Assembly: GCF_004362195.1 (NCBI RefSeq)
Contig: NZ_SNWG01000001.1
Coordinates: 2,418,001 to 2,482,000 of the forward strand
DNA length: 64,000 nucleotides
Source of the DNA: Microbacterium sp. BK668
GTDB lineage: Bacteria > Actinomycetota > Actinomycetes > Actinomycetales > Microbacteriaceae
Reading direction: 5' to 3'
Shown: piece by piece, positions 1-64,000 of the stretch
Layout of the letters: the number at the start of each line of letters is the position of its first letter
Position numbering within the stretch: the stretch's first letter is position 1
Notes under the pieces: generated by a model
Databases searched by the model: none
What the model was told of the DNA's origin: nothing
Seen by the model: the letters and a program-made list of their open reading frames with translations, nothing else
Position numbers and translations under genes: made by a program

Positions 1-401
1 AGCTGGGCCGCGGCGTCATCGTCTACCCCGAGGGCACCCTCACCCGCGATCCCGCCATGTGGCCGATGCGCGGGAAGACCGGTGCCGTCCGGCTTGCGCT
101 GGCCGGCGACATCCCGCTCGTGCCGATGGCGCAGTGGGGCTGCCAGGCGGTTCTGCCCCGCTACGGCAAGCTCAAGCTGTGGCCGCTGCGCCGCCCCGTG
201 AGGGTCGTGATCGGCGAGCCCGTCGACCTCTCGGCGTTCCGCGCGAACGAGACGCAGCCGGCCGCGCTCGTCGCGGCGACGGACGTCGTCATGGCGGAGA
301 TCGCCGAGCTGCTGTCGACGATCCGCAATGAACCGGCGCCCGCCGAACGGTGGAACCCCTCCGAGCACGGGCAGAAGGAGACGGGGCGCCTTGAGCCGTA
401 G
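1..401 (+). CDS. Lysophospholipid acyltransferase, C-terminal part (cut by window edge)
   Basis: The frame is open from base 3 and ends at TAG 399-401, so about 132 residues are visible and the N terminus lies outside the window. The visible part opens with YPEGTLTRD, the glycine/glutamate motif of the PlsC family (1-acyl-sn-glycerol-3-phosphate acyltransferase). The HX4D catalytic motif expected upstream is not in view. The family transfers an acyl chain to lysophosphatidate at the membrane in phospholipid synthesis. It is followed with an 11-nt overlap by gpsA, which makes the glycerol-3-phosphate backbone, so the pair fits one lipid operon. The exact acyl acceptor cannot be told from the sequence. 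Confidence 0.85.
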   Translation, partial: LGRGVIVYPEGTLTRDPAMWPMRGKTGAVRLALAGDIPLVPMAQWGCQAVLPRYGKLKLWPLRRPVRVVIGEPVDLSAFRANETQPAALVAATDVVMAEIAELLSTIRNEPAPAERWNPSEHGQKETGRLEP

Positions 402-1524
402 GCACGAGACCCTGCCTCGCGTCGCGGTCGTCGGGGCAGGCAGCTGGGGGACGACGTTCGGGAAGGTCCTGGCCGACGGCGGCGCCCACGTGACGATGTG
501 GGCCCGCCGACCCGAGCTCGCACACGAGATCGACGAGGCCAAGCGCAACAGCCAGTACCTGCCGGGCGTGAACCTGCCCCGGGAGATGTCGGCGACGCAT
601 CACCTCTCCGAGGCGCTCGAGAGCGCCGACCAGGTCTACCTGTCGGTGCCGAGCCAGACTCTCCGCGAGAACCTGAAGGCGGTCCGGCCGCTCGTGTCGA
701 AGACCGACGCGCCGATCATCTCGCTCATGAAGGGCGTCGAGAAGCGCACGGGACTGCGGATGAGCCAGGTCATCCAGCAGGAGCTCGACTGCGACCCGGC
801 ACGCATCGCCGTGGCATCCGGTCCGAACCTCGCGCTCGAGATCGCCCGCGAGCAGCCGACGGCCGCCGTCATCGCCTCGACGAGCCAGGAGACCGCCGAC
901 GCCGTGGCGCGCCGCGCACGCAACCGCTACTTCCGCTCGTTCGTCAACACCGACGTCATCGGCACCGAGTTCGGCGGGGTGCTCAAGAACCTCATCGCCG
1001 TGGCGATCGGCATCGTGGACGGCGTCGGCTACGGAGAGAACACCAAGGCCTCGATCATCACCCGCGGACTCGTCGAGATGACGGACTTCGCCGTGATCCA
1101 GGGTGCGCATCCCGAGACCTTGCAGGGCCTCGCGGGTCTCGGCGATCTGATCGCGACGTGCCAGTCGCCGCTCAGCCGCAACAACACGGCGGGCCGGCTG
1201 CTCGGGCAGGGCTACAGCTTCCAGGACGTCGTGAAGCAGATGAACCAGACCGCCGAGGGCCTCGCCTCGGTCGCCCCCGTGCTGCAGCTCGCGAAGGAGG
1301 CGGGCATCGAGATGCCCATCGTCGAGCAGGTCAAGCGCGTGCTCGACGGCACGATGAACCCGCGCGAGATCGCGCCCCACCTGACGACCGACGACGACGA
1401 GCCGAAGGGCGAGAGGACGCAGAATGGAACAGCCGGCGGTGGTGGTGCTCTTTGGAGGTCGCTCCAGCGAACACTCGATCAGCTCCGCAACAGCGGGAGG
1501 CGTCCTCCGCGCGATCAACCGTGA
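391..1524 (+). CDS. gpsA: NAD(P)-dependent glycerol-3-phosphate dehydrogenase
   Basis: Converts dihydroxyacetone phosphate to sn-glycerol 3-phosphate for phospholipid synthesis. The Rossmann motif VGAGSWGTTFG lies near residues 14-24, and the catalytic-domain segments GVLKNLIAVAIGI and TLQGLAGLGDLIATC are intact. I chose TTG 391 because GAAGGAG lies at 374-380; an in-frame ATG at 328 would sit deep inside the upstream gene. The product is 377 residues, longer than the usual 330-340, because the frame runs on for 101 nt into ddl in another phase. The final residues are basic (RSLQRTLDQLRN-like), and I recall similar tails in related actinobacteria, so the extension is probably real. Confidence 0.95.
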   Translation: MSRRHETLPRVAVVGAGSWGTTFGKVLADGGAHVTMWARRPELAHEIDEAKRNSQYLPGVNLPREMSATHHLSEALESADQVYLSVPSQTLRENLKAVRPLVSKTDAPIISLMKGVEKRTGLRMSQVIQQELDCDPARIAVASGPNLALEIAREQPTAAVIASTSQETADAVARRARNRYFRSFVNTDVIGTEFGGVLKNLIAVAIGIVDGVGYGENTKASIITRGLVEMTDFAVIQGAHPETLQGLAGLGDLIATCQSPLSRNNTAGRLLGQGYSFQDVVKQMNQTAEGLASVAPVLQLAKEAGIEMPIVEQVKRVLDGTMNPREIAPHLTTDDDEPKGERTQNGTAGGGGALWRSLQRTLDQLRNSGRRPPRDQP

Positions 1525-2515
1525 CCGCTACCGTGTGATCCCGGTCGGGATCACACGAGACGGCGTGTTCGTCCTCGAAGACGACGAGCCCGACAAGTTC
1601 GCGCTCGATGCGTCGAAGCTGCCCGAGGTCTCCGACAACGGCACGCGGATCCTCTGGCCGGAGGGTGGAGCCGATCGCCACCTGCGGGTCCGGCGCGCCG
1701 ACGGCTCCATCGACGAGCTCGGTCCGCTCGACGTCGTGCTGCCGATCCTCCACGGCGTGCACGGCGAGGACGGGACGGTTCAGGGCTTCCTCGACACCCT
1801 CGGCATCCCGTATGCGGGCGGCGGCGTGCTCGACTCGGCGCTGTGCATGGACAAGCACTTCATGAAGATCGTGCTGCAGGCGTCCGGCGTGCGGGTCTCC
1901 CCGTGGGTCACGGTCTCACGTGCCCGCTGGGCGGCGGATCCGGAGGGCGTGCGCACGGATGCCTCCTCCCTGGGCGAGCCCGTCTTCGTCAAGCCCGCGC
2001 GTGCAGGATCGAGTGTCGGCGTGTCGAAGGTGCACGACGCGTCGGAGCTCGACGCGGCGCTCGAGCTGGCCTTCGCCGAGGACGACAAGGTGCTCATCGA
2101 ATCGGCGATCGTCGGGCGCGAGATCGAGGTCGCCGTGCTCGAGGGCCGTCGGGGCGGGCCGACACGCGCGTCTCTGCCGGGTGAGATCGTGCTGACGACG
2201 CGGGAGTTCTACGACTTCGAGGGGAAGTACCTCGGAGGAGAGGGTGCCGAGGTGGTGTGCCCCTCCGATCTCGCGGCCGCCGACATCGCCGCCGTCCAGG
2301 AACTCGGCGTCCGGGCGTTCGAAGCGGTCGGGGGGCGGGGCCTCGCGCGCGTCGACTTCTTCCTCGCCGCCGACGGCCTGTACGTCAACGAGCTCAACAC
2401 GATGCCGGGGTTCACGCCGATCTCGATGTTCCCGAAGTGCTGGCTGGCCTCCGGGATGACCTATCCCGAGCTCATCTCGGAGCTGGTCGACACCGCCCTC
2501 GAGCGCGCCGTCTGA
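1424..2515 (+). CDS. ddl: D-alanine--D-alanine ligase
   Basis: ATP-grasp enzyme that joins two D-alanines for the peptidoglycan stem peptide in the cytoplasm. The N terminus has the family signature LFGGRSSEHSIS at about residues 8-19. The ATP-grasp stretch VKPARAGSSVGVSKV, the EIEVAVLEG segment and the C-terminal VNELNTMPGFTPISMFP with metal-binding Glu and Asn are all present. The length of 363 residues is normal. The start must be ATG 1424 because the glycine-rich motif follows at once, which forces the long overlap with gpsA. It ends one base before the convergent lipoprotein gene. Confidence 0.96.
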   Translation: MEQPAVVVLFGGRSSEHSISSATAGGVLRAINRDRYRVIPVGITRDGVFVLEDDEPDKFALDASKLPEVSDNGTRILWPEGGADRHLRVRRADGSIDELGPLDVVLPILHGVHGEDGTVQGFLDTLGIPYAGGGVLDSALCMDKHFMKIVLQASGVRVSPWVTVSRARWAADPEGVRTDASSLGEPVFVKPARAGSSVGVSKVHDASELDAALELAFAEDDKVLIESAIVGREIEVAVLEGRRGGPTRASLPGEIVLTTREFYDFEGKYLGGEGAEVVCPSDLAAADIAAVQELGVRAFEAVGGRGLARVDFFLAADGLYVNELNTMPGFTPISMFPKCWLASGMTYPELISELVDTALERAV

Positions 2516-2516
2516 C

Positions 2517-3011
2517 TCAGCCCGTCGCGGAGTCCTGCTCGTCGAGCGGGGCCTCCGGCGCGGTGCACTCGGCGGTCTTCGGCAGCTGCGACACGGCGGT
2601 GCGGACGTCGTCGAGCACATTGTTGGGGGAGACGAGCTCGTTGTCGACGTACAGCTGCACGGCGGGGGAGCGGCCGTACGTCGTCAGCCGGAACCGAGGC
2701 GACTCCGACTCGTCCACGAGCCAGTCCACCCCGCCGACAGTGATGCAGCGCAGCGTCGACGGACCCGGCGGCTCGACCCCGCACGTCAGCAGGACCGCAG
2801 TGGGAGTCCCCCAGGCCCCCGTCGCCTGCGCATCCGTCCACCGGCGCTGCTCGCCGTCGACCGTCGACGGAAGCCGCACGGTCACCTCGGCGCACAGGGG
2901 GTCGTCGGCGTTCGGCGCGGCCTCGAGCGTCACCGTGCCGCTGCACCCGGCGAGGCCCACCGCGCCCGCGAGGACGAGGGCGGCGACGAGGGCGCGGCGG
3001 GTCCGGGTCAT
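2517..3011 (-). CDS. DUF3515 family lipoprotein
   Basis: A 164-residue exported protein with a basic start, a hydrophobic stretch and the lipobox LAGC, with the lipidated cysteine at residue 23. Conserved cysteines downstream (in LLTCGVEPP, LRCITVGG and AECTAPE) and the WLVDE segment match actinobacterial DUF3515. Its function is unknown. In many actinobacteria DUF3515 genes sit between ddl and thiL, exactly as here, which supports the assignment. It diverges from thiL across a 22-bp palindromic gap that holds both -10 boxes. The GGAGGG touching the ATG is too close to act as a Shine-Dalgarno, so translation is probably leaderless. Confidence 0.85.
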   Translation of the reverse strand: MTRTRRALVAALVLAGAVGLAGCSGTVTLEAAPNADDPLCAEVTVRLPSTVDGEQRRWTDAQATGAWGTPTAVLLTCGVEPPGPSTLRCITVGGVDWLVDESESPRFRLTTYGRSPAVQLYVDNELVSPNNVLDDVRTAVSQLPKTAECTAPEAPLDEQDSATG

Positions 3012-3039
3012 CCCTCCAGGCTAGCCTGGAGGGATGACC
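3006..3039. promoter_or_regulatory. Perfect 34-bp palindrome containing divergent leaderless promoters
   Basis: The sequence from 3006 to 3039 equals its own reverse complement. It includes both start codons (CAT 3009-3011 and ATG 3034-3036). The plus-strand -10 hexamer TAGCCT is at 3022-3027 and its mirror copy is at 3018-3023, each 6 nt from its start codon. The two -10 boxes overlap by two bases, so the two promoters probably cannot fire at the same time. Confidence 0.75.
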
Positions 3040-4023
3040 GAGCCGCCCGACGATCCCCGCGTCGGCGACCTCTCCGAGGGCGGCATCCTCCGTCGCATCC
3101 TCGACCGCCTCGGACCTTCCACGGCTCTCGTCGGCCCCGGTGACGATGCCGCCGTGCTCGCCGCCCCGGACGGGCGCGTGGTCGCGACCACCGACACGCT
3201 CGTGCACGGCCCCGACTTCCGTCTGGCCTGGTCGTCGGCCTTCGACCTCGGCTGGAAGGCGGCCGCCGTCAACCTCGCCGACATCGCCGCGATGGGTGGC
3301 CGCCCCATGGCGCTGCTCGTCGCCCTCGCCATACCGGACGACACCCGGGTCTCCTTCGTCACCGGGCTCGCCGAGGGCCTGCGCGCCGCCTGCGACGCGC
3401 TCGCCCCCGGGTGCGCGGTCGAGGGCGGCGATCTGACGGTGTCCGACACCCTGACGATCGCGGTGACGGCGCTCGGCACGCTCGACGGCCGCGCGCCCGT
3501 GCTGCGCTCGGGAGCACGCGCGGGCGACGTCGTGGCGATAGCCGGTGAGCTGGGGCGGGCGGCGCGGGGCCTCGGGCTCCTGTTCACGCGGTTCACGGAT
3601 CCCTCGGGCGCGCCGCGCCCCGTCGATGCCGGCGCCCTGTCGCCCGAGGACGCCGCCGACCTCGCCGCCCAGCTCCGGCCGACTCCTCCCGTGGCGCTCG
3701 GGCCGGTCGCCGCCGACGCCGGGGCGACGGCGCTCATGGACGTGTCGGACGGCCTCGTGCTTGACGCGACGCGGCTGGCCGAGGCATCCGGCGTGACCAT
3801 CGTCCTGGATCCCGCAGCCGTAGGCGGCGAGCCTGCGCTCAGCGGCGGCGAGGATCACGGACTTCTCGCGACGTTCCCGTCCGGGGCCGCCCTTCCGCGG
3901 GGATTCCGCCGCATCGGCCGCGCCTCGCCGCGCGGGCGCGCGCCGGTGCTGATCGGCGAGGAGCTGCCGGGGGCGCGCACGGGGTGGGACCCCTACCGCG
4001 ACTGGGACTCCGGGCGCGGCTGA
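3034..4023 (+). CDS. thiL: Thiamine-monophosphate kinase
   Basis: Phosphorylates thiamine monophosphate to the coenzyme thiamine diphosphate with ATP. Family motifs are in order: GPGDDAAVL near residue 33, GWKAAAVNLADIAAMGG with the metal-binding aspartate, EGGDLTVSDTLTIAVTALG, and the C-terminal DVSDGLVLDATRLAEASG. The length of 329 residues is typical. The start is ATG 3034 with a TAGCCT -10 only 6 nt away. The 3-prime end overlaps the convergent rsmD gene by 31 nt. Confidence 0.95.
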   Translation: MTEPPDDPRVGDLSEGGILRRILDRLGPSTALVGPGDDAAVLAAPDGRVVATTDTLVHGPDFRLAWSSAFDLGWKAAAVNLADIAAMGGRPMALLVALAIPDDTRVSFVTGLAEGLRAACDALAPGCAVEGGDLTVSDTLTIAVTALGTLDGRAPVLRSGARAGDVVAIAGELGRAARGLGLLFTRFTDPSGAPRPVDAGALSPEDAADLAAQLRPTPPVALGPVAADAGATALMDVSDGLVLDATRLAEASGVTIVLDPAAVGGEPALSGGEDHGLLATFPSGAALPRGFRRIGRASPRGRAPVLIGEELPGARTGWDPYRDWDSGRG

Positions 4024-4574
4024 CCCCACCACATCGTGGTGTCGCCGTATGCCCGGTCGCGCACGCCCTCGAGTCCCGCCGCGTGCCAGTCGGGGGCCGG
4101 CGACCGTCGCGCGCGCTCGACGACGACGAGCGCCTCGTCCGAGAGCAGCGGACGCAGGGCTGCAAGCGCCGAGGACAGGTCGGCGTCCGAGAGGTCGTAA
4201 GGCGGGTCGAGGAAGGCGAGGTCGTAGGGCCCGGCGGCGCGCGCGAGGTACGTGGCGACCGACGCCCGGTGCACACGGATCGCCGCCTCGCGTCCGAGCG
4301 CCTTCTGGACCCGCGCCGCGTTCCGCTGCACGACTGCCGCGGCCGGGGCGCCCCTCTCGACGAGATCGACGGATGCCGCGCCGCGACTGGCGGCCTCCAG
4401 CCCGAGAGCGCCCGACCCGGCGTAGAGGTCGATCACGCGGGTACCTCGCAGCGCGTCGGCGGACTCGAGGGCGCCGAAGAGCGACTCCCGCACGCGGTCG
4501 CTCGTGGGACGCGTCCCGCGGTCGGGAACGTCGAGCGACGTTCCCCCGGCGCGGCCGGCGATGATGCGGGTCAC
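3993..4574 (-). CDS. rsmD: 16S rRNA (guanine(966)-N2)-methyltransferase
   Basis: S-adenosylmethionine-dependent enzyme that methylates G966 of 16S rRNA during 30S assembly. The 193-residue product starts MTRIIAG as in the family. It has the SAM-binding motif DLYAGSGALGLEAASRGA at about residues 48-65 and the N6/N2-amine methylase motif LDPPY near residue 121. The start is GTG, overlapping the stop of the upstream acyltransferase gene as GTGA, so the two are probably translationally coupled. Its stop TAG (3993-3995) lies inside the last codons of thiL on the other strand. Confidence 0.95.
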   Translation of the reverse strand: MTRIIAGRAGGTSLDVPDRGTRPTSDRVRESLFGALESADALRGTRVIDLYAGSGALGLEAASRGAASVDLVERGAPAAAVVQRNAARVQKALGREAAIRVHRASVATYLARAAGPYDLAFLDPPYDLSDADLSSALAALRPLLSDEALVVVERARRSPAPDWHAAGLEGVRDRAYGDTTMWWGQPRPESQSR

Positions 4575-5158
4575 GGCGCGCCACCCTCGTCGAGCTGCTC
4601 CTCGCGCAGTCTCGGCTCGATGCGGCGCTCCGGACGAAGTCCGGATTTGTCGGCGTAGAACGCCCGGATCGTGTGCATGTCGGCGCCCACGTCCCCGGTC
4701 AGCTCGATCGTGGGACCGAGCCCCGTGGTCATCGTCGTGCGGTCGACGTATCCGAAGGTCACACCGAGCCCCGCGTCGCGGGCGATCCGGTAGAAGCCCG
4801 ACTTCCAGTAGGCGCCGCCGGTGCGAGTTCCCTCGGGCGTCACGACGAGACCGAAGGTGCCGTCCTCACCGATTCGCGCGACGACTTCGGACACCACTCG
4901 TGACGCGTCGGCGCGGTCCACGGGGATGCCGCCGAGCGCATGCATGACAGGGGACCGCCAGCCGCGGAAGAGGCTCGCCTTCCCCAGCCAGCGGATCTTC
5001 ATGCCGAGTCGCCACGCGATGGCGAGCATGAGCACGAAGTCCCAGTTCGACGTGTGAGGGACGCCGAGCACGACGGTGGGGCGCGCGGGGGCGGGCTCGG
5101 AGACGAGCCTCCACCGGCTGAACGCCCAGTAGAGGCGGGCGATGGAGCGGCGGATCAC
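4571..5158 (-). CDS. Lysophospholipid acyltransferase-like protein (PlsC family)
   Basis: A 195-residue acyltransferase with the catalytic HX4D box in PHTSNWDF, near residue 36, and the PEGTR motif near residue 110. It lacks the long N-terminal part of larger PlsC proteins. The family acylates lysophospholipids or related acceptors at the membrane; the substrate is not determinable here. I chose GTG 5158 because AGCGTA at 5165-5170 reads TACGCT on the minus strand, exactly 6 nt upstream, the spacing used by many genes of this window. It forms a two-gene unit with rsmD and diverges from recG. Confidence 0.85.
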   Translation of the reverse strand: MIRRSIARLYWAFSRWRLVSEPAPARPTVVLGVPHTSNWDFVLMLAIAWRLGMKIRWLGKASLFRGWRSPVMHALGGIPVDRADASRVVSEVVARIGEDGTFGLVVTPEGTRTGGAYWKSGFYRIARDAGLGVTFGYVDRTTMTTGLGPTIELTGDVGADMHTIRAFYADKSGLRPERRIEPRLREEQLDEGGAP

Positions 5159-5164
5159 CTCTCC

Positions 5165-5170
5165 AGCGTA
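5165..5170 (-). promoter_or_regulatory. -10 box of leaderless acyltransferase gene
   Basis: Reads TACGCT on the minus strand, 6 nt before GTG 5158. A transcript starting about 7 nt downstream would begin at the start codon. Confidence 0.55.
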
Positions 5171-5221
5171 GGACGCCGCACCGTTCTGCGTTCTCACGGC
5201 GGCGAGGTCCCGGACCATCTC

Positions 5222-5227
5222 TACACT
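5222..5227 (+). promoter_or_regulatory. -10 box of leaderless recG
   Basis: TACACT, 6 nt before ATG 5234. No Shine-Dalgarno fits in CGGATC between the two. Confidence 0.6.
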
Positions 5228-5233
5228 CGGATC

Positions 5234-7396
5234 ATGCCCGGCCTCTCCCTCGATTCCCGACTCGACGGCGCGGTCGGAGGCAAGACCGCGAAGGCGCTCG
5301 AGCGCGCGTTCGGCATGAGGACGGTCGGAGACCTTGTCGCGCACTATCCGCGTCGCTACGCGCGCCGGGGCGAGCTGACCCCGATCTCGTCGCTGCCCGT
5401 GGGCGAGGCGGTGACGATCGTGGCCGAGGTCAGGCGGGCGAACGAGCGGCGCATGCAGTACCGCAAGGGAAGCATCCTCGAGGTCGTCATCAGCGACGGG
5501 CACGGCGATCTCTCGCTGACGTTCTTCAACCAGTCCTGGCGGATCAAAGACCTGCATCCCGGCCGGCGGGGGATCTTCGCCGGCAAGGTCGGCGAGTACC
5601 GGGGGGCGAAGCAGCTCGCCCACCCCGACTACGAGCTGTTCGAGGACGAAGACACCGCGCGCATGAACGCGCAAGCCTACGCCCATCTCCCCATACCCAT
5701 CTACCCGGCGACGTCGGCGGTCGCCAGCTGGCAGTTCAAGAAGATCATCGACCTCGTCCTCGACGGGCTCGGCCCCATCCCGGATCCCCTCCCCGGCGGC
5801 CTTCGCGACCGGCATGGCCTCCTCGACGCGCGCACGGCGATCGAGCGCATCCACCGGCCGGACTTCGAGGACCAGATCGAGCAGGCCCGCGAGACGCTCC
5901 GCTGGCACGAGGCCTTCGTGCTGCAGGCGGCGCTCCTGCAGCAGCGGCAGTTCGTGCGGTCGCTCTCGGCGACCAGGCGCGCGCCCGGACGCCTGCTCGA
6001 GCGATTCGACGAGGCCCTTCCCTTCCCGCGCACGCCGGACCAGATCGGGGTGGGCGCGCAGATCGAGAGCGACCTCGAGGGCGACTGGCCCATGAACAGG
6101 CTGGTCCAGGGCGAGGTGGGCTCGGGGAAGACGCTCGTCGCGCTGCGCGCGATGCTGCAGGTCGCCGAGAGCGGCGGCCAGTCGGCCCTCATCGCCCCGA
6201 CCGAAGTGCTCGCCGCCCAGCACGTGCGCTCGATCGCGCGGATGCTCGGTCCCCAGCTCGCGCCGGAGCTCATGCCCACCCTCCTCACCGGTCAGCTGCC
6301 GGCGGCCGAGCGGCGGAAGGCGGCCCTGCGGGCCGCGTCCGGGCAGGCGCGCATCGTGGTGGGCACGCACGCGCTGCTGAGCGAGTCGACGACCTTCGCC
6401 GATCTCGGGCTGGTGGTGGTCGACGAACAGCACCGCTTCGGCGTCGAGCAGCGCGAGTCGCTGCGCGCGAAGGGCTCGTCGCCGCACGCTCTCGTGCTGA
6501 CCGCGACGCCCATCCCGCGGACGGTCGCGATGACCGTCTTCGGCGATCTCGACGTCTCGACCATCCGCACGATGCCCGCCGGACGGGCGGGCATCGAGAC
6601 GTTCGTCGCGCCGCTCGCCGAGAAGCCCGGCTGGTTCGCCCGGGTCTGGGACCGCATCGCCGAGGAGGTCGCGCAGGGGCGTCAGGCCTTCGTCGTCTGC
6701 GCGGCGATCGACGCCGAAGCCGGAGCGAAGGACGACACGGCGGACGAGCCGATCGGGCAGGACGACGATGAGCCGGCCCGCACACGCTGGGGCGTCGTCC
6801 AGGCGGCGGAGCTCCTGTCCCGGCATCCCGCGTTCGGCGACATCCGCATCCAGATCCTCCATGGCCGGATGCCGGCGGAGGAGAAGGATGCCGTCATGCA
6901 GGCGTTCGCGCGGGGAGACGTCGACGTGCTCGTCGCCACGACGGTCGTCGAGGTGGGGGTCGACGTGCCGAACGCCTCGACGATGGCGATCCTCGAGGCG
7001 GACCGGTTCGGGGTATCGCAGCTGCACCAGCTGCGGGGGCGCGTCGGCCGCGGCGGGGTACCCGGCCTGTGCCTGCTCGTGACGGAGGCGCCCGCCGGCT
7101 CGTCCGCCCGGGCGCGAGTGGACGCCGTGGCCTCGACGCTCGACGGCTTCGCGCTCGCCGAAGTCGACCTCGAGCTGCGTGGCGAGGGGGACGTGCTGGG
7201 CGACGCGCAGTCCGGGGCCCGGTCCTCGCTCCGGCTGCTGCGCGTCGTGAAGGACGCCGATCTCATCGCCGAGGCACGCATCGCGGCCGAGAGGATCTTC
7301 GACGAGGACCCGGCCCTGCTGCAGCACGGCGGCCTGACCGCGGCGATCGAACGCCGCGTCGGGCAGCAGGAGCGGGCGGCGCTGGCGAAGTCGTGA
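5234..7396 (+). CDS. recG: ATP-dependent DNA helicase RecG
   Basis: Remodels stalled replication forks and branched recombination intermediates. The N-terminal wedge/OB domain covers roughly residues 1-270. The SF2 helicase motifs follow in order: Walker [12 protein letters not shown], the DEQH box in [13 protein letters not shown], motif [27 protein letters not shown], and the motif VI sequence [13 protein letters not shown]. The length of 720 residues is normal. ATG 5234 gives the right N terminus and lies 6 nt from a TACACT hexamer. It is followed after 41 nt by coaD, which has its own -10 box. Confidence 0.96.
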
Positions 7397-7424
7397 CGCG
7401 AGCCGAGGCATCCGCCCGCCTGGA

Positions 7425-7430
7425 TAGGCT
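7425..7430 (+). promoter_or_regulatory. -10 box of leaderless coaD
   Basis: TAGGCT, 7 nt before ATG 7438. Confidence 0.55.
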
Positions 7431-7437
7431 GGGGGCC

Positions 7438-7935
7438 ATGAGCAGCCGGATCGCCGTCGTCCCTGGTTCGTTCGATCCGCCGACCCTCGGCCACCTCGAC
7501 GTCATCCGGCGGGCGGCGTCGCTGTACGACCAGCTGCATGTGCTCGTCGTGCACAATCCCCGCAAGGAGGCCATGCTGCCGATCGCGCAGCGGCAGGCGC
7601 TCCTCGAGCAGTCGATCGCCGAGAGCGACATCGACACAGAGGTCGTGGTCGCGTCGTGGAGCGTCGGACTGCTCGTGGACTACGCGACGGATGTCGGGGC
7701 CGGCGTGCTGGTCAAGGGCATCCGTTCACAGGTGGACGTGGCCTACGAGACCCCCATGGCGATCGTGAACCGCCACCTCGCCCACGTCGAGACGGTCTTC
7801 CTCCTCCCGGACCCCGCGCACGCCCTCGTCTCGAGCTCGCTCGTGCGCCAGGTCGCATCGCTCGGCGGCGATGTCACGCCGTACGTGCCGCCCGCCGTGG
7901 CGCGCTTCCTGGGAACTCCCGCCAGCGGCCTCTGA
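7438..7935 (+). CDS. coaD: Phosphopantetheine adenylyltransferase
   Basis: Transfers AMP from ATP to 4-phosphopantetheine, the penultimate step of coenzyme A synthesis. The nucleotidyltransferase motif [10 protein letters not shown], containing the (T/H)xGH box, is at residues 10-19. The second signature SSSLVRQ is near residue 130. The length of 165 residues is typical. The start is ATG 7438, immediately downstream of TAGGCT. Usual actinobacterial neighbours (recG upstream; DUF177, rpmF, rnc and mutM downstream) support the assignment. Confidence 0.96.
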
Positions 7936-7962
7936 CCCGAGCCCTCCGCGGGCGGCCGCCGG

Positions 7963-7968
7963 TAGCAT
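7963..7968 (+). promoter_or_regulatory. -10 box of leaderless DUF177 gene
   Basis: TAGCAT, 8 nt before GTG 7977. Confidence 0.5.
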
Positions 7969-7976
7969 GGACGACC

Positions 7977-8531
7977 GTGAGAAACCGCCACAACGGACCG
8001 CTCGACATCCCCGTCCGCGACATCGCGCACCGCCCCGGCGAGATGCGGGAGCACACGCTCGACGTCGTCGCCCCCGCGAAGTGGGGAGAGGGACTCGTCT
8101 CGGTCGCCGAGGGCGAGCCGATCGTGGTAGACGTCCGACTGGAGTCGGTGCACGAAGGGATCCTCGCCACGGGCGAGGCCGAGACCGAGTACACCGGCGT
8201 CTGCGGACGCTGCCTCCGCGACATCGCCGAGACGCTCAAAGTCGAGTTTCAGGAGCTTTTCGCGTATCCTGGGGAGGAAGCAACTGACTTCGAGGTTCAA
8301 GACGACCACGTGGATCTTGAAACTCCGGTCAGGGATGCGATCGTCCTGTCGCTTCCGTTTCAGCCGGTGTGTGAGCCGGATTGCCCCGGCCTCGATCCGG
8401 TCACGGGTGAGCGACTCACCGGAAGCACCGGATCAGAGCCCGTCGCTCCCATCGATCCACGCTGGGCAGCGCTCCAGGACTACACCCAAGACCACGACGA
8501 CGACGCCCCGCGCCCTGTGCCGGGCAGCTGA
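7977..8531 (+). CDS. YceD/DUF177 family protein
   Basis: A 184-residue DUF177 (YceD) protein. It has two paired-cysteine sites, CGRC at about residues 76-79 and CEPDC near 131-135, probably binding a metal. The last third ([11 protein letters not shown] and DDDAP) is low-complexity and acidic. YceD is linked to 23S rRNA or 50S maturation in other bacteria, and the gene almost always precedes rpmF, as here with a 29-nt gap. GTG 7977 is preferred over the ATG at 7967, which is in a different phase. Confidence 0.85.
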
Positions 8532-8560
8532 CTCGTCGAGAACACAGAGAAGAGTCAGCC

Positions 8561-8770
8561 ATGGCAGGTAACCCCCCGAAGCGGAAGGTCTCCCGTTCGA
8601 ACACGCGCTCGCGTCGCGCGCAGTGGAAGGCCGAGGCCCCCACGCTGGTCAAGACCATCGAGAACGGCAAGGTCGTCTACAGCCGTCCGCACCAGGCGAA
8701 GGTCGTCACCGACTCGCAGGGCACCGAGCTGTTCCTCGAGTACAAGGGCCGCAAGGTCGCCGACGTCTGA
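8561..8770 (+). CDS. rpmF: 50S ribosomal protein L32
   Basis: A 69-residue basic protein with the L32 N-terminal signature [20 protein letters not shown] and an actinobacterial C terminus ending [10 protein letters not shown]. It has no cysteines, so it is the zinc-free form. The GAGAAGAG stretch upstream can serve as ribosome binding site. It sits between DUF177 and rnc, the usual order. Confidence 0.97.
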
Positions 8771-8783
8771 TCGTCGTCCCGAC

Positions 8784-9509
8784 GTGACCGACGTCACCCC
8801 GCGGCGCGCGGATCAGCCCCTCTCCGAGGGCGCCCCGCGCGCCGTTCTCGTCGACAAGCTCGGCGTCGACATCGACGCCGGGCTTCTGTCGCTCGCCCTC
8901 ACGCACCGTTCCTACGCGTACGAGCACGGCCAGATCCCCCACAACGAGCGCCTCGAGTTCCTCGGCGACTCCGTCCTGGGGCAGGCGGTCACCGTCCGGC
9001 TGTTCACGCATCACCCCGAGCTCGACGAGGGCTTGCTCGCCAAGCGCCGCGCCTCGGTGGTGTCGACCGTCGCCCTCGCCGACGTCGGGCGGCGCATCGG
9101 CTTGGGCGACCACGTCCTCCTCGGACGCGGTGAGCAGCTCACCGGAGGCCGCGACAAGGACTCGATCCTCGCCGACACGCTCGAAGCCATCATCGGCGCG
9201 ACCTACCTGTCCAACGGGCCGGACGCCGCTACGTCCCTCGTGATCCGGCTGATCGAGCCGCTCCTCGACGATCCGGACCGCTACGGAGCGGCGATGGATC
9301 CGAAGACGAGCCTGCAGGAGCTCGCCGCCCGCGACGGCCAGGCGGCTCCGGTCTACGTCGTGGAGTCGACCGGCCCCGACCACGACCGCCGCTTCACCGC
9401 GACGGTCTCGGTCGGTGACGTGTCGGCCCAGGGGACGGGTACGAGCAAGAAGCACGCCGAGGCGGCGGCGGCGCTCGGAGCGTGGCGCCTGCTGAGCGGG
9501 CGTGCCTGA
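8784..9509 (+). CDS. rnc: Ribonuclease III
   Basis: Double-stranded-RNA endonuclease for rRNA precursor processing and mRNA decay. The signature NERLEFLGDSVLG at about residues 54-66 carries the metal-binding Glu/Asp residues. The second acidic site is in ADTLEAIIGA near residue 130. A dsRNA-binding domain (KTSLQELAARDG to KKHAEAAAALGAWRLL) ends the 241-residue protein. The GTG start lies 13 nt after rpmF. The 3-prime end overlaps mutM by 8 nt, so the two are probably co-translated. Confidence 0.96.
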   Translation: MTDVTPRRADQPLSEGAPRAVLVDKLGVDIDAGLLSLALTHRSYAYEHGQIPHNERLEFLGDSVLGQAVTVRLFTHHPELDEGLLAKRRASVVSTVALADVGRRIGLGDHVLLGRGEQLTGGRDKDSILADTLEAIIGATYLSNGPDAATSLVIRLIEPLLDDPDRYGAAMDPKTSLQELAARDGQAAPVYVVESTGPDHDRRFTATVSVGDVSAQGTGTSKKHAEAAAALGAWRLLSGRA

Positions 9510-10431
9510 GCTCCCCGAGGTCGAGGTCGTTCGCGCCGGCCTCGAGCCCGCCGTCGCCGGCGCCCTCATCACCGGCGTGACGGTGCTCGACGAGCGCGCG
9601 CTCACGCGGCACGCGGGCGGCGCCGCCGATTTCGAGGCGGCCCTCACCGGGCGGTCGATCGAGGGGGCCGCGCGCCGCGGCAAGTTCCTCTGGCTGCCGC
9701 TCCTGCCCGCTCAGGGTGCCGTCCCGGTCGATGCCATCGTCGGCCACCTGGGCATGAGCGGTCAGCTTCTCCTGCGATCGCCCGGCGCTCCGGCAGAGCG
9801 TCACGAGCGCGTGCGACTCGACATCCACCACCCCTCGCACGGCGAGATCTCCGTCGTCTTCGCCGACCAGCGCACCTTCGGATCGCTCGCCGTGGACGCG
9901 CTGCTCCCGACGCCCGATGCAGCGCCGGGAGGCCGGGGGACGCACGCCGCCGCCGTCCCGACACAGGTCGCCCACATCGCGCGCGACCCGCTCGATCCGG
10001 CGTTCTCCGATCGCGGGTTCCGCACCGCCCTGAGCCGCAAGAACTCGGCCGTCAAGCGCGTGCTGCTCGATCAGTCCGTCGTGAGCGGAGTGGGCAACAT
10101 CTACGCCGACGAGGCGCTCTGGGCTTCCCGCATCCATCCGGAGACACCCGCCCGCGCGCTCTCGACCCGGGCCGCCAACCGGCTGCTGCTCGAGGTGCGC
10201 GCGGTGCTCGAGAAGGCCCTCGCCGAGGGCGGGACGAGCTTCGACGCGCAGTACGTCAACGTGAACGGGCAGGCGGGCTACTTCGCGCACTCGCTCCACG
10301 CCTACGGACGCACGGGGGAGCCGTGCCCGCGGTGCGGGCGGCCGATCGTGCGCGTCTCGTTCATGAACCGGTCGAGCCACTACTGCCCGCACTGCCAGCG
10401 TCAACCGCGGCCGGCGCAGCCTCCCGGCTGA
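9502..10431 (+). CDS. mutM: Formamidopyrimidine-DNA glycosylase
   Basis: Base-excision repair enzyme for 8-oxoguanine. The mature N terminus PELPEVEVVR provides the catalytic proline and glutamate. The conserved lysine is in RRGKFLWLPL near residue 60. The helix-two-turn-helix segment GVGNIYADEALW is present, and the C-terminal zinc finger has C275, C278, C295 and C298. The length of 309 residues includes an insertion of about 20 residues (PTPDAAPGGRG region). The start is GTG 9502, inside the end of rnc. Confidence 0.95.
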   Translation: MPELPEVEVVRAGLEPAVAGALITGVTVLDERALTRHAGGAADFEAALTGRSIEGAARRGKFLWLPLLPAQGAVPVDAIVGHLGMSGQLLLRSPGAPAERHERVRLDIHHPSHGEISVVFADQRTFGSLAVDALLPTPDAAPGGRGTHAAAVPTQVAHIARDPLDPAFSDRGFRTALSRKNSAVKRVLLDQSVVSGVGNIYADEALWASRIHPETPARALSTRAANRLLLEVRAVLEKALAEGGTSFDAQYVNVNGQAGYFAHSLHAYGRTGEPCPRCGRPIVRVSFMNRSSHYCPHCQRQPRPAQPPG

Positions 10432-10435
10432 GTGT

Positions 10436-10469
10436 GGGATGCCGCGCCCGGCGCGGGGCGCGGCATCCC
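10436..10469. terminator. Convergent terminator hairpin, mutM / GNAT gene
   Basis: Perfect 14-bp stem, 10436-10449 with 10456-10469, and a 6-nt loop GGCGCG. It begins 5 nt after the mutM stop and lies 11 nt from the convergent GNAT stop. No T tract follows on either side. Confidence 0.7.
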
Positions 10470-10479
10470 TCGACGATCC

Positions 10480-11580
10480 CTACGCGAGGATCTTCTTCCA
10501 GGCGCCCGCGTACGACACCGGCGTGAAGCCGATCGCCTCGTTGATGTCGAGCATTGGCCGGTTCTCCTCGGCGTTGAACGTCGAGACGCGCGGCGACTCG
10601 GGTGCGATCTCGCGCCACCGCAGCAGGTTGGCGCACTTGACGATCGTCCCGAGTCGGTGGCCCCTGTGCTCCTTCAGCACGAGCGTGCCGTACTGATGGG
10701 TCGCGCCGGACCGGTCGTCGGCCGCGATCACGAGCTCGTTGTACGCCGCGATCACCCCCGTCGGGACATGCTGGACGCAAGCGACCGACACGACCTGCCC
10801 CTGCGCGGCGATGCGGGCATCCCGGCGGCGCACGCGCTCGGCATCCCACTTCTCCTCTTCGATGACCATGCCGCCCTGCGGGACGTCCGTCGACATGCGG
10901 GAGATCGCGTAGGCGTAGCCGTCCTGGAACTCCTCGGGGGTCGGCGGCGCCGTCCAGCTGACGACGCGATAGTCCTCCCCGGCGAAGGCGAGGGCTTGAG
11001 CGAGCATCGACTCCACGAGGGCGAACGAGCCGCGCAGATCGAAGGCCCTGTTGCGCTCCACCTGCTCGAGCGTGAAGCCGTTCTCGAGCTGGAACACCGT
11101 CTGGCGATCGTCCGCCGGCACCTCGCCCCAGCCCGTCGACGGCTGCAGCCTCGGCCCGGTGGTCCCGGGTCGATGCAGCGTCCAGGTCTGGAGGACGGTG
11201 CGCCCCAGTGCCCGCGCCTCCTCTTCCGCCGCGGCGAGGAGTGCCTCCTCGACACCCTCGCCCCAGTGCTCGGGGTCGACGAGCAGGTCGAAGTCGGACG
11301 TCGTCGCGGTCTCGTCCTGGGCGTAGCGGAGCGTCACCGCGCCGAGGATGCGGCCGTCGCGCTCGGCCCAGAAGCCGGTCTGCCCCCAGTCGCGCTGGTC
11401 CTGCCAGAACCCCAGCGCCTCGAGAGGCTCCTGATGCAGATCGTCGTGCCCGGCGTCGTGCAGGCAGACGGCGTTGCCGAGGCGGACCATCTCGAGGAAG
11501 GGCCCGGCGTCGGGGGCGTCGACCGTCGCGGGGACGACGATGCGTCCGATCGTGAGCGGTGGGGCGGCCGTCTCAGTCAT
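10480..11580 (-). CDS. GNAT family N-acetyltransferase, two-domain, paralogue 1
   Basis: A 366-residue protein with two GNAT-like halves. Acetyl-CoA-binding features are LLVDPEHWGEGVEEALLAAA in the N-terminal half and LVLKEHRGHRLGTIVKCANL in the C-terminal half, followed by STFNAEENRPMLDINEAIGF. The architecture resembles actinobacterial tandem-GNAT proteins such as mycothiol synthase, but the substrate is unknown. ATG 11580 overlaps the stop of the upstream paralogue by 8 nt. A 9-residue in-frame extension to 11607 is unlikely because it would lie further inside that gene. The two proteins are clearly related, most strongly over the last 100 residues, which indicates local gene duplication. 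Confidence 0.85.
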   Translation of the reverse strand: MTETAAPPLTIGRIVVPATVDAPDAGPFLEMVRLGNAVCLHDAGHDDLHQEPLEALGFWQDQRDWGQTGFWAERDGRILGAVTLRYAQDETATTSDFDLLVDPEHWGEGVEEALLAAAEEEARALGRTVLQTWTLHRPGTTGPRLQPSTGWGEVPADDRQTVFQLENGFTLEQVERNRAFDLRGSFALVESMLAQALAFAGEDYRVVSWTAPPTPEEFQDGYAYAISRMSTDVPQGGMVIEEEKWDAERVRRRDARIAAQGQVVSVACVQHVPTGVIAAYNELVIAADDRSGATHQYGTLVLKEHRGHRLGTIVKCANLLRWREIAPESPRVSTFNAEENRPMLDINEAIGFTPVSYAGAWKKILA

Positions 11581-12661
11581 CGAGCACCTTCTTCCATGCG
11601 CCCTCATACGCGATCGGCGCGAATCCGATCGCCTCGTTGATGTCGAGCATCGGGCGGTTCTCCTCTGCGTTGTACGTGATCATCCGCGGCGACTCCGTCG
11701 CGATCTCGCGCCACGAGAGGAGTCCCGTGCACTTGACGAGCATGCCCAGCCGATGGCCGCGGTGCTGCTTGAGCACCAGGGTGTCCTCCTGATGGGATGC
11801 TTCGGTGCGGTCCTTGCCGATGACGAGCTCGTTGAATGCGCACAGCTCGCCGGTCTCGATGTGCTGTGCGGCCGTCACGAGGAGGAGCCTGCCCGACTCG
11901 GTGTACAGGGCGTCGTGGCGGGCGACGCGCGCGGCATCCCAGCCCTCCTCGTCGAACTCGAGTCCGGCCGCGGGTGCGTCGGTGTTCATGCGCGACTTCA
12001 TCCATGCGTAGCCCTCGACGAACTCCGGGGGCGTCGGGGGAGACCACTGCACGACGCGATACCCCGTCGAGGCCGCCTGCGCCTCGGCCAGCAGCCGCTC
12101 GATCTCGTCGAAGGAGCCCTGTAGGTCGAGGGCGCTGTTGCGCTCGACCTGCTCGAGGGTGTACCCGTGCCGCAGGTAGAAGCGTGCCGCGTCGTCCTCG
12201 GGGATCGAGCCGAAGCCCGTCGGCGAGTCGATGCGGGGACCGGGGGCCGCCGGATGCTCGGCCCACGACTGCAGGACCGTGCGGCCGTGCTCGCGGGCGG
12301 TCTGCTCGATGAGCTCGTAGCCGGCGGAGCCGATGCCCTGGCCACGCGCCTGGCGAAGGAGCTCGATGAGCCAGAACACGTTCTTGGATCCCTCGTGCAG
12401 AGGGACGTCGGCGCCTACGCGTCCGACGGGCACGCCGTCGCGCAGCACCAGCCATACCAGCCGCTTCTCGTACTCGGTGGGGCGGTAGTGGGGAAGCAGC
12501 TCGTCGGCGACGATGGAGTGATCGCCGTGACCGGAGATCTCGGCGTAGATGCGGTTTCGCACGTCGACCATGTCGAGGAAGTCGCGTGCGTCCGGGGAGT
12601 CGATGGAGTCGGGGATGGTCAGCGGTCGGAACTCGACGCCGGTGATCGTGGTGGTGCTCAT
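11573..12661 (-). CDS. GNAT family N-acetyltransferase, two-domain, paralogue 2
   Basis: A 362-residue double-GNAT protein. The N-terminal half has the acetyl-CoA loop LLRQARGQGIGSAGYELI. The C-terminal half has LVLKQHRGHRLGMLVKCTGL and TYNAEENRPMLDINEAIGF, shared almost exactly with its downstream paralogue. The first GNAT loop is better conserved here (RGQGIG) than in paralogue 1, where it reads WGEGVE. A weak CAGGAAC upstream may serve as ribosome binding site. A strong hairpin just upstream separates it from the 85-residue gene, so it probably has its own weak promoter or depends on read-through. Confidence 0.85.
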   Translation of the reverse strand: MSTTTITGVEFRPLTIPDSIDSPDARDFLDMVDVRNRIYAEISGHGDHSIVADELLPHYRPTEYEKRLVWLVLRDGVPVGRVGADVPLHEGSKNVFWLIELLRQARGQGIGSAGYELIEQTAREHGRTVLQSWAEHPAAPGPRIDSPTGFGSIPEDDAARFYLRHGYTLEQVERNSALDLQGSFDEIERLLAEAQAASTGYRVVQWSPPTPPEFVEGYAWMKSRMNTDAPAAGLEFDEEGWDAARVARHDALYTESGRLLLVTAAQHIETGELCAFNELVIGKDRTEASHQEDTLVLKQHRGHRLGMLVKCTGLLSWREIATESPRMITYNAEENRPMLDINEAIGFAPIAYEGAWKKVLDD

Positions 12662-12702
12662 GAGGGGTTCCTGGTCAGAAGTGCGGTCGGAGCGCGGTGG
12701 GG

Positions 12703-12733
12703 CGGTGTGCGGCCCGGTGCGGGCCGCACACCG
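12703..12733 (-). terminator. Terminator hairpin after the 85-residue gene
   Basis: Perfect 13-bp stem, 12703-12715 with 12721-12733, and a 5-nt loop GGTGC. It starts directly after the minus-strand stop at 12734 and has no T tract. Confidence 0.65.
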
Positions 12734-12991
12734 TCAGAGGTGCGGCTGCAGCAGGTGCAGCCGCCGCAGTGCAGCGTTCTCCCGCGCCTCGAGACCGGAA
12801 CGGTTCTCGAGAGCGCGCGAGCGCAGGTCGCGGTCCGCGCGACGGTTCGCGTGGGCCGCGCTCCGCAGAAGCAGCCAGAGGCCGAGGCGCAGCGATGCGC
12901 GGTCGACGAGGCCGACGGGAGCGGATGCCGGCAGAGCCGGAGCGGGCGGATGGAGGTCCAGAGTGCGGACGTCCACGAGGAGCTTGGACAT
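12734..12991 (-). CDS. Small protein of unknown function (85 residues)
   Basis: I do not recognise a named family. The product starts MSKLLVDVRTLDLH, has a proline/alanine linker, then a short amphipathic or hydrophobic segment (RASLRLGLWLLLRSAA) at about residues 31-46, and an arginine-rich helical tail. Support for a real gene is AAGGAAAG at proper spacing before ATG 12991, high G/C third positions, and a perfect hairpin immediately after the stop. It lies 156 nt downstream of a 37-codon small ORF behind a consensus-like promoter. The gap between them contains short inverted repeats (CTGCCnnnnGGCAG and CTCCCGGGAG). Confidence 0.6.
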   Translation of the reverse strand: MSKLLVDVRTLDLHPPAPALPASAPVGLVDRASLRLGLWLLLRSAAHANRRADRDLRSRALENRSGLEARENAALRRLHLLQPHL

Positions 12992-13147
12992 GGTGGTGTC
13001 TTTCCTTGAAGGGATGAGGGGTCGGTTCGCCGGAGGAGCGCGGATCGCGCTCGAGAGATGGCGGGGCGATGCGGGCGCAGGGATGCGCCGCGGGCGGGAT
13101 CGCCGGATCAGCCTGCCTGAGGGCAGAGTTCTCCCGGGAGCGGCAGG

Positions 13148-13261
13148 TCAGCCGGCCGTGGGGATGAACGCGTAGAAGGACCCGGTCGCCGTGGCACGGA
13201 ATCCACCGCACGCGGTGGCGTGGACCGGCGCAGTGCCGGCAGCAGTCATGTGCATCATCAT
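13148..13261 (-). CDS. Small ORF of 37 codons behind strong promoter and RBS
   Basis: The minus strand reads ATG at 13261 to TGA at 13148. The peptide begins MMMHMTAAGT, has one cysteine (ATACGGF) and ends FYAFIPTAG. The ribosome binding site is near perfect: AAAGGAGG (plus-strand CCTCCTTT, 13267-13274), 5 nt from the ATG. A promoter with TTGACG and TAGCGT separated by 18 bp lies upstream. Three consecutive ATG codons start the frame. It could be a functional microprotein or a regulatory leader peptide for the 85-residue gene. I know no homologue. Confidence 0.55.
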   Translation of the reverse strand: MMMHMTAAGTAPVHATACGGFRATATGSFYAFIPTAG

Positions 13262-13295
13262 GGCGACCTCCTTTCGACTTCTGACGCGATCAGCG

Positions 13296-13325
13296 ACGCT
13301 AGCGCAGTCGTGTGGTCGGCGTCAA
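13296..13325 (-). promoter_or_regulatory. Sigma-70-type promoter for the small-ORF unit
   Basis: On the minus strand the -35 TTGACG (plus 13320-13325), an 18-bp spacer and the -10 TAGCGT (plus 13296-13301) are followed by a leader of about 28 nt to the small ORF. This is the closest match to the classical consensus in the window. Confidence 0.7.
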
Positions 13326-13498
13326 GGTTTTTCTCAGAAACGGCGGTTCGCCGCGCGTGTCGCCTTGCGTGCCGAACGGCCGGAAACCCTCGCGGAGCTT
13401 CGAGCGAAGCATCCCTCCACCGGCCCGGCGCACGGGCGTTCCCCGGCGTGTCGGGTACGGTTGTCGCGTCATCCATCGGCCGTTGCGGAGGCTCGTCC

Positions 13499-16400
13499 AT
13501 GCACCTGAAGAGCGTGACGCTCAAAGGGTTCAAGTCGTTCGCGCAGCCCACGACCTTCGCCTTCGAGCCGGGCGTCACGTGCATCGTCGGTCCGAACGGA
13601 TCCGGGAAGTCGAACGTCGTCGACGCTCTCGCCTGGGTCATGGGGGAGCAGGGGGCCAAGACGCTGCGCGGCGGGAAGATGGAGGACGTCATCTTCGCGG
13701 GCACCGCGACACGCGGGCCGCTCGGGCGGGCGGAGGTGCAGCTGACCATCGACAACGCCGACGGCGTGCTGCCGATCGAATACTCCGAGGTGACCATCAG
13801 CCGCACACTCTTCCGCAACGGGGCCAGCGAGTACGCCATCAACGGCGAGACGTGCCGGCTGCTGGATGTGCAAGAGCTGCTGAGCGACACCGGCCTCGGC
13901 CGGGAGATGCACGTGATCGTCGGTCAGGGCCGCCTCGACAGCGTCCTGCAGGCCTCGCCGGAGGAGCGCCGCGGCTTCATCGAGGAGGCCGCGGGCATCC
14001 TCAAGCACCGGCGGCGCAAGGAGAAGACCGTCCGCAAGCTCGAGGCGATGGAGGCGAACCTGCTGCGCCTCAGCGATCTCGCGGGCGAGCTGCGCCGGCA
14101 GCTGAAGCCGCTCGGACGTCAGGCGGAGATCGCGCGAGAGGCCGCGACGATCGCGGCGGTCGTCCGCGACGCCAAGGCGCGGCTCTTCGCCGACGAACTC
14201 GTCGCCCTCCGTACCGAGCTGGGCGGCCACACCCGCAGCGAGCAGGAACGGCATGCCGAGCGGCTCGTCCTGCAGGACCGGCTCGAGAACGTCCGGTCGC
14301 GCATCGAGGTGCTCGAAGCCGACCAGCGCTCGGAGGCCGTCGACCGGGCTCGCAGCGTGGCATTCGAGCTCGAGCGCGTGCAGGAGCGCGTGCGCGGCCT
14401 GTACACGCTGGCGGGTCAGCGCCTCGCCCTCCTCAGCGAGGGCGTCGACGACGATCCCGCGACGCGCACGACGGTCTCGCAGGCGATGATCGAGGAGGCT
14501 CGAACCGAGATCGACGACATCGCGGCGGGGCGGGGTGACGCCCAGGACGCCGCGGCGGAGGCCGCGCGCGAGGTCCTTCGCGCGCGGGCCGAGCTCGACG
14601 CGCTCGACGCCGACATCGCCGCGCAGAGCGCCCTCGTGTCGGAGCACGACATGCGGATCACCGCGCTGCGCGGAACGGCCGAGGCCGCAGCCTCGACGCT
14701 CGCCGCCGTCCGCGGCGCGGTGGAGCGACAGCAGAAGGCGCTCGACGCAGCCCTGGCCCGCCGGGCGGACGCCGAGGCGGCGCTCGAGGGCATCGACCCC
14801 GATCTCGTCGCCGAGGGCACCACCGCCGAGCACGCGGCGGCCTACGAGCGCGCTCAGCGCGACGCGACCGATGCCGAGGGCGCGGTGCACGGACTGCGCG
14901 AGCGGCTGCATGCCGCGGAGCGCGAGCTCGAGGCCCTGCGGGCGCAGACCAAGACGCTGAGCCGTGCCCTCGACACGCGCAACGCGGCAGCCGACATCGT
15001 GGCGCGCGGGGGCTCCGGCGTCCGCGGGCTCATCGGGGATGCCATCAAGGTCACGCCGGGCTACGAGGCCGCGATCGCAGCCGTCCTGGGACCGCTCGCG
15101 GAAGGCGTGCTCGTCGATTCGACCGACGACGCGTTCAACGTCGCCGCGCTCGCGCGGGACGGAGACCTCGGCGTCGTGGACATCGCGGTCGCCCACGCCG
15201 GGCGGGCGACGGAGCCGACGGCGGCCGTCCGCGGCGCGGTCGCCGCGCGCGACGTCGTGGCGGCGCCCGACGGCGTGATCGGCATCCTGGCACCCGTGCT
15301 CATCGCCGAGGACCTCGACGCAGCCCGGTCGATCGCGGCGCAGGCGCCGTCGTCCACGGTGGTCACCCGCACGGGCGAGGTCGTGACGGCCCACACCCTC
15401 CGCGCGGGATCCGGACAGGGGCGCTCGCGCCTCGAGCTGGCGGCGGAGCGGGATGCCGCGTCCGAACGGCTCGCGGAGATCACCGTCGTCTCGGACTCCC
15501 TGCGTACCGCCCTCGCCGACACGGTGGGCGAGCTGGAGAGCGCCCGGCAGGCGACCAAGACCGCTCTCGAGACGCTGCGCGCGCACGACGCGGCCCTCGC
15601 TGCGCACGCCGAGCAGGTCAACCGGGCGACCGTCCGGCACGAGGCGGCGATCGCCGAGTGCGAGCGCCTCGCAGCGGGTCTGGCCCAGGCCGAGGCGGCG
15701 GTCGAGGATGCCGTCGCCTCCGCCCGCGTCGCCGACGAGCGCCTGACCGTGGCCCTCGAGGCCCCGCGACCGATCCTCGACGCGTCTGCGCGAGAGGGAC
15801 TGCTCGCCGGCCTCGAGGCGGCACGGGAGGACGAGATGCGTACGCGGCTCGAGGTCGAGACGCTGCGTGAACGGGTCCGCGCGGCGGAGGCCCGCGTCAT
15901 CCAGCTGTCGAACCAGCGCGAGCGCGAGCGGGAGGCGGCGGCGGAGGCGGCTCGGCGGGCGGTCATCCGGAGGCAGCAGCGCGAGACGGCGGCCGCCGTG
16001 ACGGCTCAGCTGCCGCCGCTCCTGGATGCCATCGACCGCTCCGTGACGCAGGCGCGACTCGAGCTCGCGACGGCCGAGAGCGCCCGCACCGCCGTGACGC
16101 AGGAGCTCGCCGAGCTCCGGGCGCAGGAGTCGGCCGCGCGCGAGCGGCTGGCAGGGCTGACGGAGAGCGTGCACGGCCTCGAGCTGCAGATCCACGAGAA
16201 GCGACTGCACGTTGCGAGCCTGCTCGAGCGCGTCGCCTCCGAGCTGGGCTTGGAAGAAAACATTCTCATTTCGGAATATGGCCCCGATCAGCCGATCCCT
16301 CTGAACTCCGACGAGAAGGACGACGCCTCGGTGCCGTTCGACCGCGCCGAGCAGCGGCGACGCCTGCAGGACGCCGAGCGCAAGCTGAGCCAGCTCGGCC

Positions 16401-17002
16401 GCGTCAACCCGCTCGCTCTGGAGGAGTTCGCCGCGCTCGAGCAGCGCCACAAGTTCCTCACCGAGCAGCTGGCCGATCTGACGCAGACGCGCAAGGACCT
16501 GATGACCATCATCGAGGAGCTCGACGAGCGGATGCAGACGATCTTCCTCGCGGCCTTCGAGGACACCAGGACGGCGTTCGGCGACGTGTTCCCGATCCTG
16601 TTCCCCGGGGGTACGGGCAGCATCTCGCTCACCGACCCCGACAACCCCCTCACGACCGGCATCGAGGTCGCCGTGCGTCCCGTGGGCAAGAAGATCGAGC
16701 GGCTCTCGCTTCTGTCGGGCGGCGAACGCTCGCTCGCGGCGGTGGCTCTGCTGACGGCGATCTTCAAAGCGCGTCCGAGTCCCTTCTACATCCTCGACGA
16801 GGTGGAGGCCGCACTCGACGATGCGAATCTCGGACGCCTGCTGGGCGTCTTCGAGCAGCTGCGGGCGTCCAGCCAGCTCATCGTCATCACGCATCAGAAG
16901 CGCACGATGGAGATCGCGGACGCCCTCTACGGTGTCTCGATGCGCCAGGACGGCGTCTCGGCCGTGGTCGGCCAGCGGGTGGGGGAGCGCGTCGCGTCGT
17001 GA
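13499..17002 (+). CDS. smc: Chromosome segregation ATPase SMC
   Basis: Condensin ATPase that organises and segregates the nucleoid. The Walker A GPNGSGKS is at residues 31-38. The two long coiled-coil arms are rich in Ala, Glu and Arg. A hinge domain starts around residue 507 (GVRGLIGDAIKVTPGYEAA). The signature LSGGERSLAAVALL is near residue 1071 and Walker B FYILDEVEAALDD near 1097-1109. The total of 1167 residues is normal for the family. ATG 13499 places the canonical MHLKSVTLKGFKSF first. The region 13326-13498 upstream holds no gene; TACGGT at 13456-13461 is a possible -10. Confidence 0.97.
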   Translation: MHLKSVTLKGFKSFAQPTTFAFEPGVTCIVGPNGSGKSNVVDALAWVMGEQGAKTLRGGKMEDVIFAGTATRGPLGRAEVQLTIDNADGVLPIEYSEVTISRTLFRNGASEYAINGETCRLLDVQELLSDTGLGREMHVIVGQGRLDSVLQASPEERRGFIEEAAGILKHRRRKEKTVRKLEAMEANLLRLSDLAGELRRQLKPLGRQAEIAREAATIAAVVRDAKARLFADELVALRTELGGHTRSEQERHAERLVLQDRLENVRSRIEVLEADQRSEAVDRARSVAFELERVQERVRGLYTLAGQRLALLSEGVDDDPATRTTVSQAMIEEARTEIDDIAAGRGDAQDAAAEAAREVLRARAELDALDADIAAQSALVSEHDMRITALRGTAEAAASTLAAVRGAVERQQKALDAALARRADAEAALEGIDPDLVAEGTTAEHAAAYERAQRDATDAEGAVHGLRERLHAAERELEALRAQTKTLSRALDTRNAAADIVARGGSGVRGLIGDAIKVTPGYEAAIAAVLGPLAEGVLVDSTDDAFNVAALARDGDLGVVDIAVAHAGRATEPTAAVRGAVAARDVVAAPDGVIGILAPVLIAEDLDAARSIAAQAPSSTVVTRTGEVVTAHTLRAGSGQGRSRLELAAERDAASERLAEITVVSDSLRTALADTVGELESARQATKTALETLRAHDAALAAHAEQVNRATVRHEAAIAECERLAAGLAQAEAAVEDAVASARVADERLTVALEAPRPILDASAREGLLAGLEAAREDEMRTRLEVETLRERVRAAEARVIQLSNQREREREAAAEAARRAVIRRQQRETAAAVTAQLPPLLDAIDRSVTQARLELATAESARTAVTQELAELRAQESAARERLAGLTESVHGLELQIHEKRLHVASLLERVASELGLEENILISEYGPDQPIPLNSDEKDDASVPFDRAEQRRRLQDAERKLSQLGRVNPLALEEFAALEQRHKFLTEQLADLTQTRKDLMTIIEELDERMQTIFLAAFEDTRTAFGDVFPILFPGGTGSISLTDPDNPLTTGIEVAVRPVGKKIERLSLLSGGERSLAAVALLTAIFKARPSPFYILDEVEAALDDANLGRLLGVFEQLRASSQLIVITHQKRTMEIADALYGVSMRQDGVSAVVGQRVGERVAS

Positions 17003-17643
17003 GCCGCCCGACCGCTCGAGCCGCGGTGGCGGTCTCCGTCGCACTCCTCGTCTCCCTGAGCGGGTGCACGGTGCAGCCGTCTCCGACGCCGAGCGCCGCC
17101 GAGCCCTCGCCTTCGTCGTCCGAACCGCCGACCGTCCAGATCTCCCTCGATGACGGCGACCTGCTGGATCCCGCGCAGACGGCCTCGTGGGCGGATCCGC
17201 TCGACGGTGCCGCCGGGTACACGGTCGTGACAGCCGACGACGGGGACGGCTCGTGGTCGTACCGGAGCGAGGCGACGGACTGCGTCGTCGGCTACTGGCA
17301 CGGCGCCCTTCCCGATTCCGGCGAAGGGGACGGCGACGCCGCCGACTCGGACCTGCTGCTCGCCGCCCAGTTCGGAACGACGGCCGAGGAGATCGCGTCC
17401 TTCGCGCGTGACGACCTCGCCCCTTTCCGCACCCCCTCCGAACTCGTCCAGACACGGGCGGTCGCGGGCGCCGACTCCGAGACCGCGACGACCTACCTCG
17501 TCGCCGCGCGCGCCTTCGCGGCGCTGGATATGGGCTTCGTCGCGACGCTGCGGTGCCCCTCGACCACGGACGTGCGCGACATGTGGGCGCTCCTGAGCTC
17601 GGATCCGAACGCATTCCAGCTCGTCTTCTCGGGCACGGGCTGA
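16999..17643 (+). CDS. Putative lipoprotein of unknown function
   Basis: A 214-residue protein with a signal sequence and lipobox LSGC; the lipidated cysteine is residue 23. A Ser/Pro/Glu-rich linker (residues 25-46) follows, then a globular part with two further cysteines (ATDCVVGYW and LRCPSTTD) that may form a disulfide. I do not recognise the family. The GTG start overlaps the smc stop (GTGA), so it is translated with smc, and ftsY follows 39 nt later. The tight coupling to smc may be positional only. Confidence 0.75.
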   Translation: MSRPTARAAVAVSVALLVSLSGCTVQPSPTPSAAEPSPSSSEPPTVQISLDDGDLLDPAQTASWADPLDGAAGYTVVTADDGDGSWSYRSEATDCVVGYWHGALPDSGEGDGDAADSDLLLAAQFGTTAEEIASFARDDLAPFRTPSELVQTRAVAGADSETATTYLVAARAFAALDMGFVATLRCPSTTDVRDMWALLSSDPNAFQLVFSGTG

Positions 17644-17670
17644 CGATCCGTCGCCGCGTGGAGCGCCCCA

Positions 17671-17676
17671 TAGGCT
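17671..17676 (+). promoter_or_regulatory. -10 box of leaderless ftsY
   Basis: TAGGCT, 6 nt before ATG 17683. Confidence 0.55.
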
Positions 17677-17682
17677 GGAGTC

Positions 17683-18555
17683 ATGGCAGAGAGCTCCTGG
17701 TCGCTCGGCCGCGCGCTGCGCGGCATGTTCGTGAAGCCGACGATCGACGAGACGACGTGGGACGACCTCGAGACGGCGCTGCTGACGGCCGACTTCGGTC
17801 CCGACATCACCGAGCGCATCGTCGACGAGCTGCACGAGAAGGTCGAGCGGTACCGCACGACCGACCCGCGGGACCTGCAGCGGATGCTCAAAGAGACGCT
17901 CGAGGAGCACTTCGCCAAGTTCGACACGACGCTCCGGCTCACCGAGCGCCCGGCCGTCGTGCTCGTGGTGGGCGTCAACGGCGTCGGCAAGACGACGACC
18001 ATCGGCAAGTTCGCGAAGTTCCTCCAGCGCTACGGCCGCTCCGTCGTGGTGGGCGCGGCCGACACCTTCCGGGCCGCGGCCGTCGACCAGCTCGCCACGT
18101 GGGCCGAACGCGGCGGCGCGACGATCGTGCGGCCGCAGCAGCAGGGGCAGGATCCGGCATCCGTCGCCTTCCAGACGATCGACTACGCCAAGCGCACGGG
18201 GACGGAGATCGTGCTCGTCGACACCGCCGGCCGCCTGCACACCAAGGGCGGCCTGATGGACGAGCTGACCAAGATCCGCCGCGTGATCGAGAAGCAGGCG
18301 CCCATCAGCGAGGTCCTGTTGGTCCTGGATGCCACGACCGGCCAGAACGGCGTCATGCAGGCGCAGGCGTTCCTCGAGCACGCCGGAGTCACCGGGCTCG
18401 TGATCACCAAGCTCGACGGCTCGGCGAAGGGCGGATTCGTGCTCGCGGTGCAGGAGCGCACCGGAATCCCGGTGAAGCTGCTCGGCCAGGGCGAGGGGAT
18501 CGGCGACCTCACGGGCTTCACGCCGCATGTGTTCGCGGCCGCCCTCGTCGACTGA
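17683..18555 (+). CDS. ftsY: Signal recognition particle receptor FtsY
   Basis: SRP-family GTPase that receives ribosome-Ffh complexes at the membrane. The motifs are G1 GVNGVGKTTTIGKFAKF near residue 97, ADTFRAAAVDQLATWAER, G3 DTAGRLHTKGGLMDEL and G4 TKLDGSAKGG, with a C-terminal GIGDLTGFTPHVF. At 290 residues it has only the N and G domains and no long acidic A domain. Its partner ffh is about 4 kb downstream. Confidence 0.96.
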   Translation: MAESSWSLGRALRGMFVKPTIDETTWDDLETALLTADFGPDITERIVDELHEKVERYRTTDPRDLQRMLKETLEEHFAKFDTTLRLTERPAVVLVVGVNGVGKTTTIGKFAKFLQRYGRSVVVGAADTFRAAAVDQLATWAERGGATIVRPQQQGQDPASVAFQTIDYAKRTGTEIVLVDTAGRLHTKGGLMDELTKIRRVIEKQAPISEVLLVLDATTGQNGVMQAQAFLEHAGVTGLVITKLDGSAKGGFVLAVQERTGIPVKLLGQGEGIGDLTGFTPHVFAAALVD

Positions 18556-18623
18556 TCGGCGTTTCGGCGACACACGGAGCGTCGCCACTACCGCCCGACC
18601 CGGCAGGCTGGTTTCATGGGTTC

Positions 18624-19124
18624 ATGGCGATCGAGCACGACTTCTTCGGACTCCTCGAGTCCGGGCCGGACGGGTCGATCTTCTGGTCTGAGAACGTCGA
18701 ATTGGGCGACCAGAGCGTCACCGTCGACCTGACGGCACCCGACCAGGACGACGTCTCCGAGGCGGCTCTCGACGTCGCAGCGGGCCTCGTCTCGTCTCTC
18801 GAGGCGATCGACCGGAGCGCCCGCAACGCCATGGTCTCCGAGCTCGACGACCGCACGAGCGAGGTGACCGAGTACATCCTGCAGCAGCAGGAGAATCTCG
18901 GCGACGACATCGACGACATGCTCGTCGACGTATCGGGCGATCTGCACATCGACGTCATCCGCTCGCTGCAGCTGATGAGCATGACGATCCTGGCCGACGA
19001 GCACGGCGGCTCGGATCCTTTCGCGGTGCTCGAGTACGCGCTGGACCCCGACGCCACCGACGACGTGCTGCTGGTCAATCTCGGATCGGACGGCGACGTC
19101 CTCTCGGTGACCAGCGCCGACTGA
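18624..19124 (+). CDS. DUF2004 family protein
   Basis: A 166-residue acidic cytoplasmic protein. It begins MAIEHDFFGLLESG, has the conserved VDLTAPDQDDVSEAALD stretch and ends in an acidic DGDVLSVTSAD. The pattern matches actinobacterial DUF2004 as I remember it. The function is unknown and no catalytic motif is visible. ATG 18624 is in phase; the ATG at 18616 is in another phase. Its stop TGA is followed at once by the start codon of the next gene, so the two are probably coupled. Confidence 0.7.
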   Translation: MAIEHDFFGLLESGPDGSIFWSENVELGDQSVTVDLTAPDQDDVSEAALDVAAGLVSSLEAIDRSARNAMVSELDDRTSEVTEYILQQQENLGDDIDDMLVDVSGDLHIDVIRSLQLMSMTILADEHGGSDPFAVLEYALDPDATDDVLLVNLGSDGDVLSVTSAD

Positions 19125-19562
19125 ATGCAGACCTTCCTCCCTTACCCCTCGTTCGCCGCGTCCGCGGCTGCCCTGGACCGCGCCCGGCTGGGGAAGCAGC
19201 GCGTCGAGACCCTGCAGCTGCTGCGTGCGAACACCCTTCCGACCTACGGGTGGCGCCACCACCCGGCCGCGAAGATGTGGCGCGGGTACCTTCCGGCCCT
19301 CGTGTCGTACGGACTCGCGATGACGGATGCCTGGACCGCCCAGGGCCGGCCCGACAACGTCCGCCCGCAGCTGCTCGCGTTCGCGCCCGAGGTCGAGGGC
19401 GTGCGGCAGGACGACCTGGAGCTGCCGCTGTGGCTCGGAGACCCGGCGTTCCACCTGTCGCACCGTTCGAATCTCGTGCGGAAGGATCCCGAGTTCTATC
19501 GTCCCCGGTTCGGGGACATCCCCGACGACCTCCCGTACATCTGGCCGGCACCGGCCGTCTGA
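19125..19562 (+). CDS. MSMEG_6728 family protein (pyrimidine-dimer glycosylase-like)
   Basis: A 145-residue protein beginning MQTFLPYPSF with the conserved LDRARLGKQRVETLQLLRA and YGWRHHPAAKMWRGY segments. The family is named after MSMEG_6728 and resembles the Pfam pyrimidine-dimer DNA glycosylase (Pyr_excise) fold. The conserved arginine, lysine and paired histidines fit a nucleic-acid enzyme, but the activity of this subgroup is not established to my knowledge. It starts directly after the stop of the DUF2004 gene with no spacer. Confidence 0.75.
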   Translation: MQTFLPYPSFAASAAALDRARLGKQRVETLQLLRANTLPTYGWRHHPAAKMWRGYLPALVSYGLAMTDAWTAQGRPDNVRPQLLAFAPEVEGVRQDDLELPLWLGDPAFHLSHRSNLVRKDPEFYRPRFGDIPDDLPYIWPAPAV

Positions 19563-19602
19563 GGCGAGCCCGCGCGGCGCCGTCGGCGCGGCGGCGGTCC
19601 TC

Positions 19603-20601
19603 TCACACCGCCTGGGCGAATCCGCGCTCCGCGTGCACGTCGGCTGCGATGTGCGCGAGGTGGGGAGGGATGTCGCGGCCCTTCGAGATCATCGACTGCG
19701 CCCACAGGCGCCCGGCGCGGTACGAGGAGCGCACGAGCGGGCCGGCGAGCACCCCGAGGAAGCCGATCCGCTCGGCCTCCTCCTTGAACTCGACGAACTC
19801 GTCGGGCTTGACCCACCGCGCGACGGGCAGGTGCCGCGGGGTCGGACGCAGGTACTGGGTGATCGTGATGATGTCGGTGCCCGCGTCGTGCAGGTCGCGC
19901 AGCGCCTGCACCACCTCCTCCAGCTCCTCGCCCATGCCGAGGATGAGGTTCGACTTCGTGATGAGGCCGGCGTCGCGCGCCTGGGTCAGCACATCGAGCG
20001 ACCGCTCGTAGCGGAACGCCGGGCGGATGCGCTTGAAGATGCGCGGGACCGTCTCGACGTTGTGCGCGAACACCTCCGGCCGCGCCTCGAAGACGATACG
20101 CAGGAGGTCGGGGTCGCCGTTGAAGTCGGTCGCCAGGAGCTCGACCCCCGTGCCGGGGTTCAGGGCGTGGATCTGGCGCACGGTCTCGGCGTTGAGCCAC
20201 GCGCCGCCGTCGGCGAGATCGTCACGCGCCACGCACGTCACGGTCGAGTAGCGCAGCTGCATGCGCTGCACGCTCTCGGCGACGCGCCGCGGCTCGTCGG
20301 TGTCGTAGTCGGCCGGCTTGCCGGTGTCGATCTGGCAGAAGTCGCATCGCCGCGTGCACTGCGAGCCGCCGATGAGGAACGTCGCCTCCCGGTCCTCCCA
20401 GCACTCGTAGATGTTCGGGCAGCCCGCCTCCTGGCAGACGGTGTGCAGCTCCTCGGTCTTCACCAGCGAGTGGAGCGCCTGGTATTCCGGCCCCATCTTC
20501 GCCTTGGTCTTGATCCACTCGGGCTTGCGCTCGATCGGGGTCTGGGCGTTTCGCACCTCGAGCCGCAGGAGCTTGCGGCCCTCGGGCACGGCGGCGCTCA
20601 C
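19603..20601 (-). CDS. lipA: Lipoyl synthase
   Basis: Radical-SAM enzyme that inserts two sulfurs into octanoyl groups on lipoyl domains. The auxiliary iron-sulfur cluster cysteines are in [15 protein letters not shown]. The radical-SAM motif CxxxCxxC is CTRRCDFC. The family C-terminal RSSY is in LVRSSYRAG. The length of 332 residues is normal. GTG 20601 overlaps the lipB stop as GTGA; upstream in-frame starts would lie inside lipB. Confidence 0.97.
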
Positions 20602-21236
20602 GCGATCGCCCCCGCGTACTCGGCCTGGAAGGCCCGCACCACCGGGTCCACCACATCGACGGGCGAGATGTCGGCGCCGACGATCTCGCTCATGGTCGTG
20701 ACCCCGGCATCCGTGATCCCGCACGGGATGATGCCCCGGAAGCCGGCGAGGGAGTTGTCGCAGTTGAGCGCGAAGCCGTGCATCGTGACGCCTCGCTGCA
20801 CGCGGACGCCGATGGCGGCGACCTTGTCCTCCCCGAGCGGACGCCGCACCCACACGCCGCTGCGACCCTCAACGCGGTAGCCCTCGATGTCGAACTCCGC
20901 GAGCACGTCGATCAAGAGCCCCTCGATGCGGCGGACGTGCGCGACGACGTCGACGGGCTCCCGCAGCCGCACGATCGGGTACCCGACGAGCTGCCCCGGA
21001 CCGTGCCACGTGATCTTGCCGCCTCGATCGACGTCGACGACGGGGGTGCCATCGGTCGGGCGCTCGTGGCGCGCCGTCCGCGCGCCAGCCGTGTACACCG
21101 GCTCGTGCTCCAGGAGGATCAGCGTGTCGGCCCGCTCGCCCGAGACGATGTCGGCGTGGACGCTCCTCTGCAGGGCCCAGCCGTCGTGATACAGCACGTA
21201 CTCCGGCGAGAAGCCGGGGGTGAGGATGTCGAGCAC
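20598..21236 (-). CDS. lipB: Octanoyl-[acyl-carrier-protein]:protein octanoyltransferase
   Basis: Transfers octanoate from acyl-carrier protein to lipoyl domains, the step before LipA. The motifs [25 protein letters not shown], the lysine in [18 protein letters not shown] and the catalytic cysteine in [14 protein letters not shown] are present. GTG 21236 is preceded by GAAGGAG at 4-nt spacing. The product has 212 residues. TATTGT (plus ACAATA at 21277-21282) is a possible -10, so this operon, unlike its neighbours, has a leader. Confidence 0.96.
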
Positions 21237-21321
21237 GGCTCTCCTTCGCTTGTGGCGACTTCCTGGATCGCGTCCAACAATACGCCTCCGCCGCCGCTCG
21301 CGACCACGCGGGGCGCACGGA

Positions 21322-21327
21322 TAGCGT
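21322..21327 (+). promoter_or_regulatory. -10 box of leaderless TetR-VOC gene
   Basis: TAGCGT, 6 nt before ATG 21334. Confidence 0.55.
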
Positions 21328-21333
21328 GGGGGC

Positions 21334-22392
21334 ATGCCCAGGGAGCCCCGGACCGGCCGACCCCGCGCGTCCTCGCGCGAGACCCTCGCGGAGGCGGCGT
21401 GCGAGCTCTTCCTCGAGCGCGGGTTCGAGCAGACGTCCATCGCCGACATCGCCTCGCGCGCGGGGGTGAGCCGATCGAGCTTCTTCAACTACTTCGCCTC
21501 CAAGTCCGACATCCTCTGGTCCGCTCTCGACGAGCGGGTCCGAGCCCTCGAGGAGCGGCTGCGCGGCGACGGGGCGACGTCGGCCGCGGCATCCGCGACC
21601 GCTGACGCGTCACTCGGGGCGTCCGGGCGCGCGGGCGGCGCGGCCTCCGCGGTCACCTCCGCACTCACGGCCCTCGGGGCGGGTTTCACCCCGGACAGCC
21701 TGGCCCTGGCCGTCGTGAACACCGACGCGATGGGGCTCGAGGCGGAGCTCGAGCGCGAGGCATCCGTCCGCCGCTCGCGGATCGCCGCAGCGGTGGCCAC
21801 TCGTCTGCACGCGGCCGGCGTCGACCGGCTGGAGGCCGACGTCGCGGGCGCCGCCCACGGGGGAGCGGTGCTCGCCGCGATCGAGGCGTGGGCTCACGGC
21901 GGCGCCGGGCGCGCACCGCTCGCCGGCTTCCTCGCCCGGGCGCTGGTCGTCGCGGCGCCCACCCTGCCCACGGCCGTCCGACAGCTGCGGGTCGTCGCAC
22001 GCGCCGAGCGGTTCGACGAGGCGCTCGCCTTCTACCGCGACGAACTCGGACTCGTCGAGCGGGAGTCGCATGAGGGGGAGGGCGATGCGCGGGTCGCGAT
22101 CCTCGCGGCGGGCGAGGCGACCCTCGAGCTCTCGAACGCCGGCCAGGTGGCTCTGATCGACCGGGTCGAAACGGACGGGGATGCTCCGAGCGACGCGATC
22201 CGGCTCGCATTCGAGGTCGGCGACGCGGATGGGATGACGGAGCGCCTCGTCGCGGCGGGGGCGAAGCTCGAGGCATCCGCTCGCCAGACGCCCTGGCGCT
22301 CGCTCAACTCGCGCCTGCGGGGTCCCGCGGGACTGCAGATCACGCTCTTCCAGGAACTCGGGCCCGCGGGGGAGCCGGACTCGCTCACGTAG
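21334..22392 (+). CDS. TetR-family regulator fused to a VOC (glyoxalase-fold) domain
   Basis: A 352-residue fusion. Residues 12-60 form a TetR N-terminal helix-turn-helix with [18 protein letters not shown] and [19 protein letters not shown]. The helical ligand domain runs to about residue 210. From about 212 ([20 protein letters not shown]) to 345 there is a VOC fold with [10 protein letters not shown] and the closing [13 protein letters not shown] typical of bleomycin-resistance/glyoxalase proteins. The reading frame is continuous with no sign of frameshift. The VOC half may sense or bind the ligand, which I infer from the architecture only. The target genes are unknown; no enzyme gene is adjacent. 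Confidence 0.85.
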
Positions 22393-22395
22393 AAT
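22390..22395 (+). promoter_or_regulatory. -10 box of ffh
   Basis: TAGAAT, whose TAG is also the stop codon of the upstream gene, 9 nt before ATG 22405. Confidence 0.55.
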
Positions 22396-22404
22396 CGGGG
22401 GATC

Positions 22405-23970
22405 ATGGCTACCTTCGGCACGCTCTCCGATCGGCTCACCGAGACCTTCCGCAATCTGCGCACCAAGGGCAAGCTCACGCCCGCGGACGTCGACGGCACG
22501 GTGCGCGAGATCCGTCGCGCCCTGCTCGACGCGGACGTGGCGCTCCCCGTGGTGAAGGAGTTCACCGCGAAGGTGCGCGAGCGCGCGCTGGGCGACGAGG
22601 TCAACCGGGCGCTCAACCCCGCACAGCAGGTCGTGCAGATCGTCAACGAGGAGCTCATCGCGATCCTCGGCGGCGAGCAGCGCCGGCTTCAGTTCGCGAA
22701 GAACCCGCCGACGATCATCATGCTCGCGGGCCTGCAGGGCTCGGGCAAGACGACCTTCGCCGGCAAGCTCGCGAAGCAGCTCGAGAAGGACGGCCACACG
22801 CCGCTCCTCGTCGCGGCAGACCTCCAGCGCCCCAACGCCGTCAACCAGCTGCAGGTCGTCGCCGGTCAAGCGGGCGCCGCCGTGTACGCGCCGCAGCCCG
22901 GCAACGGCGTGGGCGATCCCGTGCAGGTGGCGCGCGACGGCGTGGACATCGCCCGGCGGCACCAGCACGACGTGGTCATCATCGACACGGCGGGCCGCCT
23001 CGGCGTCGACGCCGAGCTGATGAGGCAGGCCTCCGACATCCGCCGCGCGACGAACCCCGACGAGGTGCTCTTCGTCATCGACGCGATGATCGGCCAGGAC
23101 GCCGTCAACACGGCGAAGGCCTTCCAGGAGGGCGTCGACTTCACCGGTGTCGTGCTGTCCAAGCTCGACGGCGACGCGCGCGGCGGCGCGGCCCTCTCCG
23201 TGGCATCCGTCACCGGTCGCCCGATCATCTACGCCTCGACGGGCGAGAACCTCGACGACCTCGAGCCGTTCTATCCCGACCGGATGGCGTCGCGCATTCT
23301 CGACCTCGGCGACATCCTCACCCTCATCGAGCAGGCTCAGGCCGCGTTCGACGAGGAAGAGGCGATGAAGGTCGCCGAGAAGCTCGCGAAGGAGCAGTTC
23401 ACGCTCGAGGACTTCCTCGAGCAGCTTCAGCAGATGAAGAAGATGGGCTCGATGAAGAAGATGCTCGGGATGCTCCCGGGCATGGGCCAGATGAAGCAGC
23501 AGCTCGACGACTTCGACGAGCGCGAGATCGACCGCACCGAGGCCATCATCCGCTCCATGACGCCGGGGGAGCGCCGCAACCCGAAGGTGCTCAACGGCTC
23601 GCGCCGGCTGCGCATCGCGCGCGGATCCGGGATGACGGTCACCGACGTCAACCAGCTCGTGCAGCGCTTCGAGCAGGCGGCCAAGATGATGAAGACCGTC
23701 GCCCGCGGCGGTGTGCCGAACATCCCGGGGATGGGTCCGGTGCCCGGCGCGGGGCGCCCCGGCGCGTCGTCGAAGCGCGGCAAGCAGCAGAAGTCGCGCT
23801 CGGGCTCGCGGTCGGGAAACCCCGCCAAGCGTGCGGCCGAGAACGCCGGCATCGCGGCGGCGGGTCCGGCGGAGCCGACGGGCTCGGGCTTCGGCCTCGG
23901 CGGCGGCGGCAAGGGCGGGCCGAGCGAGGCCGACCTCGCCGAGCTGCAGAAGATGCTCGGGCGGGGCTGA
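22405..23970 (+). CDS. ffh: Signal recognition particle protein Ffh
   Basis: GTPase that binds signal sequences and SRP RNA and delivers ribosomes to FtsY. The G-domain motifs are GLQGSGKTTFAGKLAKQL near residue 111, AADLQRPNAVNQLQ, DTAGRLGVDAELM and SKLDGDARGG. The methionine-rich M domain has QQMKKMGSMKKMLGMLPGMG and the RNA-binding RIARGSGMTVTDVN. A basic, glycine-rich tail of about 70 residues makes 521 in total, common in actinobacteria. The gene for the SRP RNA was not found in this window. Confidence 0.97.
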   Translation: MATFGTLSDRLTETFRNLRTKGKLTPADVDGTVREIRRALLDADVALPVVKEFTAKVRERALGDEVNRALNPAQQVVQIVNEELIAILGGEQRRLQFAKNPPTIIMLAGLQGSGKTTFAGKLAKQLEKDGHTPLLVAADLQRPNAVNQLQVVAGQAGAAVYAPQPGNGVGDPVQVARDGVDIARRHQHDVVIIDTAGRLGVDAELMRQASDIRRATNPDEVLFVIDAMIGQDAVNTAKAFQEGVDFTGVVLSKLDGDARGGAALSVASVTGRPIIYASTGENLDDLEPFYPDRMASRILDLGDILTLIEQAQAAFDEEEAMKVAEKLAKEQFTLEDFLEQLQQMKKMGSMKKMLGMLPGMGQMKQQLDDFDEREIDRTEAIIRSMTPGERRNPKVLNGSRRLRIARGSGMTVTDVNQLVQRFEQAAKMMKTVARGGVPNIPGMGPVPGAGRPGASSKRGKQQKSRSGSRSGNPAKRAAENAGIAAAGPAEPTGSGFGLGGGGKGGPSEADLAELQKMLGRG

Positions 23971-23971
23971 C

Positions 23972-24049
23972 CCTTCACGGAGGTAGGAAATCGAGCGAAG
24001 GCAGGAAATCTGCCTCCAGTAGGGTCCTACCTTCGCGCGGATTCCTACG
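23972..24049 (+). repeat. 78-nt palindromic repeat, left copy (inverted relative to 25008-25085)
   Basis: Starts CCTTCACGGAGGTAGGAAAT. GTAGGAA (23983-23989) can pair with TTCCTAC (24042-24048), and GCGAAGG with CCTTCGC inside. Read against the reverse complement of 25008-25085 it has the same length, and 23 of the first 26 bases agree. See the DUF559 gene between the copies. Confidence 0.75.
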
Positions 24050-24154
24050 CCGGTGACCTTCGGCGTCTCCTCCACACCGCGGGCGCCCGACGGGAATGTG
24101 AACAGAGGTCGAGGCGCGGCGGCTCGTGCGCCGAAGTTCCGACAGGGTGGACGG

Positions 24155-25012
24155 ATGCCTCGCCCCGCCGACTTCGTCAGATGGCTCTCCGCCCGAGGCG
24201 GCATCGCGCACAGTTCGGAGGCCCGGACTGCCGGATTCCCGACCCAGACCATGGTGGCGGCCGTCGACGATGGACACGTGTCGCGCGTGCGCCGCTCCTG
24301 GCTCGTCCTGCCCGGCGTCGACCGGCGAATCGTTCGCGCCGTCGCCGTGGGTGGCCGCTTGAGCTGCATCAGCTCAGCCGCGCGGCGGGGGTTCTGGGTA
24401 CCCGCCCACGAGGACCTGCATGTCGCGGTCAAGCCGACAGCATCCAGAGTTCCCCGAGAGGGGGTCGTCGCACACTGGTCGCTCGGTCCCGAGCCCGTGA
24501 GCGCGCACGCCGTCGAGGACCCGCTTCTGAACGTGCTTCTCCATGTCTCAGAGTGTGTGCCGCGGGAGTCGGCGCTGACCGTCTGGGAGTCGGCGGTCCG
24601 CAAGGGCGCGGTCAGCCTCGATGCACTTCGTCGAGTCGACTGGGGGAGCTCTCGCGCTCGAGTGATCGCCGATGCATGCTCGGCGTTGAGCGACTCCGGC
24701 CTCGAGACCATTTTCCGGTCCCGGATCTCACCGTTCGGCGTGGTCATCCGCCAGCAGGTGTGGATCGACGGGCATCCGGTCGACTTCCTGATCGGCGACC
24801 GCCTCGTGGTCCAGATCGACGGCTTCGAGCACCACAGCTCGGCTGCCGACCGTCGGCGGGACATCGCCGCGGATGCTCGCCTCGTGCTTCTGGGATACAC
24901 CGTGCTGCGGTTCGACTATCAGCAGGTGATGTTCGACTGGCACGTGGTCGAGCGGACGGTGCTCGCCGCCGTCGCTCAGGGCCTTCATCGCCGGATGGGC
25001 TCACGAGCGTAG
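24155..25012 (+). CDS. DUF559 nuclease-like protein with AbiEi-like N terminus
   Basis: A 285-residue protein. The N-terminal part (about residues 5-95, FVRWLSARGGIAHSSEA to LHVAVKP) resembles the winged-helix region annotated as AbiEi-type antitoxin N-terminal. The C-terminal part is DUF559, related to Vsr-like PD-(D/E)XK nucleases: LETIFRSRIS near 183, VDFLIGDRLVVQIDGFEHH at about 209-227, and RRRDIAADARLVLLGYTVLRF. The usual second acidic residue (EVDG in many members) is Gln here (VQIDG), a substitution I believe is common in this subgroup. ATG 24155 is the likely start; the in-frame ATG 24053 lies next to the repeat. The stop codon lies inside the right-hand repeat. Third positions look less G/C-rich than in neighbours. 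Confidence 0.8.
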   Translation: MPRPADFVRWLSARGGIAHSSEARTAGFPTQTMVAAVDDGHVSRVRRSWLVLPGVDRRIVRAVAVGGRLSCISSAARRGFWVPAHEDLHVAVKPTASRVPREGVVAHWSLGPEPVSAHAVEDPLLNVLLHVSECVPRESALTVWESAVRKGAVSLDALRRVDWGSSRARVIADACSALSDSGLETIFRSRISPFGVVIRQQVWIDGHPVDFLIGDRLVVQIDGFEHHSSAADRRRDIAADARLVLLGYTVLRFDYQQVMFDWHVVERTVLAAVAQGLHRRMGSRA

Positions 25013-25085
25013 GAGAAGGCGCGGAGGTAGGACCGCGCGCAGCGGCTGCGTCCTACGCTCGCTCGAACTCCTACCTTCGTGAAGG
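25008..25085 (-). repeat. 78-nt palindromic repeat, right copy
   Basis: On the minus strand it starts CCTTCACGAAGGTAGGAGTT. GTAGGAG pairs with CTCCTAC at its ends and GTAGGAC with GTCCTAC inside, with a GCAGCcGCTGC tip. The terminal stem pair that is A-T in the left copy is G-C here, a compensatory change. It contains the stop codon of the DUF559 gene. Confidence 0.75.
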
Positions 25086-25123
25086 TCGGGGTGTCGGGAG
25101 GTCGGAGTGTCAGTGGCGGGATG

Positions 25124-26287
25124 TCAGTGGGCGAGCTGGGACAGATGCTCGCGCAGCGTCGGCCCGGCGCGGAACTCGCGGATGAGGTGGTGCACCACCT
25201 CCCGCAGGTCCCCCTCGGCCGCGTCGGCCACGAAGAGCTGCCGGGCGTACGACGCGCCCTGCGTGAGAGTGGTGTCGAGGCCCGCGAACTCGCGCGCGCA
25301 CTTGAGCTCGACGGCGATGTCGATGAGACGGTCCATCGTCTCGGCGAGGTGCTCGCGCACGGGGGCCTGCGTGCCGTCGGCGTCGACGATGATCCGCGCG
25401 TCCAGGCCGTAGCGCGCAGCGCGCCACTTGTTCTCGCGGACGAACCACGGCTGGAGCGTCGGAAGGGAGCGCCCCTCGTCGAGCTCCCGCGAGAAGTGCT
25501 CCACGAGCACCTGGACGAGCGCGGCGATGGCCGCGAGCTCGGGAAGCGTCGACATCCCGTCGCACGCGCGCACCTCGATCGTGCCCCACCTCGGTGCGGG
25601 CCGGATGTCCCACCGCACCTCCGTCGCGTCTTCCATCACGCCGGTTCGCACGAGGTCGCCGAGGTAGCCCTCGAACTCCGCCCACGACTCGAGCGGCCAC
25701 GGCAGACCCGCCGTCGGCAGCTGCTGGAAGACGAGCGAGCGGTTGGAGGCGTAGCCGGTCCGCTCGCCCGCCCAGAACGGGCTCGACGCGGACAGCGCCT
25801 GAAGATGCGGCAGGTAGACGGCCAGCGCGTTGATGATGGGGAACACCTTGTCGACGTCGTCGACGCCGACGTGCACGTGGATGCCCCAGATCATCATGTT
25901 GCGACCCCACCACTGCGTCCGCTCGATGAGCTTGTGGTACCGGGTCTTGTCGGTGATGCTCTGGTCGTACCACTGCGCGAACGGGTGGCTTCCCGCGCAC
26001 AGCAGCTCGATGCCGCGCGGATCGGTTTCCCGGCGGATGGCCGCGATCGCGTCGGCGACGTCGTCGACAGCGGCGGCGACGGTGTCGCCGATGCCGCTGG
26101 TGACCTCGACCGTGTTGGTGAGAAGCTCGCCCGTGACGGTGTAGCGCTCGAGCGCCGTCGACTCCTCGAGGGCCGGCAGGATCTCGGGTGCTCGCGGGAC
26201 GAGGTCGCCCGACGCGCCATCCGCGAGCATCAGCTCCCATTCGATCCCCACCGAGGAGCGGGCGGATGTCGCGAAAGGCACCGTCAT
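25124..26287 (-). CDS. YbdK-type carboxylate-amine ligase (glutamate-cysteine ligase family 2)
   Basis: A 387-residue ATP-dependent ligase. Family landmarks are VGIEWELMLAD at the N terminus with metal-binding glutamates, HPFAQWYDQSIT, the histidine-rich GIHVHVGVDD, EVRWDIRPAPRWGTIEVRACD and the basic ENKWRAARYGLDA. The family has weak glutamate-cysteine ligase activity in Escherichia coli. Actinobacterial members are often annotated this way, and the true substrate is unknown. ATG 26287 puts the conserved domain at residue 14; a longer frame to 26437 runs through DNA with no ribosome binding site. It converges on the DUF559 element. Confidence 0.85.
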   Translation of the reverse strand: MTVPFATSARSSVGIEWELMLADGASGDLVPRAPEILPALEESTALERYTVTGELLTNTVEVTSGIGDTVAAAVDDVADAIAAIRRETDPRGIELLCAGSHPFAQWYDQSITDKTRYHKLIERTQWWGRNMMIWGIHVHVGVDDVDKVFPIINALAVYLPHLQALSASSPFWAGERTGYASNRSLVFQQLPTAGLPWPLESWAEFEGYLGDLVRTGVMEDATEVRWDIRPAPRWGTIEVRACDGMSTLPELAAIAALVQVLVEHFSRELDEGRSLPTLQPWFVRENKWRAARYGLDARIIVDADGTQAPVREHLAETMDRLIDIAVELKCAREFAGLDTTLTQGASYARQLFVADAAEGDLREVVHHLIREFRAGPTLREHLSQLAH

Positions 26288-26617
26288 GGGCACAGTTTCG
26301 CACGGGGATGCCGCGCCCCGGCGTCGCTCGCACCGGTGTGCGTCGCCGGGCGACATCTCGCCGCCGCGCCCGCCGCGGCGTTGCGCTTCGCGCCGCACGG
26401 TGCCGGCTGATCCGTCGCTCGCGGTCGGATCGTCCATCGTCCGCTCGAGCGCGCATGCCGGTTCGCGGCTCGTGAACGGATCTGGCAGAATAGAGGGTCG
26501 GACCGCTTGCTCGACCCTCTATCCAGCGACAGGTCCTCCCTTTCAGAGCTTCCGCCGGGTGTGCACCCCACGCTCCAGGCGACCGGTTCACTTCCTTTCC
26601 ACACATTCAGGAGAATC
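26288..26617 (+). promoter_or_regulatory. rpsP upstream region with inverted repeat at the promoter
   Basis: This 330-nt stretch holds no convincing gene. CAGAAT at 26485-26490, preceded by TGG, looks like an extended -10 for rpsP. An inverted repeat with 11-bp arms (26490-26500 and 26512-26522, sequence ATAGAGGGTCG) begins at the last base of that -10. If transcription starts about 7 nt downstream, the left arm is only partly transcribed, so the repeat may be a DNA operator rather than an RNA hairpin. CAGGAGAA before the GTG at 26618 is the ribosome binding site. Confidence 0.5.
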
Positions 26618-27040
26618 GTGGCTGTCAAGATCCGTCTCAAGCGCCTGGGCAAGATCCGTGCGCCCTACTACCGCATCGTCGTCGCCGACTCGCGCACCAA
26701 GCGCGACGGTCGTGTGATCGAGGAGATCGGCAAGTACCACCCCACCGAGGAGCCCTCGTTCATCGAGGTCGACTCCGAGCGCGCGCAGTACTGGCTGAGC
26801 GTCGGCGCCCAGCCGAGCGAGCAGGTTCTGGCCATCCTCAAGCTGACCGGCGACTGGGGCCAGTTCAAGGGCGACAAGAACGCCGTCTCGACCGTGCGCA
26901 CCGCGGAGGCCAAGCCCGACTTCGAGGTCGACGCCTCGAAGAAGTCGGTCGTCAAGCCCCAGGCCGAGAAGAAGGCCGAGCCGGTCGCCGAGGCCCCGGC
27001 TGACGAGGCCGAGGCCGCTCCGGCCGAAGACGCCGAGTAA
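26618..27040 (+). CDS. rpsP: 30S ribosomal protein S16
   Basis: The 140-residue product starts [20 protein letters not shown], the S16 signature. The conserved core ends near residue 85. The remaining 55 residues are a Lys/Ala/Glu-rich tail ([20 protein letters not shown]) seen in several actinobacteria. The GTG start is preceded by CAGGAGAA. It is the first gene of an rpsP-khpA-rimM unit; trmD, its usual fourth member, is displaced by about 6 kb. Confidence 0.97.
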
Positions 27041-27043
27041 TCC

Positions 27044-27274
27044 GTGCTCGCCGCCGCGCTCGAGCACGTCGTCAAGGGGATCGTGGATCACCCGGACGAC
27101 GTCCGCATCCACTCTTCGACGTCGCCCCGCGGCGACGTCCTCGCGGTGCACGTGCACCCCGATGACCGTGGTCGCGTGATCGGGCGCGGCGGACGCACGG
27201 CCAAGGCCCTGCGCACGTTGATCTCGGCGCTCGCCGACGGACGACGCGTGCGCGTCGACGTCGCGGACGACTGA
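27044..27274 (+). CDS. khpA: KH-domain RNA-binding protein (KhpA/YlqC family)
   Basis: A 76-residue single KH domain. The GxxG RNA-binding loop is in RVIGRGGRTAKALRTLI at about residues 43-59. In other Gram-positive bacteria the protein forms a complex with KhpB and affects cell-envelope gene expression. GTG 27044 lies 3 nt after rpsP, and the last base overlaps the first base of rimM. Confidence 0.92.
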   Translation: MLAAALEHVVKGIVDHPDDVRIHSSTSPRGDVLAVHVHPDDRGRVIGRGGRTAKALRTLISALADGRRVRVDVADD

Positions 27275-27996
27275 TGGCGCAGGAGCACGAACCCGACTCG
27301 ACGACACCGGAAGAGGCCAAGGCCGCAGCCCGGCCGCCGAAGTCGGCCAAGAACCAGCTCCGGGTGGGACGCCTCGTCAAGGCCCATGGCCTCAAGGGCG
27401 CCATCAAGCTCGAGCTCTACACCGACGATCCCGAGGGACGCTTCGTCCCGGGTGCCACGTTCACCCTGCAGGTCCCCGAGGCGTCGCCCTGGCACGGCAA
27501 GCCGCTCACGGTGCGCGAGTTCAAGTGGATGAACAGCCATCCCGTCGCGTTCTTCGAGGGGGTCGACGATCGCACGGCCGCCGAGGGTCTGATCCGCGCG
27601 ATCCTCTGGATCGATGAGGATGCCTCGGCAGCTCCCGCCGAGGACGACGCCTGGTACGACCACCAGCTCGTCGGACTGGACGTCGTGCGCGAGGGCGACG
27701 TCGTCGGTCGCGTGATCCGCGTCGACCACCTTCCCGCGCAGGACCTCCTCATCGTCCGCGGCAGCGACGACGACGAGATCCTCGTACCGTTCGTCAAGGC
27801 GATCGTGCCCGAGGTGGACATCGCGGCCGGCCGCGTCGTGGTGACGCCGCCGCCCGGCCTCTTCGAGGAGCTCCCCGGTCAGGACGACGAGCCCCAGGCA
27901 TCCACCGGCTCCGGCATGTCCGATTCGGAGGGGATGCCCGGCGACGAAGCCTCGGGCGAGCCCACGATCGGCGACACCGGGCGCGCCGACGACTGA
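27274..27996 (+). CDS. rimM: Ribosome maturation factor RimM
   Basis: Assists 30S head assembly and binds S19. The N-terminal domain has LRVGRLVKAHGLKGAIKLEL and the C-terminal PRC barrel has DDAWYDHQLVGLDV, ending around residue 200. Variable acidic ends bring it to 240 residues, longer than the usual 170-180. The start ATG shares one base with the khpA stop. Confidence 0.95.
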   Translation: MAQEHEPDSTTPEEAKAAARPPKSAKNQLRVGRLVKAHGLKGAIKLELYTDDPEGRFVPGATFTLQVPEASPWHGKPLTVREFKWMNSHPVAFFEGVDDRTAAEGLIRAILWIDEDASAAPAEDDAWYDHQLVGLDVVREGDVVGRVIRVDHLPAQDLLIVRGSDDDEILVPFVKAIVPEVDIAAGRVVVTPPPGLFEELPGQDDEPQASTGSGMSDSEGMPGDEASGEPTIGDTGRADD

Positions 27997-28035
27997 AGCG
28001 CCTCACACGCCGGATCGCACGCCGGTGAGATCGGT

Positions 28036-28073
28036 GTGACCAGGCGGTAACACGGCGCACGACGTCGTGGAAC
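28036..28073 (+). promoter_or_regulatory. GlnR-like operator before the nitrate reductase
   Basis: GTGAC (28036-28040), GTAAC (28047-28051), a weak CACGA (28058-28062) and GGAAC (28069-28073) are each separated by exactly 6 nt. This is the 11-nt periodicity of actinobacterial GlnR sites (consensus about GTnAC-n6-GAAAC). It lies 22 nt upstream of ATG 28096. Confidence 0.55.
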
Positions 28074-28095
28074 ATGCATCCGCGAGCATCGGGGC

Positions 28096-31000
28096 ATGAG
28101 CCCTCTCGCGGACGCGGCGGCGGTGCGCTCAGCGGCACCGACGACCGAGGTGCGCGCAGCGTGCTCCTACTGCGGAGTCGGATGCGGCGTCACCGTGTCG
28201 ACGGACGGCTCGAGCGTCGTCAGGACATCGGGTGACAGGCTGCACCCCGCCAACGCCGGCCGGCTCTGCACGAAAGGCGCGACGCACCTCGACCTGATGC
28301 AGGCGCCCGGCCGGATGGCGACGGCGTTCATCCGGCCCGCGCGAGGCGAGGACGCCGTGCCGACGCCGCTCGACACGGCGATCTCCGAGGCGGGCACGCG
28401 GCTGCGGGCCATCGTCGACGAGCACGGACCGGATGCCGTGGCCGTGTACGTCTCGGGGCAGATGTCGATCGAGGCCCAGTACCTCTCCAACAAGCTCGTG
28501 AAGGGATACCTCCGCGGCATCCACATCGAATCGAACTCGCGGCTGTGCATGGCCTCGGCCGGCACCGGCTACAAGCAGTCGCTCGGGGCCGACGGCCCGC
28601 CCGGATCGTATGAGGACATCGATCGCGCCGACCTGTTCTTCGTCATCGGGTCGAACATGGCCGACTGCCACCCCATCCTCTTCCTCCGGATGGCCGACCG
28701 GCTCAAGCAGGGGGCGAAACTCATCGTCGTCGATCCTCGCCGCACGGCGACGGCCGACCGCGCCGACCTCTACCTGCCGATCACGCCGGGCACCGACCTC
28801 GCGCTCCTCAACGGCCTCCTGCACCTGCTCGTCGAGACGGGGGCGATCGACGAGCGCTTCATCGCCGAGCACACCGACGGGTGGGAGGCGATGCCCACGT
28901 TCCTCGCGGACTACCCGCCGAGCCGTGTCGCCGAGATCACGGGGCTCGCCGAGGGAGACATCCGCACCGCCGCGCAGTGGATCGCGGAAGCCGGCGAGTG
29001 GATGACGCTGTGGACGATGGGGCTCAACCAGTCGACGCAGGGCACCTGGCACACCAACGCGATCTGCAACCTGCACCTCGCCACCGGCGCCATCTGCCGG
29101 CCGGGCAGCGGACCGTTCTCGCTCACCGGTCAGCCGAACGCCATGGGCGGCCGCGAGATGGGATACATGGGGCCGGGTCTTCCCGGGCAGCGCGCCGTCT
29201 TCGACGCCGACGATCGCGCCTTCGTCGAGGGAGTCTGGGGGCTCCCGTCCGGCACGATCCGAGCCGAGGCGGGCACCGGCACCGTGGACATGTTCCGGTC
29301 GATGGCCGAGGGCCGCATCAAGGCCGCGTGGATCATGTGCACGAACCCCGTCGCTTCCGTCGCCAACCGCAAGACCGTCATCGCGGGCCTCGAGGCCGCA
29401 GAGCTCGTCATCACGCAGGACGTCTTCATCGACACCGCCACGAACGCCTACGCCGACGTGCTGCTGCCCGCCACGCTGTGGGTCGAGGCCGAGGGCGTCA
29501 TGGTCAGCAGCGACCGCACGATGACGCTCGTACAGCGGGGCGCGCACCCTCCCGGCGACGCGCTGCCCGACTGGCAGCTGATCTGCCGCGTGGCCCGTGC
29601 CATGGGCTTCGCCGACGGCTTCTCCTTCCAGACGAGCGCCGAGGTCTTCGACGAGATCCGTCGGTTCTGGAACCCGCGCACGGGCTGGGATGTGCGCGGT
29701 GTGACGCACGAGCGCCTGCGGGCCGGGCCCGTGCAGTGGCCGGCTCCGCCTGGAGACGCCGAGGCGCGGCATCCCATCCGGTACGTCAACGACGGCGTGA
29801 GCCAGGCGCGCCACGTCGCGGACGATGGCTCGACCCCGCGGCTGGCCTTCCCGACGCCGTCACGCCGCGCGCAGTTCCTCGCCCGCCCGCACATCGGGCC
29901 GAAGGAGCTGCCCGACGACGACTACCCGTGGATCCTCAACACCGGGCGCCTTCAGCACCAGTGGCACACGATGACCAAGACCGGCAAGGTCGCGAAGCTC
30001 GTGAAGCTCGATCCCGATCCGTTCGTCGAGATCCATCCCGACGATGCCGTACGGCTCGAGATCGCCGAGGGCGACCAGGTGGAGGTGTCGTCGCGGCGAG
30101 GACGTGTCGTGCTCCCGGCGGTGCTGACCGAGCGGGTGCAGCCGGGCGGCTGCTTCGCGCCCTTCCACTGGAACGACGAGCAGGGCGAGTACCTGACCGT
30201 CAACGCGGTCACGAGCGACGCCGTCGATCCCGCCTCGCTGCAGCCGGAGTTCAAGTACGCCGCCGTGGCGCTCCGTCGCGTGGGTCCCCCGCCGTCGCGT
30301 CCGGCGGACGGGAGGGACGAGGGTCGGATGCCGCTTCCCGCCGCCGCCGCGAACCTCCTCGGCGCCCGTCTGAGCGAGGACGAGGGCGCCTACGTGTCGG
30401 GCTTCCTCTCAGCGCTCGAGGCCGCGCCGCCCGAAGCGGGGACCGCGCCCGTGCTGCCGCCCTCCGCACCCCTCGGCGACCTCGCCCGCGCGTGGGTCGA
30501 GGGCGTCCTCGCGGGCCTGTACTCGCGCATGCCCATCGCGTCGCCATCCGCCGCGACCGGCGTCGTCTCGGGGGTCACGGTGCTGTGGGGCTCGCAGACC
30601 GGGAACGCCGAGGAGGTCGCCTCCGCCTGCGCCGCGACGCTCGTGGGACGCGGCATCCCGACCCGCGTCGTCAGCATGCTCGATGTGTCGCTCGCGCGCC
30701 TCGCCGAGACCGAGACGCTCCTCGTCGTGACGTCGACGTTCGGCGACGGCGGTCCGCCGGACAATGCGGCAGACCTCTGGGCCGCGCTCCAGCACGCCGA
30801 CGCGCCCGACCTCGCCCGCGTCCGGTACGCCGTCTTCGCGATCGGCGACTCGAGTTACGACGACTTCTGCGGCCACGGCCGGGGGATCGACGAGCGGCTC
30901 GCCGCACTCGGCGCGACGGCGATCGTGCCGCGCGTGGACTGCGAGCCCGACTGCGCCGAGCCGGCTGCGGCATGGCTGGAGGACGTCCTCGCAGCCCTGG

Positions 31001-32202
31001 GCGACGCGCGGGCGGCGAGAGCGGCGGCCGGCGCAGCCGGGTCGGGGACGGCCGCCGAGGCATCCGTCCCCGCCACCCGACGCCTCTTCACGCGGTCGAA
31101 CCCGGTGCGGGCGGCCCTGGTGACGAACACGCTCCTGAGCGGGGCCGGCTCCCGGAAGGAGGTGCGCCAGTTCGGCTTCGACCTCGCGCCCGCCGGCGTC
31201 TCATACGAGGCCGGCGACTCGCTCGGCGTCGTGTGCGCGAATGCCCCGGCTGCCGTCGCGGAGTGGCTCGACGTGACGGGGCTCCCGCCGCGCACGGTCG
31301 TCGAGCTCGACGGTCACGAACGCCACCTCGACGAGGCCCTCGCGACGCAGCTCGACATCTCGAGGATCACGCCGGACCTGCTCGCATTCGTCGCGGAGCG
31401 CTCGCAGGACTCCGCGCTCACGACGCTGCTTCGCCGCGAGAACACCGCGCGGCTCGAGCAGTTCCTGTGGAGCATGCAGGCGGTGGATCTGCTGCATGAG
31501 TTTCCGGTGCGGGCCGGCGCGGACGAGTGGATGACCGTGCTCAAGCGCCTGCAGCCGCGCCAGTACTCCATCTCGTCGAGTCCCAAGACCAGTCCGCACG
31601 AAGTGCAGCTGACCGTATCGGTCGTCCGCTTCGAGACGGAGGCCGGCCGCCGTCGCGGCGGCGTCGCCTCGACCTACCTCGCGGACGTCGTCGGCGGCGG
31701 AGAGGCGTCGGTCTACCTGCAGAAGTCCCCGCACTTCCGGCCTCCCGCAGCAGGCGACGCGCCGATGATCATGATCGGGCCGGGGACGGGCATCGCGCCG
31801 TTCCGCGCCTTCCTGCACGACCGACGCGCCGGGGGCCACGCGGGCCGCAACTGGCTCTTCTTCGGCGAGCAGCACGAGGCGACGGACTTCTATTACCGCG
31901 ACGAGCTCCTCGAGATGCGCGATGACGGCTTCCTCACGCGCCTCGACGTCGCCTTCTCGCGCGACCAGCGGCAGAAGATCTACGTGCAGGACCGGATGCT
32001 GGAGCACGGCGTCGAGCTCTGGCGCTGGCTCCAGGAGGGGGCGCACCTCTACGTCTGCGGCGACGCGAGCCGCATGGCGAAGGACGTCGACGACACGCTG
32101 ACGACCATCGCGCGCCGCCACGGCGGCCTGTCGGAGGACGACGCCGCCCAGTTCACGAAGACGCTCGTCGGGCAGAAGCGCTACGTCCGCGACGTCTATT
32201 GA
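28096..32202 (+). CDS. Assimilatory nitrate reductase fused to sulfite-reductase-type flavoprotein
   Basis: A 1368-residue cytoplasmic enzyme predicted to reduce nitrate to nitrite with NAD(P)H. Residues 23-58 carry the 4Fe-4S ligands C23, C26, C30 and C58. The molybdopterin domains follow ([33 protein letters not shown]), with the molybdopterin-dinucleotide-binding domain at about 600-730. From about 828 ([15 protein letters not shown]) to 975 there is a flavodoxin domain. From about 996 to the end there is an FAD/NAD(P)H reductase ([34 protein letters not shown], final RYVRDVY). The fusion lets one polypeptide carry electrons from NAD(P)H to the Mo site. It is convergent with the narK-type transporter gene. 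Confidence 0.92.
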
Positions 32203-32356
32203 CACCGCACGGGGGGAGGAGATGGCGCGAGGGAGTCGCCGGCCCGGGCCGGCATCCCGCGTTCACTCGGCGGGAATCGTCGCGGACGCGGCCTCGATGC
32301 GACGGATTGCGTCAGGTGGATCGGCGCGGCGGGCGGGAAGAGCCGCTCACACGAGA

Positions 32357-32386
32357 AAGGGCCGCACCCCGGAGGGTGCGGCCCTT
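32357..32386. terminator. Bidirectional terminator, nitrate reductase / transporter
   Basis: Perfect 13-bp stem, 32357-32369 with 32374-32386, and a CGGA loop, lying between convergent stops. On the minus strand it is followed by TCTCG and on the plus strand by CGAG, so there is no real T tract. The rest of 32203-32399 shows no gene. Confidence 0.75.
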
Positions 32387-32399
32387 CGAGCGGGGTCGA

Positions 32400-33836
32400 T
32401 CAGATGCGCTGGCGGGCGAGCGAGCGACGCGGCACGATGTAGACCGAGATCGTCAGGACCAGGAGCGCGGCGTACGCGAGGACGAAGCCGTAGAACGCGG
32501 CCGTATATGCGCCCGTCGCCGTCTGCGACAGGTTCAGCATCTGCGGGATGACGAAGCCGCCGTAGGCGCCGATCGCCGAGATGAGGCCGAGGGCCGCCGC
32601 CGCCTTGCGCTGCATCGCGACGCCCGCATCGGGGCGGTCGGATGCCGTTGCGAGGGCGCGCGCGGCGAACACGTTCGGGATCATCCGGTAGGTCGAGCCG
32701 TTGCCGACGCCCGTCGCGGCGAAGAGCACGAGGAAGCACGCGAGGAAGATCCAGAAGTTCTGGAGGGGGAGGGTCCAGACGAGGGCGAGCGCGCCGAGCG
32801 CCATCACGGTGAAGGCGCCGACGGTGACCCGCGCGCCGCCGACGCGGTCGGCGAGCCTGCCGCCGTACGGGCGGGCGACGGAGCCCACGAGCGCGCCGAG
32901 GAAGGCGAGCGAGACCGCCGCCTGGCCGACCTGGATCGTCGAGAAGGCCGGGAACTGGTCGGCGATAAGCTTCGGGAAGACGCTCGCGAAGCCGATGAAC
33001 GAGCCGAACGTGCCGATGTACAGCACGGCGAGCAGCCACAGGTGCGGCTCGCGGAGCGCGGCGGCCGAGGCCGCGGCATCCGATCTCGCATTGGACAGGT
33101 TGTCCATGAACCGCCACGCGCCCCAGATCGCGAGGAGGATGAACGGCACCCACATCCAGCCCGCGAGCGAGATGTTCAGCGTCGCGGAGGCGCCGAGGGT
33201 GACGACGATCGGCACCGCGAACTGGGCGACCGCCGTGCCGATGTTGCCTCCGGCCGCGTTGAGGCCCAGCGCCCAGCCCTTCTCCTTCTGCGGGAAGAAG
33301 TAGGTGATGTTCGCCATCGAGCTCGCGAAGTTGCCTCCGCCGAACCCTGCGAGCGCCGCGACGACGAGCATGAGGCCGAACGGCGTCTCGGGGTTGCCGA
33401 CGACGACGCCGAGCAGGACCGAGGGGATGAGCAGCAGAGCCGCCGAGATGATCGTCCAGTTGCGGCCGCCGAACCGCGCGACCATGAAGGTGTAGGGGAA
33501 TCGCATCGTCGCGCCGACGAGGCTCGGCACCGAGATGAGCCAGAACGCCTCGGAGCTCGTGAACGAGAAGCCCGCCGCGGGCAGCATGACCACGACGATG
33601 CTCCACAGCTGCCACACGATGAAGCCGAGGAACTCCGCGAAGATCGACCAGCCGAGATTCCGCCGGGCGATCGCGCGGCCTTCGGCTTGCCAGAACGGCG
33701 CGTCCTCGGGGTTCCATCCGTCGATCCAGCGTCCGGGACGGCGTGCGAGGGTGACGGCGCCTGTGCTGCCGGAGGCGTCGGCCGTGCTGCCGGCGGCGTC
33801 GGCGCCGCCCTGGGGGGATGTCACTGTCGTGGTCAT
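32400..33836 (-). CDS. Nitrate/nitrite transporter (MFS, NarK/NasA type)
   Basis: A 478-residue major-facilitator protein with about 12 hydrophobic segments. It has the two nitrate-signature-like glycine-rich stretches LAGFGGGNFASSMANITYFF and LFAATGVGNGSTYRMIP, and the conserved arginine in ATMRFPYTF. The N-terminal 50 residues are cytoplasmic and Ser/Ala/Thr-rich, with a WNPED motif. Predicted to import nitrate, with possible nitrite exchange. The start ATG 33836 has GAGGAGAG upstream. AAGCTA at 33866-33871 reads TAGCTT on the minus strand, a likely -10, and a GlnR-like box lies further upstream. Confidence 0.93.
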   Translation of the reverse strand: MTTTVTSPQGGADAAGSTADASGSTGAVTLARRPGRWIDGWNPEDAPFWQAEGRAIARRNLGWSIFAEFLGFIVWQLWSIVVVMLPAAGFSFTSSEAFWLISVPSLVGATMRFPYTFMVARFGGRNWTIISAALLLIPSVLLGVVVGNPETPFGLMLVVAALAGFGGGNFASSMANITYFFPQKEKGWALGLNAAGGNIGTAVAQFAVPIVVTLGASATLNISLAGWMWVPFILLAIWGAWRFMDNLSNARSDAAASAAALREPHLWLLAVLYIGTFGSFIGFASVFPKLIADQFPAFSTIQVGQAAVSLAFLGALVGSVARPYGGRLADRVGGARVTVGAFTVMALGALALVWTLPLQNFWIFLACFLVLFAATGVGNGSTYRMIPNVFAARALATASDRPDAGVAMQRKAAAALGLISAIGAYGGFVIPQMLNLSQTATGAYTAAFYGFVLAYAALLVLTISVYIVPRRSLARQRI

Positions 33837-33904
33837 CGCGCTCTCCTCGGGAAGGGTATGAGGCGAAGCTACGGACGGCGTGTTTCGCGCCGTCGGCCCC
33901 CGCG

Positions 33905-33976
33905 GTTACCTCTTCATCACATGTCCGTCACGGGGTGCGCGCCGGGCGGGTGAGGCCCGCGTCACACGTCGGAAAC
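33905..33976. promoter_or_regulatory. GlnR-like operators between the nitrate transporter gene and trmD
   Basis: GTTAC (33905-33909), ATCAC (33916-33920) and GTCAC (33927-33931) are 11 nt apart. A second pair, GTCAC (33961-33965) and GAAAC (33972-33976), matches the GTnAC-n6-GAAAC consensus exactly. The first array lies upstream of the transporter -10; the second lies 14 nt before the trmD -10. Confidence 0.5.
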
Positions 33977-33989
33977 ATGGGCGGATGCC

Positions 33990-33995
33990 TAGACT
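33990..33995 (+). promoter_or_regulatory. -10 box of leaderless trmD
   Basis: TAGACT, 7 nt before GTG 34003. Confidence 0.55.
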
Positions 33996-34002
33996 TCACT
34001 GC

Positions 34003-34680
34003 GTGCGCATCGACATCGTGACCATCTTCCCGGGGTTCTTCGATGTGCTGGACGTCTCACTCATCGGCAAGGCGCGGGAGCGCGGCATCCTCGACCTCCG
34101 GGTCCACGACCTGCGTGAGTGGACCCACGACCGCCACCGCACGGTCGACGACACCCCGTACGGGGGAGGGGCGGGCATGGTCATGAAGCCCGAGCCGTGG
34201 GGCGAGGCGCTCGACGCCGTGCTCGACGACGAGGCGCTTCTGCTCGTCCCGTCGCCGGCGGGGGAGCGGTTCACGCAGAAGCTGGCCCGCGAATTCGCGG
34301 AGGAGCCGCATCTCGTCTTCGCGTGCGGCCGTTACGAGGGGATCGACCAGCGCGTCGTCGATCACTATTCCCAGCGCGGCCGGGTGCGCAGCGTGAGCCT
34401 GGGCGACTACGTGCTCAACGGCGGAGAGGTCGCCGCGATGGCGATGATCGAGGCGGTCTCGCGCCTTGTGCCGGGGGTCGTCGGCAATCCCGAGAGCCTA
34501 ATCGAGGAGTCGCACGAGGAGGGGCTTCTGGAGTACCCGAGCTACACCAAGCCGCCCATCTGGCGAGGGCTCGAGGTGCCGCCGATCCTCCTGGGCGGCA
34601 ACCACGGTGCGATCGCCGAATGGCGGCGCGAGCAGAGCGTCGAGCGCACGCGGCTTCGCCGGCCGGACCTCCTTCCGTAG
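34003..34680 (+). CDS. trmD: tRNA (guanine(37)-N1)-methyltransferase
   Basis: Knotted SPOUT enzyme that methylates G37 of tRNAs and prevents frameshifting. It has the N-terminal [29 protein letters not shown], the SAM-knot segments [11 protein letters not shown] and [19 protein letters not shown], and the catalytic-region [14 protein letters not shown]. Its 225 residues are normal. GTG 34003 gives the expected N terminus. It normally follows rimM; here the nitrate reductase and transporter genes intervene and trmD has its own leaderless-type promoter. Confidence 0.96.
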
Positions 34681-34714
34681 AGTCTTCCGCCTTCCTCCTT
34701 CCCGCCGGCGCGGA

Positions 34715-34720
34715 TAGGGT
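34715..34720 (+). promoter_or_regulatory. -10 box of the surface-protein gene
   Basis: TAGGGT, 8 nt before ATG 34729. Confidence 0.5.
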
Positions 34721-34728
34721 CGGAATCG

Positions 34729-37700
34729 ATGCGCCGGTCGACTCGTCCCTCCCGAGAAGTGCCGATCCGACGCCGTCTGGGCGTTCTCCTTGCTGGAGCG
34801 GTCGTCGCGGGGCTCGCCGCGACGGTCGGTGTCGCCGTCTCGCCGGCGCCTCCGCCGGCCGACGCCGCCTACCCCGACACCTTCAATCCGTTCTCGATGA
34901 ACGGCGGCTTCACCGTCTATGCGCGCGAAGACCTGACGATGGGCAACGACGAGACGGAGGGCAGCCTCGCCGCGGGCGGCGTCGCGACGACGCAGCAGGG
35001 CGCCGGTGATCAGTACACGATCATCCACGTCTCGGCCGGGACGGCTGACTACACGCTGCCGACCGTCGACGGCGACCCCACCCGCCTCCTCGTCGGGAGC
35101 TACAGCCCGTCCAGCGGGGGCATCCTCGCCATCACGAGCGCCGGCACCTCGGATCCCAGCCTGCAGGGCGATCTCAAGATGGTGGAGCGCGACGGACCGT
35201 GGCAGGCCTTCGCGCGCGCCGATTGGCTCAGGCTCAACCTCGACGCGGGCAACCCCGATCAGACGCCGCTTCTCGATGCGACACACCAGGACTACCCGGC
35301 GCACGCCGCGCCTCCGGCGGGTCCCTTGGGCGGGCACAGCATCCATACGATCAGAACCGGTGACTCCGCCGTCGCGGATTATGTGGAGGAGAACGCCGAG
35401 GCGTCGTACGAGCTGGCGAAGGACTGCCTCGACGGCGTGGCCGATCCGTCCGCCGGCGTCGGCAACCCCGTGGGGATCGCCGAGGATGCGGGGGACCGCG
35501 TCGTCCTGGAGCCCCTCAGCGCCGATCAGCCCAACGTCGTGCAGTACGCCGACATCGCGGGAGCGGGCCTCATCCAGTTCTCGGCGGGGCCCACGCCCGG
35601 TGTCGCCAACCCCCTCATCATCCGCGTTCCCGCCGGGACGACGACGGTGAGCGCCGCGCGGGTCGACCCGCAGGGAGCGTACTCGCCGTACATCTTCTGG
35701 GACCTGTCGGAGATCACCGGCGACGTCGCTGTGAATGCCGCGCAGAGTCGCATCGACGGCTCCATCTACGCGCCGGAGGCCGCCGTCACCGTGAACGCCG
35801 CACCCCTCGACGGGCAGGTGATCGGTCGCGACGTCGTCCTGCGCGGCGGCGAGGTGCACTCCTTCCTCTTCGCCGGGCAGCTCGCCTGCGCGGCCGACAG
35901 CGGGACCTTCGTGATGCGCAAGACGCTGTCCGGCATCGAGGCGGACGACCTCCCGGCCGGCACGACATTCACCGTCAACTACTCCGCGACGCGCCCCGAC
36001 GGAACGGTCACGACGGGCTCCGTGCAGCTTCCGGCGTCCGGGGAGACGGTCGGCCCCGGCATCCAGTTGCCGATCGGCACCACCGTCGAGTTCGACGAGA
36101 TCCCCCCGGCGAGCGTCCCGCCCTACCTCTGGGCGGACCCCGTCATCACCCCGAATCCGATCACCATCGCCGCGGGAGCCGCGGAGGTCGTCGTCGAGAA
36201 CACGGCGGTCCTTCGCGCGGGCACCTTCAGCATCCGCAAGGTCGTGGAGTCGGCTGATCCGGATGCCCCCGACGTCCCGGCGCTCGCAGGCACCGTGCCC
36301 GTCTCCTGGACCGCGCGCGCGGGCGGCGGGACGCTCGCGAGCGGCACCTTGGACGTCCCCCTCGACGGCACGACGGTCGAGGTCGGGCAGAGCTTCCCCC
36401 TGGGCACGCGGATCGAGCTCAGCGAGGACCTCGACGCGGTCGCGCTGCCGGACGGATACCACTGGGTGGGCTCCGCCTGGAATCCGGGCAGGGCGTTCCT
36501 CATCGATCGCGCGAACACGACGACGGCCGTGGTGCTCACGAACTCGCTCGCGCCGGACGATGCCGGCCGCGTCGTCTCGGTCGTCAAGGAGACGATCGGC
36601 GAGGCCGCCGATCCCCGCTACACGTACGCGATCTCCTACAACACCGACCCGCCGGGGGAGCGCGCGACGCGTCCGATCGCCGTCGGCGACCCGGTGACGC
36701 TCGATGACCTCGAGACGGAAGCGGACACCCTCGCCCTCGCGGAGCTCGTGCCCGAGCTCGACGGCACGCCGGTGGACGCCGCCGATTGGGATCTCCCGGT
36801 CTTCCGCGTGACGATCGACGGCGTCACCGAGGAGTACCGGCCGGAGAACTTCGAGGGCGCCGGGCCGCTGGAGAGCGCGATCGTGAACATCCCGCTGCCA
36901 GACACGGGTGAGGTGGTCATCGCCGTCGGCAACGCTCTCCGGCGGGGCACCTTCCAGCTCTCGAAGGACTTCGCACGCGCTGACGGCCCGTCTCTGCCGG
37001 TCCCGCTGAGCTTCTCCGTGGGGTGGACGGCGACGACGCCGGCGGGTGCCACGGCGGAGGGGACCGTCGTCCTGCCCTCCGACGGCACGCCCGTCTCGCC
37101 GGTGGATGCCTCGGGCCCGCCTCTGCTGTTCCCCTACGGCACCGTCGTGGCCTTCGAAGAGACGGGGCTGCCGAGCATCGCGGGCGTGGACTGGCAGGAT
37201 CCCGTCTACACGCCCGAAGAGCTGACGATCGGCGCGGGGGGCGAGGCAGTCGTCAGCGGCACCGTGACCAACTCCGCGATCCTCGCCGACGGCACCTTCC
37301 TCGTGCGCAAGAGCCTCGTCGGCATCGACCCCGCCGAGGTCCTGGTCGACTCGTTCGAGGTCCGCTATTCCGCGCGCACGGTGTTCGGCGACGTGATCAC
37401 GGGGACGATCGACGTGCCCGCCGACGGCACCCCGGTAGGTCCCTCGGATGCGGACGGGCCGATCGTCTTCCCCGTGGGGACCGTCGTGACCCTCGCGGAG
37501 GCCCCGCTCGACGAAGCGGACCTCCCGCCGGCATTCGATTGGGCGAGCTCGTGGTGGAACCCGACGAACACGCTCATCGTCCAGGCCGACGTCCTCCCCG
37601 AGCTCGAGGTGACCAACTCGGCCGTCGAGCTCACCCGCATCAACGTCGTGAAGGAGCTGGCCGGCGACGCGACCGGGCGAGTGCCCCCCGGGACCGAGTT

Positions 37701-38427
37701 CTCGGTCGACTGGTGGCTCAACGGCGAACCGCAGGAACGCGTGATCCTGATTCCGGACGTCGTCAGCGAGACCGGCTATATTCCGGTCGGCTCGATCGTC
37801 GAGGGTCGCGAGGGTCCCCTCCCCGACATCCCGGGGGTCGAGTGGGGTCCGGTCAGCTGGACGGCGAACGGCGGCACGCTCGTCCCCGACGAGACAGGCC
37901 GCGTCGTGATGCCCTCCGAGGCGATGACGTCGGGGGCGACGGTGGCCTTCTCCATGATCAACACCGCGGCTCTCGCGCCCGTCGGCGGGTTCTCCGTCGC
38001 GAAGACCGTCATCGGAGCGGGCGCAGCCGACGTGCCCGCCGGCGCGCGCTTCACGATCCAGTACGCGGTCGACGAAGGGCCCGTCCAGACGGCGACGCTC
38101 GGGGCCGGGCAGCGGCTCACCGTCTCGGATGTGCCGGCAGGCGCCGTGCTGCGCCTCCGGGAGCTCGCGCCGCCGGCTGTCGACGGCGTGAGCTGGGGCT
38201 CACCGACGTGGAGCGCGGGGGGTGCCTCGCTGGCGCCGGACGCCGAGGGGTGGGTGACCACACGTGTCACCGCCGGATCGACCGTCGCCTTCTCGCTGGT
38301 GAACACTGCGCACGACGGCGCGCTTCCCGTCACCGGCGGGACGCTGTCGCCGCTGGCGGCGCTGGCGGCCCTCGCGCTGATCCTGGTGGGCCTCGGCCTC
38401 GTGACCCGTCGCGTCCGCCGCGCGTAG
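34729..38427 (+). CDS. Choice-of-anchor A surface protein with seven DUF5979-like repeats and LPxTG signal
   Basis: A 1232-residue exported cell-wall protein. The signal peptide (about residues 1-45) is followed by a choice-of-anchor A domain (FNPFSMNGGFTVYAREDLTM to about residue 385). Seven Ig-like repeats of about 105-125 residues then begin near residues 392, 497, 613, 739, 854, 969 and 1086. Each opens with a GTFxxRK-like strand and ends in a VTNSA/VxNTA-like strand, the DUF5979 pattern. LPVTGG near residue 1199, a hydrophobic segment and RRVRR form a sortase signal. It is probably an adhesin or structural stalk. The repeats are too diverged to be recent duplications. No sortase gene is nearby. 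Confidence 0.88.
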   Translation: MRRSTRPSREVPIRRRLGVLLAGAVVAGLAATVGVAVSPAPPPADAAYPDTFNPFSMNGGFTVYAREDLTMGNDETEGSLAAGGVATTQQGAGDQYTIIHVSAGTADYTLPTVDGDPTRLLVGSYSPSSGGILAITSAGTSDPSLQGDLKMVERDGPWQAFARADWLRLNLDAGNPDQTPLLDATHQDYPAHAAPPAGPLGGHSIHTIRTGDSAVADYVEENAEASYELAKDCLDGVADPSAGVGNPVGIAEDAGDRVVLEPLSADQPNVVQYADIAGAGLIQFSAGPTPGVANPLIIRVPAGTTTVSAARVDPQGAYSPYIFWDLSEITGDVAVNAAQSRIDGSIYAPEAAVTVNAAPLDGQVIGRDVVLRGGEVHSFLFAGQLACAADSGTFVMRKTLSGIEADDLPAGTTFTVNYSATRPDGTVTTGSVQLPASGETVGPGIQLPIGTTVEFDEIPPASVPPYLWADPVITPNPITIAAGAAEVVVENTAVLRAGTFSIRKVVESADPDAPDVPALAGTVPVSWTARAGGGTLASGTLDVPLDGTTVEVGQSFPLGTRIELSEDLDAVALPDGYHWVGSAWNPGRAFLIDRANTTTAVVLTNSLAPDDAGRVVSVVKETIGEAADPRYTYAISYNTDPPGERATRPIAVGDPVTLDDLETEADTLALAELVPELDGTPVDAADWDLPVFRVTIDGVTEEYRPENFEGAGPLESAIVNIPLPDTGEVVIAVGNALRRGTFQLSKDFARADGPSLPVPLSFSVGWTATTPAGATAEGTVVLPSDGTPVSPVDASGPPLLFPYGTVVAFEETGLPSIAGVDWQDPVYTPEELTIGAGGEAVVSGTVTNSAILADGTFLVRKSLVGIDPAEVLVDSFEVRYSARTVFGDVITGTIDVPADGTPVGPSDADGPIVFPVGTVVTLAEAPLDEADLPPAFDWASSWWNPTNTLIVQADVLPELEVTNSAVELTRINVVKELAGDATGRVPPGTEFSVDWWLNGEPQERVILIPDVVSETGYIPVGSIVEGREGPLPDIPGVEWGPVSWTANGGTLVPDETGRVVMPSEAMTSGATVAFSMINTAALAPVGGFSVAKTVIGAGAADVPAGARFTIQYAVDEGPVQTATLGAGQRLTVSDVPAGAVLRLRELAPPAVDGVSWGSPTWSAGGASLAPDAEGWVTTRVTAGSTVAFSLVNTAHDGALPVTGGTLSPLAALAALALILVGLGLVTRRVRRA

Positions 38428-38456
38428 GCGCGGCGCGACGACCACCTCCGGCCGGA

Positions 38457-39602
38457 TCAGGCCGTGCCCGCCGGCTCGAGGACGTTCAGACGGTAGCCGC
38501 GCTTGACGACGGTCTTGATGAGATCCGGCACGCCGAGGGCCTCGCGCACGCGCGCGACCGCCATCTCGACGGCGTGCGTGCTGTCGCCCGACCGCGGGAG
38601 CGCGCACTGCAGCGCCGTGCGGGCGACGACCGACCCGTCCGCGTCGAACAGCACCCCGAGGAGCTCCACGCCCGTGCGCGAGAGCGGAACGAACCTGCCG
38701 TCGAGCACGGCGCCGCTGCTGCGCAGCTCGAGGTGCCCTGCCGTCGTGGCGCGCGACGGCGCATTGCCGCCGCCGAAGTAGGTGACGACGCCTCGCACGA
38801 GCGACCCCAGACGGCCGCGGTCGGCGATCAGAGGCGCGAGCCCCTCGTCCATGAGAGGACCCGCGGTGATCGGCCCGACGGCCGCGAGCAGCACGCGCCG
38901 CCTTTCTGCGCGCCGGCGGATGTCGTCGAGTACCCCCTCGCGCCGCGCGGCCTCGAGCCACTCGAAGGCGCCGGGTGCCGACGTGAAGAGCACGGCATCC
39001 ACCTCTCCGGCGCCCGTCGCGACGACGGACTTGCGCACGATCTCGGGGTCGGGCGGCGGTCCCCACCGATAGACGGTGAGGCTCACGACATCCGCTCCGT
39101 CGCCCCGGAAGAGCTCATCGAGCCCGTCGGCGCCCGAGCCGTGGTGCTGCACGGCGATGCGGCGGCCGGCCACGCCCTCCGCGAGGAGGAACTCGCCCAG
39201 CTCCGCCGACGTCTCCGACTCCGCGACCCAGTCGGCCGTGAACCCCGCCTGCTGGATCGCCCCGCGCGCCTTCGGGCCGCGCGCGACGATCTGCGCCCCC
39301 GCGAAGGCCTTGTTCAGGTCGTCGAGCAATCCGGCTTCGTCAGCCGCCTCCATCCACCCGCGGAAGCCGACCCCCGTCGTGGCGACGACCACCGCGGGCG
39401 GATGCTCGATGAGCTCGCGCGTCCGGGCGATGAGCGCCTCGTCGTCGATGTGCGGCACGATCGTGAGCGCCGGTGCGTGACGGACCGTCGCGCCGTGGCG
39501 CTCCAGCGCGGCGGCGAGCTCGCCGGAGCGGCGGTCGACGGCGATGACGACGGTGCAGCCGTCGAGGGCCGCCGAGAGGGCGGGGCGCAGAGCTTCGGTC
39601 AC
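38457..39602 (-). CDS. nnaR: HemD-like regulator with C-terminal winged helix (NnaR type)
   Basis: A 381-residue protein. Residues 1 to about 270 match uroporphyrinogen-III synthase (CTVVIAVDRRSGELAAALE, ATTGVGFRGWMEAAD, TSAPGAFEWLEAARR, VGPITAGPL). From about 285 there is an OmpR/PhoB-type DNA-binding domain (LSRTGVELLGVLFDADGSVV, THAVEMAVARVREALG, IKTVVKRGYRLNV). This architecture is that of NnaR, which with GlnR activates nitrate/nitrite assimilation in Streptomyces and mycobacteria. Whether the HemD half is catalytic cannot be told. The GTG start overlaps the cobA stop (GTGA), making it the last gene of nirB-nirD-cobA-nnaR. Confidence 0.85.
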   Translation of the reverse strand: MTEALRPALSAALDGCTVVIAVDRRSGELAAALERHGATVRHAPALTIVPHIDDEALIARTRELIEHPPAVVVATTGVGFRGWMEAADEAGLLDDLNKAFAGAQIVARGPKARGAIQQAGFTADWVAESETSAELGEFLLAEGVAGRRIAVQHHGSGADGLDELFRGDGADVVSLTVYRWGPPPDPEIVRKSVVATGAGEVDAVLFTSAPGAFEWLEAARREGVLDDIRRRAERRRVLLAAVGPITAGPLMDEGLAPLIADRGRLGSLVRGVVTYFGGGNAPSRATTAGHLELRSSGAVLDGRFVPLSRTGVELLGVLFDADGSVVARTALQCALPRSGDSTHAVEMAVARVREALGVPDLIKTVVKRGYRLNVLEPAGTA

Positions 39603-40831
39603 AGGGCAGCGTCGCCGATCAGTTGCGGGTGGGGCAGGAGCAGGTCCGCGCGAGCGACCTCGCCGATCACGATGACGGCGGGGTTCGCGACCGCAGCGGC
39701 TGCGGCGTCCGCGACGGCGCGGCCGAGGGTCGTCCGGGTGGTGCGCTGGCGCGCGGTATGGCCGTTCTCGACGATCGCGACCGGCCGGTCCGCTGGCGCG
39801 CCCGCGCCGAGGGCCGTCTCGACCAGCCGCGGAAGTCCCGCGACGCCCATCAGGACGACCGTCGTGACGGCGGGGTCGGCGATCGCCGCGAGCGTCGCCG
39901 GGGTGGGAGGCGCCTGTCCGTTGACGACATGGACGGATGCCGCGCTTCCACGATGCGTGACGGGGATCCCGGCGGCCTGCGGGACCGAGACGACACTCGT
40001 GAGGCCCGGGACGACGTCGACCGGCACGCCGGCCGCGAGGCACGCCGCGACCTCTTCGCCGCCGCGGCCGTAGACGAACGGGTCCCCGCCCTTGAGCCGC
40101 ACGACGCGCTTGCCGGCGCGCGCGTGCTCGACGAGCAGCCGGTTGATGTCCTCCTGCGGCACCGGGTGGCAGCCCGGGCGCTTCCCGACATCGATGATCT
40201 CGACGTCGGGGTCGAGCTCGCCGAGGACGTCCGTCGGGCCGAGACGATCGGCGACGACGACGTCGGCCTCGGAGAGCAGTCGCCGGCCGCGCACCGTCAT
40301 CAAGTCGACCGGTCCGGGGCCGCCGCCGACGAGAACGACCCGCCCCGCCGTGGTGGTGCGGCGACGGCGCAGCGGCAGGCGCCCCTCGCGCAGGAGGGCG
40401 GCGATGGCGTCGCGCAGACGTCCTGCGCGTCGCGGGTCCACTCCGGCATCCGACATGACGCCGACGAGCACGTCGCCCGAGCGCGTCTCGGCGGTCAGGC
40501 GCGCCGAGCCGTGCGCGCCGTCCGACGCGTTGACGCAGAACACACGCGCGCGCTCGCACGCCGCGGCGATCGCCGCATCCGTCCGCGCGTCTCCGGTCGC
40601 GGTGTGCACGAGCCACGCGCCGTCGACGTCGGCGGCGCGCGCGGGTCGTGCCGCCCAGGCGAGCCCGTGGTTCGAGACCAGCGCCCGGACGTCGTCGCAC
40701 ACCGCCGGCGCCACGATCCGCACGACCGCGCCGTCGTCGAGGAAGCGCTGCAGGCGGCGTGCGGTGACCGACCCGCCCCCGACCATGAGCACGTCGCGAC
40801 CCGCGAGCGAGATGCCGAGCATCGTCGTCAT
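39599..40831 (-). CDS. cobA: Sirohaem synthase: precorrin-2 dehydrogenase / uroporphyrinogen-III C-methyltransferase fusion
   Basis: A 410-residue fusion that makes the sirohaem precursor needed by NirB. The N-terminal part (about residues 1-150) is the NAD-binding dehydrogenase half of CysG (VLMVGGGSVTARRLQRFLDD). The C-terminal part is the SAM-dependent methyltransferase, with VLVGGGPGPVDLMTVRGRRL, VVADRLG, RLKGGDPFVYGRGGEE and PGLTSVVSVPQAAGIPVTHR. ATG 40831 overlaps the nirD stop as ATGA, with GAAGGAGGG upstream. It would act right after uroporphyrinogen III. Confidence 0.93.
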   Translation of the reverse strand: MTTMLGISLAGRDVLMVGGGSVTARRLQRFLDDGAVVRIVAPAVCDDVRALVSNHGLAWAARPARAADVDGAWLVHTATGDARTDAAIAAACERARVFCVNASDGAHGSARLTAETRSGDVLVGVMSDAGVDPRRAGRLRDAIAALLREGRLPLRRRRTTTAGRVVLVGGGPGPVDLMTVRGRRLLSEADVVVADRLGPTDVLGELDPDVEIIDVGKRPGCHPVPQEDINRLLVEHARAGKRVVRLKGGDPFVYGRGGEEVAACLAAGVPVDVVPGLTSVVSVPQAAGIPVTHRGSAASVHVVNGQAPPTPATLAAIADPAVTTVVLMGVAGLPRLVETALGAGAPADRPVAIVENGHTARQRTTRTTLGRAVADAAAAAVANPAVIVIGEVARADLLLPHPQLIGDAAL

Positions 40832-41204
40832 GAGCGACCCTCCTTCAGGTAGACGTCCCCGTCGCGCACCGCGACGGGCCAGACGGCGAGGGCGGCCGGC
40901 TCCTTGCCCTGCGTGTCGAGGCAGACGCCGGTGCGGAGGTCGAAGACCTGCTTGTACATCGGCGATGCGACCGTCGGGGCATCCTGCCGCGTGCCCACGA
41001 TGCCGCGCGCGATGACGTTCGCGCCGCTGTACGGGTCGAGGTTCGAGACGGCGTGGACGCGGCCGTCGTGCATGAGGAAGAGGGCGACCTGCACGTCGCC
41101 GAGCAGCGCCGCGCGCCCGCGCTCGACCTCGAGGTCGGCCATCCCGCACACGCGCGCCCACGCCCTTCCTTCCGTCGCCTCGTCCGACGTCGTCTCAGCG
41201 ATCG

Positions 41205-41208
<4 letters not shown>
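40828..41208 (-). CDS. nirD: Nitrite reductase small subunit NirD
   Basis: A 126-residue Rieske-like-fold protein (WARVCGMADLEVERGRAALL, HAVSNLDPYSGANVIARGIV, ASPMYKQVFDLRTGVCLD). The CxH...CxxH cluster ligands of true Rieske proteins are absent, as in Escherichia coli NirD, so no iron-sulfur cluster is expected. It partners NirB in NAD(P)H-dependent nitrite reduction to ammonium. Its ATG overlaps the nirB stop (ATGA). Confidence 0.92.
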
Positions 41209-43784
<2,576 letters not shown>

Positions 43785-44118
43785 GGCGTCACGATAGGCG
43801 GGAGATGTTGCGCGCCCGTCAGCGGATTGTTTCCGGCTCTGAACATCACGCGCGACACCGCGCTGCGGTCCACGCGATGCTGAATCGGTCATGTCGGCTC
43901 CGATCGACGAGTCGTGGTGGATGGCCGCCACGCTAGAAGCGCGGTGTTTCCGGGGCGCGTCGCGCCGCGTTACCCCCATCGAACGTTTCGCTCACGGCGC
44001 GAAGCGCTGCGATGTGAGGTCGCCGGGCCGGCGGTGGTCACGCCGGCGTCACCCCCGCGAAACCTGCGCGTACGGCAGGCTGGGAGAGACTGGACACACC
44101 CTCGGGAAGGAGCGCCAC
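43785..44118. promoter_or_regulatory. nirB-pyk intergenic region with three GlnR-like arrays
   Basis: No gene is seen in these 334 nt. A -10 TATCGT for nirB occupies 43791-43796 (minus strand). Arrays with 11-nt period are GTCAG/GTTTC/TGAAC at 43818-43844, GTTAC/CGAAC/CTCAC at 43969-43995, and GTCAC/GTCAC/GAAAC at 44037-44063. The last is the best match to the GlnR consensus in the window and lies 56 nt before the pyk start. Confidence 0.55.
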
Positions 44119-45549
44119 GTGCGCCGTGCCAAGATCGTCGCGACCCTCGGGCCCGCGACCGCGGACTACGAGACCGTCGAGAAGCTCGTGCGGGCGGGGC
44201 TGGACGTCGCCCGACTCAACCTGAGCCACGGCGATCATGCCGTGCACGAGTCGTCCTACGCGAACGTCCGCCGCGCGAGCCAGGCGACGGGCCGGGCTGT
44301 CGGAATCCTCGTGGACCTGCAAGGCCCGAAGATCCGGCTGGCGCGCTTCGCGGACGGCCCCCACGTCCTCGAGCCGGGCGACGTCTTCACGATCACGACC
44401 GAAGACGTCGTCGGCACGAAGGAGGTCGTCGGCACGACCTTCCCTCAGCTCGCGCAGGACGTGAAGGCGGGTGACACCCTGCTGATCGACGACGGCAAGG
44501 TCCGGCTGCGTGTGCTCGACACAGACGGGGTCGCGGTCCGCACGGAGGTGGTCGTCGGAGGACCGGTCTCGAACAACAAGGGCATCAACCTGCCGGGCGT
44601 GGCGGTGAGCGCCGCCGCGCTGAGCGAGAAGGACGAGGCCGACCTCCGCTGGGCGCTGCACCTCGGCGCCGACCTGATCGCCCTCTCGTTCGTCCGCAGC
44701 CCGAAGGACGTGCAGCGCGTGCACGTCATCATGGCCGAGGAGGGGGTACGGATCCCGGTCATCGCGAAGATCGAGAAGCCCGAGGCCGTCGACCACCTGC
44801 AGGAGATCATCGACGCGTTCGACGGCGTCATGGTCGCCCGCGGCGATCTCGGCGTCGAGCTGCCGCTCGAAGCCGTCCCGATCGTCCAGAAGCACGCCAT
44901 CGAGCTGGCCCGCCGTTGGGCCAAGCCGGTCATCGTCGCGACGCAGATGCTGGAGTCGATGATCGAGAATCCGGTGCCCACGCGCGCCGAGACGAGCGAC
45001 GTGGCCAACGCCGTCCTCGACGGCGCCGATGCCGTGATGCTCTCCGGTGAGACGAGCGTCGGCGCCCATCCCGTCACGGTGGTGGAGACGATGGCCCGGA
45101 TCGTCGAGTCCACCGAGGAGCACGGCCTCGAACGCATCCCCCGCCTCGGGACCAAGCCCCGCACCCAGGGCGGCGCGATGACGCTCGCGGCGTCCAGCAT
45201 CGCGGCGTTCGTCGATGCGAAGTACGTCTGCGTCTTCAGTCAGTCGGGGGATTCGGCGAGACGGATGTCGCGGCTCCGCGACCGCGTGCCGATCCTCGCG
45301 TTCACCGACCTCGCTTCCACCCGATCCCGCAACGCCCTCCTGTGGGGCGTCGAGACGTTCCTGGTCGAGCGCGCGCCCACGACCGACGCCCTGATGTCGG
45401 TGCTCGACGACTCCCTGCTGGCGAGCGGCCTGGCATCCAAGGGTGAACGCGTCGTCGTCACGGCGGGCGCCCCTCCCGGCATCGCCGGGTCGACGAACAA
45501 CGTCCGCGTCCACATCGTCGGCACGGGGGGCTCCGAGATCCTCTCCTGA
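44119..45549 (+). CDS. pyk: Pyruvate kinase
   Basis: The last step of glycolysis, phosphoenolpyruvate plus ADP to pyruvate plus ATP. It has the N-terminal RRAKIVATLGPAT, the catalytic DLQGPKIRLARF, the metal-binding and lysine signature VIAKIEKPEAVDHL with VMVARGDLGVELP, and the ETSDVANAVLDGADAVMLSGE helix. The product is 476 residues. GTG 44119 has GGAAGGAG at 44105-44112. No clear -35 was found. It is followed after 107 nt by glgX, which has its own -10 (TATGGT, 45625-45630). Confidence 0.96.
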   Translation: MRRAKIVATLGPATADYETVEKLVRAGLDVARLNLSHGDHAVHESSYANVRRASQATGRAVGILVDLQGPKIRLARFADGPHVLEPGDVFTITTEDVVGTKEVVGTTFPQLAQDVKAGDTLLIDDGKVRLRVLDTDGVAVRTEVVVGGPVSNNKGINLPGVAVSAAALSEKDEADLRWALHLGADLIALSFVRSPKDVQRVHVIMAEEGVRIPVIAKIEKPEAVDHLQEIIDAFDGVMVARGDLGVELPLEAVPIVQKHAIELARRWAKPVIVATQMLESMIENPVPTRAETSDVANAVLDGADAVMLSGETSVGAHPVTVVETMARIVESTEEHGLERIPRLGTKPRTQGGAMTLAASSIAAFVDAKYVCVFSQSGDSARRMSRLRDRVPILAFTDLASTRSRNALLWGVETFLVERAPTTDALMSVLDDSLLASGLASKGERVVVTAGAPPGIAGSTNNVRVHIVGTGGSEILS

Positions 45550-45656
45550 CCCGGCCATCGGCCCACCCATGCTCACACCACCGTTCGCCGCGCAACCCCC
45601 GCGGCGCGGATGATCGACGCTCGATATGGTGAGAAACCATCCCAAGGAGGACCCTT

Positions 45657-47870
45657 TTGCAGGCTTGGCCCGGATCCGCATATCCCCTCGGCGCGACGTA
45701 CGACGGCAACGGCACGAACTTCGCCCTCTTCAGCGAAGGGGCCGAGCGCGTCGAGCTCTGTCTCTTCGGAGATCGCGGCAAGGAGACCCGCGTCGAGCTG
45801 ATCGACGTCGACGCGTTCGTGTGGCACGCGTACCTTCCGAACATCGGCCCCGGTCAGCGTTACGGCTATCGCGTCTACGGAAAGTTCGACCCGAAGTCCG
45901 GCCAGCGGTTCAACCCGAACAAGCTGCTCCTCGACCCCTACGCCAAGGCGGTGGAAGGCCAGGTCAAGTGGGGGCAGTCCGTCTTCGGCTACGACTTCGG
46001 CAAGCCCGATTCCCGCAATGACGACGACTCCGCGTCGTCGATGATGAAGGGCGTCGTCATCAACCCGTTCTTCGACTGGGGCGGCGACCGCCAGCCGAAG
46101 ACGCCCTACTCCGAGACCTTCGTCTACGAAGCGCACGTCAAGGGACTGACGAAGCTCCACCCGCTGATCCCGGAGGAGATCCGCGGGACGTACAGCGCGA
46201 TCGCCCATCCGGCCGTCGTCGAGCACCTCAAGAAGCTCGGCGTCACGGCGATCGAGCTCATGCCCGTGCACCAGTTCGTCAACGACTCGACGCTGCAGGA
46301 GAAGGGCCTCTCGAACTACTGGGGCTACAACACCATCGCCTTCCTCGCCCCGCAGAACACGTACTCCGCCACCGGCGACCGCGGGCAGCAGGTGCAGGAG
46401 TTCAAGGGCATGGTGCGGGCGCTCCATGCGGCCGGCATCGAGGTGATCCTCGACGTCGTGTACAACCACACGGCGGAGGGCAATCACCTGGGTCCGACGC
46501 TCTCGATGCGAGGCATCGACAACGCCGCCTATTACCGGCTGGAGGACAAGGACAAGCGGTACTACACCGACTACACCGGCACGGGGAACAGCCTCAACGT
46601 CGGAAATCCGCACGCGCTGCAGCTCATCATGGACTCGCTGCGGTACTGGGTGCTCGATATGCACGTCGACGGGTTCCGCTTCGACCTCGCCGCCACGCTG
46701 GCGCGGGAGTTCTACGACGTCGACCGCCTGGCGACCTTCTTCGAGCTCGTGCAGCAGGACCCGGTGGTGTCGCAGGTGAAGCTCATCGCCGAACCGTGGG
46801 ACATCGGTCCCGGCGGCTACCAGGTCGGCAACTTCCCTCCGCAGTGGACGGAGTGGAACGGGAAGTACCGCGACACCGTCCGCGACTTCTGGCGCGGTGA
46901 GCCCGCCACCCTCGGCGAGTTCGCGTCGCGCCTGACGGGCTCCGCCGACCTGTACGAGCACTCGGGACGCCGGCCCGTGGCATCCGTCAACTTCGTCACC
47001 GCGCACGACGGGTTCACCCTGCGCGACCTCGTGTCGTACAACGAGAAGCACAACGCCGCCAACGGCGAGGACAACAACGACGGCGAGTCGCACAACCGCT
47101 CGAACAACCACGGCGCGGAGGGGCCCACGGACGACCCGGAGATCCTCACGCTGCGCGCACGGCAGCAGCGGAACTTCATCGCGACGCTCATGCTCTCCCA
47201 GGGCGTGCCGATGCTCCTGCACGGCGACGAGATCGGCCGCACGCAGCAGGGCAACAACAACGGATACGCCCAGGACAACGAGATCACGTGGGTCAACTGG
47301 GAGACGGCCGACCAGCCTCTCCTCGAGTTCGCGGCGGCCCTGGCCAAGATCCGGCGGGACCATCCGACCTTCCGCCGTCAGCGCTTCTTCAACGGCCGCC
47401 CGGTGCGCCGCGTGGCCGGTGCGCCCGTGCCGGACATCGTGTGGGGGCGTCCGGACGGCTCGCAGATGCAGCCGGAGGACTGGGAGTCGGGCTTCGGGCG
47501 CGCCATCAGCGTGTTCCTCAACGGCAAAGGCATCCGCGAGCGGGATCGCCGTGGTCAGCCCATCGACGACCGCCACTTCATCGTCCTCTTCAACGCCGGC
47601 GACGAAGCGGTCGACTTCACCATCCCCGAGGTCGACTTCAGCCCGGTATGGGACATCATCGTCGACACGGCGGGCGAGCAGGCCGGCGGCGACCCGATCG
47701 ACCCCGGAGCGACCGTCACGGTGCAGCCGAAGGCGCTGGCGCTGCTGCGCGAGCATGTCGAGCCCGAGGTCGAGATCGACAGCACGGTGGCGGCGTCCGT
47801 GGCCGCGACGCTGACGACGTCGGTCGACGAGGTGCCCGCTGCCGCGCCGAAGCCGGAGCTCGGAAGGTAG
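45657..47870 (+). CDS. glgX: Glycogen debranching enzyme GlgX/TreX
   Basis: GH13 isoamylase-type enzyme that removes alpha-1,6 branches from glycogen. It has an N-terminal CBM48-like domain (YPLGATYDGNGTNFALFSE). The catalytic regions in order are DVVYNH, the nucleophile in DGFRFDLAA, acid/base AEPWDIGPGGYQ, and FVTAHDGFTL. The product has 737 residues. The TTG start at 45657 is preceded by AAGGAGGA with 5-nt spacing. It is followed after 4 nt by treY, so in this operon it would supply linear chains for trehalose synthesis. Confidence 0.95.
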   Translation: MQAWPGSAYPLGATYDGNGTNFALFSEGAERVELCLFGDRGKETRVELIDVDAFVWHAYLPNIGPGQRYGYRVYGKFDPKSGQRFNPNKLLLDPYAKAVEGQVKWGQSVFGYDFGKPDSRNDDDSASSMMKGVVINPFFDWGGDRQPKTPYSETFVYEAHVKGLTKLHPLIPEEIRGTYSAIAHPAVVEHLKKLGVTAIELMPVHQFVNDSTLQEKGLSNYWGYNTIAFLAPQNTYSATGDRGQQVQEFKGMVRALHAAGIEVILDVVYNHTAEGNHLGPTLSMRGIDNAAYYRLEDKDKRYYTDYTGTGNSLNVGNPHALQLIMDSLRYWVLDMHVDGFRFDLAATLAREFYDVDRLATFFELVQQDPVVSQVKLIAEPWDIGPGGYQVGNFPPQWTEWNGKYRDTVRDFWRGEPATLGEFASRLTGSADLYEHSGRRPVASVNFVTAHDGFTLRDLVSYNEKHNAANGEDNNDGESHNRSNNHGAEGPTDDPEILTLRARQQRNFIATLMLSQGVPMLLHGDEIGRTQQGNNNGYAQDNEITWVNWETADQPLLEFAAALAKIRRDHPTFRRQRFFNGRPVRRVAGAPVPDIVWGRPDGSQMQPEDWESGFGRAISVFLNGKGIRERDRRGQPIDDRHFIVLFNAGDEAVDFTIPEVDFSPVWDIIVDTAGEQAGGDPIDPGATVTVQPKALALLREHVEPEVEIDSTVAASVAATLTTSVDEVPAAAPKPELGR

Positions 47871-47874
47871 CCGC

Positions 47875-50253
47875 ATGCGTCCTGCGTCGACGTACCGCCT
47901 GCAGATCCGCAAGGCCTTCGACCTGGGCGCCGCCGCCGAGGTCGCGGGATATCTCCGCGACCTCGGCGCGGACTGGGCGTACCTCTCGCCCCTCCTGCAG
48001 GCCACCGAAGGATCCGACCACGGCTACGACGTCATCGATCCGTCCCGCGTGGACCCCGCGCGGGGCGGCCGGGAGGGGCTGGACCGGTTCGTCGCCGCAG
48101 CGCGCTCGGCGGGCCTCGGCATCCTGGTCGACATCGTCCCCAACCACATGGGCGTCTCGGCGCCCGCGACGAACCCGTGGTGGTGGGATGTGCTGCTGCG
48201 CGGCCGCGACTCCCGCTACGGCGAGGCGTTCGACATCGACTGGGAGTACGGCGACGGGCGTGTGCGCGTGCCGATCCTCGGCGACGAGCTCGACGCGATC
48301 CTCGAAGCCGGTGAGCTCACCGCGGACCCGGAGCCCGGACCGCAGACGCCGTTCGGCGAGCTGCGCTACTTCGACCACCGGCTGCCGCTGGCCGAGGGGA
48401 CGGCTCCCGCAGAGGCGACGACGGATGCCGCGGCCCTCCGCGAGATCCTCTCCCGCCAGCACTGGGAGCTGATGTTCTGGCGGCGCGAGGCGTCCGAGCT
48501 CAACTACCGCCGCTTCTTCGCCGTCACGACCCTCGCGGGCGTGCGGGTCGAGGTTCCGTGGGTGTTCGACGAGACGCACGTCGAGATCCTGCGCTGGGTG
48601 CGCGAGGGCCTCGTCGACGGGCTGCGCGTCGACCACCCGGACGGTCTGCTCGACCCCGGGGCGTACCTCGAACGGCTCGCCGAGGCGACCGAGGGCACCT
48701 ACGTCCTCGTCGAGAAGATCCTCGAGCACAGCGGCACCGATCACCCCGAGCCGCTGCCGTCGTGGTGGCGCACCGACGGCACGACGGGGTACGACGCGAT
48801 GGCCGAGATCGACCGCGTGCTGATCGACCCGGCGGGGGAGCGTGCCCTCGACGACCTCGACGCACGTCTGCGCGCCGAGTCGGGACTGACCCCGCCCGTG
48901 CCCTACGCCGAGGTCATCCACGGCACGAAGCGCATGATCGCCGACACGATCCAGCAGGCCGAGATCCGGCGCCTGGTCCGGACTCTGCCGGAGCCGATCG
49001 ACGGCGCCGCCGACGCCCTCGCCGAGCTCCTCGCGTGCTTCCCGGTGTACCGCTCCTACCTCCCCGCCGGGCGCGAGAACCTCGACGCCGCCGCCGCCGA
49101 GGCGTCCGCGCGCCGTCCCGACCTCGCGGACGCGATCGACCGCCTCGTGCCGATCCTCCGCGATCCCGCGTCTGAGGTCGCCCAGCGCTTCCAGCAGACG
49201 ACCGGTCCGGTCATGGCCAAGGGCGTCGAGGACACCGCGTTCTACCGGCAGACACGTCTCGGAACGCTGACCGAGGTCGGCGGCGACCCGGGGGTGTTCT
49301 CCCTCCCGGTGACCGGCTTCCACCGCGCGTTCGCGGGGCGCCACGCCGGGTGGCCGCACAGCATGACCTCGCTGTCTACGCACGACACCAAGCGCGGGGA
49401 AGACGTGCGCGCCCGCCTCTCGGTCCTCGCGGAGGTCCCGGACCGCTGGGCGGAGGTGCTGGAGGGCCTGCGCAGGATCGCCTCCACCGGCCACGGCCCC
49501 TTCGACTCCCTGCTGTGGCAGGCGATCATCGGCGCGTGGCCGGCGACGCCCGAGCGGCTGCACGCCTACGCGGAGAAGGCGGCGCGCGAGGCCGCCGAGG
49601 CGACCGGCTGGTGGGATCCCGACCCGGCGTTCGAAGAGCGCATGCATGATCTGGTCGACGCGGCGTTCGGCCGCGGGGTCGCGATGGTCAACGACTTCGT
49701 CCGCGAGATCCGGCCGTTCGGCTGGTCGAACGCGCTCGGCGCCAAGCTGCTGCAGCTGGCAGGACCGGGCGTGCCCGACGTGTACCAGGGCTCCGAGCTC
49801 TGGGAGACCTCGCTCGTCGATCCCGACAACCGCCGACCGGTCGACTTCGCGGCGCGCCGGGCGATGCTCGCCGAGCTCGACGACGGCTTCCCCCTCGGTG
49901 ACCTGCCGCCCATCGACAAGACCGGGGCCGCGAAGCTGCTCGTGATGTCCAGGGCGCTGCGCCTGCGTCGCGACCGACCGGGGCTCTTCACGCGCTACAC
50001 CCCGATGACGGTGGTGGGCGAGGCATCCGCGCACGCGATCGCCTACGACCGCGGCGGCGCCGTCGCCGTCGCGACGCGACTGCCCGTCGGGCTCGACCGC
50101 CGCGGCGGGTGGGGTGACACGGCGCTGCTGCGCCGCCCGGGTCCCGCCGTCGACGTGATCACGGGCCGCCGGTTCGACGGCCGAACCGTTCCCCTCGCCG
50201 ACCTGCTGTCGCGGTACCCCGTGGCACTCCTGGCGACCGAGGAGGAATCGTGA
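47875..50253 (+). CDS. treY: Malto-oligosyltrehalose synthase
   Basis: Converts the reducing end of maltodextrins to an alpha,alpha-1,1 (trehalosyl) linkage. A GH13 protein of 792 residues with PASTYRLQI at the N terminus. The catalytic regions are [27 protein letters not shown] (nucleophile) and [12 protein letters not shown] (acid/base), and the C-terminal region has [13 protein letters not shown]. It overlaps treZ at its stop codon, so synthase and hydrolase are co-translated. Confidence 0.96.
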
Positions 50254-51983
50254 TCGAGGTCTGGGCCCCCCATGTCGAGCGCGTGCGGCTGCGTCGCGGA
50301 GGCGGGGGAGAGGATGCTGAGCTGGAGCGCCGCGACGGAGGCTGGTGGTGGGCGGACGCCGAGCTCTCCGACGGCGAGGAATACGGCTTCCTGCTCGGCG
50401 ACTCCGACGTCGTGCGACCCGACCCCCGGTCGCGGCGGCAGCCCCGCGGCGTCCACGACCTCTCCGCGCACTTCGACCCGTCGCGGTTCGAGTGGACGGA
50501 CGGCGCGTGGAGGGGCCGGCAGCTGGCGGGCGGACTCATCTACGAGCTGCACCTCGGCACCTTCACCCCCGAGGGCACCCTCGACGCCGCGATCGGCAAG
50601 CTCGATCACCTCGTCGAGCTCGGCGTGACGCACGTCGAGCTGCTGCCGGTCAACGGGTTCAACGGAGTCTGGAACTGGGGATACGACGGCGTCCTCTGGA
50701 ACACCGTCCACGAGGCCTACGGCGGACCGGCCGCCTACCAGCGGTTCATCGACGCGGCGCACGCGGCCGGCTTGGCCGTCCTCCAGGATGTGGTGCACAA
50801 CCACCTCGGCCCGAGCGGCAACTACCTTCCCGAGTTCGGTCCGTACCTGCGCGACTCGAGCCGCAACACGTGGGGTCTGAGCGTCAACCTCGGCGAGCCG
50901 GCCGTCCGCCGCCACATCGTCGACAGCGCGCTCATGTGGATGCGCGACTATCACGTCGACGGGCTGCGCCTGGATGCCGTGCACGCGCTGAAGGACGACT
51001 CGCCGGTGCACATCCTGCAGGAGCTCGCCGAGGCGTCCGACGTCCTCTCGGCGCATCTGGGACGCCCGCTGACCCTCGTCGCCGAGTCGGACATGAACGA
51101 TCCGAAGCTCATCCTTCCGCGCGAGGCCGGGGGCTATGGCCTGACCGCCCAGTGGAGCGACGACTGGCACCACGCGGTCCACGTCGCGCTGACCGGTGAG
51201 ACGACCGGCTACTACGAGGACTTCGCGGCGATCGACGCGCTGCCGAAGGCCTGGACCAAGGGCTTCTTCCACGACGGCACCTACTCGTCGTTCCGCGGCA
51301 GGGATCACGGGTTCCCCATCCCCGCGCACGTGCCCGCGTGGCGCCTGGTCACCTTCGCACAGGACCACGACCAGATCGGGAATCGTGCCGTCGGGGACCG
51401 CCTCAGCGCGACGCTGCCGTTCGAGCGGCTCGCCGTGGCCGCCGTCCTCACGCTCACCGCGCCGGGAACCCCCATGCTGTTCATGGGTGAGGAATGGGGG
51501 GCCTCCACGCCCTGGCAGTTCTTCACGTCGCACCCCGAGCCGGAGCTCGGAGAGGCGACCGCCAAGGGGCGCATCGCCGAGTTCGAGCGCATGGGCTGGG
51601 ATCCCGCCGTCGTGCCCGATCCACAGGATCCCGAGACGTTCCGCCGATCGAAGCTGCGCTGGGACGAGGCGGGGGAGGGCGAGCATCATCGCCTGCTCGC
51701 GCTCTACCGGGCGCTGGCCCGGCTGCGCCGCGAGCGACCGGAGCTGACCGACCCCGCCTTCGGCTCCCTCGGCGGCGAAGCGGTCGAGGGGCAGGGCGGC
51801 AGGGTCTTCCGTCTGCGCCGCGGCGACCTGCTCGTGCTCGTGAACCTCGGACAGGAGGCGGTTCGCTTCGAGGGGACGGCGGAGATCCTGCTGGCGACGG
51901 ATGCCGCGACGGTCGTCGTGGAGGGTTCGCTGCTGCTGCCGCGGGACAGCGCGGCGGTCGTGGTCGCGCCCGCCGGCGCGTAG
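50250..51983 (+). CDS. treZ: Malto-oligosyltrehalose trehalohydrolase
   Basis: Releases free trehalose from maltooligosyl-trehalose. It has an N-terminal E-set domain ([13 protein letters not shown]). The GH13 regions are [21 protein letters not shown] (nucleophile), LVAESDMND (acid/base) and [17 protein letters not shown], and [16 protein letters not shown] closes the active site. The 577 residues are normal. The GTG start shares bases with the treY stop. The glgX-treY-treZ set is the complete TreX-TreY-TreZ route. Confidence 0.96.
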
Positions 51984-52016
51984 CGGCCGGCTGACCGCCC
52001 GGAAGGCCTCTCGACG

Positions 52017-52799
52017 TCAGTCGACGCCGAGGAAGGACCGGTCGGTGAGGGTGATCGGCCCTGCCTCGGTGATGGCGACGGTGTGCTCGGAGTGCGCCCC
52101 CCGAGAGCCGTCGGCGCTGCGCAGCGTCCAGCCGTCGGGATCGGTGATGAGCTCGTCGGTGCCGGCCAGGAACCACGGCTCGAGGGCCACCACGAGGCCC
52201 GCGCGCAGGGGATAGCCCCGGTTCGGCTTGCCGTCGTTCGGAACGTGGGGGTCGCCGTGCATGACGCGGCCGACGCCGTGACCGCCGAAGTCGGTGTTGA
52301 TGCTGTAGCCGTCGGCGTGGGCGATCTCGGCGATCGCGTGCGAGATGTCGCCGATGCGGTTGCCGACGACGGCGGCGGCGATCGCGGCATCCAGAGCCTG
52401 CTCGGTCGTGGCGATGAGCGCGAGGTCCTCGTCGCGTGGCGTCCCGACGACGAAGGACACGGCGGAGTCGGCGACCCAGCCGTCGATCGACACGGCGAAG
52501 TCGAGCGAGACCAGATCCCCGTCGCGGAGCGCGTAGTCGAAGGGGAGGCCGTGGAGGACCGCGTCGTTGACCGACGTGCAGATGACCTTGCCGAAGGGCC
52601 GGGCGCCGAACGACGGGTGATAGTCGATGTAGCACGACTCGGCGCCGGCGCGGCGGATCAGTTCGTGCGCGCGACGATCGATCGACAGGAGGTTCGTCCC
52701 GACCTTCGTCTCGTCGCGGAGGGTCGCGAGGGTCTCGGCGACGAATCGCCCGGCGGGTCGCATGGCCTCGATCTCGGCCGGTGTGCGCAGCTCGATCAT
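52017..52799 (-). CDS. map: Methionine aminopeptidase, type I
   Basis: Removes the N-terminal methionine from new proteins. A 260-residue member of the pita-bread metalloprotease fold. The metal ligands can be placed in LVSLDFAVSIDGWVADSAVS (two Asp), GGHGVGRVMH (His), VVALEPWF (Glu) and SEHTVAITE (Glu), with the substrate histidine in YHPSFG. No N-terminal zinc-finger extension. It has GAGAGGAG before ATG 52799 and a CAGAAT further upstream as possible -10. Convergent with treZ, with only 33 nt between stops and no hairpin seen. Confidence 0.95.
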   Translation of the reverse strand: MIELRTPAEIEAMRPAGRFVAETLATLRDETKVGTNLLSIDRRAHELIRRAGAESCYIDYHPSFGARPFGKVICTSVNDAVLHGLPFDYALRDGDLVSLDFAVSIDGWVADSAVSFVVGTPRDEDLALIATTEQALDAAIAAAVVGNRIGDISHAIAEIAHADGYSINTDFGGHGVGRVMHGDPHVPNDGKPNRGYPLRAGLVVALEPWFLAGTDELITDPDGWTLRSADGSRGAHSEHTVAITEAGPITLTDRSFLGVD

Positions 52800-52902
52800 C
52801 GCGCTCCTCTCAACCTGTCCATTCTGTCGGATGGCCCGCCGAGGTCGCTGAGAGGATGCCTCGCGGACGACCGGAGCCGGTCCGCGGAGGAGGCGACCGG
52901 CG

Positions 52903-52908
52903 TACCAT
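52903..52908 (+). promoter_or_regulatory. -10 box of the membrane-protein gene
   Basis: TACCAT, 7 nt before ATG 52916. Confidence 0.55.
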
Positions 52909-52915
52909 CGGGAGC

Positions 52916-53431
52916 ATGTGGCTGCGTCGCGCGTTCTACGGCTGGCTCTTCCCGGCTGCGTTCCTGCTGCCGCTGTGGCTGCTCGTCGGCTGGGCCGTGT
53001 TCAACGCCGGCGGGTGGGCCTTCCTCTGGGTGCTCTTCCTCGCGATCCCGGCGGTGTTCATCGGACAGCTCGTCCTGACGCTCCTCGTGCGAGCGCGGGG
53101 CACGGTGCGCGCCGAGCGGGCGGTCTCGTGGTGGGATGTCCTCGGGTTCACCGTGTGGCACCTGCTGATCATCTCGCTCGGCTTCTTCGACGAGGCCTGG
53201 TGGGCACCGGCCATGGTCGTGACGATCCTGGCGGGGGTCGGCCTGTTCTGGCTCACCCTGTGGCAGCTGTGGCGCGAGGCGCGGCCCTCGCGCATGGTCC
53301 TGTACACGACCGAGGGCGTCGCCTACCTCCCGCCGACGGTGACGACGGATGCCTCGTCCGGCGGAACCCGCTCGCACGACCCCGGCGAGGTCTTCGTCAT
53401 CACCGAGAGGCGCGACCCCGACGCATCCTGA
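52916..53431 (+). CDS. Small integral membrane protein of unknown function
   Basis: A 171-residue protein with four predicted hydrophobic segments, at about residues 8-28, 33-55, 78-95 and 100-120. A cytoplasmic-looking basic and polar tail (WREARPSRMVLYTTEG to the end) follows. Tryptophan-rich. No family is recognised. The conserved-looking WWDVLGFTVWHLLIISLGFF lies in the third segment. ATG 52916 fits both the TACCAT box and the membrane topology. It precedes the rplS promoter. Confidence 0.75.
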   Translation: MWLRRAFYGWLFPAAFLLPLWLLVGWAVFNAGGWAFLWVLFLAIPAVFIGQLVLTLLVRARGTVRAERAVSWWDVLGFTVWHLLIISLGFFDEAWWAPAMVVTILAGVGLFWLTLWQLWREARPSRMVLYTTEGVAYLPPTVTTDASSGGTRSHDPGEVFVITERRDPDAS

Positions 53432-53441
53432 CCGGCGCGTT

Positions 53442-53604
53442 TTGGCCGGTCGCGTCATCCGTGGCAGAATGGCTGTTTGTGCCCTGACCCGGCTCTGCCT
53501 CAGGGGAGCACGTCGTGCGGAAGCGATTCCCTCGGCCCCGGGCACACGACATCCTTTCCCCTCTTTTCGCGGTCGACCTGTGGCGGCCGCAGGAAGTGAC
53601 GATC
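53442..53604 (+). promoter_or_regulatory. rplS promoter and structured leader
   Basis: TTGGCC (53442-53447), a 17-bp spacer and CAGAAT (53465-53470) form a promoter, giving a leader of about 128 nt. TGTGCCC (53478-53484) can pair with GGGCACA (53540-53546). CCCTGA (53482-53487) can pair with TCAGGG (53500-53505). Both helices use bases 53482-53484, so they exclude each other, as in a regulatory switch. GCAGGAAG near 53590 is the ribosome binding site. Confidence 0.5.
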
Positions 53605-53952
53605 ATGCAGATCCTCGACGCCGTCGATGCGGCCTCGCTCCGCTCGGACATCCCCGTCTTCAGCCCCGGTGACACCGTCAAGGTGCACGTCAACATCACC
53701 GAGGGCAACCGCTCCCGCATCCAGGTCTTCCAGGGCGTCGTCATCGGCCGCTCCGGCGACGGCGTGCGCGAGACCTTCACGGTCCGCAAGATCAGCTTCC
53801 AGGTCGGCGTCGAGCGCACCTTCCCCGTGCACAGCCCCGTCATCGACCACATCGAGGTCGTGACCCGCGGTGACGTCCGCCGTGCGAAGCTCTACTACCT
53901 GCGCAACCTCCGTGGCAAGAAGGCCAAGATCAAGGAGAAGCGCGAGAACTGA
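53605..53952 (+). CDS. rplS: 50S ribosomal protein L19
   Basis: A 115-residue protein with the L19 landmarks [52 protein letters not shown] and the basic C terminus [20 protein letters not shown] 53605 gives the standard N terminus. It is a single-gene unit with its own long leader and a strong terminator, followed by lepB on a separate transcript. Confidence 0.97.
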
Positions 53953-53961
53953 GTTCTCTCC

Positions 53962-53997
53962 GACGATGCCCCGAGGCCCGCGCCCCGGGGCATCGTC
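53962..53997 (+). terminator. rplS terminator
   Basis: Perfect 12-bp stem, 53962-53973 with 53986-53997, and a 12-nt loop, starting 10 nt after the stop. It is followed by ATCTTCCCC, a weak T-rich tail. Confidence 0.75.
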
Positions 53998-54115
53998 ATC
54001 TTCCCCGTGTGAGGGGCACCGACGATAACGCGTCCGGCGGCCAAGCGCGCCGGAGTGTGCGACCCTTGAGATGACGGCCCACCGAACTCCCCGGCGAGCC
54101 CGGTGAAGGACCCAC

Positions 54116-54979
54116 ATGACGACCGAGCAGACGGCTTCCGCGGAGCCTCTTCCCACTCCGAACTCGGCGTCGGGCACGGATCAGCGCCGGCGGGGATGGC
54201 TCTACTTCCTGCGCGACGTCGTGATCATCGTGCTCGTCGCGGTGCTCGTGTCGTTCCTGGTCAAGACGTTCATCGTCCGCTCGTTCTACATCCCCTCGGG
54301 GTCGATGGAGGACACGCTGCTGGTCAACGACCGGATCCTCGTCGACGAGATCACCCCCCGCTTCGGCGGCTACGACCGCGGCCAGATCGTCGTGTTCCGG
54401 GATCCGGGCGGATGGCTTCCGCCGGCGCCTGAGGACACGCGCCCGCCGATCGAGCAGAGCGTGGACTGGCTCCTCTCCCTCGTCGGCCTGTCGGCGCCCG
54501 ACAGCGACGACCACCTGATCAAGCGCATCATCGGGCTCCCGGGCGACCATGTCGTCTGCTGCAATGCGATCGGGCAGATCACGATCAACGACGTGCCGAT
54601 CGACGAATCGTCGTACCTCAAGCTGCCCGGCGGCGAGACCGCCGCCTCGGGGGATCCGTTCGACGTCGTCGTGCCGGACGACAGTCTCTGGGTGCTGGGG
54701 GACAACCGGTACCGCTCGAAGGACTCCCGCTACAACCAGGACCAGCCGGGGGACGGCTTCGTGCCGCTCGAGAACGTCGTGGGCCGGGCGTTCCTCATCA
54801 CGTGGCCGCTCTCGCGGTTCGGGATGCTGGACTTCCACCCGGCGGTCTTCGCCGGTGTCCCGGCGGCGGGCGACGAGGGCTCGGAATCCGGCGCGGGCTC
54901 GGACCCGCCCGGCTCGGGCTCGGGCTCGGGGTCCGGCGACCGGGACTCCACTCCCGTGGAGGAGACTCCGGGATCGTGA
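54116..54979 (+). CDS. lepB: Signal peptidase I
   Basis: Cleaves signal peptides of exported proteins. It has a cytoplasmic N terminus, one membrane segment at about residues 34-54, the nucleophile Ser63 in IPSGSMEDTL and the general base Lys136 in LIKRIIGLPGD. The box E-type VLGDNRYRSKDSR also supports the family. The C terminus after residue 250 is a low-complexity acidic Gly/Ser tail, unusual but common in actinobacteria. ATG 54116 has GAAGGA upstream. Its stop overlaps the rnhB GTG (GTGA). Confidence 0.95.
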   Translation: MTTEQTASAEPLPTPNSASGTDQRRRGWLYFLRDVVIIVLVAVLVSFLVKTFIVRSFYIPSGSMEDTLLVNDRILVDEITPRFGGYDRGQIVVFRDPGGWLPPAPEDTRPPIEQSVDWLLSLVGLSAPDSDDHLIKRIIGLPGDHVVCCNAIGQITINDVPIDESSYLKLPGGETAASGDPFDVVVPDDSLWVLGDNRYRSKDSRYNQDQPGDGFVPLENVVGRAFLITWPLSRFGMLDFHPAVFAGVPAAGDEGSESGAGSDPPGSGSGSGSGDRDSTPVEETPGS

Positions 54980-55635
54980 CGGTCGTCGAGCCGCGGCTGA
55001 CCCTGGAACGCCGGCTGCTCAAGGAGTGGCCGGTCGTCATCGCGTGCGACGAGGTGGGCCGGGGCGCCCTGGCGGGCCCGGTCGCGGTCGGTGCGAGCGT
55101 CGTCACTCCCGCCGACGCCCGCCGCCGCATCCCGGAGGGCCTGCGCGACTCGAAGCTCGTTCCCGAGCCCCGGCGCGCAGACGTCGCCGCGCGCGCCGCC
55201 AGGTGGGTCTCGGTCAGCGCGGTCGGATGGGCGAGCAGCGTCGAGATCGACGAGATCGGAATCATGCGCGCCCTCGGCCTCGCGACGATCCGAGCCCTCG
55301 CGGACCTGCGCGCACACGGGGTCGTGCCCGAGGAGGCGATCGTCATCCTCGACGGCAACTACGACTACATCACGCCTGCCGGCGCGACCGGTCTGACCGT
55401 CCGGCCGGTCATCAAGGCCGACCGCGACTGCGCGAGTGCGGCCGCGGCATCCGTCATCGCGAAAGTCGCCCGGGACGCGCTGATGACCGGGCTGCACGAC
55501 GAGCTGCCGGCGTACAACTGGATGAGCAACAAGGGTTATGCCAGCCCCGATCACCGCGAGGCGATCCGCGCGCACGGCATCAGCCGGCACCACCGCGCGT
55601 CGTGGTCGATCGCCGACGCGCCGACTCTCTTCTGA
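54976..55635 (+). CDS. rnhB: Ribonuclease HII
   Basis: Cuts RNA in RNA-DNA hybrids and removes single ribonucleotides. The first catalytic Asp-Glu pair is in VIACDEVGRGALAGPVAVG. The third and fourth acidic sites are in IVILDGNYDYI and IKADRDCASAAAASVIAKV. The C terminus has NKGYASPDHREAI and HGISRHHRASW. The product has 219 residues. It is translationally coupled to lepB and convergent with the DUF2469 gene, a common actinobacterial neighbour. Confidence 0.95.
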   Translation: MTVVEPRLTLERRLLKEWPVVIACDEVGRGALAGPVAVGASVVTPADARRRIPEGLRDSKLVPEPRRADVAARAARWVSVSAVGWASSVEIDEIGIMRALGLATIRALADLRAHGVVPEEAIVILDGNYDYITPAGATGLTVRPVIKADRDCASAAAASVIAKVARDALMTGLHDELPAYNWMSNKGYASPDHREAIRAHGISRHHRASWSIADAPTLF

Positions 55636-55667
55636 CCCGCCCGCCCGAGACCAGGAGAGGGCGCTCG

Positions 55668-55700
55668 GATCAGGACCGATCCCGCCGCGGCATCCTGATC
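55668..55700. terminator. Inverted repeat between rnhB and DUF2469 gene
   Basis: GATCAGGA (55668-55675) and TCCTGATC (55693-55700) form an 8-bp stem with a 17-nt loop between convergent genes. A weak terminator candidate. Confidence 0.4.
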
Positions 55701-55729
55701 TCAGCGCTTCAGCCTGACCCCGTGCCTGC

Positions 55730-56053
55730 TCAGCTGTCGAGGGACAGCTCTTCGGGGAGGTGGAAGTCGCGGCGCGAGAGCTCCTCGACGTTGACATCCT
55801 TGAACGTCAGCACCCGCACGGACTTCACGAACCGGTCGGCGCGGTAGATGTCCCACACCCACACGTCGTTCATCGAGATCTCGAAGTAGAAGTCGTGCTC
55901 GGTGTCGCGGCGGACGACGTTGACCTCGTTGGCGAGATAGAACCGCCGCTCGGTCTCGATCACGTACTGGAACTGAGAGACGACGTCGCGGTATTCGCGG
56001 TAGAGCGCAAGCTCGAGTTCGCGGTCGTAGTCCTCGAAGACTTCGTCATCCAT
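55730..56053 (-). CDS. DUF2469 family protein
   Basis: A 107-residue, strongly acidic protein rich in aromatic residues: MDDEVFEDYDRELELALYRE, then ERRFYLANEVNVVRR, FYFEISMNDVWVWDIYRADR. Actinobacterial DUF2469 proteins are nearly invariant and lie between rnhB and yraN, as here. The function is unknown. GGAGG with 4-nt spacing precedes ATG 56053, and TAGGAT (plus ATCCTA, 56063-56068) is 9 nt upstream, so it could be leaderless or have a very short leader. Confidence 0.9.
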   Translation of the reverse strand: MDDEVFEDYDRELELALYREYRDVVSQFQYVIETERRFYLANEVNVVRRDTEHDFYFEISMNDVWVWDIYRADRFVKSVRVLTFKDVNVEELSRRDFHLPEELSLDS

Positions 56054-56062
56054 GGTGCCTCC

Positions 56063-56068
56063 ATCCTA
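56063..56068 (-). promoter_or_regulatory. -10 box of the DUF2469 gene
   Basis: TAGGAT on the minus strand, 9 nt before ATG 56053. Confidence 0.5.
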
Positions 56069-56200
56069 GACAGGCGCGCGCGCCGCCCGGCTCGGCATGG
56101 CGACCGCGCCGGCTCCTCCCCAGGGCGCCCTCCGCGAGGACTTCGAACGGATGCCGCAGCCCGCCGTCGGTGAGCGATCCCGGCGCGCGAGTATGCCGGA

Positions 56201-56563
56201 ATGGCACAGAAGGACATCCTCGGGCGAGCGGGCGAGGATCGCGCGGCACGCCACTTGGAGGCGCTCGGCTACGAGGTGCTCTCGCGGAACTGGCGCGCGC
56301 CGGGGGGAGAGCTGGATCTCGTGGTCGCCTCCGCCGCGGAGATCGTCGTGGTCGAGGTGAAGACGCGGCGCAGCGAGGCCTTCGGGCATCCGTTCGAGGC
56401 GGTCGACGGGGTCAAGAAGGCGCGGCTGTGGCGGCTCGCGATGGCCTGGATCGCGGCGCACCGCGATCTCGTGCAGGGCCGCCGCCTCCGCATCGACGCC
56501 GTCGGGCTGATCGGGCCCGACCCCGCGACCGCCGCGCTCGAGCACCTCCGGGGCGTCGTATGA
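56201..56563 (+). CDS. YraN/UPF0102 family endonuclease-like protein
   Basis: A 120-residue protein with a PD-(D/E)XK-like core: ILGRAGEDRAARHLEALGYE, the acidic GGELDLVV and IVVVEVKTRRSEAFG with the ExK pair. The family is Holliday-junction-resolvase-like, and its role is undefined. The ATG at 56201 starts MAQKDILG. The comM start codon overlaps its last codons, so yraN-comM-dprA is one coupled unit. Confidence 0.92.
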   Translation: MAQKDILGRAGEDRAARHLEALGYEVLSRNWRAPGGELDLVVASAAEIVVVEVKTRRSEAFGHPFEAVDGVKKARLWRLAMAWIAAHRDLVQGRRLRIDAVGLIGPDPATAALEHLRGVV

Positions 56564-58089
56564 GCGTCGGGCGCACCTGGTCGGTCGCGCTGTCGGGCCT
56601 GGAGGGCGCCCTCGTCGAGGTCGAGGCCGACCTGTCGAACCAGACCCCGGGGTTCCAGATCATCGGCCTTCCCGACAAGGCGCTCGGCGAGGCGGCTCGG
56701 CGCGTGTTCAACGCGTGCGCGAACGCGGGCCTGCAGCTCCCGCGACGGCACCTGACGGTGAATCTGTCGCCCGCGAGCCTGCCGAAGAGCGGCTCGGGCT
56801 TCGACGTTGCGATCGCCATCGCGTCCCTCGCGACCGAGACGGCGATGGACGCCGCATCGATCGCTGCGACGGCGCATCTGGGCGAACTCGGGCTCGACGG
56901 CCGGCTCCGGCCCGTCCCCGGGGTCCTCCCTGCCGTGGCGGCGGCCGCGCAGGCCGGCATCCGCCGGGTCGTCGTCCCCTGGGCCAATCGGGAGGAGGCA
57001 CAGCTCGTCGAGGGCGTGACGGTGCTCGGTGCGATCGATCTCGCCGAGGTCGCCCGGTGGCATGGCGCCGTGGCCGAGGATCTCGGGCATGAGCCGGTCG
57101 CCGGTGGCGCGAGTGCGCCGGAGGACCCGCCCGAGCTCGATCTGAGCGAGGTCATCGGACAGCGCGAGGCCGTCGACGCGCTCGTCGTCGCCGCGGCGGG
57201 CGGGCACCACCTCCTCATGTGCGGGCCGCCGGGTGCCGGGAAGACGATGCTGGCACGGCGGCTTCCCGGCATCCTTCCCGCCCTCGACGATCGCGCCGCC
57301 CTCTCGGTCGCGTCGATCCGGTCGCTCTCCGGCGAGACCGTCACCGCCCTGTCGCGCGTGCCGCCCTTCGAGGCGCCGCACCATTCGGCCAGCATGGCCG
57401 CCCTCGTCGGCGGCGGGTCACGGCACGTGCGGCCGGGTGCCATCGCGCGCGCCAGTGAGGGCGTGCTGTTCCTCGACGAGGCGGGGGAGTTCATGGGATC
57501 GGCGCTCGACGCCCTCCGCCAGCCGCTGGAGGGCGGTTCGATCGTCATCCACCGAGCAGGGGCGACCGCGGCGTTCCCGGCGCGGTTCCAGCTCGTGCTC
57601 GCGACGAATCCGTGCCCGTGCGGCAACTACGGCGTGGTCGGGGGCGCCTGCATCTGCCCCGCCATGGCGATCCGCCGCTACCTCGGCCGCCTCTCCGGAC
57701 CGCTCCTCGATCGCATCGACATCGAGCTGTCGCTGGCGCGGGTGTCGGTTGCGCACCGGCACGCGTCGGCACCGCCGACACTGACGACCGCGGTCGCGCG
57801 CGACCGCGTCGGCGAGGCGCGCGCTCGCGCGGCACGTCGCCTCGCCGGGACGCCGTGGCGCGTGAACGCGCACGTCGCCGGCGCGTGGCTGCGGGAAGGG
57901 CCGCACGCGCCTCCGCCGGTCGTGCGACGGCCGCTCGACGCGGCGCTGCACCGCGGCGCCCTGACACTCCGCGGCTACGACCGGGTCCTCCGGGTGGCGT
58001 GGTCGATCGCCGACCTGGCCGGACGCGCGTCGCCCGGCGTCGAAGACGTCGGGCGCGCCCTCTACCTCAAGAAGGGGATCACTCCATGA
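56560..58089 (+). CDS. comM: YifB/ComM family Mg-chelatase-like AAA ATPase
   Basis: A 509-residue AAA+ ATPase. The N-terminal Lon-S5-like domain (TPGFQIIGLPDKALGEA, LPRRHLTVNLSPASLPKSG) is followed by Walker A LLMCGPPGAGKTMLARRLPG and Walker B VLFLDEAGEF, then the cysteine cluster NPCPCGNYG with CIC, and an arginine-finger region LLDRIDIEL. ComM promotes branch migration in natural transformation in other bacteria. It overlaps both yraN and dprA by 4 nt, and the pairing with DprA fits recombination of incoming single strands. Confidence 0.94.
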   Translation: MSVGRTWSVALSGLEGALVEVEADLSNQTPGFQIIGLPDKALGEAARRVFNACANAGLQLPRRHLTVNLSPASLPKSGSGFDVAIAIASLATETAMDAASIAATAHLGELGLDGRLRPVPGVLPAVAAAAQAGIRRVVVPWANREEAQLVEGVTVLGAIDLAEVARWHGAVAEDLGHEPVAGGASAPEDPPELDLSEVIGQREAVDALVVAAAGGHHLLMCGPPGAGKTMLARRLPGILPALDDRAALSVASIRSLSGETVTALSRVPPFEAPHHSASMAALVGGGSRHVRPGAIARASEGVLFLDEAGEFMGSALDALRQPLEGGSIVIHRAGATAAFPARFQLVLATNPCPCGNYGVVGGACICPAMAIRRYLGRLSGPLLDRIDIELSLARVSVAHRHASAPPTLTTAVARDRVGEARARAARRLAGTPWRVNAHVAGAWLREGPHAPPPVVRRPLDAALHRGALTLRGYDRVLRVAWSIADLAGRASPGVEDVGRALYLKKGITP

Positions 58090-59276
58090 CGGCATCCGAC
58101 CTGGTCCGCACGGCCGCTCGCCGTGCCCTCGCCCCCGTCCGGTCGTATCCCGACGCCGACGACCCGGACTTGGCTGCGCGCGTCGTCTGGAGTCACCTCG
58201 TCGAGCCCGGCGACGCGGTCGCGGGCCGGCTGCTCGCCGAGCTGTCGCCGGCCGAGGCCCTCGACGCCGTCACGGGGAGAGAGCTCCTGCCCGCCGCGGC
58301 CGTCACGGCGAAGGAGCTGGCCGACGGCCGGAAGAGATGGATGCCGCGCCTCTCGGCCGAGGCGGTCGCGGCGTCACTGGACGTCGCCGCCCGGGCGGGC
58401 GTGCACCTGATCGTCCCCGGCGACCCCGAATGGCCCGCGCAGGTCGGCGATCTCGGAGCTCACGCGCCGATCGCGCTGTGGGTGCGGGGCGATCCGCGTT
58501 CGCTCGCGGGTCTGCAGCCGTCCGTCGCCATCGTCGGAGCTCGAGCCGCCACAGCGTACGGCGACCACGTCGCGATGGAGCTGGCAGCCGACCTCGCGGG
58601 TTCCGGCATCCCGATCGTGTCGGGAGCCGCGTACGGCATCGACGGCTCCGCGCATCGGGCTGCGCTCGCGTCCGGCGGCGTCACCGTAGCGCTGCTCGCC
58701 GGCGGCGTCGATCGTCCGTACCCGTCCGGCCACGCCCAGCTCATCGAGCGGATCACCGAGGCCGGGGCGGTCGTGAGCGAGGTCCCGTGCGGGTCCTCGC
58801 CCACGAAGTGGCGTTTCCTCCAGCGGAACCGCCTGATCGCCGCTGTGTCCGGCGTCACCGTCGTCGTCGAGGCGGGATGGCGGAGCGGCTCGCTCAACAC
58901 CGCCGCCCATGCGCTCCAGCTCGGCAGAGTCGTCGCTGCCGTGCCCGGCCCGATCACGAGTGCCGCGTCGGCCGGAGCCCACCGCCTCCTCCGCGACGGC
59001 GCGGTGTGCGTGACGAGCGCCGACGACGTGAGGGAGCTGCTGGGCCGCGACACGGCCGCCGGCGGCAGCACGCCGAGCGCCGACGACAGGCCGCCGACCG
59101 ACGACCGGTCGCGGGTCCGCGATGCGCTGAGCACCCGCGCCTGGCGGGACGCCGATGAGCTCGCGCGACGCAGCGGGATGTCGGCGGGCGACGTGGAGGG
59201 GCTCCTCGGCCTCCTGCTCCTCGGGGGCGAGGTCCAAAGCGGCTACCTCGGCTGGCGACGCGTGCTGCCCGGGTGA
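58086..59276 (+). CDS. dprA: DNA-processing protein DprA
   Basis: A 396-residue protein that protects single-stranded DNA and loads RecA. It has a Rossmann-like core: VAIVGARAATAYGDHVA, SGAAYGIDGSAHRAAL, GGVDRPYPSGHAQLI, FLQRNRLIAAVSGVTVVVEA, GSLNTAAHAL. A C-terminal winged helix (STRAWRDADELARRSGMSAG) follows a linker rich in Asp/Pro. ATG 58086 overlaps the comM stop as ATGA. The stop codon lies within the left arm of a long terminator hairpin. Confidence 0.95.
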   Translation: MTASDLVRTAARRALAPVRSYPDADDPDLAARVVWSHLVEPGDAVAGRLLAELSPAEALDAVTGRELLPAAAVTAKELADGRKRWMPRLSAEAVAASLDVAARAGVHLIVPGDPEWPAQVGDLGAHAPIALWVRGDPRSLAGLQPSVAIVGARAATAYGDHVAMELAADLAGSGIPIVSGAAYGIDGSAHRAALASGGVTVALLAGGVDRPYPSGHAQLIERITEAGAVVSEVPCGSSPTKWRFLQRNRLIAAVSGVTVVVEAGWRSGSLNTAAHALQLGRVVAAVPGPITSAASAGAHRLLRDGAVCVTSADDVRELLGRDTAAGGSTPSADDRPPTDDRSRVRDALSTRAWRDADELARRSGMSAGDVEGLLGLLLLGGEVQSGYLGWRRVLPG

Positions 59277-59316
59277 TCGGACGGCCGGGAGCGCCCCGCC
59301 GGCCGTCCGATCACCC
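59271..59316 (+). terminator. dprA terminator, 18-bp perfect stem
   Basis: 59271-59288 pairs without mismatch with 59299-59316 around a 10-nt loop. The left arm includes the dprA stop codon (59274-59276). No T tract. Confidence 0.75.
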
Positions 59317-59397
59317 GCACCGCATCGTCCGGGGCGACGGCCGGCGAGACCGGAGCGGCGTGGCGCGCAGGAGAGGAGGGCGAGGCATGCTGTCACC

Positions 59398-60303
59398 ATG
59401 CGGATCACCGAGGCGACGGATGCCTTCGCCCGGCATCTGACGGATGTCAGACGCCTCTCGCCGGCCACGGTGCGCGCGTATCGCTCTGACCTCGCCGATC
59501 TCGCCGACTCCGTCGGGGATGCGCCGCTCGACGAGATCGATCTCGAGCATCTGCGTGAGTGGCTGTGGCGGGCGACGAAGCGCGGCGATGCGCGCTCGAC
59601 CCTCGCGCGTCGCACAGCAGCGGCGCGAGGCTTCTTCACGTGGGCGTCGGAGTCCGGACTGATCGCCGCCGACCCCAGCCTGCGCCTGGTGGCGCCCAAG
59701 CGAGGCACGACGCTCCCGCGCGTCGCGACCGCCGACGCGCTCGGCGCCGTGCTGGACTCCCTGCAGCAGACGGCCGCGGAGGGGGATCCGGTGGCGCTCC
59801 GCGACCACGCCCTCCTCGAGACCCTCTACGGCGCCGGGATCCGTGTCGCAGAGCTGTGCGGCCTCGATCTCGACGACCTCGATCACGCCCGACGGACCGC
59901 ACGGGTCACGGGCAAGGGGTCGAAGGAACGGGTCGTGCCGTTCGGCGCACCCGCCGCCGTTGCCCTGGACGCCTACCTCGTGCGCGGACGTCCGGCACTG
60001 CTCGCACGAGGAGACGATCCGACGGGCGAGCGCGCGCTCTTCCTCGGCGCGCGCGGCCGGCGCCTCGGACCCCGCGCGGCGTACGACGTCGTGTCGCGAA
60101 CCCTCGGACCCGTGGTTGGTTCAGCGGTGGGTCCGCACGCGCTCCGCCACTCCGCTGCGACGCATCTGCTCGACGGTGGGGCGGACCTGCGAACGGTTCA
60201 GGAGATCCTCGGCCACGCGAGCCTCGGCACGACCCAGATCTACACGCACGTCTCGAGCGAGCGCCTCGCCGCGACCTACCGGCTCGCGCACCCGCGCGCG
60301 TGA
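59398..60303 (+). CDS. xerC: Tyrosine recombinase XerC
   Basis: A 301-residue site-specific recombinase for chromosome-dimer resolution. It has a SAM-like N-terminal domain ([20 protein letters not shown]). The catalytic residues lie in [11 protein letters not shown] (Arg), [13 protein letters not shown] (Lys), [14 protein letters not shown] (His-x-x-Arg), [10 protein letters not shown] (His) and the nucleophile IYTHVS (Tyr). CATGCT ends 6 nt before ATG 59398, a weak version of the leaderless -10 pattern. No mobile-element genes surround it, so the housekeeping role is most likely. Confidence 0.93.
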
Positions 60304-60323
60304 GGGCCGCGTCCGGATCCTCG

Positions 60324-60854
60324 TCAGCTGCAGCAGGGGAGGAGCACCGCGCGCGGGACGCCGCCGAGCAGAAGCAGGGGGTTGATGTACTCGCCGTTCC
60401 GGCGCACACCGAAGTGGAGGGTTCCCGGCGCCGCGTGACCGCCGGCTCCCACCTCCCCGATCGGCTCGCCGTGGTGGACGGCGGCACCCGGCTCCAGGCG
60501 CGAGGAGACCGGCTCGAGTGTCGTCACGAGCCCGTCGCCGTGATCGATCGTGACGAGAGACCGGTCTGCGACCACGCCGGAGAAGGCCACGACGCCGTCT
60601 GCCGGCGCCACGACGAGCGTGTCATCCATGGGCCGCAGGTCGATGCCGCGGTGGCCCGGGGCGTAGCGATGCGCCGGCTGGACGTACGGCTCGACGATCC
60701 GGAAGGGCGAGACCGGCCACGTCCAGTCCACACCGCTCGGGCTCTGGCCGCGGGCGGAAGCTCCGGGCGCGGCGGCGATCGCGGCGCAGGCGACCGCCGC
60801 ACACGCGACCGCGACGGTGGCCATCAGGCGGGCGGGGAGTGGAAGGCGCGACAT
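60324..60854 (-). CDS. Secreted M23 (LytM)-like protein with altered zinc motif
   Basis: A 176-residue protein with a signal peptide (hydrophobic residues 7-30, Ala-x-Ala site near ASA) followed by a LytM-like domain. The first motif HxxxD is present (HRGIDLRP). In the second motif the usual HxH reads TLHFGVR, so the first histidine is Thr. The end [12 protein letters not shown] is typical of the family. It is probably a degenerate or unusual peptidoglycan hydrolase or a binding or activator protein. CAGGAT on the minus strand lies 6 nt before ATG 60854. Convergent with xerC and divergent from rpsB. Confidence 0.8.
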
Positions 60855-61205
60855 CCGCCGATCCTGTCCGCCTGCGCGGGGGAGGACGCCGGTCAGCGAG
60901 GATCCGTGGATGCCGCGGCCCGCCGGCCGGCTGGGGAGGACGGCCGTCGACGGCATCCGGGCGAGGGGCGTCGCCTGGTACACTGGGACGGCACCCCGCT
61001 CGACGGGGTGACTCCGCGTGCCCAGAGCGCTGCGACCTTCGACCGGTCATCGATCCGGACGGAGCGAGCGGTGCGGCATCCACTCCCACCGGTCCCGAAG
61101 CGAGAACGCTTCGGGCGGGCGTGTGCCGGGCACCAGGCTCGCCGGCCATCGGCTCGGCGCGAACAACCGCAAGCGGCGCATCAGCGCCAGAACAGGAGAA
61201 CGGCC
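60855..61205 (+). promoter_or_regulatory. rpsB promoter and long structured leader
   Basis: This 351-nt gap has no gene. TACACT (60979-60984), preceded by TGG, is an extended -10. The leader would be about 215 nt. It contains hairpins CACCCCG/CGGGGTG (60992-60998 with 61004-61010) and CCCGAAGCG/CGCTTCGGG (61094-61102 with 61107-61115, loop AGAA). AGGAGAA before ATG 61206 is the ribosome binding site. A leader of this size suits autoregulation by S2. Confidence 0.5.
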
Positions 61206-62213
61206 ATGGCCGTCGTCACGATTCGCCAGCTGCTCGACAGCGGCGTGCACTTCGGGCACCAGACCCGCCGGTGGAACCCGAAGGTCAAGCGCTTCATCCT
61301 CACCGAGCGCAGCGGCATCCACATCATCGACCTTCAGCAGTCGCTGACGTACATCGACAAGGCGTACGAGTTCGTCAAGGAGACGGTCGCCCACGGCGGC
61401 ACCATCCTCTTCGTCGGCACCAAGAAGCAGGCCCAGGAGATCGTCGCCGAGCAGGCGACGCGCGTCGGCCAGCCCTACGTCAACCAGCGCTGGCTCGGTG
61501 GCCTCCTCACGAACTTCCAGACGGTGTCCAAGCGCCTCGCGCGCATGAAGGAGCTCGAGGAGCTCAACTTCGACGACCCGGCTGCGAGCGGCTTCACCAA
61601 GAAGGAGCTCCTCATCAAGCGCCGCGAGCTGGACAAGCTCCACAAGTCGCTCGGGGGCATCCGCAACCTGCAGAAGACGCCGTCGGCGATCTGGGTCATC
61701 GACGCCAAGCGCGAGCACCTCGCCGTCGACGAGGCTTCGAAGCTCGGCATCCCCGTGATCGGCATCCTCGACACCAACGCCGACCCGGACGAGTTCCAGT
61801 ACCCGATCCCCGGCAACGACGACGCGATCCGCTCCGTGAGCCTGCTCACGCGCATCATCGCCGACGCCGCGGCCGAGGGTCTCATCCAGCGCCACAACCC
61901 GACGGACGAGGCCGCCGAGGCCGAGCCGCTCGCCGACTGGGAGCGCGAGCTCCTCGAGCAGGGCTCTGAGGCCGCCGTCGCGGGCGCGGCCGACGTGTCG
62001 ATCGCCGCCACCGAGACCGCCGCGGACGCCGCCGGCGCCGCTGCGCACGACGAGGCCGTGGCCGCCGCGGCCGGCGCGTCGGCCGACGAGGTCGCCGCCG
62101 CCGAGGCCGAGACCGTCGCGGTCGACGCCGAGGCCGTCGCGGACGCCGTCGAGGCCGAGGTCGCCGACACCGACCTGACCGAGGCCGCCGAGGCTTCGGA
62201 CGCCGTCAAGTAA
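61206..62213 (+). CDS. rpsB: 30S ribosomal protein S2
   Basis: A 335-residue S2. The signature [20 protein letters not shown] is at the N terminus, with [50 protein letters not shown] and [20 protein letters not shown]. The core ends near residue 245. The last 80-90 residues are a low-complexity Ala/Glu/Asp/Val tail found in many actinobacterial S2 proteins. It is followed by a perfect hairpin and tsf, the usual pair. Confidence 0.97.
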
Positions 62214-62237
62214 CGGTTCCCCTCCACCAGCTACGCT

Positions 62238-62266
62238 TCGGCGGGGCCGCAGAGCGGCCCCGCCGA
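62238..62266 (+). terminator. rpsB-tsf intergenic hairpin
   Basis: Perfect 13-bp stem, 62238-62250 with 62254-62266, and an AGA loop. It lies 24 nt after rpsB and 42 nt before tsf. Without a T tract it may be a partial terminator or an mRNA-stability element. Confidence 0.6.
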
Positions 62267-62308
62267 GGCATCCCACGAGAACTTCCCACAAGCAAGGAGC
62301 CGCCACCC

Positions 62309-63136
62309 ATGGCAAACTTCACGATCGCCGACATCAAGGCCCTGCGCGAGCAGCTGGGCACCGGCATGGTCGACACCAAGAAGGCCCTCGAGGAGGCCGA
62401 CGGCGACCTCGAGAAGGCCGTCGAGATCCTGCGCCTGAAGGGCGCGAAGGGCAACGCCAAGCGCGCGGACCGCTCGACGAGCGAGGGCCTGATCGCCGCG
62501 AAGCAGCAGGGCGACAAGGTCACGATCCTCGAGCTCAACACCGAGACGGACTTCGTCGCGAAGAACGAGCGCTTCATCGCCCTCGCCGACAAGGTCCTGG
62601 ACGCCGCGGCCGCCGCCGGTGCGGACTCGGCCGAGGCGGCTCTCGCCGCCCCGGCCGGCGACAAGACCGTGGCCGAGCTCATCTCGGACGAGGCCGCGAT
62701 CATCGGCGAGAAGGTCGAGCTCCGTCGCGTGCGCACGCTCTCGGGCGACAAGTTCGAGATCTACCTGCACAAGACCAGCAAGGACCTCCCGCCGCAGGTC
62801 GGCGTCGTCCTGGCGTACACGGGCGATGACGCCGAGACGGCGCGCAGCCTTGCTCAGCACATCTCGTTCGCCAACCCCTCCTACCTCAGCCGCGACGATG
62901 TCCCGGCCGACGAGGTCGAGAAGGAGCGCCAGATCGTCACCGAGATCTCGCGCAACGAGGGCAAGCCCGAGGCCGCCCTCCCGAAGATCGTCGAGGGTCG
63001 CGTCAACGCCTTCTTCAAGCAGGTGTCGCTGCTCGACCAGGACTACGCCAAGGACAACAAGCTGTCCGTCGCGCAGGTCGCGAAGGACGCCGGTCTCACC
63101 CTCACCGACTTCGCTCGCTTCAAGGTCGGCGCGTAA
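62309..63136 (+). CDS. tsf: Elongation factor Ts
   Basis: Guanine-nucleotide exchange factor for EF-Tu. The 275-residue product has the signature [20 protein letters not shown] and [34 protein letters not shown] and the C-terminal coiled part [26 protein letters not shown] lies upstream of ATG 62309. It ends in a very strong terminator before pyrH. Confidence 0.97.
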
Positions 63137-63143
63137 CCCCGTC

Positions 63144-63177
63144 GAAAGGCCCGCATCGGATCCGATGCGGGCCTTTC
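63144..63177 (+). terminator. tsf terminator, 34-bp perfect palindrome
   Basis: 63144-63160 and 63161-63177 are perfect reverse complements (17 bp), from GAAAGGCCCG to CGGGCCTTTC, with the run TTTCTC at the end. This is the hairpin closest to a classical intrinsic terminator in the window. Confidence 0.85.
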
Positions 63178-63261
63178 TCATGCTCGGCGCCGGGTGCCCG
63201 CCCGTCGTCACCGAACCTGCACAGTTTCGATAGTCTGCAATTCGCGACGAGAGGATCCCAC

Positions 63262-63981
63262 GTGATCGATGAAGCGACCGGACGCCGCCGCGTCCTCCTG
63301 AAGCTCTCCGGTGAGGCGTTCGGCGCGGGACAGCTCGGCGTGAACCCCGACGTCGTCGGTCAGATGGCCCGCGAGATCGCCGCGGCCGTCGACCGCGTCG
63401 AGATCGCCGTCGTCGTCGGCGGCGGCAACTTCTTCCGCGGCGCCGAACTCAGCCAGCGGGGAATGGACCGCGGCCGCGCCGACTACATGGGCATGCTGGG
63501 CACCGTCATGAACGCCCTCGCCCTGCAGGACTTCCTCGAGCAGGCCGGCGCAGCCACGCGCGTGCAGTCGGCGATCTCGATGACGCAGGTCGCCGAGCCC
63601 TACATCCCCCGCCGCGCCGAGCGGCACATGGAGAAGGGCCGCGTCGTCATCTTCGGCGCGGGGGCGGGCCTGCCGTACTTCTCGACCGACACCGTTGCGG
63701 CGCAGCGCGCTCTCGAGACGAAGTGCGATGAGATCCTCGTGGCCAAGAACGGGGTGGACGGCGTGTACACGGCCGATCCGCGGACGGATGCCTCGGCCAC
63801 CCGCATCGACGAACTCACCTACTCCGATGCCCTTCTGCGGGGACTCAAGGTCGTCGACTCGACGGCCTTCAGTCTGTGCATGGACAACGGGATCGACATG
63901 CGCGTGTTCGGAATGGAGCCGGCGGGAAACGTCACGAAGGCGCTGCTCGGCGAATCCATCGGCACGCTCGTCACGGTCTGA
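63262..63981 (+). CDS. pyrH: Uridylate kinase (UMP kinase)
   Basis: Phosphorylates UMP to UDP; bacterial hexameric kinase of the amino-acid-kinase fold. Landmarks are [81 protein letters not shown] and the C-terminal [16 protein letters not shown]. The product has 239 residues. GTG 63262 has GAGAGGA upstream, and GATAGT near 63229 is a possible -10. frr usually follows but is outside the window. Confidence 0.96.
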
Positions 63982-64000
63982 GCGGGTGCGCCCGACTAGA

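Follow-up and report, generated by a model that had tools for sequence, protein, structure and literature searches.

We analysed a 64,000-nt stretch of the Microbacterium sp. BK668 genome (the window), in which a DUF559 gene, bracketed by two nested palindromes (Table 1), has ffh (SRP54) on one side and a gene for a GCS2-family ligase on the other, as assigned by a Pfam scan of the locus. The gene probably starts at ATG 24155, and the homologue record P0001 has the same length (285 aa). Its Pfam matches consist of DUF559 above the cut-off and MTES_1575 below its cut-off, with nothing else. As the original prediction from the DNA alone had stated, the stop codon falls inside the right repeat, and codon use is less biased than in the neighbours (GC3 is 0.82 here, 0.95 in ffh and 0.92 in the ligase gene of the GCS2 family). 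The stop codon is the TAG at 25010-25012, within the repeat's first GTAGGA. The same genome encodes eight DUF559 proteins of this type, the other seven being 42-52% identical to the window protein.

Table 1. Coordinates of the DUF559 locus and of a gene-less palindrome in the window; residue numbers of the DUF559 protein, here and below, follow a 319-aa numbering.
Feature	Position	Strand	Evidence or remark
DUF559 gene, 285 aa; predicted AbiEi-like DNA-binding part and Vsr/EDxHD-type nuclease domain	24155..25012	+	Pfam DUF559, E 8.6e-09
Winged-helix domain	24155..24316	+	Residues 35-88
Middle, AbiEi-C-terminal-like domain	24317..24682	+	AbiEi fold match; divergence tracks repeat word
Strand-loop-strand, residues 128-142	24434..24478	+	Has residues covarying with word bases -3, -1 and +2; held-out check weak
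Nuclease domain	24686..24997	+	E218, D244, Q254, D256, H261
Left nested palindrome	23972..24056	.	E 4.6e-06 in window at 23977-24054, from a profile model trained without the left repeat
Left-repeat sites	23983-23988, 24001-24006, 24025-24030, 24043-24048	+, +, -, -	24001-24006 is GCAGGA, one mismatch
Right nested palindrome	25001..25085	.	Holds the gene's stop codon; profile match 25003-25080, E 4.8e-07
Right-repeat sites	25009-25014, 25027-25032, 25051-25056, 25069-25074	+, +, -, -	
Gene-less palindrome, TCAGGA word, like flanks of paralogue L005	55645..55723	.	E 6e-07 (R1) and 1.3e-05 (R2) in window

Both window repeats contain four GTAGGA-type sites, two forward and then two reversed, with a spacing of 18-24-18, an order absent from the original prediction. 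Its description of inverted copies that can each fold back was borne out: 23 of 26 bases agree by eye between the sequence from 23972 onward and the reverse complement from 25085 down, and each copy is a palindrome in its own right (78% over 32 nt and 73% over 33 nt). Between the copies, the outer arms (23972-24006 and 25051-25085) are 83% complementary over 35 nt and the inner arms (24023-24056 and 25001-25034) 79% over 34 nt, and single-strand DNA folding of four repeat strands gave z scores between -3.0 and -4.0. Exact GTAGGA words occur 14 times in the window against 6.82 expected, a count reached in 0 of 100 shuffles, and 7 of the 14 sit within the two repeats. The exact pattern GTAGGA...TCCTAC was discarded as evidence by itself, with 5 forward matches against 16 for its backwards control. 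BLAST with the 78-nt repeat returned from its own genome only the repeat itself and one weak 28-nt match; because words and spacers diverge, profile models were required.

The symmetry of these elements fits a site in double-stranded DNA. Arm covariation reached 0.414 against 0.173 for shuffled repeats (58 repeats) and 0.523 against 0.185 (43 repeats), and fell to the shuffled level or lower when the partner was slid by one column. G-T mismatches across the arms were no commoner than A-C mismatches (114 versus 138 and 82 versus 93), as a double-stranded dyad site would have it, and Rfam gave nothing at gathering score in 23500-25500; on these two grounds an RNA hairpin is disfavoured. The symmetry reaches about 11 nt beyond the outer words and then ends. 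Arms within one element are more alike (0.59) than arms of other same-word elements (0.49), which suggests that symmetry is maintained palindrome by palindrome.

Flanking palindromes across the DUF559 family

The suggestion that other DUF559 paralogues might carry the same flanks failed in its literal form, GTAGGA pairs being found at 0 of 7 own paralogues, and held in a broader one, since most have an equivalent repeat with another word. A repeat finder located other palindromes on both sides of several own paralogues, and a four-site detector (word, word, reversed word, reversed word) showed that most of the 16 own flanks share this geometry and differ in the word. The weak own flanks were the left side of L009, which scored below its shuffles, and the left side of L010, which equalled the best of six shuffles. 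The L009 flanks (1015-1406 and 2441-2544) consist of tandemly repeated units of 36 nt (GGGGAGGAG type) and 13 nt, the left one having no one clear palindrome.

Across Microbacterium, 92 of 98 distinct DUF559 loci have a four-site palindrome on both sides with a joint score above the shuffled maximum of 290, and 91 of the 98 exceed the far-flank maximum of 292. With gene-less copies elsewhere carrying matching words (see below), this indicates that the link between repeat and gene, drawn originally from one locus, is not coincidental. The 98 loci were obtained by merging seven pairs at 99% DNA identity, L127 being dropped as a duplicate; before merging, 97 of 105 Microbacterium loci exceeded 292 (the best of 104 far-flank controls) and 99 exceeded 290 (the best shuffled score). 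Six of the 98 loci (L082, L090, L092, L111, L132 and L143) gave no signal above 290. The 29 loci from named genomes comprise 28 from Microbacterium and one from a Microbacteriaceae bacterium. A further 23 loci included 14 above 292 and nine that were not, and eight of these nine share no more than 37% identity with the protein of the window. In an order-wide sample, all four further Microbacterium loci and both loci of another Microbacteriaceae genus passed, and the four-site signal was missing in 20 of 21 loci from other families of the order, L291 being the sole carrier. Other flank geometries may exist at DUF559 genes of those families: the types seen are 21-nt direct repeats, 21-nt inverted repeats and the CGATCT four-site signal of L291, with repeats at 1291-1311 and 2343-2363 in L297 and at 1322-1342 and 2480-2500 in L290.

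Geometry is shared more widely than wording. The GG-to-GG inner distance is 22 or 23 on 103 of 118 sides in the 18-spaced class and on 54 of 64 sides in the 19-spaced class, eight passing loci that lack a GG anchor being left out, and the words vary by gene (ACAGGC, ATCAGG, GTCGGA, TGAGGA, CTCGCAG, TGAAGGA and others). At some loci a third or even a fourth palindrome lies next to the gene, as at L006 (2408-2508 and 2648-2748), L115, L124, L125, L128, L130 and L133. Broken or truncated relatives of the DUF559 gene were seen at L065/L140 (G073), L141 and L143; L065/L140 and L141 lie at the ffh site and retain weak GTAGG-type flanks (joint scores 306-310), and L143 gave no signal (270).

The repeat word and the AbiEi-like domain

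In a structural model of the DUF559 protein (pLDDT 92.5), residues 1-176 of the model match AbiEi and the nuclease part matches Vsr/EDxHD folds, which upholds the proposed relation to Vsr-like nucleases. The protein is predicted to join an AbiEi-type DNA-binding part to a nuclease of Vsr/EDxHD type, with Q-x-D at the second acidic motif. In the middle domain, C105, H123, H141 and C168 (window 24365-24556) are conserved in 98, 98, 97 and 98 of 98 proteins, respectively, and form a possible metal site. The alignment of 98 proteins excluded L065, L140, L141, L143, L115, L123 and L139.

Differences between repeat words track the middle AbiEi-like domain only, and neither the winged helix nor the nuclease domain. 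The partial correlation of word distance with middle-domain divergence was 0.406, a value matched in 0 of 300 permutations (70 loci, not de-duplicated). The winged helix was rejected as the word reader, with a partial correlation of 0.042 and 52 of 300 permutations as high. The original prediction had cast the nuclease as a passenger in place of a known transposase; it does occupy that place, and the covariation of the word with the protein's own middle domain argues against a mere passenger.

Within Microbacterium, single residues follow single word bases (de-duplicated code table, 67 loci), residues 133 and 142 having the highest z in the within-group residue-base test for bases -3 and +2. 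Other columns also reached 0 of 200 in this test, namely 266, 221, 46, 222 and 152 for base -3 and 130, 99, 231, 39 and 188 for base +2, all with z below that of 133 and 142. Base -2 had no outstanding loop residue, and for base -1 residue 132 ranked only fourth. On held-out loci, mostly more distant genes, the -3 rule was right in one of two cases and the +2 rule in six of ten; these poor results lowered our estimate of the odds for a residue-base code.

Gene-less copies and possible turnover of sites

Covariance models, one per spacing class, were trained partly on flanks of the paralogues L004, L005, L006, L007 and L010, with the window repeats outside the training sets. In the BK668 genome they matched 72 places at E ≤ 1, 14 of which flank genes and 58 of which are gene-less. 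The 56 gene-less copies used (two places had no four-site frame) fit the genome's own eight genes with a mean of 8.23. When 5000 random sets of eight were drawn from 78 foreign genes, the mean was 5.69 (sd 0.92) and the largest value 7.65. The word matrix of L009 was mis-anchored, crediting its GGAGGA copies to L003, and the models did not detect the L009 flanks and one L008 flank. By a heuristic gene call, 28 of the 56 copies lie between convergent genes, 9 between tandem and 1 between divergent genes, with 15 in an open frame and 3 unresolved. For the gene-less palindrome of the window, the best own gene is L005, and the ORF just before it ends at 55635.

The same correspondence appears between genomes. 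Exact TGAAGGA pairs number 18 in G065, where L073 is the cognate gene, and 17, 8 and 6 in G092, G083 and G033, respectively, with 0-2 in each of the remaining 95 of 99 genomes and 3 matches overall for the control pattern. A TGAAGGA-flanked gene in G092 was predicted from the pair count and then found (L262); in G083 and G033, DUF559 matches at E ≤ 1e-10 include no such cognate gene. CTCGCAG pairs occur together with a cognate gene in G006 (24), G067 (11) and G078 (3), and with none among DUF559 matches at E ≤ 1e-10 in G093 (16), G089 (7), G095 (5) and G034 (4); this pattern matches 46 of 99 genomes and is frequent in its control, making only high counts meaningful. Within a genome, many of the words are therefore accompanied by their cognate gene, and some words are orphans. 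CGAGG(A/G) palindromes in the BK668 genome (L214, L188 and L186; G000:C1:875697, 919442 and 2677308) are of the latter kind, none of its eight genes having this word, which is present at gene L096 of G070. Two tandem arrays, L218 (G000:C1:7560-7852) and L223 (G000:C3:8679-9135), hold three gene-less palindromes each, with spacer identity of 0.89-1.0, and are the sole near-identical gene-less copies seen.

The original prediction likened the unit to a REP-type or MITE-like element. The REP-like arrangement stands, with flanked genes and dispersed copies; MITE-like transposition is so far unsupported. The ends of 217 repeats show no significant direct repeat indicative of target-site duplication, the best z (3.97 among thousands of offsets tried) being dismissed as it fell at unrelated offsets. 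Spacers of same-word copies have drifted to 0.49 identity, against 0.41 between words, with near-identity confined to tandem arrays. Tandem arrays aside, the repeats show neither a significant target-site duplication nor the near-identical copies of a MITE or insertion sequence.

Empty sites between ffh and the ligase gene, which had been proposed as a check, were found in part. Nine of 30 fetched loci were directly readable: five junctions are clean (13-62 nt), two have a palindrome and no gene, and two bear the gene, in one of them split over two frames and so broken. The ffh-site palindrome of G028 is closest to the repeats of L117 and of its own gene L046 (local scores 47 and 44), L046 being fifth in rank by word matrix; for the gene-less ffh-site palindrome of G031, the own gene L055 was not the best fit (rank 28). 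At the place orthologous to the L130 palindrome, 24 of 24 relatives with both flanks found had no R1 match, several of their intergenic stretches being of very different lengths. Among protein pairs at least 60% identical, both neighbours are shared in 147 of 258, indicating that the genes often stay put. Plasmids yielded one distant hit (32%) and phages none. The gene-repeat unit is at most putatively mobile.

A candidate self-recognition unit and comparable systems

The flanking, the geometry, the gene-specific words, the dispersed matching copies and the covariation of word and middle domain are read from sequence, and from them we infer binding, cleavage and any spreading. We consider it probable that gene and repeats form a REP-like self-recognition unit, and likely that the protein specifically recognizes its repeats; nuclease-driven spreading or homing is a tentative proposal that we hold with some doubt. 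The AbiEi-like part would bind its own word as inverted site pairs, two inverted pairs making one nested palindrome, with the gene standing between two such palindromes and gene-less copies elsewhere, often near gene ends. AbiEi proteins are described in the accessible part of one study as binding inverted repeats, one of them four (PMC7319586), and the available text on I-Bth0305I describes dimerization on a target of nearly 60 bp (PMC3943268). The nuclease domain would probably act on bound palindromes or close to them. If a gene-less palindrome were broken, repair could draw on a repeat-gene-repeat copy, its palindromes supplying the homology (ectopic homing), and recombination between the two flanks could return a locus to one palindrome.

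The main rival to ectopic homing is a host network, in which the palindromes are long-lived sites (insulators, terminator-like or chromosome-organizing) bound by a DUF559 protein in the service of the host, the flanks also regulating the gene and nothing spreading at present. Drifted spacers beside conserved sites, the placement of half of the gene-less copies (28 of 56, by heuristic gene call) between convergent genes, the frequent persistence of DUF559 genes at one locus and their near absence from plasmids and phages all agree with it. We nevertheless judge it unlikely, as words differ widely among species and even among the eight genes of one genome, all 24 relatives with both flanks found lack an R1 match where the L130 palindrome would be expected, the ffh-ligase junction may be clean, single-palindrome or gene-bearing, and a regulator needs no conserved nuclease site.

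An autoregulated toxin-like or defence nuclease, whose gene is controlled through AbiEi-type operators, which targets invaders and whose scattered copies are a by-product, is very improbable. AbiEi autoregulation through inverted repeats, as the seen portion of PMC7319586 describes it, and weak PADLOC matches to AbiEi and homing-endonuclease entries (E 0.0064 to 0.039) favour such a nuclease, but an equal palindrome lies 3' of the stop codon, the neighbours at the window locus are ffh and the GCS2-family gene with no AbiEii partner, and 56 copies are gene-less. It is scarcely credible that ordinary REP/RAYT palindromes or terminators lie near DUF559 genes by chance, or that the repeats are an RNA partner of the nuclease: although palindromes close to 3' ends look like REPs and GTAG is named as the tag of one REP superfamily in the part of PMC3733652 consulted, palindromes stand at 92 of 98 loci, GTAG occurs in few words, the word covaries with the protein, and the mismatch counts and the Rfam result given above speak against an RNA.

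The self-recognition unit that we favour is most like REPtrons (REP-RAYT, TnpA-REP), which, as far as the available text of PMC8266576 goes, likewise have a palindrome-bordered gene, dispersed cognates, several families per genome and a gene that is not clearly mobile. Cognate palindromes are present both beside the gene and dispersed in the same genome; the GTAG (or CGTC) end tag is no general feature, GTAG being confined to GTAGG-type words (L003, L050 and relatives). Whereas the REPtron enzyme is an HUH Y1 protein, the window gene combines DUF559 with an AbiEi-like part and has no HUH match by Pfam or fold; REPtron repeats are short tagged hairpins, and those described here are nested four-site palindromes of about 82 bp, of a double-stranded DNA type, with a word specific to each gene and seen in Microbacteriaceae, with one possible case outside. 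Because enzyme and tag differ, the unit is not a REPtron, despite working alike.

Nor is it an AbiE operon. Residues 1-176 of the model share the fold of AbiEi antitoxins, which bind inverted-repeat pairs according to the same partial source (PMC7319586), but here that fold is fused to a nuclease, palindromes lie on both sides and are dispersed, and the window locus has no adjacent AbiEii nucleotidyltransferase gene of the type IV toxin-antitoxin kind. Unlike EDxHD homing endonucleases (I-Bth0305I) and Vsr, the gene is freestanding between palindromes, with no intron or intein seen, has an AbiEi-like reader rather than NUMOD modules, and has Q-x-D at the second acidic motif. The MTES_1575 REase/DUF559 family has been described as a Vsr-type REase, with repeats unmentioned in the portion of that paper available (PMC3710099). 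Titles and abstract openings, mostly from outside the subscription literature and including papers that name DUF559, contained no description of such a gene-repeat system.

It is doubtful, yet conceivable, that these loci represent a novel class of gene-repeat systems, selfish or domesticated, in which about eight AbiEi-derived readers per genome, joined to homing-type nucleases and each with a word of its own, home between gene-less palindromes, and in which eight flanking sites, scattered copies and a short protein loop change together via a partly readable residue-base code. To our knowledge, HUH is the one enzyme superfamily known to accompany REP families. The present loci suggest that REP-like logic recurs with unrelated proteins in actinobacteria, pointing to convergence, and offer a second, independent system for studying the reasons behind the existence and persistence of these repeats. 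The covariation of the word with the AbiEi-like domain opens recognition of DNA by the AbiEi fold to direct test in ordinary binding assays, and would assign a function to DUF559, a widespread domain of unknown function.
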